A program made the translations under genes and the position numbers. The notes beneath the pieces are model-generated. The model worked only from the letters and a program-made list of their open reading frames with translations, was not told the DNA's origin and did not search any database. A stretch of 64,000 nucleotides of DNA, from the NCBI GenBank assembly GCA_945917985.1, contig CAMEIH010000006.1, forward strand, positions 1-64,000. The letters are read 5' to 3'. This DNA comes from an uncultured Clostridium sp. Its GTDB lineage: Bacteria; Bacillota; Clostridia; Lachnospirales; Lachnospiraceae. Positions 1 to 64,000 of the stretch are shown here, piece by piece; positions within the stretch are counted from its first letter, which is position 1, and each line of letters starts with the position of its first letter.

Positions 1-102
1 AGTCTTCAATATGGAATTTACTTTTACAAGTGGAATTTACTTTTTCACTCAACCAACAATTCTTATGAAACTGAAAGTATCATCTGTTCGACATATTGGA
101 AT

Positions 103-843
103 TTACAGAAACTTAAGAACACCTAATATCAGCAAATGCAACGGATAAAACACATAGTAACCATATTGCAGTATCTTATTATGATATCCTTGCTTCCCTC
201 TATACAACCATATCGGTATCAATGCTAGCAGGGCAAATCCTTGCCTTGTGATGAATTGTGTTGTGCCGAATAGGTCTACCTCATAACCAAACCCACCAAG
301 CAATTCAATATTGATATACCACATACACAACAACTGCCCAAGATAATGCCACCACATTTTTCCTCTAAAAAAATAGAATGTGAGTACCATAAGAATACCA
401 GCGTTATAATAATCTACAAAGGTAATGATTCCACCAATATAAGCAACAGCAAGTGTTGTGATACCAATTATAATTCGCTTCCAAAGTTTGTTTTCTTTTA
501 CTTTTTCATTCCAATGAATCAAGCCAAGTGCAATTAGAAATGTCCATAGAACGTTCTGATGGATGGGATAAAATACACTGCTTCACATTGCAATGTTAAA
601 AGGAATCTCAGAAACAACAGCAAACAGCAATAATCGTTTCACATATTTTTTGAAGTCTTTTGTATGAAAATACCCTTCAACAATCATAAATGCATAGATT
701 GGGAAAGTTAATCTGCCGATACAAGTCAACCAGTCATTTCCATTGATAATTGTACCCCACAAATGGTCGCACAACATAAATATCATAGCCATGATATGCA
801 AGGAAAACGATGTTGTTTCGATTTTTAATATATTATTCATCAA
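103..843 (-). pseudogene. TraX-family membrane protein, split by an in-frame TGA at 583-585
   Basis: ORFs 583..843 and 103..522 are in the same frame. Readthrough gives ...PFNIAM*SSVFYPIHQNVLWTFLIALGLIHWNEK..., continuous TraX-like sequence. Confidence 0.75.
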
Positions 844-980
844 TGCTGTTCCTCCTCGTCAAATTCAATTTAGCTAACAGATATATATTACCATAAAAAT
901 GGAAATTAACAAAGAGGACGACACTAATATAGGTTGTGACGTCCTCTACATCTTAATGAACCCTACCACTTATAGCATAA

Positions 981-1232
981 TTATCTGCCTCTATCTCGTT
1001 CCGCCGGCTTCCGGAAATATCTCCTCAAATCATTCTTCTCAATCACGGCATTGTACTTCTCAAGTTTCCCTCTCAGATAGTCATTCTCCTGCTCCAATTC
1101 TGATACATAAAGCTGATTTCGAACAGACTTATATCCTGCCAGTTCCTGTGTGACCGCAGCCAACTTTCCTTTCAGATCGATAATCGTATTCTTCAGCTCT
1201 GCAATCGTATTCTTCCTGTAATTTTTGACCAC
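981..1232 (-). CDS. Small coiled-coil protein, possibly a mobilization/relaxase-associated fragment
   Basis: ORF of 83 aa with heptad-like charged composition, located among mobile-element debris. Confidence 0.35.
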   Translation of the reverse strand: MVKNYRKNTIAELKNTIIDLKGKLAAVTQELAGYKSVRNQLYVSELEQENDYLRGKLEKYNAVIEKNDLRRYFRKPAERDRGR

Positions 1233-1598
1233 AACACAAAAAAGGACACTTTCCTTGTTTTCACTTGGATAATGTCCTTAGATGCAAAATCTTATTAAAT
1301 TGGATTCGCTGCATTACTGAAACTTGCATTATCATGCATTATTCAGCATTATGCTTTGCAATTTTGTTGCAAAATCCTCATTCAAATGCTTAAAAAGCCT
1401 GAATTTACGGGATTATTCAATGATAGTAGCAACACAACCAAACATATCACAAACTGTGTTATTTTAAATATTTTATATTGCTTTTTATTGCAAAAACTAT
1501 CACATTTTGTGACTATTACATTTATTTCAAAAAATTATCAAGTCCAAAATGAGCCCATGGACTTTTACCTCTAAAACAAAAACGAAAGGATAACAATC

Positions 1599-1793
1599 AT
1601 GAAAATCGTACACGCAGAATACAATCCTCAAACCAACAGCATTGCTATCTACCATTATAACGGATACCTTCTCAGAATCGATTGTAACAAGGCTGAAGAA
1701 GTATCTTATCCGCTTTTAAAACTTCCTTACTTTTTCTCAACCGACAGAATCTTCCCCATAAAAGGATCAACCTCTGATATCGTACCTGTATAA
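1599..1793 (+). CDS. DUF6061-like small mobile-element ORF, probably truncated
   Basis: N-terminus MKIVHAEYNPQTNSIAIYHYNGYLLRIDC resembles small ORFs of clostridial integrative elements. The C-terminus runs antisense into the lipoprotein gene. Confidence 0.35.
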   Translation: MKIVHAEYNPQTNSIAIYHYNGYLLRIDCNKAEEVSYPLLKLPYFFSTDRIFPIKGSTSDIVPV

Positions 1794-2119
1794 GTTACAA
1801 GTACTGTATCTCCTACAGCAATCTTATCCAGACCTTCCGGCTTCTCTTCAAAAGTAAATGCATAACTAACCTTATCATCATCCGTTATGATAAACATAAA
1901 GTCTTTTATTTCGTCTACTTTTCCTATTACTTCCGACACATCTTCATCTACACTATTCTTATCACTCTCTGGCAGCATCGGTTCCTCCTCCATAACTTCA
2001 CTCTGCATTATGCTCACAGGAGTTTTGGCATCCTCTTTTCCGTTTCCTTTCGAACATCCAACCATAACACCTACACATACAGTTAAAACAGCTAACATCA
2101 TTAATATTTTTTTACTCAT
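1727..2119 (-). CDS. Putative small lipoprotein
   Basis: Signal peptide with lipobox-like VMVGCSKG; 130 aa; adjacent to the anti-sigma gene. Confidence 0.6.
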   Translation of the reverse strand: MSKKILMMLAVLTVCVGVMVGCSKGNGKEDAKTPVSIMQSEVMEEEPMLPESDKNSVDEDVSEVIGKVDEIKDFMFIITDDDKVSYAFTFEEKPEGLDKIAVGDTVLVTYTGTISEVDPFMGKILSVEKK

Positions 2120-2296
2120 TCCTTACCTCTTTCCGGGAACTGCTTTCCCTATTTTCTTATACCCTTTAGACGTACCAACTCATAAAATTGTTTCAAGTAA
2201 ATACTATATTTATCTACTCTATGTAACTTCAACACCAAAATATTTAAAAACAAAAAAGCTCTCCATCGCTGGAAAGCCTTTCGTTTCATCCCCAAA

Positions 2297-3229
2297 TTAT
2301 TTTCTGATCTCCTTTAAAACTTCTGCCGGAATTTCAAATTCAATCATTCCCATATACATAGGAGCCACGTCCCCTTCATTAAAACAGATTACCACATCAT
2401 TATTTTGGTTAATATAAAAATCCGTTTCTTCCGTAATAGCATGAAAATTCATTTCCTCCATTTCATCATCTAACCAATATAAAATGTTTTCATCTTTTTC
2501 CATCTGACTCCGCATCTGTTCTTTAATATTTTCACTGATGGGAGTAATGTAATCCACACCTTCCGCAAATATATCTTTTAACTGTAATCGCTTACCGGAA
2601 GTCAAATCAATGGTATAAAAATAAGCCCATTCATATCCGCTTGCCTCACTTTGGTAACAAGACAGTTTTAAGGTAAAATACTCCTGCGTAGTTGTCACAA
2701 CTTCACTCTTAACAATAAGCTCCTTATATCCCAACTCATCCTGCATATAACTTACAAATTCATCCAATAATTCATTGGAAAGCTTCTGAATTTCAGAATT
2801 CATTTCATTCGTTGTATCCTCCAATACACTTCGGATCCGTTCATCCTGAAGCTGATCATCTATCACAATTTCAGGAATATCCAACTCTGCCTTATGCTGT
2901 TCATCCTCATACTCATAATTACGGAAGGTTACAACCTTTACAAAACGGCCAAGAATCGGCATCTGTTCCATAGCATATGCAATGGTAGGGGACAGATTTG
3001 GCAAAGTTATAAATGCAATTACCAATGCTGCCGCTGTTGCAGCAATTCTTGTAATACGTGCATTTCTTCTTTCTTTACGATTTTCGCATTTTGCCTCTTC
3101 CATTTTCATTTTCAGCCTGCTTAGCTGTTCTTCAGACATCGTTGGTTGCATATATTCTTTCTGCAAGGAGTGTAAGCCCTTCTTCGACTGTTCACATTGC
3201 TGTTCAAAATTAATAATGTTATCTTTCAT
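2297..3229 (-). CDS. RsiV-like anti-sigma factor (single TM, DUF3298-type C-terminus)
   Basis: Cytosolic N-terminus, TM near residue 70 (ATAAALVIAFITLPNL), extracellular FTIDLTSGKRLQLKDIF...FYINQNNDVVICFNEGDVAPMYMGMIEFEIP. Follows an ECF sigma gene. Confidence 0.75.
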   Translation of the reverse strand: MKDNIINFEQQCEQSKKGLHSLQKEYMQPTMSEEQLSRLKMKMEEAKCENRKERRNARITRIAATAAALVIAFITLPNLSPTIAYAMEQMPILGRFVKVVTFRNYEYEDEQHKAELDIPEIVIDDQLQDERIRSVLEDTTNEMNSEIQKLSNELLDEFVSYMQDELGYKELIVKSEVVTTTQEYFTLKLSCYQSEASGYEWAYFYTIDLTSGKRLQLKDIFAEGVDYITPISENIKEQMRSQMEKDENILYWLDDEMEEMNFHAITEETDFYINQNNDVVICFNEGDVAPMYMGMIEFEIPAEVLKEIRK

Positions 3230-3248
3230 AATTTTTTCTCCATTTCGC

Positions 3249-3752
3249 CTATTCTAATCTGATACGAAGCTTTTTCATACTGCGATATAAACGGCTTTTT
3301 ATCGTATTTATATTTTCATTGAGGATATCCGCTATCTCTTCCAGTTTTTTGTCCTCAAAAAATTTCATTACTATAATTGCCTTGTCCTGTTCCGGAAGAG
3401 AATCCAAAGCTGTCTGCAAATCAATATCTGTGTATGTGTCTTCAACATGTTCTGCCTCCATCCCCATTTCTTCCTGCATATATTCGTATGACACCGCTTT
3501 GGGCTGTCGTAAAAAGTTAAACATCTCATTTAACATAATACGATATACCCAAGTCTTTGCATATTCAGGATTTCGTAATGTATTGCTACTACGCAAGGCT
3601 TTATATGCACCGTTTTGCACAATATCTTCAGCATCAGCGTCATTATGAACATAGCTATATGCCAATCGATAATACTGCTTATATTGTTCCAATATTACTT
3701 CCTCCACGATTTCTTCATTACTCTTTTTCTTCATAAATCCTAAAACCTGCAC
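3249..3752 (-). CDS. ECF-type RNA polymerase sigma factor (SigV-like)
   Basis: Sigma-70 region 2 (YSYVHNDADAEDIVQNGAYKAL) and region 4 (LPEQDKAIIVMKFFEDKKLEEIADILNENINTIKSRLYRSMKKLR). Confidence 0.85.
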   Translation of the reverse strand: MQVLGFMKKKSNEEIVEEVILEQYKQYYRLAYSYVHNDADAEDIVQNGAYKALRSSNTLRNPEYAKTWVYRIMLNEMFNFLRQPKAVSYEYMQEEMGMEAEHVEDTYTDIDLQTALDSLPEQDKAIIVMKFFEDKKLEEIADILNENINTIKSRLYRSMKKLRIRLE

Positions 3753-3858
3753 GTCATCACCCCGTCATTTGTCCTTTTTTCTATCATATCATAAAAGCAT
3801 CATGGCAACAATGTCACCAGCATTTCCTTTCACATTCTGACAGCATCTCTCTCCTTCA

Positions 3859-3978
3859 TTATCCAACTTTATATCCTAAGCCACGAACTACAGTTATATA
3901 TTTAGGTTCCTTGGGATTTTTTTCTATCTTTTCACGAACATGACGAATATGTACCGCAATAATATTCTTAGCATGAAG
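3859..3978 (-). pseudogene. 3' remnant of an OmpR/PhoB-type response regulator (winged-helix end)
   Basis: Minus strand reads AKNIIAVHIRHVREKIEKNPKEPKYITVVRGLGYKVG-stop, a typical wHTH C-terminus without the upstream gene. Confidence 0.75.
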
Positions 3979-4154
3979 TCTTTAAGAAGCATATTCATGT
4001 CACCTTGTTCCTTTAGGGTTCTTTCGCTTTCATACAATTTAGCTTCTCGCATGGTTTTGAATCCACGTTTCTTACGTCTCTTCTTTTTGCCATACATGTC
4101 TACCTCGTACCACTGGGCAACCCACGTTCCCGTTGTTTTGTCTTTACAAGCCAT
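3924..4154 (-). pseudogene. Truncated tyrosine-type integrase (N-terminal arm-binding domain only)
   Basis: MACKDKTTGTWVAQWYEVDMYGKKKRRKKRGFKTMREAKLYESERTLKEQGDMNM resembles ICE/phage integrase N-termini. The catalytic domain is missing. Confidence 0.7.
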
Positions 4155-4168
4155 AATCTTCCTCCCTT

Positions 4169-4357
4169 CTACGATGCTTCAACGCCATAAAATTTTTCTG
4201 CGAAGAATTTGCGTGGCACTTTGCCAGCTTCTACTTCGTATCCCATGGATGCAAGTTCAAGATTTAATTTCTTGATAACCTTGTATGCGTGGTCTCTGGA
4301 ACATTCCAAATAGTCCTTAACATCATCTGCTGTTAATAAATACTTTGTACGATTCAT
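4169..4357 (-). CDS. Excisionase / small HTH DNA-binding protein
   Basis: MNRTKYLLTADDVKDYLECSRDHAYKVIKKLNLEL; immediately upstream of the integrase remnant. Confidence 0.6.
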   Translation of the reverse strand: MNRTKYLLTADDVKDYLECSRDHAYKVIKKLNLELASMGYEVEAGKVPRKFFAEKFYGVEAS

Positions 4358-4509
4358 GGTCTCACCTCCCTTTTAACTTGTACGATTTTCGTACTATCCA
4401 TATTGTCATTATAATGTACGAATTTCGTACTGTCAATCATTTTTCGTACATTTTTAAATTTTCTATGTACTTTTTTCGTACACCGTGTTATAATCCATAA
4501 ATAGAAAGG

Positions 4510-5013
4510 ATGGTGTTAGCCATGGGAGATGGACAAAGATTAAAAGAAATCCTTGAACAGAAAGGCAAAAGCGTACGTTGGGTTGCGAGAGAAACCACTA
4601 TCAGCCCTACAACTATATACTCAATCATTCAAAAAGATACTTCTATTCGTTTTGACTTTGCATTACGAATTGCCAATGCCTTAGGCATCGAAGTATCTGA
4701 TATTTGCTCAGATGCATCTCTCAATTCAGAGAATTGGGACAAAAACGATTCTATCACTCTACCAGAACTTCCATCCGGCATGGATGAAATTTTAGATGGG
4801 AATCGAATCAAACGATACCTCAAGAACACCTTATATCCACTTATGTGTTTGTTTGGGAAAAATAATATGCCTAAGTTAGACGAGCATCTGACAAACTACT
4901 ATCAGTTATCAGATGAAGGCAGAAATGATGTAGACCAATATATTAAAGCACAGCTGTCTATCAAGAGAGACCCTGACCGTGCAGCTAATATAAAGAAAAT
5001 AACAAAATGGTAG
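4510..5013 (+). CDS. XRE-family transcriptional regulator (element repressor-like)
   Basis: HTH: GKSVRWVARETTISPTTIYSIIQKDTSIRFDFALRIANALGIEVSDI. Divergent from the excisionase. Confidence 0.75.
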   Translation: MVLAMGDGQRLKEILEQKGKSVRWVARETTISPTTIYSIIQKDTSIRFDFALRIANALGIEVSDICSDASLNSENWDKNDSITLPELPSGMDEILDGNRIKRYLKNTLYPLMCLFGKNNMPKLDEHLTNYYQLSDEGRNDVDQYIKAQLSIKRDPDRAANIKKITKW

Positions 5014-5144
5014 GAATTGAATCCCTTAAGTATCAAAACTTAGGGGATTTTTTATATCCAAAGATTGACGAACACGAGTATCACCACGTATCATGGAGCC
5101 ATTTTGGAGCCACTAATCAAAATTTTTTACGTACAAACGAAAAA

Positions 5145-5176
5145 AAGGCTCTCCGTGTTAAAACACGGAAAGCCTT
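5145..5176 (-). terminator. Intrinsic terminator downstream of tuf
   Basis: AAGGCTTTCCGTGTTTTAACACGGAGAGCCTT followed by a T-run on the minus strand. Confidence 0.85.
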
Positions 5177-5210
5177 GATTTTACTAGCTTTGTGACACTA
5201 TCAATTGAAA

Positions 5211-6398
5211 TTACTCAATGATAGTAGCAACTCTACCAGAACCTACTGTACGTCCACCTTCACGGATAGCGAATGTAAGACCCTGCTCCATAGCGATAGG
5301 ATGGATCAGTTCGATGGTCATTTCTACGTTATCACCAGGCATGCACATTTCTGTACCAGCGGGAAGGTTGCAAACACCAGTAACGTCAGTTGTTCTGAAG
5401 TAGAACTGAGGTCTGTAGTTGTTGAAGAAAGGAGTATGACGTCCACCTTCATCCTTTGTTAAAACGTAAACCTGAGCGGTAAATTTCTTGTGGCATGTAA
5501 CTGAACCGGGTTTGGAAAGAACCTGTCCTCTTTCGATTTCGTTTCTCTGAACACCACGAAGAAGTGCACCGATGTTATCACCAGCCTGAGCTTCATCAAG
5601 GAGCTTACGGAACATTTCGATACCGGTTACAACAGTCTTACGTGTTTCTTCCTTGATACCAACGATTTCAACTTCCTCGTTGAGGTGAAGTGTACCACGC
5701 TCTACTCTACCGGTAGCAACTGTACCACGACCTGTGATTGTGAATACGTCTTCTACAGGCATAAGGAAAGGCTTATCTGTTGCTCTTTCAGGATCAGGAA
5801 TGTAGGAATCAACTGTATCCATAAGTTCCATGATCTTGTCGCCCCATTCTCCGTTGGGATCTTCAAGAGCCTTAAGAGCGGAACCCTTAATGATAGGGCA
5901 TCCTTCGAAGCCATACTCTTCAAGCTGTTCTGTAACTTCCATTTCAACGAGCTCGATAAGTTCGGGATCGTCTACCATATCACACTTGTTTAAGAATACG
6001 ATGATGTAAGGTACACCTACCTGACGGGACAGAAGGATGTGCTCCTTTGTCTGAGCCATAACACCATCAGTAGCAGCTACAACGAGGATAGCACCATCCA
6101 TCTGAGCAGCACCTGTGATCATGTTCTTTACATAGTCAGCATGGCCAGGGCAGTCAACGTGTGCATAGTGTCTCTTCTCTGTTGAGTACTCAACGTGAGC
6201 TGTAGAAATTGTGATACCTCTTTCTCTTTCTTCGGGAGCCTTGTCGATGTTCTCGAAGTCTGTAGCTGTGTTACCAGCAACTCTTGCAGCAAGTACTTTT
6301 GTGATTGCTGCTGTTAAAGTTGTTTTACCATGGTCAACGTGACCGATGGTACCAATATTACAATGGGTTTTTGTTCTGTCAAAATGCGCTTTAGCCAT
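5211..6398 (-). CDS. tuf: Elongation factor Tu
   Basis: [32 protein letters not shown]...; full length, 395 aa. Confidence 0.99.
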
Positions 6399-6526
6399 TT
6401 TAAAATGTCCTCCTTAATAAAATTGAGATTTGTCATTCAGATAATCTGAATGTAGTTTCGTTACATTAATAATCAGCTAATTTTGATTATATTAAAAATT
6501 GCCGATATTTTCAAGCTTTTATTTGC

Positions 6527-8644
6527 TTATTTTGATTTAGCTGCCAGTACCTTCTCTTGTACGTTCTTAGGTACCTGCTCATATTTCTCGAAGAACATGG
6601 AGTAGTTACCACGTCCCTGTGTCTTGGAACGAAGGTCTGTGGAGTAACCAAACATTTCGGAAAGCGGTACATAAGCTTTAACCATCTTACCGCCGCCAAT
6701 GTCTTCCATACCCTCGATACGTCCACGACGGGAGTTGATATCACCGATAACATCACCCATGTACTCTTCAGGCATTGTTACCTCTACCTTCATGATAGGC
6801 TCAAGAAGAACGGGGTTAGCCTTTGACATAGCATCCTTGAATGCCATGGATCCGGCAATGTGGAATGCCATTTCTGAAGAGTCGACTTCGTGGTAGGATC
6901 CGTCGTATACGGTAGCATGAACACCAAGTACAGGGAATCCGCCGAGGATACCGCACTTAGCTGCTTCTTCGATACCTTCGCCGACTGCAGGGATGTATTC
7001 CTTAGGAATAGCACCACCGACAACTTCGGAATCAAACTTGAACAGTTCTTCTCCGTTGGCATCCATAGGCTCGAATCTGACTTTACAGTGACCGTACTGA
7101 CCACGTCCACCGGACTGCTTAGCATACTTGGAATCAACATCAACAGCCTTTGTAAAGGTTTCCTTGTAAGCAACCTGAGGTGCACCTACATTAGCTTCTA
7201 CCTTAAATTCACGAAGAAGTCTGTCTACGATGATTTCCAAATGGAGCTCGCCCATACCTGCGATAATGGTCTGTCCTGTTTCCTGATCTGTATGAGCACG
7301 GAAGGTAGGATCTTCTTCTGCAAGCTTTGCAAGAGCTTCACCCATCTTACCCTGTCCTGCCTTAGTCTTGGGCTCGATAGCAAGCTCAATAACGGGTTCA
7401 GGGAATTCCATGGACTCAAGAATTACAGGATGCTGTTCATCACAGATGGTATCACCTGTTGTTGTAAACTTAAATCCAACTGCAGCCGCAATATCACCGG
7501 AGTAAACTTTATCAAGTTCGGCTCTCTTGTTTGCGTGCATCTGGAGGATACGTCCAACACGTTCCTTTTTATCTTTAGTTGCATTCAGTACATAGGAACC
7601 GGAGTTCATTGTACCGGAGTAAACTCTGAAGAATGCAAGCTTTCCTACGAAGGGGTCAGCCATAATCTTAAATGCAAGAGCAGAGAAAGGCTCTTCATCA
7701 GATGAATGTCTTTCCACTTCATTGCCGTCTAAATCAGTACCCTTGATAGCAGGGATATCTGTAGGAGCGGGCATATACTCAAGGATTGCATCAAGAAGCT
7801 TCTGTACACCCTTGTTTCTGTAAGCAGAACCGCAGCAAACGGGAACTGCTGTACATTCACAGGTAGCTTTTCGGAGTACTTTCTTCATTTCCTCAACAGA
7901 GGGTTCTTCACCTTCCAGATACATCATCATCAGATCATCATCTAATTCACAGATCTTCTCGATGAGTTCGGAACGGTATAATTCAGCTTCATCCTTCATG
8001 TCTTCAGGGATCTCAACGATAGAGATATCATCACCCTTATCATCATTATAGATGTAAGCCTGCATTTCAAATAAATCAATAATTCCTTTGAAATCATCTT
8101 CCTTACCGATAGGTAACTGAAGAACGATCGCATTTTTACCAAGTCTGGTTCTGATCTGGTCTACGGCTCCGTAGAAGTTTGCACCTAAAATGTCCATCTT
8201 ATTAATGAAAGCCATTCTGGGTACATTGTAAGTGTCAGCCTGACGCCACACGTTTTCTGACTGAGGTTCAACACCACCCTTTGCACAGAAGACGCCGACA
8301 GCGCCATCCAGCACACGAAGGGAACGTTCTACTTCAACTGTAAAGTCTACGTGTCCGGGGGTATCAATAATATTGATACGATGCTATAAAGCACCCGGTT
8401 TAGGCTTGCAGTTTTCTTCCAAAGTCCAGTGACATGTTGTAGCGGCTGATGTGATGGTAATACCTCTTTCCTGCTCCTGTTCCATCCAGTCCATGGTAGC
8501 AGTACCTTCGTGAGTATCACCAATCTTATAGTTAACGCCGGTGTAGTATAAGATACGCTCTGTCAGAGTGGTCTTACCTGCATCGATGTGAGCCATAATA
8601 CCAATATTTCTGGTTCTCTCTAATGGATATTCTCTTCCAGCCAA
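6527..8644 (-). CDS. fusA: Elongation factor G, interrupted by an in-frame TAG at 8384-8386
   Basis: ORFs 8384..8644 and 6527..8314 share one frame. Readthrough gives [42 protein letters not shown], continuous EF-G sequence. Confidence 0.95.
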
Positions 8645-8700
8645 AGGTTTTTCCTCCTTATATTAGTCCGGGCAAAAGTCCAAGGTCTCAAGCCGCCTGA

Positions 8701-9279
<579 letters not shown>

Positions 9280-9352
9280 TTACGGCAGTATATCTGTAAC
9301 AGAATTCCAACACTAAATTAGTTCTGTTTGTGGGTCCAATCTGTTCCAAAAA

Positions 9353-9772
9353 TTACTTGCCTGCCTTAGGTCTCTTGGCACCATATTTGGAACGGGCCTG
9401 CTTTCTGTTTGCAACTCCCGCAGTATCAAGAGTACCTCTGATTACATGGTATCTTGTACCGGGTAAATCCCTTACTCTACCACCTCTGATCAGAACAACG
9501 CTGTGTTCCTGTAAGTTGTGGCCTTCACCGGGAATATAGCTTGTTACTTCAATTCCGTTGGAAAGACGTACTCTGGCGATCTTTCTAAGAGCTGAGTTAG
9601 GCTTTTTAGGGGTTGCAGTCTTAACAGCAGTACAAACACCTCTCTTCTGAGGAGCAGAAGTATCGGTTGCTTTCTTGTGAAGGGAGTTCCATCCTTTCTG
9701 TAAAGCGGGAGCCGTTGACTTCTTAACTGATGTCTGACGTCCTTTTCTGACTAACTGGTTAAATGTTGGCAT
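9353..9772 (-). CDS. rpsL: Ribosomal protein S12
   Basis: [12 protein letters not shown]...[54 protein letters not shown]. Confidence 0.99.
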
Positions 9773-9939
9773 TCTGTTTCACCTCCTATATATAAGATAA
9801 GTTGTTTTCTATGCAACAAAAAAACATATGCCTTTTGCCGCACACTAGATTAGTATAATTGCTTGCTTTTCGCTTGTCAATATCTTTCCATGCAAAATTT
9901 AAGTAAAAAAGTGCCCTTTTTATCAGCATTTTCACTAGT

Positions 9940-9977
9940 AAACCCCGTGTCTACCATATATAGTATACACGGGGTTT
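9940..9977 (-). terminator. Hairpin downstream of rpoC
   Basis: AAACCCCGTGT...ACACGGGGTTT; weak T-tract. Confidence 0.6.
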
Positions 9978-10006
9978 TAAACACCTAAACATTTAGAAGA
10001 TTTTCT

Positions 10007-13000
10007 TTATTCTTCTGTTGTTTCCTCTTCTTCAGTTACAGGTTCTTCGATCACTTCTTCATCAACGCTCTCTTCAAGAACGATCTCCTCATCCGGATTT
10101 ACATCCTCATCAAAGTCGATCACATCATCGCCACCGATGGTTCCGGCGAGCTTATCATCTGTGCTGAGCTTCACATTGCGATAACGCTTCATTCCTGTTC
10201 CTGCAGGGATCAGCTTACCGATGATAACATTTTCTTTCAGACCGATCAACGGATCAACCTTACCCTTGATAGCGGCTTCTGTCAGGACCTTGGTGGTCTC
10301 CTGGAAGGAAGCGGCTGACAGGAAGGAGTTGGTTGCAAGAGCAGCCTTGGTAATACCAAGCATTACCTGTTTTCCTTCAGCAGGCTCTTTTCCCTCAGCG
10401 ATCAGCTTCTCATTGATATCTTCATAATCCAGGACATCTACCAGGGTTCCGGGAAGGAAATCGGTATCGCCGTTGTTCTCAATTCTTACCTTCTTCAGCA
10501 TCTGACGAACGATAACTTCGATATGCTTGTCGCTGATATCAACACCCTGCAGACGATATACTCTCTGAACTTCACGGAGCATATAATCCTGTACTGCACG
10601 GATACCTTTGATCTTTAACAGGTCATGAGGATTTACGCTACCTTCTGTCAGTTCATCACCGGCCTCCAGCACTGCGCCGTCCATAACTTTGATTCTGGAT
10701 CCGTAAGGGATCAGATAGGTCTTGGTCTCACCTGTCTCGTTATTGGTGATCACAACTTCACGCTTTTTCTTGGTATCCTTAATGGTTGCCACACCGCCGA
10801 ATTCAGCGATGATTGCAAGTCCCTTGGGCTTTCTTGCTTCAAAAAGCTCCTCTACACGGGGAAGACCCTGTGTGATATCGTCGCCGGCAACACCACCGGT
10901 GTGGAAGGTTCTCATGGTCAGCTGAGTACCGGGTTCACCGATAGACTGTGCTGCAATGATACCTACGGCTTCACCTACCTGTACTGCCTCACCGGTTGCC
11001 ATGTTGGCACCGTAGCACTTCGCACAGATACCGATATGGGAACGGCAGGTAAGAATCGTACGAATCTTAACACTTTCGATCGGCTCTCCCTTTTCGTCTA
11101 CGCCAACGCTTAAAATCTTAGCTGCACGGCTGGGAGTTATCATGTGATTTCTCTTAACGATCACATTGCCGTCTCTGTCTTTAATATCTTCACAGGAATA
11201 TCTTCCTGTAATTCTGTCCTTTAAGCTCTCGATGGTTTCCTTACCATCCATAAATGCCTTAACGGTCATTCCGGGAATGGTTTCGGCACCCTCCATACAG
11301 TCAACCTCACGGATGATCAGATCCTGTGATACATCAACCATACGTCTTGTCAGATATCCGGAGTCAGCGGTTCTAAGAGCGGTATCGGAAAGACCTTTAC
11401 GAGCACCGTGTGCTGACATGAAGTATTCCAGTACGTCCAGACCTTCACGGAAGTTTGACTTGATGGGCAGTTCGATGGTTCTACCTGTTGTATCTGCCAT
11501 CAGACCACGCATACCTGCCAGCTGTTTGATCTGCTGATTGGAACCACGGGCACCGGAGTCAGCCATCATAAAGATGTTGTTGTACTTATCCAGACCTGCA
11601 AGCAGTACATCTGTCAGCTCTTTATCTGTCTCGTTCCATGTTTCTACAACAGCACGATATCTTTCTTCCTCTGTGATAAGACCACGTCTGAAGTTCTGGG
11701 AGATCTTATCTACAGTAGCCTGTGCTTCTGCCAGCATCTGAGGTTTCTGTGCAGGCACGGTCATATCGGAAATGGATACGGTCATAGCTGCTCTTGTGGA
11801 ATATTTATATCCGGTAGCTTTAATCAGATCCAGCACTTCGGCTGTCTTGGAAGCTCCGTGTGTATTGATTACTTTTTCAAGGATCTGCTTTAACTGTTTC
11901 TTTCCTACATGGAAGTCAACCTCAGGAAGAAGGAAATTCTCTTCCTTGCTTCTGTCAACATATCCAAGATCCTGAGGAAGGATCTCGTTGAACAGGAAAC
12001 GTCCCAGTGTGGACTCCACAGTTCCGCTAATTTCTTCACCGGCTGCATTCTTCTTGGTCACTCTTACCTTAATTCTGGAGTGAAGAGTACATACACCGTT
12101 CTCATAAGCCAGAATGGCTTCGTTTACGCTCTTGAAGAACTTGCCCTCACCGATCGCGCCGGGTCTCTCCTGTGTCAGGTAATAAATACCCAGTACCATA
12201 TCCTGGGAAGGAACGGCAACAGGACCACCGTCAGAGGGCTTTAACAGGTTGTTTGGAGATAACAGAAGGAATCTGCACTCTGCCTGTGCCTCAACGGAAA
12301 GGGGAAGGTGTACAGCCATCTGGTCACCATCGAAGTCGGCGTTAAATGCGGTACATACAAGAGGATGCAGCTTAATTGCCTTGCCTTCTACCAGAATCGG
12401 CTCAAATGCCTGAATACCGAGTCTGTGCAGTGTAGGAGCACGGTTCAGCATAACAGGATGCTCTTTGATTACTTCTTCGAGCACATCCCATACCTGGGTA
12501 TCCAGTCTTTCCACTAATTTCTTTGCATTCTTAATGTTCTGTGAAATACCTCTTGATACGAGTTCCTTCATAACAAAAGGCTTGAACAGTTCAATTGCCA
12601 TCTCTTTGGGCAGACCGCACTGATAAATCTTAAGTTCGGGTCCGACCACGATAACGGAACGTCCTGAATAGTCAACACGCTTACCGAGAAGGTTCTGACG
12701 GAAACGTCCTGATTTACCTTTAAGCATATCGGATAAGGATTTCAGCGCTCTGTTTCCGGGTCCTGTTACCGGTCTTCCACGTCTTCCGTTATCGATCAGG
12801 GCATCCACTGCCTCCTGGAGCATTCTCTTTTCATTACGAACGATAATGTCGGGTGCTCCCAGTTCAAGAAGTCTCTTTAAACGGTTATTTCTATTGATGA
12901 TTCTTCTATACAAATCATTTAAGTCTGAAGTTGCAAAACGTCCGCCATCCAGCTGAACCATAGGACGCAGATCCGGAGGAATTACCGGAATGGCATCCAT

Positions 13001-13711
13001 GATCATCCATTCAGGCTGATTGCCTGATTCTCTAAAGGCTTCCACAACCTCAAGTCTCTTGATGATTCTGGCACGTTTCTGACCGCTGGATTCCTTTAAG
13101 CCGGTCTTAAGCTCTGCAGCTTCTTTCTCAAGATCAATGGCCTGCAGCAATTCTTTGATCGCCTCTGCACCCATACCTACACGGAACTTATTGCCCCATG
13201 TTTCTCTTGCATCCTGATATTCCTTTTCGGAGAGAACCTGCTTGTATTCCAGATCTGTTTCTCCTGCATCCAGTACAATATAAGAGGCAAAATACAGAAC
13301 CTTTTCAAGTACTCTGGGTGACAGATCAAGGATAAGTCCCATACGGCTGGGAATTCCCTTGAAATACCATATATGGGATACCGGAGCAGCAAGCTCGATA
13401 TGTCCCATACGTTCTCTACGCACACTGGACTTGGTTACTTCCACACCGCAGCGGTCGCAGACAACGCCTTTATATCTGATCTTCTTATATTTACCGCAAT
13501 GACATTCCCAGTCTTTGCTGGGTCCGAAAATTCTCTCGCAATACAGACCATCCTTTTCAGGCTTTAAGGTTCTGTAGTTGATGGTCTCGGGCTTTGTCAC
13601 TTCGCCTCTTGACCACTCTCTGATTTTTTCAGGTGATGCTAAACCAATCTTGATGGCATCGAATGTCATCGGCTGGTATATTTCCTGTTTTGTTTCTGAC
13701 ATTTTTGGCAC
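10007..13711 (-). CDS. rpoC: RNA polymerase beta' subunit
   Basis: [16 protein letters not shown] catalytic motif; full length. Confidence 0.99.
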
Positions 13712-13755
13712 TCCTTCCAGATAAATACTGATTTGGTAACTCGAAACAGCAAAGA

Positions 13756-16700
13756 TTACTCCTCATCTTCGTAAGAATCTGCCGACAGATCATCTTCAAA
13801 ATCGCCGTCAAACTCTTCGTCTGCATCGTCATCTTCCGTGTTTACAAGCTCGCCGCTCTCTTCGTCAAATTCCTGCTGCTGATAACCCATGGAGGACAAA
13901 GAACTCTTTTCGTAATTATAGTTCTTGTTGTCACCTTCGATCTCATAACGGTAATCAGTATCGCCGTAGTCGATGTTCTCGGTAATCTCAACCTCCGTAT
14001 TATCCTCACGAAGTACTCTTACATCCAGACCAAGGGACTGTAATTCTTTTAACAGAACCTTGAAGGATTCAGGAATACCGGGTGCAGGTATATTATCACC
14101 TTTAATGATAGCTTCATAAGTCTTCACACGTCCTACCACATCATCGGACTTCACTGTCAGGATTTCCTGCAGTGTATAGGATGCACCATATGCTTCCAGC
14201 GCCCAAACTTCCATTTCACCGAAACGCTGTCCGCCGAACTGTGCCTTACCACCCAGAGGCTGCTGTGTAACCAGCGAGTAAGGACCTGTGGAACGTGCAT
14301 GGATCTTATCATCTACCAGATGGTGGAGTTTCAGGTAATGCATGTGGCCGATGGTTACCGGGCTGTCAAAATATTCGCCGGTTCTACCGTCACGCAGTCT
14401 TACCTTACCATCTCTGGAAATAGGAACGCCCTTCCAAAGCTCTCTGTGGTCTCTGTTGTCCGACAGATACTGCAGAACTTCGGGAAGCAGTTCATCTTTA
14501 TGCTTTGCTTCAAATTCTTCCCAGCTCAAATTTACATAGTCATTGGCAAGATCCAGGGTATCCATGATATCTATTTCGTTAGCACCGTCAAATACCGGTG
14601 TTGCCACGTTAAAGCCAAGAGCCTTTGCAGCCAGAGATAAATGGATTTCCAATACCTGTCCGATATTCATACGGGAAGGCACACCCAGCGGATTCAGCAC
14701 AATATCAAGGGGACGTCCGTTGGGAAGATAAGGCATATCTTCTACCGGAAGCACACGGGAAACAACACCCTTGTTACCGTGACGACCAGCCATCTTGTCA
14801 CCTACGGAAATCTTTCTCTTCTGCGCAATGTAGATACGCACTGCCTGATTGACTCCGGGTGATAATTCGTCACCGTTCTCTCTTGTAAATACCTTGGCAT
14901 CCACTACGATACCATATTCACCGTGAGGTACCTTTAAGGAGGTATCTCTCACTTCTCTTGCCTTTTCACCGAAGATTGCTCTAAGAAGTCTCTCTTCCGC
15001 TGTCAGCTCTGTTTCTCCCTTGGGAGTCACCTTGCCGACAAGGATATCACCTGCACGAACCTCGGCACCGATACGAATGATACCTCTCTCATCCAGATCT
15101 TTCAGCGCATCATCGCCCACGCCGGGAACATCTCTTGTGATCTCTTCCGGTCCCAGCTTGGTGTCACGTGCTTCTGCTTCATATTCTTCAATGTGCACGG
15201 ATGTATAGACATCGTCCTGCACGAGTCTTTCACTCAAAAGAACAGCATCCTCGTAATTGTAACCTTCCCAGGTCATAAATCCGATCAGAGGATTCTTTCC
15301 AAGTGCCAGTTCTCCCATGGAAGTGGAAGGACCGTCTGCAATTACCTGACCTGCCTGTACACGGTCACCCTTGAATACAATGGGCTTCTGATTATAACAG
15401 TTGGACTGGTTGCTTCTTGCAAACTTGGTCAGATGATATTCTGCCTTCTCACCGTCATCATAGGTAACCTTGATCAGGTTGGAAGACACATAATCTACAG
15501 TACCCTGTTTCTTGGCAACAACGCAGACACCTGAGTCAACTGCTGTCTTAGGTTCCATACCGGTACCTACAACAGGCGCTTCTGTTGTCAGAAGAGGCAC
15601 AGCCTGACGCTGCATGTTGGAACCCATCAGCGCACGGTTTGCATCATCGTTTTCCAGGAAAGGAATGAGGGCTGTCGCTACGGAGAACACCATTTTAGGT
15701 GATACATCCATATAGTCAAACATGGTCTTGGGATACTCAGAGGTTTCCTCTCTGTAACGGCCGGATACGGTATTCTTCACGAAATGACCTTCCGCATCCA
15801 GAAGCTCGTTTGCCTGCGCTACATGGTAATTATCCTCTTCATCCGCTGTCATATATTCTACTTCATCTGTAACACGGGGATTCATGGGATCCGACTTATC
15901 GATCTTACGATAAGGAGCTTCCACGAAACCATATTCATTAATTCTCGCATAAGATGCAAGAGAGTTGATCAGACCGATGTTAGGACCTTCGGGTGTCTCG
16001 ATAGGACACATTCTTCCGTAATGGGAGTAGTGAACATCTCGAACCTCGAATCCGGCACGGTCTCTTGACAAACCACCGGGACCCAGTGCGGAGAGACGTC
16101 TCTTGTGCGTCAGCTCACCAAGAGGATTGTTCTGATCCATGAACTGAGACAACTGGGAAGATCCGAAGAATTCCTTCACTGCTGCCTGCACCGGCTTGAT
16201 ATTGATAAGTACCTGGGGAGAAACCTCCTCAGCATCATGGGTTGTCATTCTTTCACGAACCACCCTCTCCATTCTGGAAAGACCGATTCTGTACTGATTC
16301 TGTAACAATTCACCTACGGCTCTGATACGTCTGTTACCAAGATGATCGATATCGTCATCATTTCCGATACCATATTCCAGATGAATATTATAGTTGATGG
16401 ATGCGATGATATCTTCCTTTGTGATATGCTTGGGAATCAGTTCATGTACATTCTTCTTGATTGCCTCTGCCAGAGCTTCGGGATCCTCACCGAATTCCTC
16501 AATGATCTGAGCAAGAACCGGATAATATACATGCTCGGTAATGCCAAGTTCCTTGGGATCACATTCCACAAAGCTTGTAATGTCGACCATCATATTGGAA
16601 AGAACCTTAACGTTCTTTTCTTCGGTCTGGATATATACATAAGGAACTGCCGCATTCTGAATCTTGTCAGCCAAATCTCTGGATACCTTTGTTCCTGCCT

Positions 16701-17625
16701 CTGCAAGAATCTCACCGGTAAAAGGATCCACCACATCCTCTGCAAGGATATGATTTCTGATTCTGTTTCTGAATGCCAGTTTTTTGTTGAATTTATATCT
16801 GCCTACCTTTGCCAGATCATATCTTCTGGGGTCGAAGAACATTGCATTGATCAGGCTTTCTGCGCTTTCAACACTTAAAGGTTCACCGGGACGGATTTTT
16901 TTGTATAACTCTAAAAGACCATCCTGATAGTTTTCAGAAACGTCTTTGGAAAAGCTGGCTTCAATTTTAGGTTCATCGCCAAACAGCTCTCTGATCTCAT
17001 CATTGGTGCCAACGCCGAGTGCTCTGATCAGTACCGTAATAGGAACCTTTCTGGTTCTGTCCACACGTACATAGAAGATATCGTTGGAGTCTGTCTCGTA
17101 CTCCAGCCATGCACCACGATTAGGGATAACAGTTGATGAGAACAGTCTCTTACCGATCTTATCATGTCCGATGGCATAATAAATACCAGGAGATCTGACA
17201 AGCTGGCTGACAATAACACGCTCTGCACCGTTGATCACGAATGTGCCTGTTTCTGTCATGATAGGAAGATCTCCCATGAAAATTTCATGTTCACTGATTT
17301 CTTCCTTTTCCTTATTATAGAGACGAACTTTCACCTTGAGAGGAGCAGCATAAGTAGCATCTCTCTCCTTACACTTCTCAATAGAATACTTTACGTCGTC
17401 CTCACACAGTTCGAAGTCAACAAACTCAAGACTTAAATGTCCGCTGTAATCTTCGATCGGAGAGATATCCTCAAAAACTTCCTTCAGACCCTCGTTCAAA
17501 AACCACTGATAGGAATCCTTTTGAACTTCAATGAGGTTTGGCATCTCCAAAACTTCTTCCTGCCGTGAGTAACTCATACGTATGTTCTTGCCAGAGGCAA
17601 TAGGACGTATTCTGTTCTTTTCCAT
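13756..17625 (-). CDS. rpoB: RNA polymerase beta subunit (start likely [12 protein letters not shown]; the listed ORF is over-extended)
   Basis: Canonical beta motifs ([46 protein letters not shown]); GGGGTG ribosome-binding site. Confidence 0.98.
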
Positions 17626-17777
17626 TGACATTTCACCCCGTTCTTTATGATTTATGAAGCTTTTTCTGCTTTCAAATATGCATACCACACCACAATAGTG
17701 CACTATCCATATTACTACAAACTGGAAATAGAGTCAACAAGAATTTTTGGTTTTGTATAAAAAATTTTACACAAAAA

Positions 17778-17808
17778 GACCCGATTCCATATGATGTGGA
17801 ACCGGGTC
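17778..17808 (-). terminator. Intrinsic terminator downstream of rplL
   Basis: GACCCGGTTCCACATCATATGGAATCGGGTC followed by TTTTT on the minus strand. Confidence 0.8.
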
Positions 17809-17837
17809 CGGTATCGCGTTTTTCTTCTGAAAGATGA

Positions 17838-18230
17838 TTACTTAAGAGTAACCTTAGCGCCTTCAGCTTCCAGCTTAGCCTTGATGTCGTCAGCTTCTTC
17901 CTTGGAAGCGCCTTCCTTTAACATCTTAGGAGCTGCGTCAACTAAATCCTTAGCTTCCTTTAAGCCAAGGCCTGTAGCTTCACGAACAACCTTGATAACC
18001 TTAACCTTGTTAGGACCTACTTCTGTAAGTTCTACGTCGAACTCTGTCTTCTCTTCTGCTGCTGCAGCGCCATCAGCAGCTGCTGCTGCAACTACAACGC
18101 CTGCTGCTGCAGATACGCCGAATTCTTCTTCACATGCTTTTACTAAATCATTTAACTCTAATACTGTTAACTCTTTGATAGCGTCGATTAATTCCTGTGT
18201 GGATAACTTTGCCATTTTATTTTCCTCCAT
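17838..18230 (-). CDS. rplL: Ribosomal protein L7/L12
   Basis: [36 protein letters not shown]...; standard L7/L12. Confidence 0.99.
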
Positions 18231-18280
18231 TTAAATTATTTGAGTGGATTCCGGACTATCCGGAAATGTTTCATTGTTAC

Positions 18281-18898
18281 TTATTCTGCAGGTGTCTCTG
18301 CAGGAGCTTCCTCTGCAGGCGCTTCAGCTGCGGGAGCTTCCTCTGCGGGTGCCTCAGCTACAGGTGCTTCCTGCGCAGCTGCTTCTTCCTTGGCAGGTGC
18401 TTCACATTCGGATGCGCCGCCTTTTTCTGCCAGCTGATTCATAACACGTGCAAAGTTGGTGATAGGAGACTGAATGCTGCCAAGCAACTTGGACAGTAAT
18501 TCTTCTCTTGAAGGGATCTTTGCGATTTCGCCGATACCCTTTGCATCATATGCGATGCCTTCAACTACACCGCCCTTGATTTCAAGTTTGTCTGCTTCCT
18601 TTGCAAACTTGCAAAGTACTCTTGCAGGAGCTGTTGCATCTTCAGTTGAGATCGCTACTGCACTGGGTCCTTCAAGATAAGGAGCAAGTGCCTCGAAATC
18701 TGTTCCCTTGAATGCAAAGTTCATCATAGTGTTCTTGTAAACCTTGTAAGTGATTCCTGCTTCACGAAGCTGCTTACGAAGTCTTGTATCCTGTTCTACT
18801 GTAAGTCCACGATAGTCAACAAGTACGACAGACTGGGCATCTTTGATCTGAGCGGAAATCTCTTCCACGATGGGCTGTTTCAATTCAACCTTAGCCAT
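18281..18898 (-). CDS. rplJ: Ribosomal protein L10 with a low-complexity A/P/E-rich C-terminal tail
   Basis: MAKVELKQPIVEEISAQIKDAQSVVLVDYRGLTVEQDTRLRKQLREAG; tail EAPVAEAPAEEAPAAEAPAEEAPAETPAE. Confidence 0.98.
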   Translation of the reverse strand: MAKVELKQPIVEEISAQIKDAQSVVLVDYRGLTVEQDTRLRKQLREAGITYKVYKNTMMNFAFKGTDFEALAPYLEGPSAVAISTEDATAPARVLCKFAKEADKLEIKGGVVEGIAYDAKGIGEIAKIPSREELLSKLLGSIQSPITNFARVMNQLAEKGGASECEAPAKEEAAAQEAPVAEAPAEEAPAAEAPAEEAPAETPAE

Positions 18899-18934
18899 TT
18901 CTTTACCTCCTTCTAGATTTCTTGCCGAAAGGAG

Positions 18935-19072
18935 CTTTTCTTATTAAAAAGAAATCCTCCCGAAAGACGGAAGGATAGAATCTACTTTAATAAACTCATT
19001 TCCTCGGTAGGCGATACGCTTACGCCGCGGAGTTTAACCTCCAGGCACCTACTGTCTTCGGCACGGTTATCA
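18935..19072 (-). ncRNA. Ribosomal protein L10 leader (cis-regulatory RNA)
   Basis: Minus strand GTGCCGAAGACAGTAGGTGCCTGGAGGTTAAACTCCGCGG...CGCCTACCGAGG directly upstream of rplJ; typical L10-leader sequence. Confidence 0.85.
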
Positions 19073-19120
19073 TAACCTCAATTACCATATCATATAGAAA
19101 TTATACTGTCAATGACTTTT

Positions 19121-20416
19121 TCAATTTTTCGTGATAAATCCATCGCCATCAATCGTAATTCCATAGGAAATGCTGTTCAGTTCCGCCAGAATCCTTTCCT
19201 TATCGCTTCCATAAGCAAGATCCGTACGGCAGTCTGACTGAATTGCCGGAACGAACTGCAGGCTTTCGATACCGTCCTTCGAAATATCCACCTTTACCAT
19301 TCCGGTATCCAGCGTCTTTGAATTGAACCAGAAATTTCCCAGGCTGTAAAAGACCGGTACATCCCCGTAATACTGAATGCCCTGAAGGCAGTGAGGGTGA
19401 TCCCCAATAATCAGATCTGCTCCCGCCTGCGCAAGTCCTTCTGCCTGCGCCAGCTGTGCCCAGTCCGGTTCTGCCACATTCTCCGTTCCCCAATGAATAT
19501 AAACAATCACAAAATCACTGTTTTCTTCTGCGGCAGCTACCACTCCATAAAGCTTCTCAGGATTCCAGCACCGGAACACGCCGGGACTGTTCTCTCCTGC
19601 CTCTTTTGTGTCCGGATTGTCCAGACGCTCTATCTGAGTAGCAGACACTATGGCCACCTTCACGTCACCGGAAATAAAATACACAGGTGCAGCAGCTTCC
19701 TCCAGATTTCTGCCTGCTCCAACATAAGGCATTTCCGCCTGCTCCAAAGTATCCAGTGTATCCAAGAGTCCCGTTTCTCCGAAATCATAGACATGGTTAT
19801 TGGCAAGAGAAACGATATCCACTCCCATATCGTTCAGATAACTTACCATGGAAGTATCCGCCCGAAAGGTATAGGTCTTGCCCTCGGTGGGCGTTCCTCT
19901 GTTCGTATAAGAAAACTCATTGTTCACCATCATGATATCCACATCATGCATCTGTGCAAGAAGCGGTTCCGAAATGCCGTTTTCTATAGAAACTCCACGC
20001 CGAAGAAGATTTGCCATCATGGCATATTCATCATCAAAAAGAATATCCCCGGCAAAGCCAAAGCTTATAACCCCTTCTTTTTTACCCTGTTTTTCATAGA
20101 TGCGGTTTGCTTTCATATATTCCGGATCAGAAAGGATATCGTCGTATTTTCCCCCGGCAGTGCCATTTCCTTCTTCCGCTGTTTCTTCCGGGATTGATTC
20201 CCACAGTGCATCCAGCACATGTTCTTCTTTCTGCTCTGTTTCCTCCCGGTTTTCTTCTCCGCTCATTGTCACAGTATCTTCAGAATGTTTCATGTACAAA
20301 AGCATGGCTGACACACCTGCCACCACCACAATTGCAAAAGTTGTCAGGAAGATCAATATAGGGGAACGGGCAATGCCGTGATTCAGTTGTTGCCTTATTA
20401 ATGTTCTTTTTTCCAT
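19121..20416 (-). CDS. CapA-family (poly-gamma-glutamate synthesis-type) membrane-anchored metallophosphatase-like protein
   Basis: N-terminal TM; FGFAGDILFDDEY...VNNEFSYTNRGTPTEGKTYTFRA...SLANNHVYDFGETGLLDTL...GDHPHCLQGIQYYGDVPVFYSLGNFWF. Confidence 0.9.
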   Translation of the reverse strand: MEKRTLIRQQLNHGIARSPILIFLTTFAIVVVAGVSAMLLYMKHSEDTVTMSGEENREETEQKEEHVLDALWESIPEETAEEGNGTAGGKYDDILSDPEYMKANRIYEKQGKKEGVISFGFAGDILFDDEYAMMANLLRRGVSIENGISEPLLAQMHDVDIMMVNNEFSYTNRGTPTEGKTYTFRADTSMVSYLNDMGVDIVSLANNHVYDFGETGLLDTLDTLEQAEMPYVGAGRNLEEAAAPVYFISGDVKVAIVSATQIERLDNPDTKEAGENSPGVFRCWNPEKLYGVVAAAEENSDFVIVYIHWGTENVAEPDWAQLAQAEGLAQAGADLIIGDHPHCLQGIQYYGDVPVFYSLGNFWFNSKTLDTGMVKVDISKDGIESLQFVPAIQSDCRTDLAYGSDKERILAELNSISYGITIDGDGFITKN

Positions 20417-20504
20417 ATATCTACCATACCATATTTCCCGTTATAAAGCATCATCTATTTGTCCGTCAGAAATCGCGTCAAAGGCCGTATCCTTTGTAAA
20501 AAAC

Positions 20505-20537
20505 AAAGCCGCTTTCACAGTCTGTGAAAACGGCTTT
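20505..20537 (-). terminator. Intrinsic terminator downstream of rplA
   Basis: AAAGCCGTTTTCACAGACTGTGAAAGCGGCTTT followed by GTTTTTT. Confidence 0.85.
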
Positions 20538-20558
20538 TGTATCTTAGTCCGGTTTAGA

Positions 20559-21248
20559 TTAGAATTTAGCTACGCTTACCTTAACGCCGGGGCCCATTGT
20601 AGAGGTAATGGTAATGCTCTTTAAATACTGGCCCTTTAATGCTGAAGGTCTTGCTTTTACAATTGCTTCCATCAGAGCATTGAAGTTCTCCTGAAGCTTT
20701 TCTTCTGTAAAGGAAGCCTTTCCGATCGGAACATGGATGATGTTTGCCTTGTCAAGTCTGTACTCGATCTTACCGGCTTTGATATCGTTGATAGCCTTGG
20801 TCACATCCATGGTAACTGTACCGGCCTTAGGGTTAGGCATTAAGCCCTTAGGTCCCAAAACCTTACCGAGACGTCCTACAACACCCATCATATCAGGTGT
20901 AGCTACAACTACATCAAAATCAAGCCATCCATCGTTCTGGATCTTGGGGATCAGCTCTTCGCCGCCTACGTAGTCAGCGCCTGCTGCCTCTGCTTCGTTT
21001 ACCTTATCGCCTTTAGCAAATACTAAAACCTTAACAGTTTTACCGGTTCCGTTGGGAAGTACAACGGCTCCACGAATCTGCTGCTCTGCATGACGTCCAT
21101 CACAGCCTGTTCTGATATGAACTTCGATGGTCTCATCAAATTTAGCTACTGCTGTTTTCTTTGCTAATGCCACTGCTTCTGCGGGTTCATATGCTACTGC
21201 ACGATCTACCTGCTTTGCAGCTTCGATATATTTCTTTCCATGTTTCAT
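20559..21248 (-). CDS. rplA: Ribosomal protein L1
   Basis: [46 protein letters not shown]...; standard L1. Confidence 0.99.
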
Positions 21249-21310
21249 TATTAATTCCTCCTATGGTTCAAACGACACGGTCTCATGTCTCCCACTCTAC
21301 AAATTTGTTA

Positions 21311-21736
21311 TTAGTCTTCTACTGTGATACCCATACTTCTTGCTGTACCGGCGATCATGCTCATTGCTGCTTCAACGCTGGCTGCGTTCAGATCAGGCAT
21401 TTTCATTTCAGCGATTTCCTGAAGCTTAGCCTTGGAAATTGTTGCAACCTTAGTCTTGTTAGGTGTTGCGGAACCTGATTTGATGTTGCAAGCTTTCTTA
21501 AGAAGTACTGCAGCAGGGGGAGTTTTCGTAACAAAACTGAAGCTTCTGTCCGCATATACTGTAATAACAACCGGGATGATCACATCACCCTTGTCAGCTG
21601 TTCTTGCGTTAAACTGCTTTGTAAACTCAACAATATTAACGCCGTGCTGTCCAAGTGCAGGACCAACCGGGGGAGCTGGTGTAGCTTTACCAGCAGGGAT
21701 CTGTAACTTAATGTATCCTTCTACTTTCTTTGCCAT
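21311..21736 (-). CDS. rplK: Ribosomal protein L11 (the listed ORF is over-extended)
   Basis: [44 protein letters not shown]. Confidence 0.98.
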
Positions 21737-21754
21737 TGTGGCACCTCCTATAAT

Positions 21755-21905
21755 AATGCAATAAATGCATTGTGGTATGGCGCATCCTTCCGACCGGCCC
21801 AAAGGGCTTTACAGGTGTTCCTGTCAAATCGGCTCTCTGCTCCCACGGTCCATGGAACCCAAATTCCACAGACATTTTTAGTTCCTCTATATTTATAAAG
21901 AAGTT
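21755..21905 (-). ncRNA. Candidate structured leader of the rplKA mRNA (L1/L11-type autoregulatory leader)
   Basis: Long 5' region with outer TGTGG...CCACA complementarity and internal stems ACAGGAACACCTGT and GCCCTTTGGGC, directly upstream of rplK. Confidence 0.45.
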
Positions 21906-21928
21906 TCCGTCTTATATAAATATCATAC

Positions 21929-22447
21929 TTATGACATCTCTCTATCTTCTGCAAAGCTTATCTCCACAGGTGTCTCCCTGCCGAAGAGCTCTACATTGAT
22001 AGTCGCTGTCTGTTTGCCAAAGTCCATACGCTGTACAACACCGACAGTATCCTTCCAGACTCCGGCCACAACTGCAATGGTATCACCCTCTGCAAAATCA
22101 ACAGAAATGTTCTCGGTCTTAATTCCGAGAGGCTTCATCTCCGCTTCCGTAAGCGGAACAGGTTTGCTTCCGGGACCTACGAATCCTGTCACACCTCTGG
22201 TATTGCGAACCACATACCAGGTGTCATCATTCATCACCATATTAATCAGTACATAACCGGGAAACATCTTCTTCTGGACTGTCTTCTTTGTGCCGTTCTT
22301 TACTTCCACCACATCTTCCATGGGCACGCGCACTTCCAGGATTTCTTCCTCAAGATGTCTGTTCTCGATGGTTTTCTCAATATTGGCTTTGACTTTATTT
22401 TCATACCCTGAATAGGTATGTACTACATACCAGTTTGCTTCTGCCAT
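21929..22447 (-). CDS. nusG: Transcription termination/antitermination protein NusG
   Basis: MAEANWYVVHTYSGYENKVKANIEKTIENR...FPGYVLINMVMNDDTWYVVRNTRGVTGFVGPGSKPVPL. Confidence 0.98.
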   Translation of the reverse strand: MAEANWYVVHTYSGYENKVKANIEKTIENRHLEEEILEVRVPMEDVVEVKNGTKKTVQKKMFPGYVLINMVMNDDTWYVVRNTRGVTGFVGPGSKPVPLTEAEMKPLGIKTENISVDFAEGDTIAVVAGVWKDTVGVVQRMDFGKQTATINVELFGRETPVEISFAEDREMS

Positions 22448-22462
22448 ATTATCACCCTCACT

Positions 22463-22672
22463 CTACAGACCTGTCAGGAAATCCACGCCGTACTGTATTA
22501 CGAAATCCAGTATGGCAATGATAACGCCAAGCAAAACAGAGATGCAGACAACTGCTACGGACTGCTTCAAAACATCGTTTTTTTCAGGCCATATGATTTT
22601 CTTGTACTCAGCCTTCAAGCCTTTAAAGAAGCTGGGTTTAGATGCCTTTTCTTTCTTAACGGAATCTGCCAT
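22463..22672 (-). CDS. secE: Preprotein translocase subunit SecE
   Basis: FFKGLKAEYKKIIWPEKNDVLKQSVAVVCISVLLGVIIAILDFVIQYGVDFL. Confidence 0.95.
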   Translation of the reverse strand: MADSVKKEKASKPSFFKGLKAEYKKIIWPEKNDVLKQSVAVVCISVLLGVIIAILDFVIQYGVDFLTGL

Positions 22673-22700
22673 CTTTAACTCCTTTCGATTGCCCGAACGA

Positions 22701-22850
22701 TTACTTGGTTTCCTTGTGTAATGTGTGAGTTTTGCAAAATCTACAATATTTCTTGGTCTCCATCCTGTCGGGATGTGTCTTCTTATCTTTAGTAGTATTG
22801 TAGTTACGCTGTTTGCACTCTGTACAAGCTAATGTAATTCTAGTACGCAT
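22701..22850 (-). CDS. rpmG: Ribosomal protein L33 (absent from the ORF track)
   Basis: Own minus-strand translation: [49 protein letters not shown]-stop. Confidence 0.97.
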
Positions 22851-23142
22851 CTTAAATTCCTCCAATCTTTTACCGGATTTTGAGCATAAAAAAAAGACCT
22901 AAATCTCATCTCGCCTGATAAATATATCATATCCTTTTCCCTGCGTCAACTGATTTTACCTGATTTCTTTTAATTTCTTTTGTTATTTTAACAGAATTCT
23001 CACATTTTCCTTGTATCTTCCTTTTTTCCGTGATAAGATATATACATAATAGTAGGTTATTATGCCCTAATTGTCAAATGGTTTTGGCAGACTGCAAAAC
23101 GGATTTTTGCAGGATCATTCACGGAAGAAAGGAGGGGCAGTT

Positions 23143-24450
23143 ATGGCTTATAGTGCAGCACTCAATACCGTCTATAATCATTATCTCACTGCTTATGCGC
23201 CCAAGGGTACCACTCGCTATGATACCCACAAACGCAGCGAACTGCGCAGCATTTATAATTCCATTGTCAAACTGAACAAAGAATCCCCCCTGTATCTTCC
23301 CGATACCAGCAAGGAATCCCAGATTTTTGCCGTAGGTCTCAAAGAAAACGCAAGACAGCTTCGCAATACCATCGCTTCTCTTGGCGGACTTGACGAAGGC
23401 GAGCTTCTGAACAAAAAAACCGCCTACTCCTCCAACAGCGATCTGGTGGAAGCTTCCTTTATTGGTGACATTCCCGAAGACGGAACCATTCCTTCTTATA
23501 ATATAGAAGTAACTGCTCTCGCATCGGGTCAGACTAACATCGGCAGTTTTCTTCCCTCCTCGAAAGCAATTGCACTTCCGGAGGACACTTACTCCTTTGA
23601 TGTGACCATCAATGATCTGAGCTATGAGTTTCAGTACAATGTCCATGACGGGGAGACAAACAGAGAAGTGCAGGAGCGTCTGTCCAGACTGATCACCAAT
23701 GCCGATATCGGACTGAAGGCTGATCTGATCGAAGACGGTAACGGAAACAGTGCTCTGCGCCTTTCTTCCATCGCCACGGGCATCAAAGAAGGGAAAAATG
23801 CTCTGTTCCATGTATCAGATGAAAATACCAGCAAGACAAAAGGCTGTGTGGACTATTTCGGAATTGACTCCATGGCTGTTTCACCCTCCAATGCAGAATT
23901 TCTGTTAAACGGTGAAGCGAGGACCGCTTCTTCCAACCATTTCACTATTGAAAAAATGTTTGAAGTGCAGCTAAACGGCGTGAGCTCCTCCGATCAGGAT
24001 ATTGCCCAGATCGGCTTGAAAGCGGATGTGGATTCCCTGACAGAAAACATCAGCAATCTGATTGACGGTTACAATTCATTCATCGATTCCGCTTCCGGCT
24101 ACAGCAGCGCTTATCCAAAGAGCCGCCGGCTTGTGGGAGAGATGAACCACATTGCAGAGCTTTACCGCACTGAATTCGAGAAAATGGGCGTTACCTATGA
24201 CGAAACAGGGGAATTGTCCCTCGACAAAGATACCTTGCGAAAAACCGCTCTTGCAGATGGCGGCGGTGAAAGTCTCAGTACCATAAAGGATTTTGCAAAT
24301 TCCGTCCTGCAAAAAACCGGCCAGATTACCTTAAACCCTATGCAGTACGTTGAAAAAACAATCGTGGCATACAAGAATCCCGGTCACAATTTTGCTACCC
24401 CTTACGTGACCAGTGCCTACAGTGGCATGATGTTCAACAGCTATTGTTAA
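23143..24450 (+). CDS. FliD-like (filament-cap/hook-associated type) protein outside the main flagellar group
   Basis: GAAAGGAGGGGCAGTT-ATG start. Sequence LIDGYNSFIDSASGYSSAYPKSRRLVGEMNHIAELYRTEFEKMGVTYDETGELSLDKDTLRKTAL is like FliD C-terminal regions. Confidence 0.6.
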   Translation: MAYSAALNTVYNHYLTAYAPKGTTRYDTHKRSELRSIYNSIVKLNKESPLYLPDTSKESQIFAVGLKENARQLRNTIASLGGLDEGELLNKKTAYSSNSDLVEASFIGDIPEDGTIPSYNIEVTALASGQTNIGSFLPSSKAIALPEDTYSFDVTINDLSYEFQYNVHDGETNREVQERLSRLITNADIGLKADLIEDGNGNSALRLSSIATGIKEGKNALFHVSDENTSKTKGCVDYFGIDSMAVSPSNAEFLLNGEARTASSNHFTIEKMFEVQLNGVSSSDQDIAQIGLKADVDSLTENISNLIDGYNSFIDSASGYSSAYPKSRRLVGEMNHIAELYRTEFEKMGVTYDETGELSLDKDTLRKTALADGGGESLSTIKDFANSVLQKTGQITLNPMQYVEKTIVAYKNPGHNFATPYVTSAYSGMMFNSYC

Positions 24451-24484
24451 TAATAAATATATCTTGCAATCCAAACAAAAAGTA

Positions 24485-24521
24485 AAAAGCTTCCGTGGCA
24501 GGAATTCCTGCCGGAAGCTTT
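24485..24521. terminator. Bidirectional terminator between the convergent FliD-like gene and glf
   Basis: AAAGCTTCCGTGGCAGGAATTCCTGCCGGAAGCTTT palindrome flanked by A/T runs. Confidence 0.8.
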
Positions 24522-24528
24522 ATTAATT

Positions 24529-25671
24529 TTAATCCTCAGCTGCTGCCGCATCAAGTGCCGCCGCGATCACTTTATCCATATCATAATACTTGTAGCTTCC
24601 AAGCCGGCCGCCAAAGATCACATTTTTTTCCTTTGACGCCAACTCACGATACCTCTCAAACAAAGCATCATTTTTTTCATTGTTGACCGGATAATAGGGT
24701 TCGTCTCCCGGTTTCCACTCCGCAGGGTATTCCCTGGTGATCACCGTTCCTTCTCCCTTTCCAAACTCGAAATGCTTGTGTTCAATGATTCTGGTGTAGG
24801 GGATCTGCCGCTCTGTATAATTCACCACCGCATTTCCCTGATAATTATCGCACTCCGGCAGATCCTCCTGCTCGAAGGATAAGGAGCGATACTCAAGATT
24901 TCCGAGGCAATAATCAAAATATTCATCGATCATGCCGGTATACAGCACCTTGTCAAAAGTAATATAGTCTTCGCCGTTTTCTCTGCGCTGCTCCTGTTTC
25001 GAAAGGAAAGCACGGTACTCCGTGTCCAGCAGGACCTTCGTCCCCTCAAGAAGCTTTTCCACAATCCCGGTATAGCCACCTATGGGAATGCCCTGATATC
25101 TGTCATTAAAATAATTGTTGTCATAGACAAACCGGAATGGCAGCCTTTTAATAATGAAAGCCGGCAGTTCCTTACAGTCTCTGCCCCACTGCTTTTCCGT
25201 GTACCCTTTGATCAGTTTCTCATAGACATCCGTCCCGGCAAGAGACAATGCCTGTTCCTCCAGATTCTTTGGCTCCGTGATATGCAGCTGCTCTATCTGC
25301 TCCTGAATCTTCGCCTTCGCCTCAGCCGGCGTTTTAATCCCCCAGAGCTTCGAAAAAGTATTCATATTGAAGGGGAGATTATAAATCTCGTCCTTATATA
25401 CGGCAACAGGTGAGTTGACATAGTGATTGAACTCTGCCAGCTCATTTACATAATCCCAGATTCTTTTATCAGAAGTATGAAAAATATGTGCACCGTATTC
25501 GTGCACCTGGATACCTCTCACATCTTTTGTGTAAATATTGCCTGCAATATGATCTCTTTTGTCAATGGCAATGCATGTTTTGCCCTTTTTTTTCATTTCA
25601 TGAGAAAAAACCGAACCATACAGTCCGGTTCCTACGATAAGGTAGTCATAATGTTCTCTCATAAACAGCAC
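24529..25671 (-). CDS. glf: UDP-galactopyranose mutase
   Basis: YDYLIVGTGLYGSVFSHEMKKKGKTCIAIDKRDHIAGNIYT...; NDALFERYRELASKEKNVIFGGRLGSYKYYDMDKVIAAAL. Confidence 0.95.
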   Translation of the reverse strand: MLFMREHYDYLIVGTGLYGSVFSHEMKKKGKTCIAIDKRDHIAGNIYTKDVRGIQVHEYGAHIFHTSDKRIWDYVNELAEFNHYVNSPVAVYKDEIYNLPFNMNTFSKLWGIKTPAEAKAKIQEQIEQLHITEPKNLEEQALSLAGTDVYEKLIKGYTEKQWGRDCKELPAFIIKRLPFRFVYDNNYFNDRYQGIPIGGYTGIVEKLLEGTKVLLDTEYRAFLSKQEQRRENGEDYITFDKVLYTGMIDEYFDYCLGNLEYRSLSFEQEDLPECDNYQGNAVVNYTERQIPYTRIIEHKHFEFGKGEGTVITREYPAEWKPGDEPYYPVNNEKNDALFERYRELASKEKNVIFGGRLGSYKYYDMDKVIAAALDAAAAED

Positions 25672-26025
25672 CTATTCTTTATATTTGTCAAGCTGTGCAT
25701 AGTCTTCCATCATCTCGAGGATTTTCTTGCGTCCCTTCTTGTTTAACTGAACATAGTACTGCATAACTCTGTTCTCAAGAATTTTCTCGCCGAGAGCTTC
25801 TCCTCTTTCCAGAGATGAAAAATCAACAGGATTTAAGCTTAATTTATCACACATACGAATAACGGTTCCATAAGCCATTCCTTCAATTCCTCTATCCAGT
25901 GCAGTCACAAGGGTACTGTAAGGGATACCCATCTCAATGGCAAACTGTCTGACACTCTTATACTGTTTCAATATTTCTGCCTTTAAAATTTCTGCTTTTG
26001 TCATGTTTAAACCTCCCACTCGCAT
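25672..26025 (-). CDS. HTH (XRE-type) regulator
   Basis: KSVRQFAIEMGIPYSTLVTALDRGIEGMAYGTVIRMCDKLSLNPVDF; ends 1 nt before the glf start. Confidence 0.7.
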   Translation of the reverse strand: MRVGGLNMTKAEILKAEILKQYKSVRQFAIEMGIPYSTLVTALDRGIEGMAYGTVIRMCDKLSLNPVDFSSLERGEALGEKILENRVMQYYVQLNKKGRKKILEMMEDYAQLDKYKE

Positions 26026-26134
26026 ATCTCAAAAAAATACTGAATGTTGCTTATAGGAGAAGTATAGCACATTTCCGAAATTTCGTCACTCGCAAAAGAG
26101 GAAAAAAGTGGATGTCGGGACTAAAGTACTATCC

Positions 26135-26950
26135 TCAGAAGGGAAGTGTTAATTGTTGGAAATTCTGTTCATTTTTAATGCTTCTTACGAAATTTTGTAA
26201 ATCCTTTTTCGTCTTTAAAATCTGTGCATTTGTATTTTCTTCCAGATATTGATTGCCGGAAGATAATTCTAACAATTTATAATAATAACACGCCAATCTT
26301 TTATACTGTTTTCTCGCAAAATCAGCTGTATGCATAGTCCCACTTGCCCTCTCCGCTTCAACAACCAGTACTCCCTGACTAATGGCGCTTTGCAACCTGT
26401 CTCTCTCTACATATTGGTATTTCTGTATTTCTGTTCCTACAGGATACTCACTTATGATACAACCATCATTTTTTAGTATCTCCTCTGCCAGTTTCCGGTT
26501 TGATTTCGGCTGAATCTGATCCAACCCACACGGCATGATTGCGATGCACCTTCCCCCACAAGCAAGGGCACCTTTTATAGCTTCTGTATCACAACCAATC
26601 GCAAGTCCGTTTACTAAATTTACGCCTTCTTTAGCTACTATCTCACCGGTTTGATAAGAAAAACTTTTTCCTACCGCTGAGTATTTTCTGCTTCCTATAA
26701 CTGCAATATTTTTAAACTGATTTATCACTTTAATATTTCCCTTATAGTAAAGCACCGGTGGCATATTTTTCAACTTTTTCATATCATCAGGATATAAGTC
26801 ATCTCCTAATAAACAATATGATACTCCATAGTGCAAAGAAGCCTCTTCCATTTTCTTTGCTTTCTCAACCTTAATCAAATCTTTGTCCGTAAAATTATAC
26901 ATATTTCTAAATTGCCTTTCCCAGCGCAAACATTTCAACTTCTCTTGCAC
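26135..26950 (-). CDS. DprA/Smf-like Rossmann (SLOG-type) protein
   Basis: IAVIGSRKYSAVGKSFSYQTGEIVAKEGVNLVNGLAIGCDTEAIKGALACGGRCIAIMPCGLDQIQPKSNRKLAEEILKNDGCIISEYPVGTEIQKYQYVERDRL. Confidence 0.85.
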   Translation of the reverse strand: MQEKLKCLRWERQFRNMYNFTDKDLIKVEKAKKMEEASLHYGVSYCLLGDDLYPDDMKKLKNMPPVLYYKGNIKVINQFKNIAVIGSRKYSAVGKSFSYQTGEIVAKEGVNLVNGLAIGCDTEAIKGALACGGRCIAIMPCGLDQIQPKSNRKLAEEILKNDGCIISEYPVGTEIQKYQYVERDRLQSAISQGVLVVEAERASGTMHTADFARKQYKRLACYYYKLLELSSGNQYLEENTNAQILKTKKDLQNFVRSIKNEQNFQQLTLPF

Positions 26951-27482
26951 CTTTTTTTAACAAAATTTCTTTACATGCATAAAGTGAGTTACCTGTTGTT
27001 GTGACATCATCCATCAGTAATACAACATCTCCTTCTATTTTCATATTGTTCATTGTACTGATAGACTGAAAATGAATATCTATGTTTCTGTTTCCTCCCG
27101 TTGCAAGTTTGTTAATGCTTTTTTCCCTGACTAAAAAATGCACCATATCTTTTCTTCCGTTTTCTGCAAGCATTTTCCCAAGTTTCCCGATTCCGCTTTC
27201 CTTTATGTTTGCATCACTTGACGGCACTACGCAAATAGCAACATCTTTATTAATTTCTGCATCCAGCAGATTATAAAAGTAATGAATTGCCGGTATTTTT
27301 CCTTCTTTCAAGTCCAGAATCTTACTACTAAATACATCAAATAACGGATTTTTGATTTTACGCTCTTTATCTAACCAATACTTGTGATAATTACTATATA
27401 CGATAATATTTCCTGTTCCGTTCCAGCTTTGATTCACAAAAACCATATATTTTTCACCATCCTCTCCAATATTCCTTTTCAC
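26907..27482 (-). CDS. Phosphoribosyltransferase-domain protein, overlapping the dprA-like gene
   Basis: PRPP-binding motif GDVVLLMDDVTTTGNSLYACKEIL. Confidence 0.8.
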   Translation of the reverse strand: MKRNIGEDGEKYMVFVNQSWNGTGNIIVYSNYHKYWLDKERKIKNPLFDVFSSKILDLKEGKIPAIHYFYNLLDAEINKDVAICVVPSSDANIKESGIGKLGKMLAENGRKDMVHFLVREKSINKLATGGNRNIDIHFQSISTMNNMKIEGDVVLLMDDVTTTGNSLYACKEILLKKGAREVEMFALGKAI

Positions 27483-27490
27483 CCAGTTTT

Positions 27491-27847
27491 CTAAATCTCC
27501 TTACCTTTACCACCTATAAATTCCAGCATTCTGTCGTACTGTACATACATTTTCTGAACTTCATTTTCAAGCGTATAATAATGCATAATATAAGGAATCA
27601 GCAACACCATAAACAGTGTAAAAAGCATGATCACAGGAACATAGGAGGTCGCAATAAAAATCCCCGCTGACATAAGTGTCAAAATGGCCACCGTCACCGT
27701 AACGATCAAATGTACCAGCCTCTCATGCTGGAAGAAAGAAATCTGCACCAGATGCTCCTCTATCACCGCATTCCAGTCGGTCACCTGCCCCGGATCTGCA
27801 AGCAGATCGTCTATTCTGTTTCTGTATGATAATATCCGTTTTTTCAT
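27491..27847 (-). CDS. Small two-TM membrane protein
   Basis: LVHLIVTVTVAILTLMSAGIFIATSYVPVIMLFTLFMVLLIPYIMHYY. Confidence 0.55.
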   Translation of the reverse strand: MKKRILSYRNRIDDLLADPGQVTDWNAVIEEHLVQISFFQHERLVHLIVTVTVAILTLMSAGIFIATSYVPVIMLFTLFMVLLIPYIMHYYTLENEVQKMYVQYDRMLEFIGGKGKEI

Positions 27848-28645
27848 GCTATGTCTTCTTTCTCGGTGAGCCATTTGGCTACCTGCAAATTATCAGCCTT
27901 TGGATTTCCCGCTATCAGATTCAGGATCTGTTCAATGCAGCTTCTATCCTGATCCAGCAGGTCGGCAATCTCTTCTGCTTTATAGTTTCTCGTGTGCATT
28001 TTTCTTACAGATGCAACAATTTCTGATTTTCCTTCCAATTTTCCAATAGCTTTTCCAATGGCTTTTCCTTCCTCAACGCCATCATTATAAAAATCCTCTA
28101 ACGCCTTACACATAGCTTCACTCTCCTCACATTTATCATTTTTCAATGCGATTGCTTTCATCAATTCTTCTGAATGCGTGACCTGACCAAGCATATACCA
28201 GCTTTCATCATCCATTTTCTGGGCATTCTCATTATTCCTGATATATTCTACAAATTCTGTCTTATCATTTCTGCGCTGATACAGTTCAAGAAACGGCCGG
28301 AGCTCTGTCTTAAAATATTCCGGATGTTCTACTTTAGACATATCGATAAAATGCAACGGATATTCAGGGATCAGCTTTTGAATCTCTGCATTTTCCAAGC
28401 AATTCCCCTGCCCCGGTTCGCTTCCAAAATCGATCATGTTAAGTCAGAGCCTCCTGAAGCATAATCCTGACAGGCATGCTATAGTCAATAATCTTCTGAT
28501 TCTCCACCGCCAGCAATATAAAACGGTGGCCTTTTAAATTCTGCTTCATAACCACATCACGGCTCCGTTCCATTACAGCGTAATTATCAGCCTTAAAGAC
28601 GGATGGATTTACTTCCTGAAGCTCATCAGGTTTTACAATCTGCTT
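27844..28645 (-). pseudogene. Rpn/PD-(D/E)XK-type transposase family remnant (N-terminal part lost, frameshifted)
   Basis: Upstream frame NPSVFKADNYAVMERSRDVVMKQNLKGHRFILLAVENQKIIDYSMPVRIMLQEALT-stop, then ORF 27844..28437 in another frame with an Rpn-like C-terminus. Confidence 0.6.
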
Positions 28646-29301
28646 TCCTCATAATACCTCCTTTGCAGGAGAATACATGGTACACAACTCTGCTTCGGTG
28701 AAATCTCCTGCCTTATTCGATTGTTGATTGGAATAAAAGCACGATTTCGTTGATACCGGATCATCGCCGGTTTAAGCAGCCGCTCTATCCGCAGCAGATA
28801 AAAGATGAACTTTAGAAATATATGCTTTTTACTTAGCTGAATCATACCATGTCAAATCAAATAATTCAATCACTTCCCGACATTTGGCAAAATGCAGATA
28901 GCAAAGTGCACAAATACAATATGTTGTAGTTGCTTTCTATGATTTATCCAAAAAATACTTCATAATGTATTTTCACCATTCTAATTGCACATCAAAAATA
29001 ACGAATTTTCAGCACTTTTTATACTTCATTTTATCTTTACATTCATCAGTTTATTTGTTATCGTCTAGGCGTATCATAAAAAACATTGTGCGATGCAGAA
29101 GAAATGCGTATAATATTCTTATAAAATTCTACCGCACTTTACGCGTGGGTATCAAGGACAAGAAATCTGCGGACACCATTATTGCCGACCTCATGGAATA
29201 CTACTCCCTGTCTGAAGAAAAGGCAACCTCCTACTACGAAAAATACTCCGGGCAGGAAAAATCATAACTCGGAAAACAATAATGCAGAAAGCGATCACGA
29301 A

Positions 29302-30471
29302 ATGAAAATACTGATGCCGGAATGGAAAAGCTTCGGCAATGAAGATATCATTGCCGCTTTCAAGGCACTGAATCACACCGTAAAAACCATTCCTTTTTCC
29401 AATAAAGAACTTCATCACGACGAGCAGACAGAAAATGATCTGGTCAGTGAGATCAGGCAGTTTTCGCCGGATTTTGTGTTTACCTTCAATTACTTTCCGA
29501 TCATCTCGCTGGCCTGCAAAAAGACGGACACAAGGTACGTTTCCTGGATCTACGACAGTCCCTATGTGTTACTGTACTCCTACACTGTCATCAATCCCTG
29601 CAACTATGTCTTTGTCTTTGACAAAGAGCTGTATCTGGAATTTCGAAATGCAGGTATCAGCACGGTCTACTATCTGCCTCTTGCTGCAAACACAGACAGG
29701 CTGAGTGCCATGACAGATTTCGAAGCCTTTCAGAAAAGCAAATGGGCTTGTCAAAGCAACATCGCTTTTGTGGGGTCCCTGTACACTGAGAAGCATCAGT
29801 TTTATCAGCGTCTTAACGGCATCAAGCCCTACACGAGAGGATACCTTGAGGGCATTATGGCAGCCCAGAAAAAGGTTTACGGCTACAACTTTATTCAGGA
29901 GCTCTTAAAACCGGAGATTGTGGAGGATCTGATGCGGGTTCTGCCCATGCAGCCTGATCCTACCAGCGTGGAGAGCGTGGAATACCTCTACGCACAATAC
30001 GTGATCAACAGACAGATCACCGCCACGGAGCGGAGCGAGCTGCTCACCGCCATCGGCGAGCATCACTCTTTTGATCTGTATACGCCGGACGAAAAGCTGC
30101 AGTTACAGGGCTGCACCAACCACGGCCCGGTGGACTATTACGATATGGCTCCCTATGTATTCAAAACAGCCAAGATCAACTTAAACATTAGCCTTCGCAG
30201 TATCAAAAGCGGCATTCCGCTGCGGGCTTTCGATATCCTGGGCGCCGGAGGGTTCTTACTCACAAACTATCAGGCAGACTTTGATGACTGCTACGTGGCC
30301 GGTGAGGATTATGTCTACTTTGAGAGCAAAGAGGATCTGCTTACTAAGATCGATTACTATTTGAACCACGAAGAGGAACGTGTTGCCATTGCACAGAACG
30401 GTTTTCGGAAGACTGCCGAAAACCACACCTATGAGCAGCGTGTTCTGGAAATACTATCTTACCTTACCTGA
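29302..30471 (+). CDS. CgeB-like glycosyltransferase (the listed ORF is over-extended)
   Basis: SPDFVFTFNYFPIISLACKKTDTRYVSWIYDSPYVLLYS...KINLNISLRSIKSGIPLRAFDILGAGGFLLTNYQADFDDCYVAGEDYVYFES. Confidence 0.8.
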   Translation: MKILMPEWKSFGNEDIIAAFKALNHTVKTIPFSNKELHHDEQTENDLVSEIRQFSPDFVFTFNYFPIISLACKKTDTRYVSWIYDSPYVLLYSYTVINPCNYVFVFDKELYLEFRNAGISTVYYLPLAANTDRLSAMTDFEAFQKSKWACQSNIAFVGSLYTEKHQFYQRLNGIKPYTRGYLEGIMAAQKKVYGYNFIQELLKPEIVEDLMRVLPMQPDPTSVESVEYLYAQYVINRQITATERSELLTAIGEHHSFDLYTPDEKLQLQGCTNHGPVDYYDMAPYVFKTAKINLNISLRSIKSGIPLRAFDILGAGGFLLTNYQADFDDCYVAGEDYVYFESKEDLLTKIDYYLNHEEERVAIAQNGFRKTAENHTYEQRVLEILSYLT

Positions 30472-30482
30472 GGAGAAAAACC

Positions 30483-31550
30483 ATGGCCCCTATTTCCATC
30501 TGTGTCATTATGAAAAACGAAGAAAAAAATATGGAGAATTTCCTTTCTTCCATCAAGAAACATTTTGAAGGATACCCCTATGAATTGGTACTGGTAGATA
30601 CCGGTTCTACCGATGCCACCCTGTCCATCGCGGGAAAATATACAGATAAAATCTTTTATTTTAAGTGGATCGGCGACTTCAGCGCTGCCAGAAACTTTTC
30701 CCTGTCCTGCGCTTCCAACGACTGGGTTCTGATTCTTGACTGCGATGAATACGTGGAGGAGCTTGACCCAAGAGGATTCCAGGCTATTATCGCTTACCAT
30801 CCTTCCTCTGTGGGAATGCTCTCCCGGAAAAATCATTACGAGATGAACGGTACCGACAGCGTCTATACCGATGATGTGGAACGCTTTTTTGACCGCAGAC
30901 TTTTTCATTACGAAGCCATCATTCACGAACAGGTCCGCGCCATCGACGGCTCAGATTTCGATAGAGTTGCCCTCCCCCTTACCGTGGATCACTGCGGCTA
31001 CAACGGTTCCATAGAGGATCTCCGCAAAAAAGCGGAACGCAACAATGAACTTCTTTTTAAAATGCTGGAAGAAAACCCTGACGATCCTTATCTCTATTTT
31101 CAGATCGGCCAGTCCTACAATATGCTTCGGGACGACGAAAAAGCATGTTATTACTATGGAAAAGGATTGGAATATGATGTGGACCCGAGAGCAGAATATG
31201 TGCAGATGATGGTCATCGGCTACGGCTATGCACTGCTCCACTTAGAGCGCTACGATGAAGCACTGCAGTTTCAGAACATCTATGAAGAATTCGCCACCTC
31301 AGCGGACTTTGTGTGCCTGATGGGACTTATTTATCTGCGAAAAGGCATGGTTGTGCAGGCCATGGCTGAATTTCTGAAGGCAACTACCTTTGAAACTGCG
31401 AACACGGAAGGTGCCAACAGCTTTATCCCTACATTTAATATGGGATGTATTAACGAGGTTCTGGGAGAGATCGACACTGCCGTTACCCTCTACAAAAAAT
31501 GCGGTAATTTCAAACCTGCGGTAGACAGATTAAAAGCTCTGGGGAAGTGA
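30483..31550 (+). CDS. GT2 glycosyltransferase with TPR-like C-terminus
   Basis: ISICVIMKNEEKNMENFLSSIK...ELVLVDTGSTDATLSIA...DFSAARNFSLSCASNDWVLILDCDEYVE. Confidence 0.88.
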   Translation: MAPISICVIMKNEEKNMENFLSSIKKHFEGYPYELVLVDTGSTDATLSIAGKYTDKIFYFKWIGDFSAARNFSLSCASNDWVLILDCDEYVEELDPRGFQAIIAYHPSSVGMLSRKNHYEMNGTDSVYTDDVERFFDRRLFHYEAIIHEQVRAIDGSDFDRVALPLTVDHCGYNGSIEDLRKKAERNNELLFKMLEENPDDPYLYFQIGQSYNMLRDDEKACYYYGKGLEYDVDPRAEYVQMMVIGYGYALLHLERYDEALQFQNIYEEFATSADFVCLMGLIYLRKGMVVQAMAEFLKATTFETANTEGANSFIPTFNMGCINEVLGEIDTAVTLYKKCGNFKPAVDRLKALGK

Positions 31551-31564
31551 TTCCAGAGCCTTTT
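31532..31564. terminator. Terminator hairpin between convergent genes
   Basis: AAAAGCTCTGGGGAAGTGATTCCAGAGCCTTTT. Confidence 0.65.
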
Positions 31565-31577
31565 AAACAGCAACTAT

Positions 31578-32582
31578 CTACATTTCCTGTACAATACTGA
31601 CATATTCTTGTACTCGCTTATCATCTGGTGCATAGATTTTCAACTTATCAAGGATATTCAACCACAAAATATCCTCCTGGTCCAAAAGCTTAAGCATTAA
31701 CTGCATATTACTTTCAATTTCGAATTTACGATTTTTATCCTCTTCAAAGCCACGCCGGTTTTCATCAAAAAACCTTGGTTCGGAAAAGTATCTTTTTGCA
31801 TCCTTTCCTTTAACGGTTTTCTTTATCTGGTCGAAAGTTTCCCGATAAAATTCATTTTCAAAATGCGCTCCCTGCAGATTATTCCATGCATTTTGATCTC
31901 CCATAAAGTATTTTGACAGATCAATTACATAGGGATTATATTTTTCAATGATATAGTCCTCTAACTCTGCAAGTGCTTTATTATATTTCGGATGGGGCTG
32001 AAACGGATTTTGGAACTCTTTGGGAATTTCCCTGATAATACCATCCTTTGCCAAATAATAGGAATTGCATCTAAAGCGATTCAATATAATATGATCTGCC
32101 CCATATTTATTGACCAGTTTCTCAAAAAACAAATCAACATATCCATACCAGATTGCAGGTGGAAGTCCCAAAAAATTTCCTGTACTTACCTTGTCAAAAT
32201 ATTTCCCCAAAAGTCTGGTATTAAACACTTCATTTGCACATGTCGAAAAGCAAGTCTGCTTATATGCCGCGAAATCCGTTTGCATATCATATAAGTCCAT
32301 CACAACATAATCTGCATCCGACTCCATCAGTAAATACATCGTATCCTTATTTAAGCACTGCTTCACTGTATAGAGTCTGCTCTGATCCCACAATTCAGAA
32401 GCTTCTATCCTCTCCACTTCTTCGCGTTCAAATGGTGCGGGCATCATTGCGCATACAATATTTTGCTTGTCTAAAAAATATCCAAGCTCCATTTCCTCAT
32501 CTGCTATTCCATGCATGGATTGATGACCATCCAGCAACGACACTCTCGATACACATCCGCCCAATACATTAATCTTAATCAT
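31578..32582 (-). CDS. DUF6270-like (GCVSR-type, SGNH-like) polysaccharide-associated protein
   Basis: IKINVLGGCVSRVSLLDG...; conserved-looking YVVMDLYD and PHPKYNKALAELEDYIIEKYNPYVIDLSKYFMGDQNAW. Confidence 0.6.
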   Translation of the reverse strand: MIKINVLGGCVSRVSLLDGHQSMHGIADEEMELGYFLDKQNIVCAMMPAPFEREEVERIEASELWDQSRLYTVKQCLNKDTMYLLMESDADYVVMDLYDMQTDFAAYKQTCFSTCANEVFNTRLLGKYFDKVSTGNFLGLPPAIWYGYVDLFFEKLVNKYGADHIILNRFRCNSYYLAKDGIIREIPKEFQNPFQPHPKYNKALAELEDYIIEKYNPYVIDLSKYFMGDQNAWNNLQGAHFENEFYRETFDQIKKTVKGKDAKRYFSEPRFFDENRRGFEEDKNRKFEIESNMQLMLKLLDQEDILWLNILDKLKIYAPDDKRVQEYVSIVQEM

Positions 32583-33525
32583 TGCCCTTTTCCTCCACTT
32601 TTTCGGCGAAGTATTTTCCTGTTTTTACGATAAAACCAAGCACATCACTTCTTAACTCATTCGGAAACGCGGTAAGTACAGGTGCCGTTTCAAAACTAAG
32701 CACTTTATTAAAATGAATCGCCTTCAAACCTCTTATAAAACCATCCCAGTCTGTGGATGATTTATTTTCCCTCGTTCTTGTAAAAGTAAACGGAAGCTGA
32801 TGCAAATCTCCTATTCCATCATTGTCATGAATATGCAAAACCTTTAATCGCGGTCCCAATTCTGTAATAAAATTCTCGAAATCAATTCCAACCAAGTTGG
32901 CGTGACCTGTATCAAAACAAAAACCTAATACTTCCGCTCCATATTTGTCATTAAAACTGTCTATCCTCTCTACTGCTTTTTTTACATCACAACACGGTCC
33001 CTCTACCAGATGTCCCCCTACGCTGTCGTACAAATTTTCAATACAAACAGTAATTCCCATTTCCTTTGCCAGGGGAGCAAGCGAATCAAGAAATCTTTTT
33101 GTCTGTTCCCATTCCGCTTCCTCAGAACCCAGGAACCTTGCTAGCTTAAACCCATGGACCACAATATAAGGACATTCAAAAAATTTACAGATATGCATAC
33201 TTTTGGGTGCCATTTCCTGCCAGAGATAGTCATTCAATTCCTTCTCTCCTGCCGGAACATACACAGGATACGGCATATGCATTTGATTAATCACAATTCC
33301 GACATCCCTGGCTCCTATTTTATGAGGCAAAAAAAAGTTCTCCAATTCTGAAATAGAACGGTCAAAAAAATCATTTCTATTTGATTGATAAATGTCTTTG
33401 TTCCTCAAATATTCATTTAAACTAAAGTCTGCACAGGAAAACCCGGTCTGCTTCAGCAAAGCAAAACCTCTTTCCGGGCATTCATCATTTACAATATTTC
33501 TGGTCTGTACGCCAATTTTCAACAT
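32575..33525 (-). CDS. Sugar phosphate isomerase/epimerase-like TIM-barrel protein
   Basis: LAKEMGITVCIENLYDS...VLGFCFDTGHANLVG...LKVLHIHDNDGIGDLHQLPFTFT. Confidence 0.8.
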   Translation of the reverse strand: MLKIGVQTRNIVNDECPERGFALLKQTGFSCADFSLNEYLRNKDIYQSNRNDFFDRSISELENFFLPHKIGARDVGIVINQMHMPYPVYVPAGEKELNDYLWQEMAPKSMHICKFFECPYIVVHGFKLARFLGSEEAEWEQTKRFLDSLAPLAKEMGITVCIENLYDSVGGHLVEGPCCDVKKAVERIDSFNDKYGAEVLGFCFDTGHANLVGIDFENFITELGPRLKVLHIHDNDGIGDLHQLPFTFTRTRENKSSTDWDGFIRGLKAIHFNKVLSFETAPVLTAFPNELRSDVLGFIVKTGKYFAEKVEEKGND

Positions 33526-34796
33526 TATTTTTCTCCCCTGTCTTCCAATCGGTCAAAATAATAGGTCGGCATATATTCATCATTAAAAAATTCAATCGGA
33601 TTCTCAATCTCCATTTCACGAAGCTGCTGTTCTATTTCTCTGTAATAAATGTTGCAAATAAATATTCCGCAATCCCGTGGCAGTTCCCGCAAACATTCCG
33701 GTGCTTTCACCTCAAGCCCACAAAATGAAGTTCCCCATAATGCTTTATTATTATCGCAAGTAAACAGTGGAGGATATTTTTCACCATAACATTTCATATA
33801 ATTTCTACACATATTTCCTGCCCCAAAAAGAACGATAGAGGAATAGCTCTTAAGCAGCTTTTCAATCCCTATCTGCCACTTAAAGTAATCTCCAACGGCT
33901 TTCGCCAACTGTAAAAGTGCAGGACGAAGAATCGGAGAAAACGCTGCTGCTGTATCCTCCATGTCTATCACCAATTGTCCGTCAAACTCAATGGCACGTA
34001 ATCCGCGAATCAGATGCAGCCAGTCCGTCTGAGACCGGTGCTTGTTTACGCAGGTAAAAGGAAGCATCGCATTTTCTTTATCTCCATCGCAGTCACGCAG
34101 TATCACTGCCTTTAATCTGCTGTTAAGTGCCAGCGCAAAATCATACATATTCTGCCCGCATAAATTACACGTACCCACATTCATGCAAAATCCAAATATA
34201 TTCTCGCCTGCTTCGCGGTTCAGTTCATCTACCCACTCTGCTGCCTCCCGGCCATCACTGCAAAGTCCTCGTATCAGATGTCCATTTACCTCTCTGCACT
34301 GGTTTTCCAGTAAAATCTCAACACTGTTTTCTTTCGCAAGCTGTGCCAGAGACAGATAATACTCTCTGTTTTTGTCCCATATGTCAGATTTACAGATTCC
34401 TGCAAACAGAGGTCTTACCACCAAATAATGGCATCCGATTCTACCGCATACTCTGATACTTTCTTCTGCCAGCCTTTTTACCAATGTGTTTAAATCCTCA
34501 CGTTTGGTGTCTCTGCACAAATATGGTGCGATTGCCACTGCGACTTTCATTTTCTCAGCTGCAATTTTGTTTAGCATAGGTTCCATTGCAATTTGTAATT
34601 TATCAGAGTCTTCAGATACTGTCGTTTTATTTGCTTTTTTCAGCTTATTGTCCCCTGTATTTTCCAACTCATAACCCGTACAGCAAACAGACATATCCAG
34701 GAACATACTTTCAAACTCTGCTCTCTTAATATCCAGAATCCCCTGCCTTGGTTGCTTTATATTTACAATACCTGCCTGCGAACAATTAATAACCAT
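33525..34796 (-). CDS. TIM-barrel isomerase-like protein fused to a C-terminal Rossmann domain
   Basis: N-terminal xylose-isomerase-like barrel (ENSVEILLENQCREVNGHLIRG...), C-terminal IVLFGAGNMCRNYMKCYGEKYPPLFTCDNNKALWGTSFCGLEVKAPECL. Confidence 0.75.
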   Translation of the reverse strand: MVINCSQAGIVNIKQPRQGILDIKRAEFESMFLDMSVCCTGYELENTGDNKLKKANKTTVSEDSDKLQIAMEPMLNKIAAEKMKVAVAIAPYLCRDTKREDLNTLVKRLAEESIRVCGRIGCHYLVVRPLFAGICKSDIWDKNREYYLSLAQLAKENSVEILLENQCREVNGHLIRGLCSDGREAAEWVDELNREAGENIFGFCMNVGTCNLCGQNMYDFALALNSRLKAVILRDCDGDKENAMLPFTCVNKHRSQTDWLHLIRGLRAIEFDGQLVIDMEDTAAAFSPILRPALLQLAKAVGDYFKWQIGIEKLLKSYSSIVLFGAGNMCRNYMKCYGEKYPPLFTCDNNKALWGTSFCGLEVKAPECLRELPRDCGIFICNIYYREIEQQLREMEIENPIEFFNDEYMPTYYFDRLEDRGEK

Positions 34797-34811
34797 TTTT
34801 CTCTTCTATCC

Positions 34812-37166
34812 TTATAAAAGCTTCTTCTCGATCAGCGCCTTGATCTTGGTGGAACTTGTAGACTGCGTATAAGGGAAAAACACCATATCCGACCCCTGTT
34901 TTTGTAAAAAAGTCTTCTTGGCAAGCCATGCCGGGTCTTCCGCATAATCACTTCCCGAAAACTGTACATCAAACTGATATCTACGATATGCCTCATCCGT
35001 ATTGTTATATTCAGTAGGAATCTCTACAGCTTCATCCACATATCTGCATGAACGCACCAATTCTATCCGTTCCTCAAAAGGAATATACGGCATGGTTTTC
35101 TTATTTTTCATAACGCTCTCATCGTTCACCACGCCCACAATCAGATAATCGCACTGCTCCTTTGCCCTCTTAAACATATTTAAATGTCCTACATGGAACA
35201 AATCAAATACGCCCGCAATGTATCCCACGTGATACTTTTTCGGCTTTTGCGTGATCTTTTCCCCCTGCACGACCAGTGGCTTCTCCTTACGCGGATACTT
35301 CAGATTACTGTCATAAATCCCATAATCCCGAACGCCGAGTTCCTTTAGCTGACGCACTACAGGGACATAATTTTTAATACAAACTATGACCTTATATGCT
35401 CCAACAGGTAATGTCCTCAAATGCTCCGGAGACAGAATCGGAATGCCCGACATCTCTGTCCCCCACTTTTCCCGGTTGTTGTCTAAAATTCCGGTAATCT
35501 CATAATCCGCTCCAAACTGAGACAAAAATTTCTTCGTAAAATTGCCGGAACCAAACAGATATATCTGCCTTCCCTCTGTTCCACGAAAAATATCGCGAAA
35601 CAGCCTTTCATATTCATCCGCCGAATAATTCATTCGCTGACGGTTAGAGTTGACAACCCCCATATCTCTGCGATAGGTATTATAGTAACTCGAAAGCTTA
35701 GTATCATTACGCAAATCATCAAGGAAATGCCATGTGAATTGATTCCAGAGCTCCTCAAATGCATCTAAATGATACCTTTTCAACACTGCCTTTATTGGCA
35801 AAATCTGTTCAAACCGTGTATTCCCTCTATAAATAAAATTAATCGTTCTATACAGTATCACCTTGGCAGGCAAATTCTCCACCCAAAGCTCCTGATCATA
35901 AAATACAAAATCACCATTTATATAAAAGCAATTTAAGGACACCAGATCAATATACCCTCTTTTCAGGATCAAGCCCAAATTTTCCTGTTCCTGCTCCGTC
36001 CCAAAAGCAATTTTCTTCCATTTGTCCTTATTCGGATCATCTGCCTTCCTTTTTTCCCAATTGGGTTCAAACTGCTCCCAATTTATTTTCTCATAAGGAA
36101 CAGGCTCGGAGGAATTCTGAACTAATTTCCAAAACCGGTCAAGTTCCTGTAAGAATAGTTCCTTGTCCTCACACAATATCCTTCTAAAATAATCCGTAGC
36201 CGCTTCTCCCTTCACATACGGCATAACAAAAGCATTATTTTCAAGGCATGCATCTATCATTTTAACACCATGAGTTTGCAGATAATTATTATTTTCCAAA
36301 AGCTGTTCCAGCTTCTTTGTTCCCTCTTCATATACTGCTCTTTTCTCAACCTTACCATCCCGCCTGATAATGGTAAACATTGCATGTTCTTTTCCACGCT
36401 CCATGGATACCGTAACCTGCTTTGCATTGGCAAAGCTGCCATCCATAGAACATTCTATGAGATACCCATTTGCCATAGTGTGGAACAGCCCATTCTGAAT
36501 CAGCGTTGTATACAGTCTTTCCTCTTCCAGAAAAACCGTATCCGGGCAATGATATTGAGGGAAAATACGAACTTCCAGTTCTTCCTCCGGCAGAAAATCC
36601 TCAGCAAACAGTACCTGTGGTCTTGTCAGCTCCGGCAACACCGAATAAAACCGGTACTGAGAGAAACCGGCTTTCACTAACATCTGAATGATTTCTGCTT
36701 TTGCATAGCTACGCCCCTCAAGCTGAGCTCTATCTGCCATATTAATGCGAGCATAATTCTCAATACTGTCAAAGCTACGCTCTGTAAACGCATCTCTGTC
36801 ACCACAAAAATAACGAATTCCCAACCTATTGTCCATACCAAGAAGCAGTCTGCCTGTCGGTGCCAAACTGTTCCTTAATATACCCAAAACACCTTCCGGG
36901 TTTTTGCTGCGCTCCATAGCACCTGCTAACACAATATATTCATAAGGAACAGAAGTCAATCTTTGTCCATCTTCTGCCAACTTATCCAAAATCACAATCG
37001 GCATAATCTCAACCTCAAGACCGCACTCTCTCAAGGTATCTGCCAAAAGAGCTGAAGCTGCAGTCTCTTCAGTCGCTGCCACAAATAATGCCCTGCTGCC
37101 TCTATGAAATTCATACCATTTAATTAATCCCTTGGGAAGTTCCCTAATGAGTTCTTCTGTTTGCAA
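34812..37166 (-). CDS. Multidomain protein: methyltransferase-like, kinase-like, Rossmann and CTP:glycerol-3-phosphate-type cytidylyltransferase domains
   Basis: YIDLVSLNCFYINGDFVFYDQE; YLFGSGNFTKKFLSQFGADYEITGILDNNREKWGTEMSGIPILSPEHL; GVFDLFHVGHLNMFKRAKEQCDYLIVGVVND...QSTSSTKIKALI. Confidence 0.8.
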   Translation of the reverse strand: MQTEELIRELPKGLIKWYEFHRGSRALFVAATEETAASALLADTLRECGLEVEIMPIVILDKLAEDGQRLTSVPYEYIVLAGAMERSKNPEGVLGILRNSLAPTGRLLLGMDNRLGIRYFCGDRDAFTERSFDSIENYARINMADRAQLEGRSYAKAEIIQMLVKAGFSQYRFYSVLPELTRPQVLFAEDFLPEEELEVRIFPQYHCPDTVFLEEERLYTTLIQNGLFHTMANGYLIECSMDGSFANAKQVTVSMERGKEHAMFTIIRRDGKVEKRAVYEEGTKKLEQLLENNNYLQTHGVKMIDACLENNAFVMPYVKGEAATDYFRRILCEDKELFLQELDRFWKLVQNSSEPVPYEKINWEQFEPNWEKRKADDPNKDKWKKIAFGTEQEQENLGLILKRGYIDLVSLNCFYINGDFVFYDQELWVENLPAKVILYRTINFIYRGNTRFEQILPIKAVLKRYHLDAFEELWNQFTWHFLDDLRNDTKLSSYYNTYRRDMGVVNSNRQRMNYSADEYERLFRDIFRGTEGRQIYLFGSGNFTKKFLSQFGADYEITGILDNNREKWGTEMSGIPILSPEHLRTLPVGAYKVIVCIKNYVPVVRQLKELGVRDYGIYDSNLKYPRKEKPLVVQGEKITQKPKKYHVGYIAGVFDLFHVGHLNMFKRAKEQCDYLIVGVVNDESVMKNKKTMPYIPFEERIELVRSCRYVDEAVEIPTEYNNTDEAYRRYQFDVQFSGSDYAEDPAWLAKKTFLQKQGSDMVFFPYTQSTSSTKIKALIEKKLL

Positions 37167-37209
37167 GTTTTTATTTATCCTCTTTATATTTTCTTATTTT
37201 ATATAAAAA

Positions 37210-38556
37210 TCAAGTTAATAGGAGCCAGTCAATTCCTATATCGTAGACATATATTTGTTTTTCCTTTACACCTAAGAAAATCAGTTGTTGAATCAATTCT
37301 TCCTTCGCCTTAACACTGGCAATGAGAAATGCACTATCTTCTTTTATTTCAGCCGCTTGATCAACCGAAATAATTTTCAACCCCATCCTCTTCATTCCCC
37401 ATTTTTCTCTATCATTATCACAGATATTAACTATTGTATTTACGTTATTTTTCTTAAGTAATGTATATAAAAAAGGAACCGTTTTACTATCACCTACCAA
37501 TATTATTTTTGAAAAACCTTTTAATCCCTCAAACATATTGTTAACACATTGCTTTTTAGCAATCATTTGTGCCCGATAATATTCCATGTAGGCAGAAATA
37601 TCTTCTATCATCATAAGAAATTCAATTTGAGATTGCATACTCCATAAAGATAAGTTAATTTTCTGATGAATGTATGCCTCTTTCAGCATCCCTTGCAAAC
37701 ATAAAATGTCACTCTTAACATCTCTATAATCTCCCCCACGAAATGCTAACAAGCGAAATCTAGAGCGACACTGAATAAACATTTTTTGATAGAATAATGA
37801 ATCCCATTCTTGATTTATTAATCTGTTTTTCTTCAGTTTCTCCAATATATATGTATATTCCCCAGTCAAATACGAAAATGCCTTGGTGCTATATGTTGAT
37901 GAATTACTATTATTTCTGCGATATTTATAAAAGCAATTATCCAAATAAACTACCCTTTTTGCCAATGTAAATGTCTGATATAAAAAACCGATATCCTGAT
38001 ACGCAGCCCCCATCGATTCATGAAATGCAATTTGATTATTCTTCAGAAAATCTTTTTTATATATTCCCCTCCATAAATAAAAATCTTCTAAATATATATT
38101 TTTATATTTACTTGGATTAATCACTTTCCCAATAATTTTTTTTGAAATAATGTTCTCTGGTATAATCATTTCCTGTTTATCTACTGTAACTGCATAATGA
38201 GCAAAATTACTTTTAACAAAATCTGCATCTTTCTCTGTTGCAACTTCCAGCAAAGTCTTGTACATATCGAGTTCTACTACATCGTCTGATTCTACTATCC
38301 CTATATAATCTCCTCTTGCCGTTGCAATGCCTATATTTAGCTGATATCCATAACTTTTCTTTTCAGAATGTATTATTCTAATTCTGTTATCTTTTTTCTG
38401 ATATGATTCTACTAATTCAAGTGTTCCGTCTGTCGAGCCTGCATCAACAACAATTATCTCCAATGTTCTTAAAGTCTGATTAATCACACTTTCCAAGCAT
38501 TCTTTCATGAACTCAATACTATTTAATGTAGGAATCAATACTGTTACCTTCTCCAC
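37210..38556 (-). CDS. GT2 glycosyltransferase plus C-terminal Rossmann domain (likely GTG start)
   Basis: VTVLIPTLNSIEFMKECLESVINQTLRTLEIIVVDAGSTDGTLELV; IILVGDSKTVPFLYTLLKKNNVNTIVNICDNDREKWGMKRMGLKIISVDQA. Confidence 0.85.
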   Translation of the reverse strand: MEKVTVLIPTLNSIEFMKECLESVINQTLRTLEIIVVDAGSTDGTLELVESYQKKDNRIRIIHSEKKSYGYQLNIGIATARGDYIGIVESDDVVELDMYKTLLEVATEKDADFVKSNFAHYAVTVDKQEMIIPENIISKKIIGKVINPSKYKNIYLEDFYLWRGIYKKDFLKNNQIAFHESMGAAYQDIGFLYQTFTLAKRVVYLDNCFYKYRRNNSNSSTYSTKAFSYLTGEYTYILEKLKKNRLINQEWDSLFYQKMFIQCRSRFRLLAFRGGDYRDVKSDILCLQGMLKEAYIHQKINLSLWSMQSQIEFLMMIEDISAYMEYYRAQMIAKKQCVNNMFEGLKGFSKIILVGDSKTVPFLYTLLKKNNVNTIVNICDNDREKWGMKRMGLKIISVDQAAEIKEDSAFLIASVKAKEELIQQLIFLGVKEKQIYVYDIGIDWLLLT

Positions 38557-40162
38557 AGTCGCTCTCCCTCTCTTTTTTCTCAATAAGTCCAATAATAAAC
38601 TTAGCTGCACGCTCGCTGGCATGTCCATCTTCATGAATATCAAATTGATTCATAAATTTTTCTAAATTTTCCACATATTTCTCTTGGACAAAATTAATTA
38701 CATTTTTTTGTAAATCTTCATTAGTTTCTGCAATAGGAAATGGAAGTTCATCATACTTTATCAGCAAATCCCTTTCCTTATCCACATACTGCTTCCTATC
38801 CGGTGCAAATAAAAAAACTGGTTTGTTAATAAAAGCATGTTCAAACATAATACTAGAATAATCAGAAATTGTGATATCCGATGCTGCCACCAATTCCTGG
38901 CAATCGTCATACTCACTAACATCTACCACAAAGGTATCTTTATCCATTTTGGGGCTTTCCTGCCTTATAGAAGGATGCATCCGAAGAAGAATTATCCATT
39001 CTCCACCAAATCTTTTTTCCAATACTTTTTTTAGACCTTCAAAATCCAATTCTGTATTAAAGAATTTTCTTTTCTCTGTCTTAATAAAGCGAAAGGTCGG
39101 CGCATATAATACGCAACGAATATTTCCCGGCAAATTATATTTTTCATATACTTTTTTTCTATTATCCTGTCTGAATAATGCGTCAGTTCTTGCAGATCCA
39201 ATTCGAACAAATTCACCTTGAAAAGCAAAACCACTCCTACATGTTTCCTCATCAAATTTACTACCAGTAAAAATGAAATCCATTATTTTCCCATTATATC
39301 TTATTGTTTCTATTTCGTCTTTTGTATCAGTAGTCGACATATCATCCAGGAAAAATTTCTTCAAAGTAATACTTGACCAGTGCTTTGTCTGAATATAAAT
39401 CTGTCCTAAGCGTTTTCTTATATACATCGGTAATGCGATGTCATAAATCCATATTTGAGCAGTTTCCATCTCATATATGTATTTCTTCCAATTTTTTTCA
39501 TATATAAGACGAACTCCTTTAGGATGACGTAAAGAAAGATCTTTGACTATCCATATAATATCCAAATTCATATCACGTTTCAATAATTGCTCCGTAATAT
39601 ATTTCCCATGGCCTCCATAGTAGCCAATAGAAACAACTATCTTTTTTCTTTCAATTCTCTGTTTACAACACTCTTCTAAATAAGCTTTTTTCATTGCTTC
39701 TTTATCTTGCATACATACTTCTTCTGATTCTTTTCTCTTATTTGCCTCCATCATCAATAACAAATAGTAATTTGTGATCCCCATTTGCTCTAATTGTTCT
39801 ATAATCGGTGAATAATATCTTGTACTTGTAATTAATATAACTACATCCTCCGTACCATAATCATTCAATACGGAAATATCTGAAACAATCAAGTTATCGT
39901 AGTGTGTATCTATGACTTCTGCCATAAATTCTCCTACGCAAAATCCCTGTTTGCTTTTGTCATTATCAACTATTCCATCTAATTGTATATCCTTATGATA
40001 ATTCAATACGAAATAACTTGCTGCTTCACCGATCCCAAACATAAAAATTTTTTTTCCACGACAAGCTATTTGAAATTGCTCCCATGTTTGTTGATTAAGT
40101 TCATCTCTATCGGATATTTGATATTTCTTTTCTATTGCACGCTGTATTACATCCATTGCCAT
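38519..40162 (-). CDS. CDP-glycerol:glycerophosphate glycerophosphotransferase-like protein with N-terminal Rossmann domain
   Basis: VLYAPTFRF...LLRMHPSI...VAASDITISDYSSIMFEHAFINKPVFLFAPD; N-terminal IFMFGIGEAASYFVLNYHKDIQLDGIVDNDKSKQG. Confidence 0.88.
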   Translation of the reverse strand: MAMDVIQRAIEKKYQISDRDELNQQTWEQFQIACRGKKIFMFGIGEAASYFVLNYHKDIQLDGIVDNDKSKQGFCVGEFMAEVIDTHYDNLIVSDISVLNDYGTEDVVILITSTRYYSPIIEQLEQMGITNYYLLLMMEANKRKESEEVCMQDKEAMKKAYLEECCKQRIERKKIVVSIGYYGGHGKYITEQLLKRDMNLDIIWIVKDLSLRHPKGVRLIYEKNWKKYIYEMETAQIWIYDIALPMYIRKRLGQIYIQTKHWSSITLKKFFLDDMSTTDTKDEIETIRYNGKIMDFIFTGSKFDEETCRSGFAFQGEFVRIGSARTDALFRQDNRKKVYEKYNLPGNIRCVLYAPTFRFIKTEKRKFFNTELDFEGLKKVLEKRFGGEWIILLRMHPSIRQESPKMDKDTFVVDVSEYDDCQELVAASDITISDYSSIMFEHAFINKPVFLFAPDRKQYVDKERDLLIKYDELPFPIAETNEDLQKNVINFVQEKYVENLEKFMNQFDIHEDGHASERAAKFIIGLIEKKERESDCGEGNSIDSYIK

Positions 40163-40173
40163 TCCCCATTAAT

Positions 40174-41331
40174 TCAAACAGTATAGTAATGCAAAATCTC
40201 TTTGAAGTTAACATCCATATATCTGAAATTATACTGCTTCAGTAATTCAAACATTTCGTCTTTATAGGTCTCGGACACTCCACAAACAACACCAAATTCT
40301 TTAAACTGATCTATCTCATCAATTTGCTTTACTTCTATCCCATTAAAAACTGTCGGATTATTTTGTTTATCAGAAACAATGATTCCTTTTATCCTTTTCT
40401 TTATATCTGCATCCTTCAATATCTCAAGAACAGTCTTTGCTCGTTTTCCTGCTCCGAATAAATAGAAATCGATCTCTGAATATTCTTCAAAAAAATGCCT
40501 TATTTTTTCTGTAAAGTACTTTTTTTTCTGAAAAATATATTCTTCCTGCTGCATTAATTTTTCAAACCACTTCTTATATACTTCCAAATTACAGTTTACT
40601 GCATACTCTCTTAGCTTCTGCACGCAAATATCATTATCTCCTCCATACATATTTTGAGTAGATAAACTACTTACTTGCTCATTTTCAATAGGAATATCTT
40701 TTTGAGAATAACTTACGAATACAACCGGAATTTTTTCCCTTATTTCATTATATTTTAGCCATAAATCATCTTGATTTTCTGCTAATTTTACTATATTTTC
40801 TTTATTAAACCATTCTCTTGAAGCACAGCATGGAGGATACAAAACTCCACCGACACCAATAGCGCATAAATCCATTCGGGGAACATTTACATATTCTTCT
40901 AGATAACCATCCCAATCTCTATACTTTACAAATTGCTCATCACATTTTAGAATAATACGTGCTCTTCTAGCAGATACAGCAAAAGGAAATTTCTCATAGC
41001 TACCAAGCAAATCACTAATCAGCGTTTTAGCATAAATCATATCATCATCCACCGTAATTACAATCGAGTCACTTCTATTTTGTAGTGCATAATAATATTT
41101 TTTATGTGATTTTAAGTTATCTTCCACCCATTCAATTTTAAAACCTTTTTTGCCTATCAAATTCAACAGTTCTATTGACAAATCTTCTTCTTTATGAGGA
41201 AAATCAATTATGCTCAAAAATAATATAATCTCATCAGCACATATCGTTTGATTTATTAGACTTTCTACTACTTTATGCAGCGTCTTAATCCTTTTCGGAT
41301 ACGAAGTGAATGAAACTATTATTTTAGGCAT
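40174..41331 (-). CDS. Glycosyltransferase with C-terminal Rossmann domain
   Basis: IIVSFTSYPKRIKTLHKVVESLINQTICADEIILFLS...IVITVDDDMIYAKTLI; FYLFGAGKRAKTVLEILKDADIKKRIKGIIVSDKQ. Confidence 0.75.
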   Translation of the reverse strand: MPKIIVSFTSYPKRIKTLHKVVESLINQTICADEIILFLSIIDFPHKEEDLSIELLNLIGKKGFKIEWVEDNLKSHKKYYYALQNRSDSIVITVDDDMIYAKTLISDLLGSYEKFPFAVSARRARIILKCDEQFVKYRDWDGYLEEYVNVPRMDLCAIGVGGVLYPPCCASREWFNKENIVKLAENQDDLWLKYNEIREKIPVVFVSYSQKDIPIENEQVSSLSTQNMYGGDNDICVQKLREYAVNCNLEVYKKWFEKLMQQEEYIFQKKKYFTEKIRHFFEEYSEIDFYLFGAGKRAKTVLEILKDADIKKRIKGIIVSDKQNNPTVFNGIEVKQIDEIDQFKEFGVVCGVSETYKDEMFELLKQYNFRYMDVNFKEILHYYTV

Positions 41332-41343
41332 TTTCTCTCCTCT

Positions 41344-42681
41344 TTAATCCTTACCAACAATTTCACCAATCTCTATAGCTTTAATATTATAAGTCTCTAA
41401 TCTAGGTGCAACTTCAGAATAAACTGAATAAGTGGAAAATAGTACAACTTGGACATTCTCCAACGCTTCCTCTGGATTTTGCACCACATAACCCTCTATC
41501 TCTTTACCCCATTTTTTCTGATCTTTATCAACAATAGTATCTATCTCTAGATGGTTTTCCTTTAGAAAACCTATAAAAGCACTTCCATTCTCACCAGCTC
41601 CCCACAAAGCAATTTGCATCTCTTTGTTATGATAAAATTGAATTAATGATATAACTTTATCTACATGATTATCCAAATAGTAGGATAAAGTATTCTCATA
41701 TCTATACCACATAGAATGAAAATCTGAATTCTGAAATTTCTCAATTAAGCTTTGCATATATCTATCTACTTTATGATAGCAATTACTATCCAAATTTATT
41801 AATGTAGAAATCCCCTCTTGCTGTAAAAAATCATAAAAAATTCTTTTATTTTCTTCCTTCTTTGTTTTTAGAATAGCCATCCGCAGATAATAGTAAAGGA
41901 AACAATAATAATGTTGAAAAAACGTAGCAAACAATCCTCTTTTTTTTAACTCCTCTCCAATTCTTTTAAGCGCTTGATATACACACATAGGATCACGGTC
42001 AAAAGAAATTCTTGTTGGCTCAAAGTGATCTCTTGCGTACACCATGACGCGCCTATCCTCCAACATAATAATCTTTGAGGCTAACAATAATGCCATAACC
42101 ACAAAGTATACATCATTTGCAGAAGAAAGAGTTTGGAATTCTATTTTATTCATTTCTATAAAACTTTTTCTATATAGTTTATTACATGGTGAAGATGACC
42201 AATTCATAAACTCTATTGGCAACCGTTCTGTAACCTTGAAAGGCTGTCTGCAAAAATTTTCAACAAACTGGTTTCCACGCTGAATTATTCTTTTCTCATA
42301 GATTCTTTCACTTGTAGTATGCATATACTCATACATGACAATATCTACAGCATTCTTCTCCATTGTTCCACACGCAAATTCTAACAATTCTTCCTCGAAA
42401 ATATCGTCTCCATCTAAAAATGTGATATATTTTCCGTTTGCTGCTTCTATACCTTTGTTTCTGGATAATGCTGCCCCTAATCGCTTGTGATTCTCAAGAA
42501 TTCTTATACGAGTATCCACCTGCTGAAATTGATTCAATATCTCTCTAGTAGCATCTGTAGAACCATCATCAATACAAATCAGTTCATAATTTGTATATGT
42601 CTGTTTCGAAATACTCAACAAAGCTTCTTTCAAATATTTTTCAGCATTAAATAAAGGCATAATTATAGATACTGTAATCAT
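41344..42681 (-). CDS. GT2 glycosyltransferase with C-terminal Rossmann domain
   Basis: VSIIMPLFNAEKYLKEALLSISKQTYTNYELICIDDGSTDATREIL; IALWGAGENGSAFIGFLKENHLEIDTIVDKDQKKWGKEIEGYVVQNPEEAL. Confidence 0.88.
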   Translation of the reverse strand: MITVSIIMPLFNAEKYLKEALLSISKQTYTNYELICIDDGSTDATREILNQFQQVDTRIRILENHKRLGAALSRNKGIEAANGKYITFLDGDDIFEEELLEFACGTMEKNAVDIVMYEYMHTTSERIYEKRIIQRGNQFVENFCRQPFKVTERLPIEFMNWSSSPCNKLYRKSFIEMNKIEFQTLSSANDVYFVVMALLLASKIIMLEDRRVMVYARDHFEPTRISFDRDPMCVYQALKRIGEELKKRGLFATFFQHYYCFLYYYLRMAILKTKKEENKRIFYDFLQQEGISTLINLDSNCYHKVDRYMQSLIEKFQNSDFHSMWYRYENTLSYYLDNHVDKVISLIQFYHNKEMQIALWGAGENGSAFIGFLKENHLEIDTIVDKDQKKWGKEIEGYVVQNPEEALENVQVVLFSTYSVYSEVAPRLETYNIKAIEIGEIVGKD

Positions 42682-42725
42682 AATTCATGTTCCTCCACAT
42701 ATCCCATATATTTTTCTATTTATAA

Positions 42726-44003
42726 CTAATGTCCTATCTTATCCTGCCACAAATAGAAACGTCGCAAATCAATTGGATATATATTTTTATAGCCTTTCGT
42801 TTTTAGCGTTGAAATAATTTCTTCTTGTGAATACCAAAACGTTGCAATAATTATGATGTAATTATTTCCCTCTTTATCAACTGTTGAGATTCCCTTAACA
42901 GTAATTTTTTCTACTTCTAAAGGGTTCTGCTTTGTATTTGTTACGATAAATGACCGAACATTTACTTGATTTCTTCTTAAAAAGACTGCAACTTTCTTTC
43001 CAATCGTTCCTGCACCAAAAATATATACATTTTTAGTATTCTGCAACTGATTAATAAATTCTTTTTTCTTTTCCGTATTCTCTTGCACATATGTAATAAT
43101 TTCATTTCCTTCTAGCAGAAGATTTTTATTACTCACAAGATCATTACACAACATCCCCTCCTTAGCAATAGCATTAAACTCACTAGCCATTTTAGTCATT
43201 TCTATACATCCTTCATAAGAAAACCGATAAAGGAGTGCTCCAATTTCCCCCTTGAGTTCTTCTCTCACAACATGCTGCACATTCATCATTTCATATTGAA
43301 CAGATAGTTTAAAAACATCTCTAAGGCTTTTTACTATTCCTAATGCTTTCTCCTCACTGTATTTTACTGTTTTATAATCTTTTCGATATGCCAAAACTAG
43401 CTTTCTGCAGCAATAGGCACCTCCTGCACAGGCAATTGCCTTTACAAAAAAAGGGGCATCCTGTCCTCGCAAATAACTTGGAAAAAAAATACTATTTTCA
43501 ATCAAAAAATTCTTTTCAAACAAAAACGCACAATATCCTGTCATTCCCGGATATTCTTCCCTTTTCACATATTTATCTTCAATAAATTTGCGTTCCTTTC
43601 GAATCCCTGCCGTACTCATTTTCCCATCCCTATAATCGCAAGATGACCCTCCACAGACAACTACATTTTTCTGTTTTGCCAAATGATACAAATGTTCTAA
43701 TGCATCGTCAGCAACATAAAAATCATCCGCATCTATAAAACAGACAAACTCACCTTTTGCATTATGAATCCCTAAGTTTCTAGCAACTCCTGAACCCATA
43801 TTATCCTGCTTCAATACCGTTACATTAGATTCCTTTTCTGCAAATCTTACCGCAATATCATACGAAGAATCAGTAGATCCATCATCCACACAAATGATTT
43901 CCTTTTCCTCCAAAGATTGGTCTTCAATACTTTTTAATGTACTTTCAATATACTTTTCCATATTATAGACAGGTACAATAATACTCACTTTTATGGATTC
44001 CAT
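42726..44003 (-). CDS. GT2 glycosyltransferase with C-terminal Rossmann domain
   Basis: VSIIVPVYNMEKYIESTLKSIEDQSLEEKEIICVDDGSTDSSYDIA; VYIFGAGTIGKKVAVFLRRNQVNVRSFIVTNTKQNP. Confidence 0.88.
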   Translation of the reverse strand: MESIKVSIIVPVYNMEKYIESTLKSIEDQSLEEKEIICVDDGSTDSSYDIAVRFAEKESNVTVLKQDNMGSGVARNLGIHNAKGEFVCFIDADDFYVADDALEHLYHLAKQKNVVVCGGSSCDYRDGKMSTAGIRKERKFIEDKYVKREEYPGMTGYCAFLFEKNFLIENSIFFPSYLRGQDAPFFVKAIACAGGAYCCRKLVLAYRKDYKTVKYSEEKALGIVKSLRDVFKLSVQYEMMNVQHVVREELKGEIGALLYRFSYEGCIEMTKMASEFNAIAKEGMLCNDLVSNKNLLLEGNEIITYVQENTEKKKEFINQLQNTKNVYIFGAGTIGKKVAVFLRRNQVNVRSFIVTNTKQNPLEVEKITVKGISTVDKEGNNYIIIIATFWYSQEEIISTLKTKGYKNIYPIDLRRFYLWQDKIGH

Positions 44004-44025
44004 TTTTCACATATTCCTTTTTACT

Positions 44026-44943
44026 TTATTTTTCTAATAATGTAATACAATCAAGATTTTTTACACCATTCCAGTCAATCACCTTTTGTTCCACAACAGT
44101 AAATCCAACTCTATATGCTAAATAAGCAAAACATTCCTTGCTCATAAAATTTCTACTTCCTGGTGCATTACTAAAATCTGCTTTATAATTTTCGTAATAA
44201 TTTGAATGATGTAATAATGCTCGTCCACCTTGCTGTAAAACCCTATAAATATCTCTTAAATATGAATATATATCCATTAACTCAAAATGTACCATTGCAT
44301 CAAATGAATATACAGTTGTATATTCATTTGATTTCAACTCATTTAAATCATATCCAGTATTCCTATAGTATCTTATTTTTGTTTCGTCGGAAAATCGCTT
44401 TTTACAAAAATCAATATTTTCTTGTAAAATATCAACTAAAGTGATTTCTCCTGCTTCATTAATATATTTTGGAATATGTCGTCCACGCCCACATCCCAAT
44501 TCAATAACTTTCTCCAGATTTAGTCGTTTAAACATTTGAAAAAAAACACTATTAGCATCCCAAAATATCTCAAGCAAACTTTCTGCTTCATTGAAATAGG
44601 TATTCATTCCTCTAATATGATAAAATGCACAAAATGCTCTATTGAATTCAATTCTGTCCATTCCAATTATCTCTGCCAATTCACTGAAATCTATGCATTT
44701 ATCTGCTCCAAGTTCACTCTCAACTCGTAATCTCTCCGATTCATCTAATAAAGTTATACAATATGTTACCTCCTCATTTGCAAGTTCCTCTGGTGTCCAT
44801 ACTTTCTTATCGCCAATGCTAATTATTTCTTTTGCCTTTTTGTCACAAAATCCATAGATCAAATCACTGTAATGAATACTATTTAAAAATTCATACATTC
44901 CATGGCCTCTTTTACCGGCACCATATAATACAATCTTATTCAT
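44026..44943 (-). CDS. SAM-dependent methyltransferase with N-terminal Rossmann domain
   Basis: EKVIELGCGRGRHIPKYINEAGEITLVDI (motif I); N-terminal IVLYGAGKRGHGMYEFLNSIHYSDLIYGFCDKKAKE. Confidence 0.85.
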   Translation of the reverse strand: MNKIVLYGAGKRGHGMYEFLNSIHYSDLIYGFCDKKAKEIISIGDKKVWTPEELANEEVTYCITLLDESERLRVESELGADKCIDFSELAEIIGMDRIEFNRAFCAFYHIRGMNTYFNEAESLLEIFWDANSVFFQMFKRLNLEKVIELGCGRGRHIPKYINEAGEITLVDILQENIDFCKKRFSDETKIRYYRNTGYDLNELKSNEYTTVYSFDAMVHFELMDIYSYLRDIYRVLQQGGRALLHHSNYYENYKADFSNAPGSRNFMSKECFAYLAYRVGFTVVEQKVIDWNGVKNLDCITLLEK

Positions 44944-44963
44944 TTCTTCTCTCCTATCGATTT

Positions 44964-46124
44964 TTATGTGTTATTATTTGCACAGTATTCTTCTTCAATC
45001 TTTTTTATCTGTAAACAGATATCATAACCTGCTAATTTCATACGATCGGATTCATCTTTTCTTCTATATCCTTCTTTTAATTTTAATATCTCATCCTTCC
45101 ACAATTCCATTTCAAGGGGGATCATTTCAATATTATCAGTAATCGCAACTTCAGTTGTTATAGTATCACTACATATACATTTCAATCCTGACATTTGAGC
45201 TTCTACTGCCACGATAGGCATCCCCTCAAATTCAGAAGGCAATACAAAGATATCCATAGCTTGTAATAAACAATTAACATCATCTCTATGCCCTAAGAAG
45301 ATAACATTGTTCTCTAGTCCATTTTCTTTTACTAACTGCCTATAATAATTTTCTTTTTCTCCTGTTCCTACAAGCAAAAGTAAACAGTCCCTTTCTATTC
45401 TACATATTTTCTTAAGTACCTGTAGCAAGAACTCTTGATTCTTGGGATACGCCAATCGTCCAACATTACCAATCACAAATTTCTCTCTCACTCCCAATTT
45501 CTTGCGATATGCTTCACGAACTTGATTATTAAATTTGAACCTAGACAATTCAATTGCATTATTCATAATCTTTATTTGACTTTTGGGAATTCTATTGCCA
45601 AACAAAAAAGAAGCAGCTAGTTTGGAACATGCCCAGTAATCTGTTGCAATATCATCTGTCAAACTCCCTAATATTCGATTATGTAAATCGATATCTTTTT
45701 CTCTTTTACTAGCATCCAACGTATCAATGCCCGTACTATGCGCATGAACTATAATTTTTTTTACACCGACTTCTTTTGCGATCTTTTCTACATTAAAACT
45801 TTTCCATTGTTTTGTATGTACATGAACAATATCATACTTTCCCTCTACCAAAATTTTTCTAAACTCTTCAATAAACTTATTCTCATCATCTTCTGCATAA
45901 CATGATATATAAAAAATTTTGCTTCCAGTACTCAATAGTTCATCCGCAAAATCTAGCGACTTACTCATGGTTGCAAAATCAAATTGAAATCTTGACTTAT
46001 CAATATATTTCCAGTTTTGCAGAACATATTGGGTAATTCCACCTTTACTATTCGCTATTGGGAACTGTAGAATTTTAATCTTTTTATTATTTGTTTTTAT
46101 CATCATGCCATCCTTATTTTTCAC
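44964..46124 (-). CDS. Family 4-type glycosyltransferase
   Basis: FVIGNVGRLAYPKNQEFLLQVLKKI...ENNVIFLGHRDDVNCLLQAMDIFVLPSEFEGMPIVAVEAQMSGL. Confidence 0.92.
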   Translation of the reverse strand: MKNKDGMMIKTNNKKIKILQFPIANSKGGITQYVLQNWKYIDKSRFQFDFATMSKSLDFADELLSTGSKIFYISCYAEDDENKFIEEFRKILVEGKYDIVHVHTKQWKSFNVEKIAKEVGVKKIIVHAHSTGIDTLDASKREKDIDLHNRILGSLTDDIATDYWACSKLAASFLFGNRIPKSQIKIMNNAIELSRFKFNNQVREAYRKKLGVREKFVIGNVGRLAYPKNQEFLLQVLKKICRIERDCLLLLVGTGEKENYYRQLVKENGLENNVIFLGHRDDVNCLLQAMDIFVLPSEFEGMPIVAVEAQMSGLKCICSDTITTEVAITDNIEMIPLEMELWKDEILKLKEGYRRKDESDRMKLAGYDICLQIKKIEEEYCANNNT

Positions 46125-46127
46125 TCT

Positions 46128-46934
46128 CTATAATTCTATTTTGCTCACCGGATGTATCTTTCTTTCTTCCTCCGGTGGCATCTCCATATAGTTCCCGAAC
46201 TTAAAGCTTAAATAACTGTCATAATCCTTAATTCCTTGAAACACTTTACCTTCAAAAATAGTATCCGCACTGTGTTCATACCAGTTTCTGTAATATCCCC
46301 ATTCTCCATTCGGCGTAGGAAACATTAGAATCCGAACCATTTTTGTCTTCTTCCGGTTTGCATTGTGAATCATAATATGATAATATCGAAATATTATTTT
46401 CTCAGGAATCTTGTCCAGCAATCTGTATATCTGTCGTTTCCAAAAATTCTTTTCTGCAAGCTTTCCCACTTTGGACCAAAGAATTTTTCTCACACAAAAG
46501 CATTCAAAATTTTTTAAACTCCGTAAGAGATATTGGTCTGGTACACCATCCAGCGGAAAGATATCGATAAATACCCCCTGCATATATGGCATATGCTCCT
46601 GATGTTCCCGTAGAAAAAGTGTATTCTTTCTGCGCAGCTTTCCATATCCCCAACGATACCCTTTTGTATTTCTGTGATCCTGGAAGATAAATCTGGAAGT
46701 ATCCAGTTCCTGCTTACATGCTTGACGAAATTTTTCATATTCTGATCGTAGCATTGCAACATCCGCATCATCATCCCACGGAATATATCCTCCATGGCGA
46801 ACAGCGCCAAGCAAGGTTCCTGCTATAATATTGTACTTAATTCCGCACTTCTTACAAATTCTGTCAACCTCTACCAGCATTTCCAGTTGAATCATTTGGA
46901 GCTGACGAAGCATTGTGGCATCAAGCTGTATCAT
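46128..46934 (-). CDS. LicD-family phosphotransferase
   Basis: CKKCGIKYNIIAGTLLGAVRHGGYIPWDDDADVAMLRSEYEKF, the hallmark LicD block. Start possibly 46934 (ATG) or 46955 (TTG). Confidence 0.9.
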   Translation of the reverse strand: MIQLDATMLRQLQMIQLEMLVEVDRICKKCGIKYNIIAGTLLGAVRHGGYIPWDDDADVAMLRSEYEKFRQACKQELDTSRFIFQDHRNTKGYRWGYGKLRRKNTLFLREHQEHMPYMQGVFIDIFPLDGVPDQYLLRSLKNFECFCVRKILWSKVGKLAEKNFWKRQIYRLLDKIPEKIIFRYYHIMIHNANRKKTKMVRILMFPTPNGEWGYYRNWYEHSADTIFEGKVFQGIKDYDSYLSFKFGNYMEMPPEEERKIHPVSKIEL

Positions 46935-46959
46935 TTCTTTGACCTTTTCTTTCAAATAT

Positions 46960-46989
46960 AAAAGACCATTGCACAGGCAACAGTCTTTT
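46960..46989 (-). terminator. Terminator-like hairpin just upstream of the LicD gene
   Basis: Minus strand AAAAGACTGTTGC-CTGT-GCAATGGTCTTTT: 13-bp stem including two G-U pairs, ending in a T-run. Confidence 0.55.
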
Positions 46990-47048
46990 CTATCTCTTTA
47001 TCGTCTGCCTCCATGCAATCTTTTCATTCTTCCTGAACTCTAATATAT

Positions 47049-47075
47049 ATATCGGAGGAAAACTATTTTTCTTTA
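47049..47075 (-). promoter_or_regulatory. Sigma-28 (SigD/FliA-type) promoter upstream of the LicD gene
   Basis: Minus strand TAAA-N15-TCCGATAT (TAAAGAAAAATAGTTTTCCTCCGATAT). Same motif and spacing as the flagellin promoters in this window. Confidence 0.7.
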
Positions 47076-47082
47076 ACCTATT

Positions 47083-47808
47083 CTACAAGTATCTTTCCGG
47101 CTCATTCAAAAAAACATCTGTAATTCCTTGTCGCTCCAGTTCTCTCAAATCCAATAAATTGCCCGTAGATTTCTCAGGATACAAATGTCCCGTAAACCAT
47201 GCGCGAACCGGATATCCTGCCACTTGTTCCTTTGCAAGATCCATCCCGCGCCAAAATGGATGAAGCGCATTCGCACCACATCCTCCTTTTAATTTGTAAA
47301 GGCAGTCAGATACCTTAACATCAAGGATTCCTGCCTCAGCATCCGAATCCATATTTCTAATTCTCTCAATAGATAATGCACTGAAAGAAGAGTAGACAAT
47401 ACTGTTCTGTATGCCACGCCTATGGACCAGCTCAATAATTTTCTCTTCCATACCTTCATAAGGGAAAACGCTGTTTTTTAGTTCAATATTGAGCTTTAGC
47501 TCTATCCGCATCTTGTCTTCCAGCAAATCTAATACCTCATCTATTGTAGGTATTTTTTCATATTTTCCATTTCCGGCATCAATTCTAAGCTTTTTCAATT
47601 CATTGAGTGTAAAGCTTCTCAATTCTCCTGTCCCATCTGTTGTCCTATCCACTTTTTCATCATGACAGACTACTATATGTCCATCCTTCGTCAACTGTAT
47701 GTCCAGTTCAATACCGGTAAGTCCCTTGATTTGTGCTGCTTTTTCAAAAGCAAGCAACGTATTTTCCGGATAATGCTGACTGCACCCCCGATGCGCCCAT
47801 ATCTTCAT
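47083..47808 (-). CDS. Glycerophosphodiester phosphodiesterase (GDPD)
   Basis: WAHRGCSQHYPENTLLAFEKAAQIKGLTGIELDIQLTKDGHIVVCHDEKVDRTTDGTG. Confidence 0.95.
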   Translation of the reverse strand: MKIWAHRGCSQHYPENTLLAFEKAAQIKGLTGIELDIQLTKDGHIVVCHDEKVDRTTDGTGELRSFTLNELKKLRIDAGNGKYEKIPTIDEVLDLLEDKMRIELKLNIELKNSVFPYEGMEEKIIELVHRRGIQNSIVYSSFSALSIERIRNMDSDAEAGILDVKVSDCLYKLKGGCGANALHPFWRGMDLAKEQVAGYPVRAWFTGHLYPEKSTGNLLDLRELERQGITDVFLNEPERYL

Positions 47809-47810
47809 GA

Positions 47811-49145
47811 TCAGCCTCGCTTCTCCTCAATAAATTTCTCTAAGACACCTACCATAGCAATCGATTCGCTGCGCGTCAACTTAAACTCACTCTTGCTGCT
47901 CCCGTTGATCATAGACAAAAAATCACTGATTTCGTATCTTAGGCCATCTCCCAGGAATCTGTCAGAATACTTTTCAACATCATTCGGATTTTCGTGATGC
48001 ACCTCAAAGTAAGTTGTTTTCCACCATGGTGCCTCTGCCACAATATATCCTTTGGTTCCTGATATCAAAAGTCGCCCCTCTGACTTTACGCCCAAACCAC
48101 AAGTAGCTGTCCCTATTCCGTTTGGATATTTAAAAGAAGCCTTGGTAAATAAGTCCAGACCGTCATCATTATCTATTGTATCAAAGCGCACTTCCGTAAA
48201 TTCATCGCCAAACATCTTTATAATTGGCAGCATGCAATAGCTTCCAAGTTCAATAAAGCTTCCGCCATATCTCAGATCTGTAAATTCTCTGCCGTCTTTC
48301 TTTTCCAGTTTGGTAAAACATGCCTCAACATTACGAATGCTTCCAATCATTCCACTGCAGGCAATTCCAAGAAGCTGTGTAAATCCGGGACAGTATGCTG
48401 TCTTAACACCCTCAAACAAAATCAGATTTCTTTCCTTTGCGTAGGCAAATAATTCTTCCGCCTGCTCTTTTTGCAGTACCATTGGTTTTTCACAGAGTAC
48501 ATGTTTGCCATGCATAAGTGCCGATTTAATATATTCATAATGCGTATCATGCGGAGATGCTACATAAACAGAATCTATCGCATCATAAAAATCCTCCAGC
48601 TCTCTATATGCCTCTATTTCCCATTTCTCTGCAAAATTTAATGCACTCTCTGTATGAGGATTATAAACTCCCTGAACGCTTACACCGCTGACCAGCTTTG
48701 CCTCCGGGATAAAACGATTGGCAATTCTTCCGGTGCCGATGATTCCGATTCGCTGAATATGCTTTTTCTGTGATCGCAGCATAGTACTGGAAATATTTTT
48801 GGTTCTCTCCAGATATACCACCTGGCAATAATCCTTCAGATAATCGAAATGTCCTACCCAGTCAGAACCTACCGTAAAAATATCAATATGATATTTTTTA
48901 ATATCGCGAAATTTCTGTCCAGGTGACTCTTCAATGATAATTTCATCCGCGAATCCCGTTTTCCTCACATTTTCAATTCTTGTCATCAGGGAATCAACAA
49001 CATTCAGTTTTCCCCTGTTCTGATCATATCCTTCTGTAGTTACTCCTACAATCAAATAATCCCCAAGCTGTTTTGCTCTCTGCAGAAGTCTGTAATGCCC
49101 TTCATGAAAGAGATCAAATGTACCATACGTAATGACTCTCGTCAT
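47811..49145 (-). CDS. Fusion: CTP:glycerol-3-phosphate-type cytidylyltransferase + Gfo/Idh/MocA-type oxidoreductase
   Basis: TYGTFDLFHEGHYRLLQRAKQLGDYLIVGVTTE...; RIGIIGTGRIANRFIPEAKLVSGVSVQGVYNPH...YVASPHDTHYEYIKSALMHGKHVLCEKPM. Confidence 0.92.
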   Translation of the reverse strand: MTRVITYGTFDLFHEGHYRLLQRAKQLGDYLIVGVTTEGYDQNRGKLNVVDSLMTRIENVRKTGFADEIIIEESPGQKFRDIKKYHIDIFTVGSDWVGHFDYLKDYCQVVYLERTKNISSTMLRSQKKHIQRIGIIGTGRIANRFIPEAKLVSGVSVQGVYNPHTESALNFAEKWEIEAYRELEDFYDAIDSVYVASPHDTHYEYIKSALMHGKHVLCEKPMVLQKEQAEELFAYAKERNLILFEGVKTAYCPGFTQLLGIACSGMIGSIRNVEACFTKLEKKDGREFTDLRYGGSFIELGSYCMLPIIKMFGDEFTEVRFDTIDNDDGLDLFTKASFKYPNGIGTATCGLGVKSEGRLLISGTKGYIVAEAPWWKTTYFEVHHENPNDVEKYSDRFLGDGLRYEISDFLSMINGSSKSEFKLTRSESIAMVGVLEKFIEEKRG

Positions 49146-49157
49146 ATCCGCTTCCTC

Positions 49158-51695
49158 CTATCGTTGAAGTAGCCTGCCCTTCATAGATTGATATACCTTT
49201 TCTCCACATGTTCCGTCATGATTTGCCGCAATTTCTCCGTACGCCCGAATCTGCCGGTCCCGGTCAAACGCATTTCCGGTGATGCTTCCATCAAGGAAGT
49301 CCGGTAAGGTATTGAATACATTTTCCTGACAGGCATATTGAAGCCACTCACAATTCTCCATAAATCCCGGTTCATTTTTTCCTATGCTTTCCTTAGAAAA
49401 TTCTATTGCGATTTCTTCACACTTGTCCTTCTCAGGATTTACCAGATAAAGTTTTCTGTCCGGGCAGGAAAAGAAATAATCTTTTTTCTCTCCCATTATT
49501 TCTGTTGAACGATAAAAATACCCTTTCCCATAGCTTGTATAATAGCCGTTTTTCGCTTTATCCGACATTTCAAAAGGCGGTATCCACTCTGTTACTGCTC
49601 CGTTTTTTCTGTCAATTCTGATGGATTTATTTCCCCAATAAGCTGGCAAAAAAACCGCGTCATCATAAAATGCTGCAAATCCGAATGGTCTCTCATCACA
49701 TTCATATCCAAGCACCGGATGCTTACACTGTAACCCTTGAGGCAAGTCTGTATATTCCTGCAGTTCTCCGCTCTCAGGATTCCATCTGCAAACTACATAA
49801 CCGGAATATGGCAATATCCAAAGATCAGTGCCATCTGACTGCAAGGTCGCACATCCGCAATTACACTTTGAATTCGTTGACAACACCTTCATCTCCCCTG
49901 TCTGTGCATGAATTGCCAAGATCCTGTTATCTACGGGGGATGCTATATAAACATATTCCTTCCATACACAATAGCCACCAAACCGCTTCTGTCCTTCAAA
50001 ATTCACTCCAACAATATCCATATGTTCCTGTAGATATCTCACATCTCCATTTTCTGTATTATATCTGACAATTGCAGGATAATTATTAGGTAACAGGAAA
50101 AGGTATTTTCCACAGCTGATTGCCCCATAAAAGGCACCTCTTTGCTCAATGCAATGCTGAAGTTCAATCTTTTTATCGATGCCATGCTCACCGACCACAA
50201 GAATATTCTGTGCACTGGCAGGACACACATAATTTTTCCCGTCAATCGTAATCACGCAGGAGTAATAGTCACCATAAGCATAGTCCGACAAATTGCAGAA
50301 ATACTCATATTTATAGTTGTTCTCCGGCGAACGATAGAGCTTATTTCCCTGGGTGATCATCCATTCGTTGTTTCCATAGGCATAGAATCCTTTGATTACC
50401 TCACCGCGCCAATCATTCTCATCAGGAAGGCTATCAATATTATTATTCAAAATAAACAAAGGTTTCCCTGCTATGCCAAACAAGGATGTTACTGACGTTC
50501 CCGCATCTCCTATATAAGCGTCACAGAGCGCTATTGTATCTGTAATTTCGGGAGTATCATCATATATTCCAAAGTTGCTTTCCAAATAATATTTCTTAAG
50601 TGCATCATAAACAGGCTTATAACTTTCACGCATGGATGTAAAAGTTGATTCCAACAAAGGATGCGGCCTCCATATCAGGCAGGCATCCTTTCGCCCGGCA
50701 AAGCATTTAAACACATACTCCATCTTTTTTAAAAATGCTGCCGTATTACCGAGCATTCCGCCAATACTGGTATTATAGAAATAAACCTTCTTTCCCTCCA
50801 TCTTCTCCTTCCAGCCGGCAGGCGGCTCCGGGGGATTTTGGCAAAGTCTGATTACCTTATCAAACTTTGGAGAGCCTAATGGAAGCAATTTATCCGCCGG
50901 CAGCTTAGGGTCAAAAAATTTTCGATACTTTTCAGCCTGTATCACAATGTAATCCGCATAATAATAGGCACTACAGCTGCTCTGTCCTTCACTCATTCCT
51001 CCCGCTGTTGAATAATAAGGAAGATATATAAGACAATCCGTAAACTGTTTCAAGTTTGATGAATAGAAAAACGGATGTACACTTGTTACATTATTATACT
51101 GATCATATGGGTTGTGAATAAAAATCAAATCAGGATGACGCTGTTCAAAGTTATAGTCGTTGTAATGGGTAACCGGAACATAATCCGGGTATTCATTTCC
51201 TTCGTAATGTTCCTTTCCAAAACTACCATCTGCTCCTCTGTCATAATAGGGAATCGGCACCACATATGCGTCACAGTCAGGATCAGACGATGCTGCCATC
51301 CACACGCTTTCCAATGAATCCCACATAGATACTTTATAAGGGAGAAAAACAGCCTCGATTCTATCCGGTATTTCTGATTCCATGCAAACCTTAATTTTTT
51401 GCAATATATCTTCTGTTTGCAGATAAATTCCCCTACACTTCTGTGAACTGCCCAATGCCTCCGTAATCTGATAAAGCATTTCACAATATGTTTCCAATTC
51501 ATGTATACTGTTTAAATCTGTTCCATAAATCTCTTCAATCTGCGTCCCAATAGCAATCGCACAGCTCTGACAATCAGTCACCAGTCCAATTATCTTTTCA
51601 CCATTGTTCTTCAACAGTAATTTTTTAATCAAATGGTTGCCCTTTAATAGGGTCTCATATGTGTCAAATATTTGTTTTCTGATTGTTCTACTCAT
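49158..51695 (-). CDS. Large glycerophosphotransferase-like (GT-B) protein with beta-propeller-like C-terminal half
   Basis: KKVYFYNTSIGGMLG...CLIWRPHPLLESTF...TDTIALCDAYIGDAGTSVTSLFGIAGKPLFILNN; C-terminal repeats such as YVYIASPVDNRILAIHAQTGEMKVL and DLWILPYSGYVVCRWNPESGELQEY. Confidence 0.7.
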   Translation of the reverse strand: MSRTIRKQIFDTYETLLKGNHLIKKLLLKNNGEKIIGLVTDCQSCAIAIGTQIEEIYGTDLNSIHELETYCEMLYQITEALGSSQKCRGIYLQTEDILQKIKVCMESEIPDRIEAVFLPYKVSMWDSLESVWMAASSDPDCDAYVVPIPYYDRGADGSFGKEHYEGNEYPDYVPVTHYNDYNFEQRHPDLIFIHNPYDQYNNVTSVHPFFYSSNLKQFTDCLIYLPYYSTAGGMSEGQSSCSAYYYADYIVIQAEKYRKFFDPKLPADKLLPLGSPKFDKVIRLCQNPPEPPAGWKEKMEGKKVYFYNTSIGGMLGNTAAFLKKMEYVFKCFAGRKDACLIWRPHPLLESTFTSMRESYKPVYDALKKYYLESNFGIYDDTPEITDTIALCDAYIGDAGTSVTSLFGIAGKPLFILNNNIDSLPDENDWRGEVIKGFYAYGNNEWMITQGNKLYRSPENNYKYEYFCNLSDYAYGDYYSCVITIDGKNYVCPASAQNILVVGEHGIDKKIELQHCIEQRGAFYGAISCGKYLFLLPNNYPAIVRYNTENGDVRYLQEHMDIVGVNFEGQKRFGGYCVWKEYVYIASPVDNRILAIHAQTGEMKVLSTNSKCNCGCATLQSDGTDLWILPYSGYVVCRWNPESGELQEYTDLPQGLQCKHPVLGYECDERPFGFAAFYDDAVFLPAYWGNKSIRIDRKNGAVTEWIPPFEMSDKAKNGYYTSYGKGYFYRSTEIMGEKKDYFFSCPDRKLYLVNPEKDKCEEIAIEFSKESIGKNEPGFMENCEWLQYACQENVFNTLPDFLDGSITGNAFDRDRQIRAYGEIAANHDGTCGEKVYQSMKGRLLQR

Positions 51696-51713
51696 TGACT
51701 TCACCACTAAAAA

Positions 51714-51769
51714 AGCAGAAGAAAGTGTTGACTTTATACCCTATCTCATACTCAACATTTGCTTCTGCT
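51714..51769 (-). terminator. Terminator-like hairpin in the 5' leader of the glycan operon
   Basis: 18-nt arms AGCAGAAGCAAATGTTGA / TCAACACTTTCTTCTGCT (16/18 complementary) followed by TTTTT, about 19 nt upstream of the likely start. Confidence 0.65.
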
Positions 51770-51826
51770 TATATCCTCCCTGATTGTCACGAAACTTCCT
51801 TGTTACGTTCAATTACTTATAATAGT

Positions 51827-51853
51827 ATATCGGCTAAATGATACATAATCTTA
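51827..51853 (-). promoter_or_regulatory. Sigma-28 (SigD/FliA-type) promoter of the glycan operon
   Basis: Minus strand TAAG-N15-GCCGATAT (TAAGATTATGTATCATTTAGCCGATAT): perfect -10 box, 3/4 match at -35. Confidence 0.7.
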
Positions 51854-51934
51854 ACCATAGTTATGAAATTATACTGCCTTATACTGTGATCTGTTCCATA
51901 TGACTGTCTGGGTTCAGCATTCTGTCAGACTTTC

Positions 51935-52828
51935 TTAAGAAACTATATTTTTTGCTTTCTCATATTCTTCTACGGTTGTCCCCAAGCCTTCACAAGCTTC
52001 CTTCAAACTGATATGAAAATTTCTCATAGCGGATTCCATGTTTTTTGCCAGTGTTTTCAGTACGCCAACCTTTTCCCCTTCTTCCAAACCTTCTTCATAC
52101 AGTGACTTTTTCACATACTCTTCATTGTACTCATAAATCGACATTGCCATTACCTCCGCCTTCTGTACCAGGAAAAACTCCTTTAATACATCCCTCTCTA
52201 TGCAGGTGTTAATTGCCTCCTCCACTGCCTTTTCCAGCTTCATGGTCTCAAGGTTCTTCCGCACCTGCGCCACGAAAAAAGAATAGCCTGCCAGTGTTTT
52301 GCATTTCTCCATCAGTTCTTTATTCTGTCCATAGTTAATGTTAATCGTGCGCACCGTCAGCTCGATGCAGCCTGCTTTACCATTCTCAAAGGAATCCGAC
52401 AGCTTCTGTGTAAACTCCTCTTCCTTACGCTCAAGGCCGTTGTAAAACACGATATAATGCGGTGCCGGTATCATGATCTTCTTCCGGATGCTCAGATCCA
52501 CATCCTTCACGTACTTTTTGTAAAGGTCTGCAAAATACAGAAATCCCCTGAGCGCCATGTTGGGGCAAAAAGATGACTGGTGCTCGAACAGACACATGTC
52601 ACTGTCAATCACAAAAGATATGTCATTTTTCATCTTCATATAAATGGCATTTTCCAGTGTGTTGACGATCAAATCATCCTCGTTGGTGTAATCCGTATCA
52701 TTCAGTGCATTGTAAAGCTCCAGCAGCCTCTTCTTGTCCTTAAATAATATTCGGAATACCCTGTCCTTATAGGTATGGTATACCGCCGGCTCCTCCGCCA
52801 CGATATTCAGTCGCAGTTCTTCATACAT
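51935..52828 (-). CDS. Rpn-family PD-(D/E)XK recombination-promoting nuclease/putative transposase
   Basis: MYEELRLN...YKDRVFRILFKDKKRLLELYNALNDTDYTNEDDLIVNTLENAIYMKMKNDISFVIDSDMCLFEHQSSFCPNMALRGFLYFADLY. Confidence 0.85.
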   Translation of the reverse strand: MYEELRLNIVAEEPAVYHTYKDRVFRILFKDKKRLLELYNALNDTDYTNEDDLIVNTLENAIYMKMKNDISFVIDSDMCLFEHQSSFCPNMALRGFLYFADLYKKYVKDVDLSIRKKIMIPAPHYIVFYNGLERKEEEFTQKLSDSFENGKAGCIELTVRTININYGQNKELMEKCKTLAGYSFFVAQVRKNLETMKLEKAVEEAINTCIERDVLKEFFLVQKAEVMAMSIYEYNEEYVKKSLYEEGLEEGEKVGVLKTLAKNMESAMRNFHISLKEACEGLGTTVEEYEKAKNIVS

Positions 52829-53186
52829 ATTTTCTTTCTCCTTTCGTGCGACAGGGAACATATTCAGCCATCCTTCGAAAGGCTCTGTCCGATTCCCTGC
52901 TTTATTCAGATAATTAATTGGGTAAAAAGCAAGGATTTCAAAACAGATCATGTGCCGGTCGGCACGCTTTAGAAAAAAGATTCGATGTACGAATTTCCGT
53001 CAGAATATCTATGCTCTGATTTGATTGTAACAGATAATTCCCATCGCAGTCAATCTCGTTTTTAGAGATAAAATATTTTTGAAAATTTCACTTAACTTTT
53101 ATGACATTTTTGCACATTGTTCATATTTGCAACTTATGATATACTTCTTTTCATAATAACAACCCACATATAAAGAGGTACTCACG

Positions 53187-54158
53187 ATGAATAACTCCAG
53201 AATAAACATTGCCACTGCCTTAAACAGCCGCTATATGCGATATACTTATGTCATGCTGACATCTTTGTTTCGAAATCAGCCTGATGCGGATATTCACGTG
53301 TATCTTTTGCACAGTGACCTGACTGAATCTGATCAGACATATTTGTTATCTCTTGCCAAAGAGTATCACCAAAATATGTATTTCCTTTGTGTTGATAAAT
53401 CCTTATTTTCTCATAAACTTCCTACTACATCTTCATGGTCATTAGAAACCTATTACCGCTTGCTTCTTCTTGATTTGCTACCTTCCGATGTAGATAGATT
53501 AATGTATCTCGATGTAGATATGATTATCAATAAACCAATATCAGAACTATATTTTACAGATTTTGAAAACGCCTACTTTTGTGCATGTCGAGACATGACG
53601 ATTTCATTCCCCTTTCCCGACATAAGAAATGAAATATTCAAAGAGCATATTTCCAATGGATTCACATATTTTAATGCGGGCATGATGATTTGGAACATCA
53701 AAGAATTACGTTCAAAATATTCATTTACAGATTATATGTATTTGGCACAAAAATTAAACTTTCAAATGTTTGCTCCAGATCAGGATCTTTTAAATTTCAT
53801 GCACTGGAATCAGGTTAAATTTGTGGACGAATATCAATATAACTTGTTTTCTAAAATGGCATACAATCACGGAATTCGATATAAAGATGTAGTGGCAGAA
53901 ACTACAATTATCCATTTTGCCGGTATGAAGCCATGGGAGGGAGAGTATGTCCATTATGACATTGAACAGCTTTGGTGGGACTATGCAAAACTGACTCCTT
54001 TTTATCATGAGCTTATGGAGGAATTCATGCATAATGTAATTAACAATCCCATAGTTCCCGATACATTATCCTCTTTAGCAGAAGAAAAGAAAACATTATC
54101 CCAGGCTCTCGCACAAAGCAATACCATGTGCCAAAAATTACTTCAGCTACTAAATTAG
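53187..54158 (+). CDS. GT8-family glycosyltransferase
   Basis: INIATALNSRYMRYTYVMLTSLFRNQPDADIHVYLLHSDLT...DRLMYLDVDMIINKPISELY...YFNAGMMIWNIKELR. Confidence 0.92.
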   Translation: MNNSRINIATALNSRYMRYTYVMLTSLFRNQPDADIHVYLLHSDLTESDQTYLLSLAKEYHQNMYFLCVDKSLFSHKLPTTSSWSLETYYRLLLLDLLPSDVDRLMYLDVDMIINKPISELYFTDFENAYFCACRDMTISFPFPDIRNEIFKEHISNGFTYFNAGMMIWNIKELRSKYSFTDYMYLAQKLNFQMFAPDQDLLNFMHWNQVKFVDEYQYNLFSKMAYNHGIRYKDVVAETTIIHFAGMKPWEGEYVHYDIEQLWWDYAKLTPFYHELMEEFMHNVINNPIVPDTLSSLAEEKKTLSQALAQSNTMCQKLLQLLN

Positions 54159-55342
54159 TCCTGTAAGAACTCCAGCATTTCCCCTACCCTTTGTTCCATT
54201 CGGAATCGTTCCTCAATCTTTCTCTGCCCATTTCCTGCGATTTCTAATCGCTCTGTTTCATGTGTCAGATAGTACTCCGCTTTTTCTAAAGCATCATCAA
54301 GACTTGTGTACATTACCAATTCCTTGCCATCCACAAAATTTTCGGCTATTTCCCGTTGATAATTAGTCAGGCAAAAGCCTCCACACGCCAATATATCAAG
54401 TACTCTCTGCGGAATTCCTGACTCAATTGATTTTGAAGTAATATTTAGATTAATCTTACTGCCCGAAAAGATAAGAGGCATCTCTGTTCCGTAAGATGCC
54501 GTTCCCATATGGCAAATATTATCCTGTTTCTTCAGAACATCCGGCAACTTGGATGCAGTATACAGATTCACTTTAAAATGTTCACTCAGCTTTTGTAAAA
54601 CTCCAATTCTTTCCCGTGCTGAAACCTCCATTGCAATCGCATCTGCTGCTAAGGTTTTTTCATCCTGAATATACATTTCACCTAAGCCAAGTTCACATGT
54701 CTTCAAGACTTCACAAACGATTTCATCCGGTATAGTATCTCGAATAAAATTATATCCATATACCTGAAGCTGTGCCTGTATAATTCCCTCAAGGAATCCT
54801 TCTGTATAATCGGAAAATTCCGCATTTCTTATTCTGTTTTTCTCATCATTATATAAATTTCCTACAAAAGAAACATCATACGTATATTTATTCTTTTCGT
54901 TCGAGCAATCAGATATTGTTTTACAAAAATATTCAACATCCGTACCCAGGAGATGGTGATAGACATGTCTCCCGCCTAATTTCTTTATTTGATCACAATA
55001 TAACTTGTCAAAGCAGAAAATATAGTTAAAATTGCTTATTATTGATTTAGATTGCAAAGTGTATTGCGGGCAATCATAAATCCACGAAATATACGGAAGT
55101 TGATTAATTTCACAAATCATGGAAATAAGTGGAAAATAATCATAACTAAAAACTGCCTTGATCGGATATCGTTTCAATAGGCATATTAATTCCTGTGCAA
55201 ACACAGCATCTGCATGATAATCCTTCATTGTTTTATCAAATATCATAAATGGTATCTGTAGTTTTTTTAATGCACATAATACCCCTGCTTCACAAACTGA
55301 TCCCCAGCAGTATACAAGTATTGATTCTGCTTTTTCGTTCAT
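54155..55342 (-). CDS. CgeB-like glycosyltransferase
   Basis: AVFSYDYFPLISMICEINQLPYISWIYDCPQYTLQS...SKINLNITSKSIESGIPQRVLDILACGGFCLTNYQREIAENFVDGKELVMY. Confidence 0.8.
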   Translation of the reverse strand: MNEKAESILVYCWGSVCEAGVLCALKKLQIPFMIFDKTMKDYHADAVFAQELICLLKRYPIKAVFSYDYFPLISMICEINQLPYISWIYDCPQYTLQSKSIISNFNYIFCFDKLYCDQIKKLGGRHVYHHLLGTDVEYFCKTISDCSNEKNKYTYDVSFVGNLYNDEKNRIRNAEFSDYTEGFLEGIIQAQLQVYGYNFIRDTIPDEIVCEVLKTCELGLGEMYIQDEKTLAADAIAMEVSARERIGVLQKLSEHFKVNLYTASKLPDVLKKQDNICHMGTASYGTEMPLIFSGSKINLNITSKSIESGIPQRVLDILACGGFCLTNYQREIAENFVDGKELVMYTSLDDALEKAEYYLTHETERLEIAGNGQRKIEERFRMEQRVGEMLEFLQD

Positions 55343-55460
55343 AATATTTCCCTCAACCTGTGTTTTATATCATCGTAGCACATTTATTCCAAAATAGTAA
55401 TAGTATTCGAGTAATCCATATGATAAAATGAATACAGTAAAATAATCTCAGGAGTTACTA

Positions 55461-56525
55461 ATGGTCCCTATTTCTGTATGCATTATTGCAAAAAATGAGG
55501 AAAGAAATATAGAACGCTGTCTTTCTTCACTTGCGCCTTACGGATTTGAAATTATTCTGGTAGATACCGGTTCTACTGACAAAACGAAAGAATTGGCATC
55601 AAAATATACAAATCATATTTATGATTTCAAATGGGTGAATGATTTCAGCGCTGCCAGAAACTATTCATTAAATCAGGCATCTAATGACTGGATTTTCATG
55701 ATAGACTGCGATGAAACTCTGCAGTCTGTCGATCTGGAGGAATTAGATTATTTCAGAAAGCATTTATCTCATGCTGTGGGCTCCGTCAATCGTGAGAACT
55801 TAACCGGCACTCCCGAGAATCCCGGTAGGACAGTCGATCGAACAGAACGCTTCTTTTCGCGAAAGAGATTTCATTATACCGGAAGAATTCACGAGCAGCT
55901 TACCCCCAAATATGGGAAAGATATGGAAGCATTTTTACTGAATGCAACTCTCTTTCATGATGGATATCTGATGGATGAATCCACCCGCATGCAGAAGGCA
56001 AAACGTAATCTGGATCTGCTTCATTTGCAGCTTTCAGAAGAGCCCCAAAATCCTTATCTTTTTTATCAACTTGGGAAAGGATACGAAATGATTGGTGATA
56101 TGGACACCGCCTGCAAATGGTTTGGAGATGGACTTACTTTTGACCTGGATCCTACATTAGCTTATGTTCAGGCAATGGTCATTTCCTATGGTCACGCCCT
56201 GTTGCAAACCAGGCAGGCAGAAAAAGCATTGCAATTTGTCAATATTTATGATGACTTTTCATCCAGTGCTGATTTCGTCTACCTAATGGGATTGATTTAT
56301 AAAGAAAACAAATATTATGCTCAGGCCATTCATGAATTTAAGAAAGCTCTTGGTTTCGAATTTGCTAATCAGGAAGGAGTAAATAGCTATCTGGCATATT
56401 ATCAATTAGGAGAGATTCTAGCTTCAATGGGCGAAACCGAATCAGCATTAAAATTTTTTAAAATGTGCGGCAAATATTCCCAAGCCAAACAATTACTTGC
56501 ATCTCTTTTACAATCAACCCCTTAA
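55461..56525 (+). CDS. GT2 glycosyltransferase with TPR-like C-terminus
   Basis: VPISVCIIAKNEERNIERCLSSL...IILVDTGSTDKTKELA...NDFSAARNYSLNQASNDWIFMIDCDETLQ. Confidence 0.88.
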   Translation: MVPISVCIIAKNEERNIERCLSSLAPYGFEIILVDTGSTDKTKELASKYTNHIYDFKWVNDFSAARNYSLNQASNDWIFMIDCDETLQSVDLEELDYFRKHLSHAVGSVNRENLTGTPENPGRTVDRTERFFSRKRFHYTGRIHEQLTPKYGKDMEAFLLNATLFHDGYLMDESTRMQKAKRNLDLLHLQLSEEPQNPYLFYQLGKGYEMIGDMDTACKWFGDGLTFDLDPTLAYVQAMVISYGHALLQTRQAEKALQFVNIYDDFSSSADFVYLMGLIYKENKYYAQAIHEFKKALGFEFANQEGVNSYLAYYQLGEILASMGETESALKFFKMCGKYSQAKQLLASLLQSTP

Positions 56526-56547
56526 CTTTCTTACGAGGAGAACACTT

Positions 56548-57612
56548 ATGCTACCAATTTCAGTCTGTATTATTTGTAAAAATGAAGAACAAAATTTAGA
56601 GCGTTTTTTTACCGCTCTTAGAAAATATGATTGGGAACTGATCTTTGTAGATACCGGTTCTACCGATTGCAGTCGTGACATCGCCTTAAAGTATACTGAC
56701 AAAGTATTTGATTTTCCATGGAGCAACGATTTTTCTGCTGCCAGGAACTATTCTATCTCTCAGGCTTCAAATGATATGATTCTTATTTTAGACTGCGATG
56801 AATTCCTGCTTGACGTTGACATACAGCAAGTTCTATTACTTATGGAGCAGCATCCGGAGGAAATCGGATGTATCCAACTTCAAAATCATACAAATATCAA
56901 TGGTACAGACACCATTGTTTATCATTCCTTAAATCGGTTTTTTAATCGAAAAATTTATCATTATACAGGTGCTGTTCATGAACAGACCACACGTATCGAC
57001 CGTAATCCCGTTCCACCTTTTTACCAGCTTCCGCTCACAGTAGACCATCAGGGATATAATTTATCTCTCAAAGATAAAGTGCGAAAATCAAAGCGTGATC
57101 GTGATATTTTACTGGAAGAGCTAAAAAAGAATCCGCAAAATGCTTATCTCCTCTTTCAAATAGGAAAAACCTATGACTTCCAAAATGATTCTAATAAAGC
57201 CTTAACTTATTATGTCAAGGCTATCAGTAGTCCTAACTTTAATCCCGAAGAAGAATATACTATTCATCTTCTCCTTGCATATGGAAATTGCCTGCTAGAT
57301 ACTGGTCATTATGAAGCTGCCCTTTCGATGATTGACGTAGAATCTATCCTCTCGACTTATGCAGATTACTATTGTTTATTGGGGCGAATTTATTATTCCA
57401 ACAAGCAACCGCTTCAAGCCATGATGGCATTCATCAAAGCACTTGCCTGTGAAAAAGAAATTGTTGAGGGCTCAAGATACAATATTCCTCATTACAATAT
57501 TGGTTTTCTAAATGAACAACTTGGTGATATCAACAATGCAATTATGCAATACCGGCTTTGCGAAAATTTCCCCATGGCTTCCAAACGATTAGAAGAACTA
57601 AACATTAATTAA
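56548..57612 (+). CDS. GT2 glycosyltransferase with TPR-like C-terminus (the listed ORF is over-extended)
   Basis: LPISVCIICKNEEQNLERFFTAL...LIFVDTGSTDCSRDIA...NDFSAARNYSISQASNDMILILDCDEF; GAGGAGAAC ribosome-binding site. Confidence 0.88.
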   Translation: MLPISVCIICKNEEQNLERFFTALRKYDWELIFVDTGSTDCSRDIALKYTDKVFDFPWSNDFSAARNYSISQASNDMILILDCDEFLLDVDIQQVLLLMEQHPEEIGCIQLQNHTNINGTDTIVYHSLNRFFNRKIYHYTGAVHEQTTRIDRNPVPPFYQLPLTVDHQGYNLSLKDKVRKSKRDRDILLEELKKNPQNAYLLFQIGKTYDFQNDSNKALTYYVKAISSPNFNPEEEYTIHLLLAYGNCLLDTGHYEAALSMIDVESILSTYADYYCLLGRIYYSNKQPLQAMMAFIKALACEKEIVEGSRYNIPHYNIGFLNEQLGDINNAIMQYRLCENFPMASKRLEELNIN

Positions 57613-57655
57613 TATCATATTCATAACTAAAAATAACTTTAATAATAATACAAAA

Positions 57656-57685
57656 ATAAGGGGCTGGCATTCGCCAACCCCTTAT
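57656..57685 (-). terminator. Intrinsic terminator downstream of flagellin
   Basis: ATAAGGGGTTGGCGAATGCCAGCCCCTTAT followed by TTTTG. Confidence 0.85.
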
Positions 57686-57720
57686 GGTAGTTTTTAGCTT
57701 GCAATATACTCCAGAATAGA

Positions 57721-58668
57721 TTAACCAAGCAAGGATAATACACCCTGATTGCTCTGGTTAGCCTGTGCCAACATTGCCTGACCTGCCTGGGTAAGGATAT
57801 TATTGTTGGAGTACTTAACCATTTCAGTAGCCATATCTGTATCACGGATAGCAGATTCAGCACTTGTGGTGTTCTCAACTACGTTATCCAGGTTATTGAT
57901 GGTATGCTCAAGTCTGTTCTGTACGGCACCAAGAGCAGAACGCTGTGTAGATACAGTCTGTAATGCACTCTTTACAAAAGCGTTCAGGCTTGCGAAATCC
58001 TGTGCAGTAGCATATGTATGTGTTGTACCATCAACTGTCTTGCCTTTTGTAAAGATAGAAATAAGATTCTTAGCTGTAGCAGTCGACATTGCAGTTTGTG
58101 TAGTAGCCGGCTTACCAGTATTATCCAAAGCATAATAACTTGTCTTTGTATTCTGTGCGGCAGTTGCCAAACCTGTCATGCTCATGCTCTTAATAGAAAT
58201 GTCAATATGCTGTCCGGATTCAGCACCAACCTGAAGTCCTTTACCAGTAAAGCTTCCATCCAACAAGTTCTGCTCATTAAATGTAGTTGTAGACTGTACA
58301 CGGTCAATTTCATTCATCAACTGTGCAATTTCGTCTTTGATGTAACCGCGGTCTACAGATGTTAATGTTCCATTCTCGCCCTTAACTGCCAGTTCGTTCA
58401 TTCTCTGGAGCATATCATGAACTTCATTCAGAGCGCCTTCAGCTGTCTGTACACAAGAAATACCATCTTCTGCGTTAGCGGATGCCTGTGTAAGACCTCT
58501 GATCTGTCTTCTCATCTTTTCGGAAATAGATAAGCCTGCTGCATCATCTGCTGCACGGTTGATCTTATAACCGGATGATAACTTCTCTGTTGACTTAGCC
58601 TGTGTTGATGTTGTAAGTCCTAACATTCTGTTAGAGTTCATTGCTGTAAGATTGTGTTGTACTACCAT
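57721..58668 (-). CDS. fliC: Flagellin
   Basis: MVVQHNLTAMNSNRMLGLTTSTQAKSTEKLSSGYKINRAADDAAGLSISEKMRRQIRGL; C-terminal ILTQAGQAMLAQANQSNQGVLSLLG. Confidence 0.98.
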   Translation of the reverse strand: MVVQHNLTAMNSNRMLGLTTSTQAKSTEKLSSGYKINRAADDAAGLSISEKMRRQIRGLTQASANAEDGISCVQTAEGALNEVHDMLQRMNELAVKGENGTLTSVDRGYIKDEIAQLMNEIDRVQSTTTFNEQNLLDGSFTGKGLQVGAESGQHIDISIKSMSMTGLATAAQNTKTSYYALDNTGKPATTQTAMSTATAKNLISIFTKGKTVDGTTHTYATAQDFASLNAFVKSALQTVSTQRSALGAVQNRLEHTINNLDNVVENTTSAESAIRDTDMATEMVKYSNNNILTQAGQAMLAQANQSNQGVLSLLG

Positions 58669-58814
58669 AATTTTTCCTCCTTGAAATTAACGTCGCTTCC
58701 CTGCGTACGTTTGATACTTTTTTGTGTAGTCAGTTTTTCGAATTCGTACGCATCCGAAACCCTGCTACCTGTTTTCTTTTTTGTAAGCAATTTGTTTTGC
58801 TTTACTTGTTAAGT

Positions 58815-58841
58815 ATATCGGATTTTTCTTCAAATACTTTA
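58815..58841 (-). promoter_or_regulatory. Sigma-28-type flagellin promoter P1 (proximal)
   Basis: Minus strand TAAA-N15-TCCGATAT. Confidence 0.8.
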
Positions 58842-58897
58842 GAGCTTTTCAAAACTTTTTTGCTTACCAGAACATTTTGTTCTTTTACTTGTTATAT

Positions 58898-58924
58898 ATA
58901 TCGGTGAAAAATAAAATTACTTTA
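58898..58924 (-). promoter_or_regulatory. Sigma-28-type flagellin promoter P2 (distal)
   Basis: Minus strand TAAA-N15-ACCGATAT. Confidence 0.8.
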
Positions 58925-59002
58925 GTTTTTATAGGAAATTTTTTTTCTATATGCTATCATATTTCCATAACGTTGCGTCAAAAGACCTTTATAAGACCTT
59001 CT

Positions 59003-59168
59003 GTTGTCATCACGCACAGTCAAATCAGTTTCCGGCGATTTGGGGCACTGCGAAGATAAGACGCATGAAAACGTGGAAGCCTTTGCTGAACACGTTTTCA
59101 GTCTCTGCGGCTTATCGGAGCGCATAGTGCACATGAGCCGAAATTGATTTGCTTGTGCGTGATGACAG
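59003..59168. repeat. Long imperfect inverted repeat (about 75-nt arms) between flagellin and a CgeB-like gene
   Basis: Outer GTCATCACGCAC...GTGCGTGATGAC; middle CAAATCA.TTTC.GGC and GATAAG.CGCA; inner GAAAACGTG...CACGTTTTC. Confidence 0.8.
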
Positions 59169-59229
59169 ACGAAACCCTTATGAAATCTTTTAACCCGTCC
59201 ACCTATGAAACCACCGGGAGGCATACCTT

Positions 59230-60438
59230 ATGAACATCCTGTTTTATCGCTACGGCAGCATCTGTGAACCCGATTTAATCGATGCTTTCAAATCCTTACA
59301 GATCACTGTCATCGAAGAAGATACCGAAATCTATCAGAAATCCATTGAACCGGAAGTCCGCATCCGCCGTCTAGCAGAACAGCTTTTGACGCATCAGATT
59401 TCCTTTGTATTCAGCATCAACTTTTTCCCCTACATTTCGGAAATCTGTCAGCGGCTTAATGTAATTTACGCCTGCTTAAGTGTGGACTGCCCTGTGCTGG
59501 AGCTCTTTTCCCGCTCCATCCGCAACACCTGCAACCGGATTTTTCTGTTTGATTACCACCAGTATGAACAATTCAGAGGGGAAAATCCCGACTGCATTTT
59601 TTATCTCCCCCTTGGAACCAACACTGACCGCTGGGACGAATGTCTCTCTTCCCTGCCCGCAGAAGGTAATGACCAATGGAAATACGACCTTTCTTTTATC
59701 GGCTCACTCTATAACGAAAAGTCGCCTTATGACCATTTACCCCTCTCAGACTTTGACCGAGGCTTTGCAGATGGTCTTATGGAAGCCCAGTTGAAGCTCC
59801 CGGGTCTTTCCCTGATTGAGGAATCTCTCTCTAAAGACCTGGTCACTGCGCTGAAAGGAGCCTGTGAATCATCCGTAGGCAATTCCGCACAGTTCCATAC
59901 TCTGCCGGATGCCTTCACGGATACTGATCCTTACGTTGCCGCCAACTATTTTTGCGGCATGCGGATTTCTGAACTCGAGCGAATCCGCACGTTAAATGCA
60001 CTGGCAGAGAATTTCCGGGTAGATCTTTTTACCAGAAGCAATACCGATGATCTGAAAAACGTCCACTATCACGGAGGGGTATCCACCCATGAAGAGATGC
60101 CTCGTATTTTTTACCGGAGCAAAATCAACCTGAATATCACCATGCGCCCGATTCAGACCGGTCTCTCTCAGCGTGTATGGGATGTTCTCGGCTGCCGGGG
60201 CTTCCTGTTATGTAATTATCAGTCAGAAATACCGGAATATTTTCAGATCGGAAGTGATCTTGAGTGCTACGAGAATCTGACCGATTTAAAGGAAAAGGTT
60301 GCCTTTTATCTGGCCCACGATGATATTCGAAAGGAAATAGCTGCTCATGGCTACCGGACAGTGAAAGAAAAACATACCTACCTTCACAGAGTTATCTCCA
60401 TATTGAATCTTATCTATCCGCCGGAGCATACTGCTTAA
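59230..60438 (+). CDS. CgeB-like glycosyltransferase
   Basis: ISFVFSINFFPYISEICQRLNVIYACLSVDCPVLELFS...SKINLNITMRPIQTGLSQRVWDVLGCRGFLLCNYQSEIPEYFQIGSDLECYEN. Confidence 0.8.
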   Translation: MNILFYRYGSICEPDLIDAFKSLQITVIEEDTEIYQKSIEPEVRIRRLAEQLLTHQISFVFSINFFPYISEICQRLNVIYACLSVDCPVLELFSRSIRNTCNRIFLFDYHQYEQFRGENPDCIFYLPLGTNTDRWDECLSSLPAEGNDQWKYDLSFIGSLYNEKSPYDHLPLSDFDRGFADGLMEAQLKLPGLSLIEESLSKDLVTALKGACESSVGNSAQFHTLPDAFTDTDPYVAANYFCGMRISELERIRTLNALAENFRVDLFTRSNTDDLKNVHYHGGVSTHEEMPRIFYRSKINLNITMRPIQTGLSQRVWDVLGCRGFLLCNYQSEIPEYFQIGSDLECYENLTDLKEKVAFYLAHDDIRKEIAAHGYRTVKEKHTYLHRVISILNLIYPPEHTA

Positions 60439-60467
60439 TCTGCACAGCTAAATTTCTGCTTATAGGA

Positions 60468-60505
60468 AAAGGCATTTTCATGGGACTTATCCACGAAAAT
60501 GCCTT
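60468..60505. terminator. Bidirectional terminator between convergent genes
   Basis: AAAGGCATTTTC...GAAAATGCCTTT. Confidence 0.7.
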
Positions 60506-60525
60506 TATGTTTTTAGCACTGTCTG

Positions 60526-61002
60526 TTACTTCTTTTCATCCATAAAGCGGGAGTTTACTCCTCCGCTTTTACTCATATTCTGATAATACCCGTAAGCCGC
60601 CTTGGAGGATATTCTCACTTTACCAAGGTTCTGGCGTTCTTTGGCAAAGTTCTTTTCCACCATTTTTTTATTGCGGCTTTCCTGTGCCTGAATCGTCACA
60701 CTTCTGTCTGTAATTTCACTGATCAGACTCTGCAGTTGCTTAATCTGCACAGCATACCTTGCTTTGTTCGGAAGTAATTCCGCCTTGATCTTTTCATACA
60801 GTGTTTCAAAGCCTTCATCCAGCTTATTCAGCTCATTGATATAACTGTCTTTTTCATCCACAGTCCTGTCAAAGGCTTCCATATCGAAGCTCTCTGCCCG
60901 TAGTATCTCTTCCTGGGCATTTCCTATTTCTTCGATGCTTTTTAAGCACTCGATCTTTTTCTTCAGGCTTTCCTGCAAAACATTCAGATACGTATCTAGC
61001 AT
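60526..61002 (-). CDS. FlgN/FliT-like flagellar chaperone-type coiled-coil protein
   Basis: Helical about 158 aa protein overlapping the fliS end; SLKKKIECLKSIEEIGNAQEEILRAESFDMEAFDRTVDEKDSYINELNKLDEGFETLYEKI. Confidence 0.6.
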   Translation of the reverse strand: MLDTYLNVLQESLKKKIECLKSIEEIGNAQEEILRAESFDMEAFDRTVDEKDSYINELNKLDEGFETLYEKIKAELLPNKARYAVQIKQLQSLISEITDRSVTIQAQESRNKKMVEKNFAKERQNLGKVRISSKAAYGYYQNMSKSGGVNSRFMDEKK

Positions 61003-61385
61003 ACGACTCCCTTCTCTCTGTTGATGCGCATAACTTCCTTCCATGTATCTCTCATGGAATGAAGATGTTCCAGTATCTCTTCCATGATTTCCTTGTCCTT
61101 CTTGATATTGGCCTGCACAAGTCTTCTTGCCAGATATTCATACACCCTGTCGAAATCCTGTGCCACAGGGTATTTCATATCCAGAGTCAGTCTGAAATGT
61201 TCGATAATTCTCTGCGTTTTCACAATGTTAATATGTGCCTTCTCGATGTCCTTCTGTTCGATAGCTGTGATGGCAATATTACAGAACTTGATTGCACCTT
61301 CATAGAGCATGAGAGTCAGTTCTGCCGGTGATGCTGTAAGAATTTTGCTGTTTTTATACTGCGCATAGGCATTTGGCAAAGCCAT
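60996..61385 (-). CDS. fliS: Flagellar export chaperone FliS
   Basis: ALPNAYAQYKNSKILTASPAELTLMLYEGAIKFCNIAITAIEQKDIEKAHINIVKTQRIIEHF. Confidence 0.96.
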   Translation of the reverse strand: MALPNAYAQYKNSKILTASPAELTLMLYEGAIKFCNIAITAIEQKDIEKAHINIVKTQRIIEHFRLTLDMKYPVAQDFDRVYEYLARRLVQANIKKDKEIMEEILEHLHSMRDTWKEVMRINREKGVVC

Positions 61386-61386
61386 A

Positions 61387-63444
61387 TCATGATCCTCCTA
61401 ACAAGCTTGCTACGGCGCTTGAGTTGGACTGCATCTTTGCAAGAGCAGTTTCCATAGCCGAAAACTTCTTATACCACTTATCCTCATAATCGGTCAGTTT
61501 TGCTTCCGCTTCCTTGATCTTGGTGGCATAGCTGTCATATTCTTCTTTCATCTTCTTATCGTCATACACAGTATTCATACTGCTGTAATCCGATCTCGCC
61601 ATCAGGTCATCCATCTTGGCATACAGGGTTTTGGACAACTGAGTGAAGAAATCCACGACTGTATTCGGGTCCTTGGTGATCATTTCCTTCAGAGTATTAT
61701 CCTTGGTCTTCAGGGTATCCTCATCCTCATCACCGTTAATATGATAAGCATTCTTCTCGTTGTCCGCTGCATTGAAATATCCAAGTGTCTCAATGCCGAA
61801 GTCAGACAGATACATAGTTTTGCCGTTTACGGTATATCCGCCTGCCATGATCTCCTTCATGGCACTGGAAACAGAATTGAGTGTGGAGTCGCGGCGAAGC
61901 AGGGAATCCTTGATCTTTTCCTCCCACTTCTCAACTTCCTTCTCACTCATGGAATCCTTTTCTTCATCGGTAAGGGGATCATAACCCTTGGAAGACTCAG
62001 CATTGTACAGCTTATCCATCTCGTTGATCAGGCTGCTGTACTCCTTGATGAAGTTCTTGACCATGTCATAGATGTCGCTGACATCATTTTCTGTTGTCAG
62101 AGTGATCTTCTCGCCGACTGCTGTTTCACCCTTGCAGGTAATGGTAAGTCCATTGATATCAAAAGTATTGCTGCTCGACTTAAAGGGTGCACCGTTTAAG
62201 GTGATCTCTGCATCCTCGCCGTCGACCTTAAACGCTTTACTTCCGGTCAGGTCGTCATAATTCGCAAGCACATCCTGTGCCTTAGCGATCTTTCCCTCGA
62301 TATCGGCAGTTGCCTCTGCCACAGTTTTAGCACCGGCTGTACCGTCAGCATTGATATAGTCTGTATTCAACACTGTAATTCTGGTGTTTTTTTCATCAAT
62401 GGATTCCAGGTTGTTGTCATGGCCGTCCAGATAGGAAAGTTCGCCCTTTGCCTTGTTCAAGTCTGCGGTCAGAGTTGCTTTGTCTTCCTCTGAAAGATTC
62501 TCATCCTTTAATTTATCTTCCAGCCCTTCTATCTTTGTTTTAAGTTCTGACTGTCTTGCAGCTCTCGCCGTTTCATCAGTGATATCGAAATCATCACTAC
62601 CATATTCTTCGTTGTAAGCCTTTACCAGTTCTTCCTGTTTTTTATTCAGGCTTTCCACTGCACTCTCAAGCGATTTTCTCTCTGCTATATAACTCTTTAA
62701 AAGCTCTGCTGTCTTTGCGTCGATAGCACTCTGCTTTGCATCCGGATCATTAGCAAGATCTGCATACTTCTGGTATGCTGCCTTCACGTCCTTATCATAA
62801 ACGAGAATTCCCAGCTTATCCAGTGCTTTTGTGCCACTGTCATTCGATGCAGTGATGGTAAAGTCTTTCTCTTCTCCTGTACCGCTCGCACCGATAAAAA
62901 GCCTCTGATTGGTTGCATCAAAGTTTGCCTTCACACCTACAGACTGCAGTTTGCTTACAAGACTGTTAATAGTTGTATTCTCATCAACTGTTATTTCCAC
63001 AGTCTTACCACCGCTGGTAATTTCAAATTTACTGCCTGCCTCAATGCCAAGCTTCTCAACAAGCTTGCTGCCGGAGGTTACCTTTTTACCGTCTTTATCA
63101 GTGATTTCAGCTCCCGTGAGATAACCGGCTTTTGCCAGCTTCTTGATCTCCAGTGACTGTACACTGTCCATAGCACTGTCTTTTGCGATTACACTGACCA
63201 GGTTATCGTTAGAGGTCTTTGTCGCTTTCTTCATATAGGATGACTGATAGCGAAGATCGCTCAAGGTACCGCTGTAAAGCTTCTTTATTTTATTATTGAG
63301 TTCTTTCCAGGCGTCCTGTTTCCATTCAAGCTTAGTCTGCTCTTTCTTCAGAGTATCTACCTTGACCTGCTTTACAGCAACCAGTTCCTGGATAATGCTC
63401 TCTGTATCAAGTCCGGACATCATTCCGGTTACACGCATTGCCAT
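61387..63444 (-). CDS. fliD: Flagellar filament capping protein FliD
   Basis: MRVTGMMSGLDTESIIQELVAVKQVKVDTLKKEQTKLEWKQDAWKELNNKIKKLY. Confidence 0.96.
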   Translation of the reverse strand: MAMRVTGMMSGLDTESIIQELVAVKQVKVDTLKKEQTKLEWKQDAWKELNNKIKKLYSGTLSDLRYQSSYMKKATKTSNDNLVSVIAKDSAMDSVQSLEIKKLAKAGYLTGAEITDKDGKKVTSGSKLVEKLGIEAGSKFEITSGGKTVEITVDENTTINSLVSKLQSVGVKANFDATNQRLFIGASGTGEEKDFTITASNDSGTKALDKLGILVYDKDVKAAYQKYADLANDPDAKQSAIDAKTAELLKSYIAERKSLESAVESLNKKQEELVKAYNEEYGSDDFDITDETARAARQSELKTKIEGLEDKLKDENLSEEDKATLTADLNKAKGELSYLDGHDNNLESIDEKNTRITVLNTDYINADGTAGAKTVAEATADIEGKIAKAQDVLANYDDLTGSKAFKVDGEDAEITLNGAPFKSSSNTFDINGLTITCKGETAVGEKITLTTENDVSDIYDMVKNFIKEYSSLINEMDKLYNAESSKGYDPLTDEEKDSMSEKEVEKWEEKIKDSLLRRDSTLNSVSSAMKEIMAGGYTVNGKTMYLSDFGIETLGYFNAADNEKNAYHINGDEDEDTLKTKDNTLKEMITKDPNTVVDFFTQLSKTLYAKMDDLMARSDYSSMNTVYDDKKMKEEYDSYATKIKEAEAKLTDYEDKWYKKFSAMETALAKMQSNSSAVASLLGGS

Positions 63445-63456
63445 ATGTATGATCTC

Positions 63457-63897
63457 CTATCTTCTCTCATCAACCAGGATACCTGCAAGTTCCCATGCTT
63501 TTGCGATCATGTCAAGAGTTTTTTCAGGGGGAAGTTCCTTGATTACTTCCTTGGTATCCTTATCTACAATTTTAATCGTCACTCTGTTGGTTTCTTCATG
63601 AATGCCAAATACAGCTTCGGAATGGGACATGTTTTTATTCAGCTGTTCAACAGCTTTCTTGATCTTCTCATTGTTTGACTGCTGCTGGTTGCTGTAGCTG
63701 CTATCCTGTCCGCTCTGGCTGTCCTGTTTCTCGGTTTCTGCCACTTTTACTGTGGTTGCATCATAGGCTGATACTTTCTCCGGTGTAGAGACTTCCGTGT
63801 CCTCTACAACTGTCTTCTGTACCGGTTTCGCCTGCTGTGTTGTCTGTGCCTGATAAGTCATTGCACTGCTTAATGGTTCAATTGCCATTGTAATCAC
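63457..63897 (-). CDS. flaG: FlaG-family protein
   Basis: VEQLNKNMSHSEAVFGIHEETNRVTIKIVDKDTKEVIKELPPEKTLDMIAKAWELAGILVDE. Confidence 0.92.
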   Translation of the reverse strand: MITMAIEPLSSAMTYQAQTTQQAKPVQKTVVEDTEVSTPEKVSAYDATTVKVAETEKQDSQSGQDSSYSNQQQSNNEKIKKAVEQLNKNMSHSEAVFGIHEETNRVTIKIVDKDTKEVIKELPPEKTLDMIAKAWELAGILVDERR

Positions 63898-63956
63898 CTC
63901 CGTGTGATAATAAAATATTTATGAGTTACTTAGAGTTTTCTAGTCTTCTTTAAACT

Positions 63957-63983
63957 ATATCGGATGAATGGGCAAAAAATTTA
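63957..63983 (-). promoter_or_regulatory. Sigma-28-type promoter of flaG-fliD-fliS
   Basis: Minus strand TAAA-N15-TCCGATAT (TAAATTTTTTGCCCATTCATCCGATAT). Confidence 0.8.
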
Positions 63984-64000
63984 GAGGGCATATAAAAATT

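Follow-up and report, generated by a model that had tools for sequence, protein, structure and literature searches.

A long palindrome beside a flagellin gene is probably an old copy of a MITE-like foldback element of Lachnospiraceae

ERIC and similar repeats are imperfect intergenic palindromes of 100-250 bp. By this description the element of Lachnospiraceae reported here is alike, an imperfect palindrome between genes, but it differs in its clear 7-bp duplications and terminal repeats and in arms that vary between lineages yet remain complementary. Like REP/BIME sequences with RAYT (PMC3733652, and general knowledge), it forms imperfect hairpins that sometimes occur as inverted pairs; REPs measure 20-40 bp, whereas this element is far longer, has 7-bp duplications and shows no association with Y1_Tnp. 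The bcr1-bcr3 repeats of the Bacillus cereus group have been described as similar to MITEs (PMC3446304), and the Lachnospiraceae element resembles them in being short, non-coding, dispersed between genes, restricted to a lineage and equipped with features of mobile elements. It belongs to another taxon, however, and, judged by description, differs from bcr1-bcr3 in lacking an Rfam match and in having a conserved, covarying core hairpin, inverted dimers, short forms without the core and the 7-bp duplication. Imperfect inverted repeats are subject to template switching, which homogenises the arms and mimics compensatory mutation (PMC8794818); template-switch mutation at quasi-palindromes is also treated in PMC8604942. 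Such quasi-palindromes, like the present element, have arms that are complementary without G.U intermediates, but they represent a mutational process and not an element family.

The window analysed here is a 64,000-nt stretch of DNA from an uncultured Clostridium sp. of the Lachnospiraceae. A sequence-only reading had placed a long imperfect palindrome between a flagellin gene and a CgeB-like gene, and the palindrome proved real: positions 58980-59190 folded as a single long imperfect hairpin of -94.9 kcal/mol compared with -52.4 ± 4.1 kcal/mol in dinucleotide shuffles (z = -10.45; 0 of 200 shuffles equally stable). The apical stem-loop and outer arms lie where they had been drawn. In the apical stem, GAAAACGTG (59067-59075) pairs with CACGTTTTC (59091-59099) and encloses the near-invariant loop GAAGCCTTTGCTGAA (59076-59090). 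In the inner stem (59056-59115), A59061 and G59110 form a conserved A.G mismatch, and the 3' side carries a bulge. A perfect outer arm is present as described, although it measures 14 nt and not 12: TGTCATCACGCACA (59005-59018) is the perfect complement of TGTGCGTGATGACA (59154-59167). An 11-nt direct repeat, imperfect, was also found (AAGACCTTTAT, 58982-58992; AAGACCTTCTG, 58993-59003), but it belongs to the left arm of the element rather than abutting it, and it aligns with the arms of other copies. Because of this position we rejected the repeat as a target-site duplication. No credible gene was found within the window copy, in agreement with the earlier view that it holds no ORF of interest; a 100-aa ORF at 58922-59224 on the minus strand reads through the hairpin and is unsupported.

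Other features of the window were also recorded. From 54155 to 60438, the flagellin lies, as judged by eye, between two CgeB-like and two glycosyltransferase-like proteins, possibly a flagellin glycosylation cluster. A 21-nt direct repeat occurs 5' of the flagellin gene (58801-58821 and 58884-58904, 83 nt apart), and the minus strand of each repeat carries CCGATAT after TAAA, resembling by eye tandem sigma-28 flagellar promoters. A ribosomal protein L10 leader (Rfam RF00557, 63.9 bits) was located at 18940-19079 on the minus strand.

The search for further copies in the genome and its relatives that had been proposed yielded many. Besides the window copy, 21 were found in its own genome at E < 1e-6, giving 22 dispersed copies, and a covariance model (R1) built from these retrieved the identical 22; its match in the window covers the conserved core hairpin at 59014-59167 on the plus strand (152 bits, E 9e-41 in the own genome). 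The search of relatives covered 61 genomes, of which 15 had matches, every one in the same genus, with 26 in the sister species G003 (some partial) and 24 and 11 in G010 and G035. Carriers made up 11 of 200 sampled Lachnospiraceae genera, in a patchy distribution, and the element was found in 0 of 24 genomes of other families of the order. In the GTDB collection the exact core pattern occurred in at least 112 stretches, mostly from records named Lachnospiraceae and including Roseburia, Blautia and Coprococcus comes; the MAGs labelled Alistipes, Acetivibrio and Bdellovibrio that gave a few matches are presumed to be mislabelled or mixed bins. There were no matches in viral contigs, phages or plasmids, and a covariance-model search of Rfam returned no family that matches the element. 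Near-identical copies were frequently located at contig ends.

Full copies of 232-238 bp in related Lachnospiraceae carry the terminal inverted repeat GATTCGGGTGTCAAAAGCCCTG, and GATTCGGGTGTCAAAAG ends occur as inverted pairs that bound copies. Young copies in a Roseburia MAG (G061) terminate in GATTCGGGTGTCAAAAGCC and GGCTTTTGACACCCGAATC; 64 element-end matches were listed in this MAG and 119 in G067. Among 50 end-bounded copies from all fetched loci, 41 were 232-238 bp long. In 22 of the 50, the flanks held a 7-bp duplication whose halves differed at no more than one base, compared with a mean of 1.8 and a maximum of 6 in 200 shuffles, and widths of 6 and 8 bp gave a much weaker signal. The target site is AT-rich and similar to TTTCCTATAAG. 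One longer version of 338 bp (L182:1446-1783) carries about 100 nt of additional hairpin sequence nested in one arm and is flanked by the exact 7-bp duplication CTATGAA.

Most of this evidence on terminal repeats was obtained in other genera, and the ends of the window copy are degenerate. By alignment to a copy elsewhere in its own genome (L020) and to the 232-238 bp copies bounded by terminal repeats, we infer that the whole window copy is an old and decayed one of 236 bp, at about 58968-59203 on the plus strand (the strand on which the core motif GAAGCCTTTGCTGAA is read), a size consistent with those copies. Its left terminal repeat remnant, TAACGTTGCGTCAAAAG (58968-58984), shares 10 of 17 bases with the L020 end GATGTCAGGGTCAAAAG, and its right remnant, CTTTTAACCCGTCCACC (59187-59203), shares 12 of 17 with the inverted L020 end. 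Target-site duplications, which had been suggested as a check, were found at other copies, where they measure 7 bp, but none was recognisable at the window copy.

Empty sites were examined at both loci. The L020 insertion has an empty counterpart in G003, which reads ACC-ATAACGC-TGTAC compared with ACC-ATAGCAT-element-ATGGTTC-TGTAC in the own genome. The lengths match a 7-bp duplication exactly, and the two flanking repeats have now diverged from each other. At the window site the element is present in the own genome and in G003, and the flagellin and CgeB-like genes are adjacent without it in three congeners (G007, G026 and G027). A MITE-like element, one of the possibilities raised from the sequence, is borne out by the dispersed copies, terminal inverted repeats, 7-bp duplications and empty sites, alongside coreless forms with duplications of their own. 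These coreless elements measure 48 to 126 bp and have ends in common with the full element. Two 72-bp forms in G074 have an identical internal arrangement and different exact duplications (ATATTTA and TTAAATT), so the short forms appear to be mobile as such, and the core would seem dispensable in cis for movement.

The differences between the two arms had been read as compensatory. A single copy does not allow this to be judged, but comparison between copies confirmed it. In an alignment of the 22 own copies built without structure, 97.5% of cells pair, and 26 of 38 pairs showed changes on both sides compared with 7.6 ± 1.8 in shuffles. This strong result of the proposed covariation check was accompanied by a covariation score of 0.279 versus 0.125 ± 0.008 shuffled. 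Between nearest-neighbour copies, double Watson-Crick changes numbered 50 versus 2.6 expected, and single changes 40 versus 130 expected. The loop is conserved among the copies compared; in the GTDB set this conservation is partly built in because the collecting pattern contains GAAGCCTTTGCTGAA.

Orthologous insertions in G000 and G003 showed a different balance, with paired-site differences comprising 60 single mismatches, 18 G.U pairs and 9 double changes. Single mismatches dominate between orthologs, and the fold was therefore kept mainly in active or source lineages, before insertion, probably at the DNA level. Core divergence between orthologs was 6.0% versus 14.5% at fourfold sites of neighbouring genes, a locus-dependent value calculated without the near-identical L009 pair, suggesting that inserted cores are to some extent used or corrected. 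The tip was lost in some G003 orthologs through deletion between short direct repeats. Together, the slow core and the tip deletions indicate some constraint or correction of a hairpin that is not indispensable. At one orthologous site (L019:3022-3174 and L213:12990-13144) the cores were 18% different and the flanks about 6%, and one copy may have been replaced.

Strong covariation, a near-invariant loop, conserved mismatches and a slowly changing core would also fit a regulatory RNA under selection for its fold as a transcript, be it a 5' leader of the CgeB-like gene, as had been proposed, or a dispersed small RNA. The window copy lies about 30-60 nt 5' of the start codon and in the same direction. 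A selected RNA strand is expected to tolerate G.U better than A.C. Family-wide, however, G.T and A.C mismatches were about equal (55 and 47 of 2767 cells), with no strand-specific G.U signature; antisense covariance matches, which are the same copies on the other strand, were excluded from these wobble counts. Among the own copies alone the counts were G.T 15 and A.C 4, and there may therefore be a weak strand effect there. The other copies have unrelated neighbours and occur in both orientations, the downstream gene being on the same strand in 12 cases and on the other in 17. The three congeners with the same gene pair and no element, the restriction to 11 of 200 genera, the deleted tips and the absence of an Rfam match also argue against an RNA, and we consider this explanation highly improbable. 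A T-box leader-like match noted 5' of one element copy (L014:2629-2870) scored 72.3 bits and so missed the gathering score of 93.

All 30 copies examined were intergenic, often 10-40 nt beyond an opposite-strand stop codon, and many end-bounded copies have ends that read AAAAGCCC...GGGCTTTT, with a terminator-like look. Copies might accordingly be retained to terminate transcription in both directions, or as insulators separating genes, with mobility as their origin only, and the slow core would agree with such a use. Insertion preference accounts equally well for the positions, though; no terminator was called in the window region, the window copy lies directly 5' of a start codon, and some orthologs have lost the tip. 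Retention as terminators or insulators is highly improbable.

Inverted core pairs, with cores 68-93 nt apart, were found at L110:3673-4070, L111:822-1212, L136:5330-5708 and L168:3845-4225, and further pairs at G268 C1:357803-358189 and G275 C62:35845-36225. L110 and L136 are related dimers within one genome. The usual GATTCGGG ends were absent from the dimers in the four fetched loci (L110, L111, L136 and L168). It is conceivable, if unlikely, that the core hairpin is itself a mobile or protein-recognised DNA module, carried in two vehicles (terminal-repeat elements and inverted dimers), kept Watson-Crick complementary on both strands and served by a dedicated undescribed enzyme. The inverted dimers, the imperfect hairpin with its conserved mismatches and loops, and the Watson-Crick-only pairing would also suit a single-stranded DNA hairpin, REP/BIME-like or attC-like, as the substrate of a Y1-type or tyrosine recombinase. 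The distribution of Y1_Tnp does not follow that of the element: 7 of 17 carriers have it, as do 6 of 12 congeners that gave no match, and several of the richest carriers lack it (draft assemblies). A Y1 transposase was rejected as a partner on this ground. A 7-bp target-site duplication together with terminal inverted repeats indicates a DDE-type reaction, and a hairpin of the REP or attC kind has very little likelihood.

A second hairpin repeat of 36-38 nt, arranged as CCAAACGCCG-stem-CGTCTTATTGG with a covarying stem, was observed in six copies in G000: C73:680 (L015), C17:51164 (L024), C26:28539 (L026), C12:18800 (L025), C7:11620 (L253) and C96:5095 (L258). Four of the six are inserted at the same point within copies of the big hairpin, and the repeat is missing from three G003 orthologs. 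A stand-alone copy adjoins an apparent RNase P RNA end.

We also looked for an autonomous partner. None was found in the fetched loci, among the end matches listed or beside PF01609 genes, in drafts that are incomplete. Terminal-repeat pairs 0.5-4.5 kb apart in the fetched loci gave L175 as the sole candidate, which consists of two small copies flanking an unrelated gene. L259 (1.8 kb) was likewise rejected, having neither a transposase-like ORF nor a duplication. PF01609 genes in seven carrier genomes had no such element ends.

Taken as a whole, the interpretation offered by the sequence-only reading is partly supported. A lack of other copies and of covariation was among its refuting conditions, and instead copies proved numerous and covariation strong. 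The palindrome is probably an old copy of a foldback DNA transposon of Lachnospiraceae that is MITE-like, non-autonomous and moved in trans. The family is an undescribed one of this known kind; no earlier description of such a Lachnospiraceae element was found in the open-access literature. The full element is about 235 bp long and non-coding. Its ends form a terminal inverted repeat of 17-22 bp, its arms vary in sequence yet pair with each other, and its imperfect core hairpin is conserved. A putative transposase acting in trans, presumably of the DDE type, would cut at the terminal repeats and duplicate 7 bp of the AT-rich, TTTCCTATAAG-like target. The arms may be kept complementary because template switching corrects the imperfect palindrome as it is replicated, with selection for a DNA hairpin acting in addition on source elements. 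Inverted loops, a footprint that template switching could leave, were seen only in antisense readings of the same copies. A DNA-level cause of arm complementarity is plausible and is favoured here, and selection on one RNA strand fits less well.

With the covariance model and the element ends, an intergenic repeat family of many gut Lachnospiraceae can now be annotated. The family also calls for caution, since a mobile palindrome can generate covariation of a strength that might be taken to prove a functional RNA. Orthologous copies of differing age would allow the template-switch account of compensatory change to be tested.
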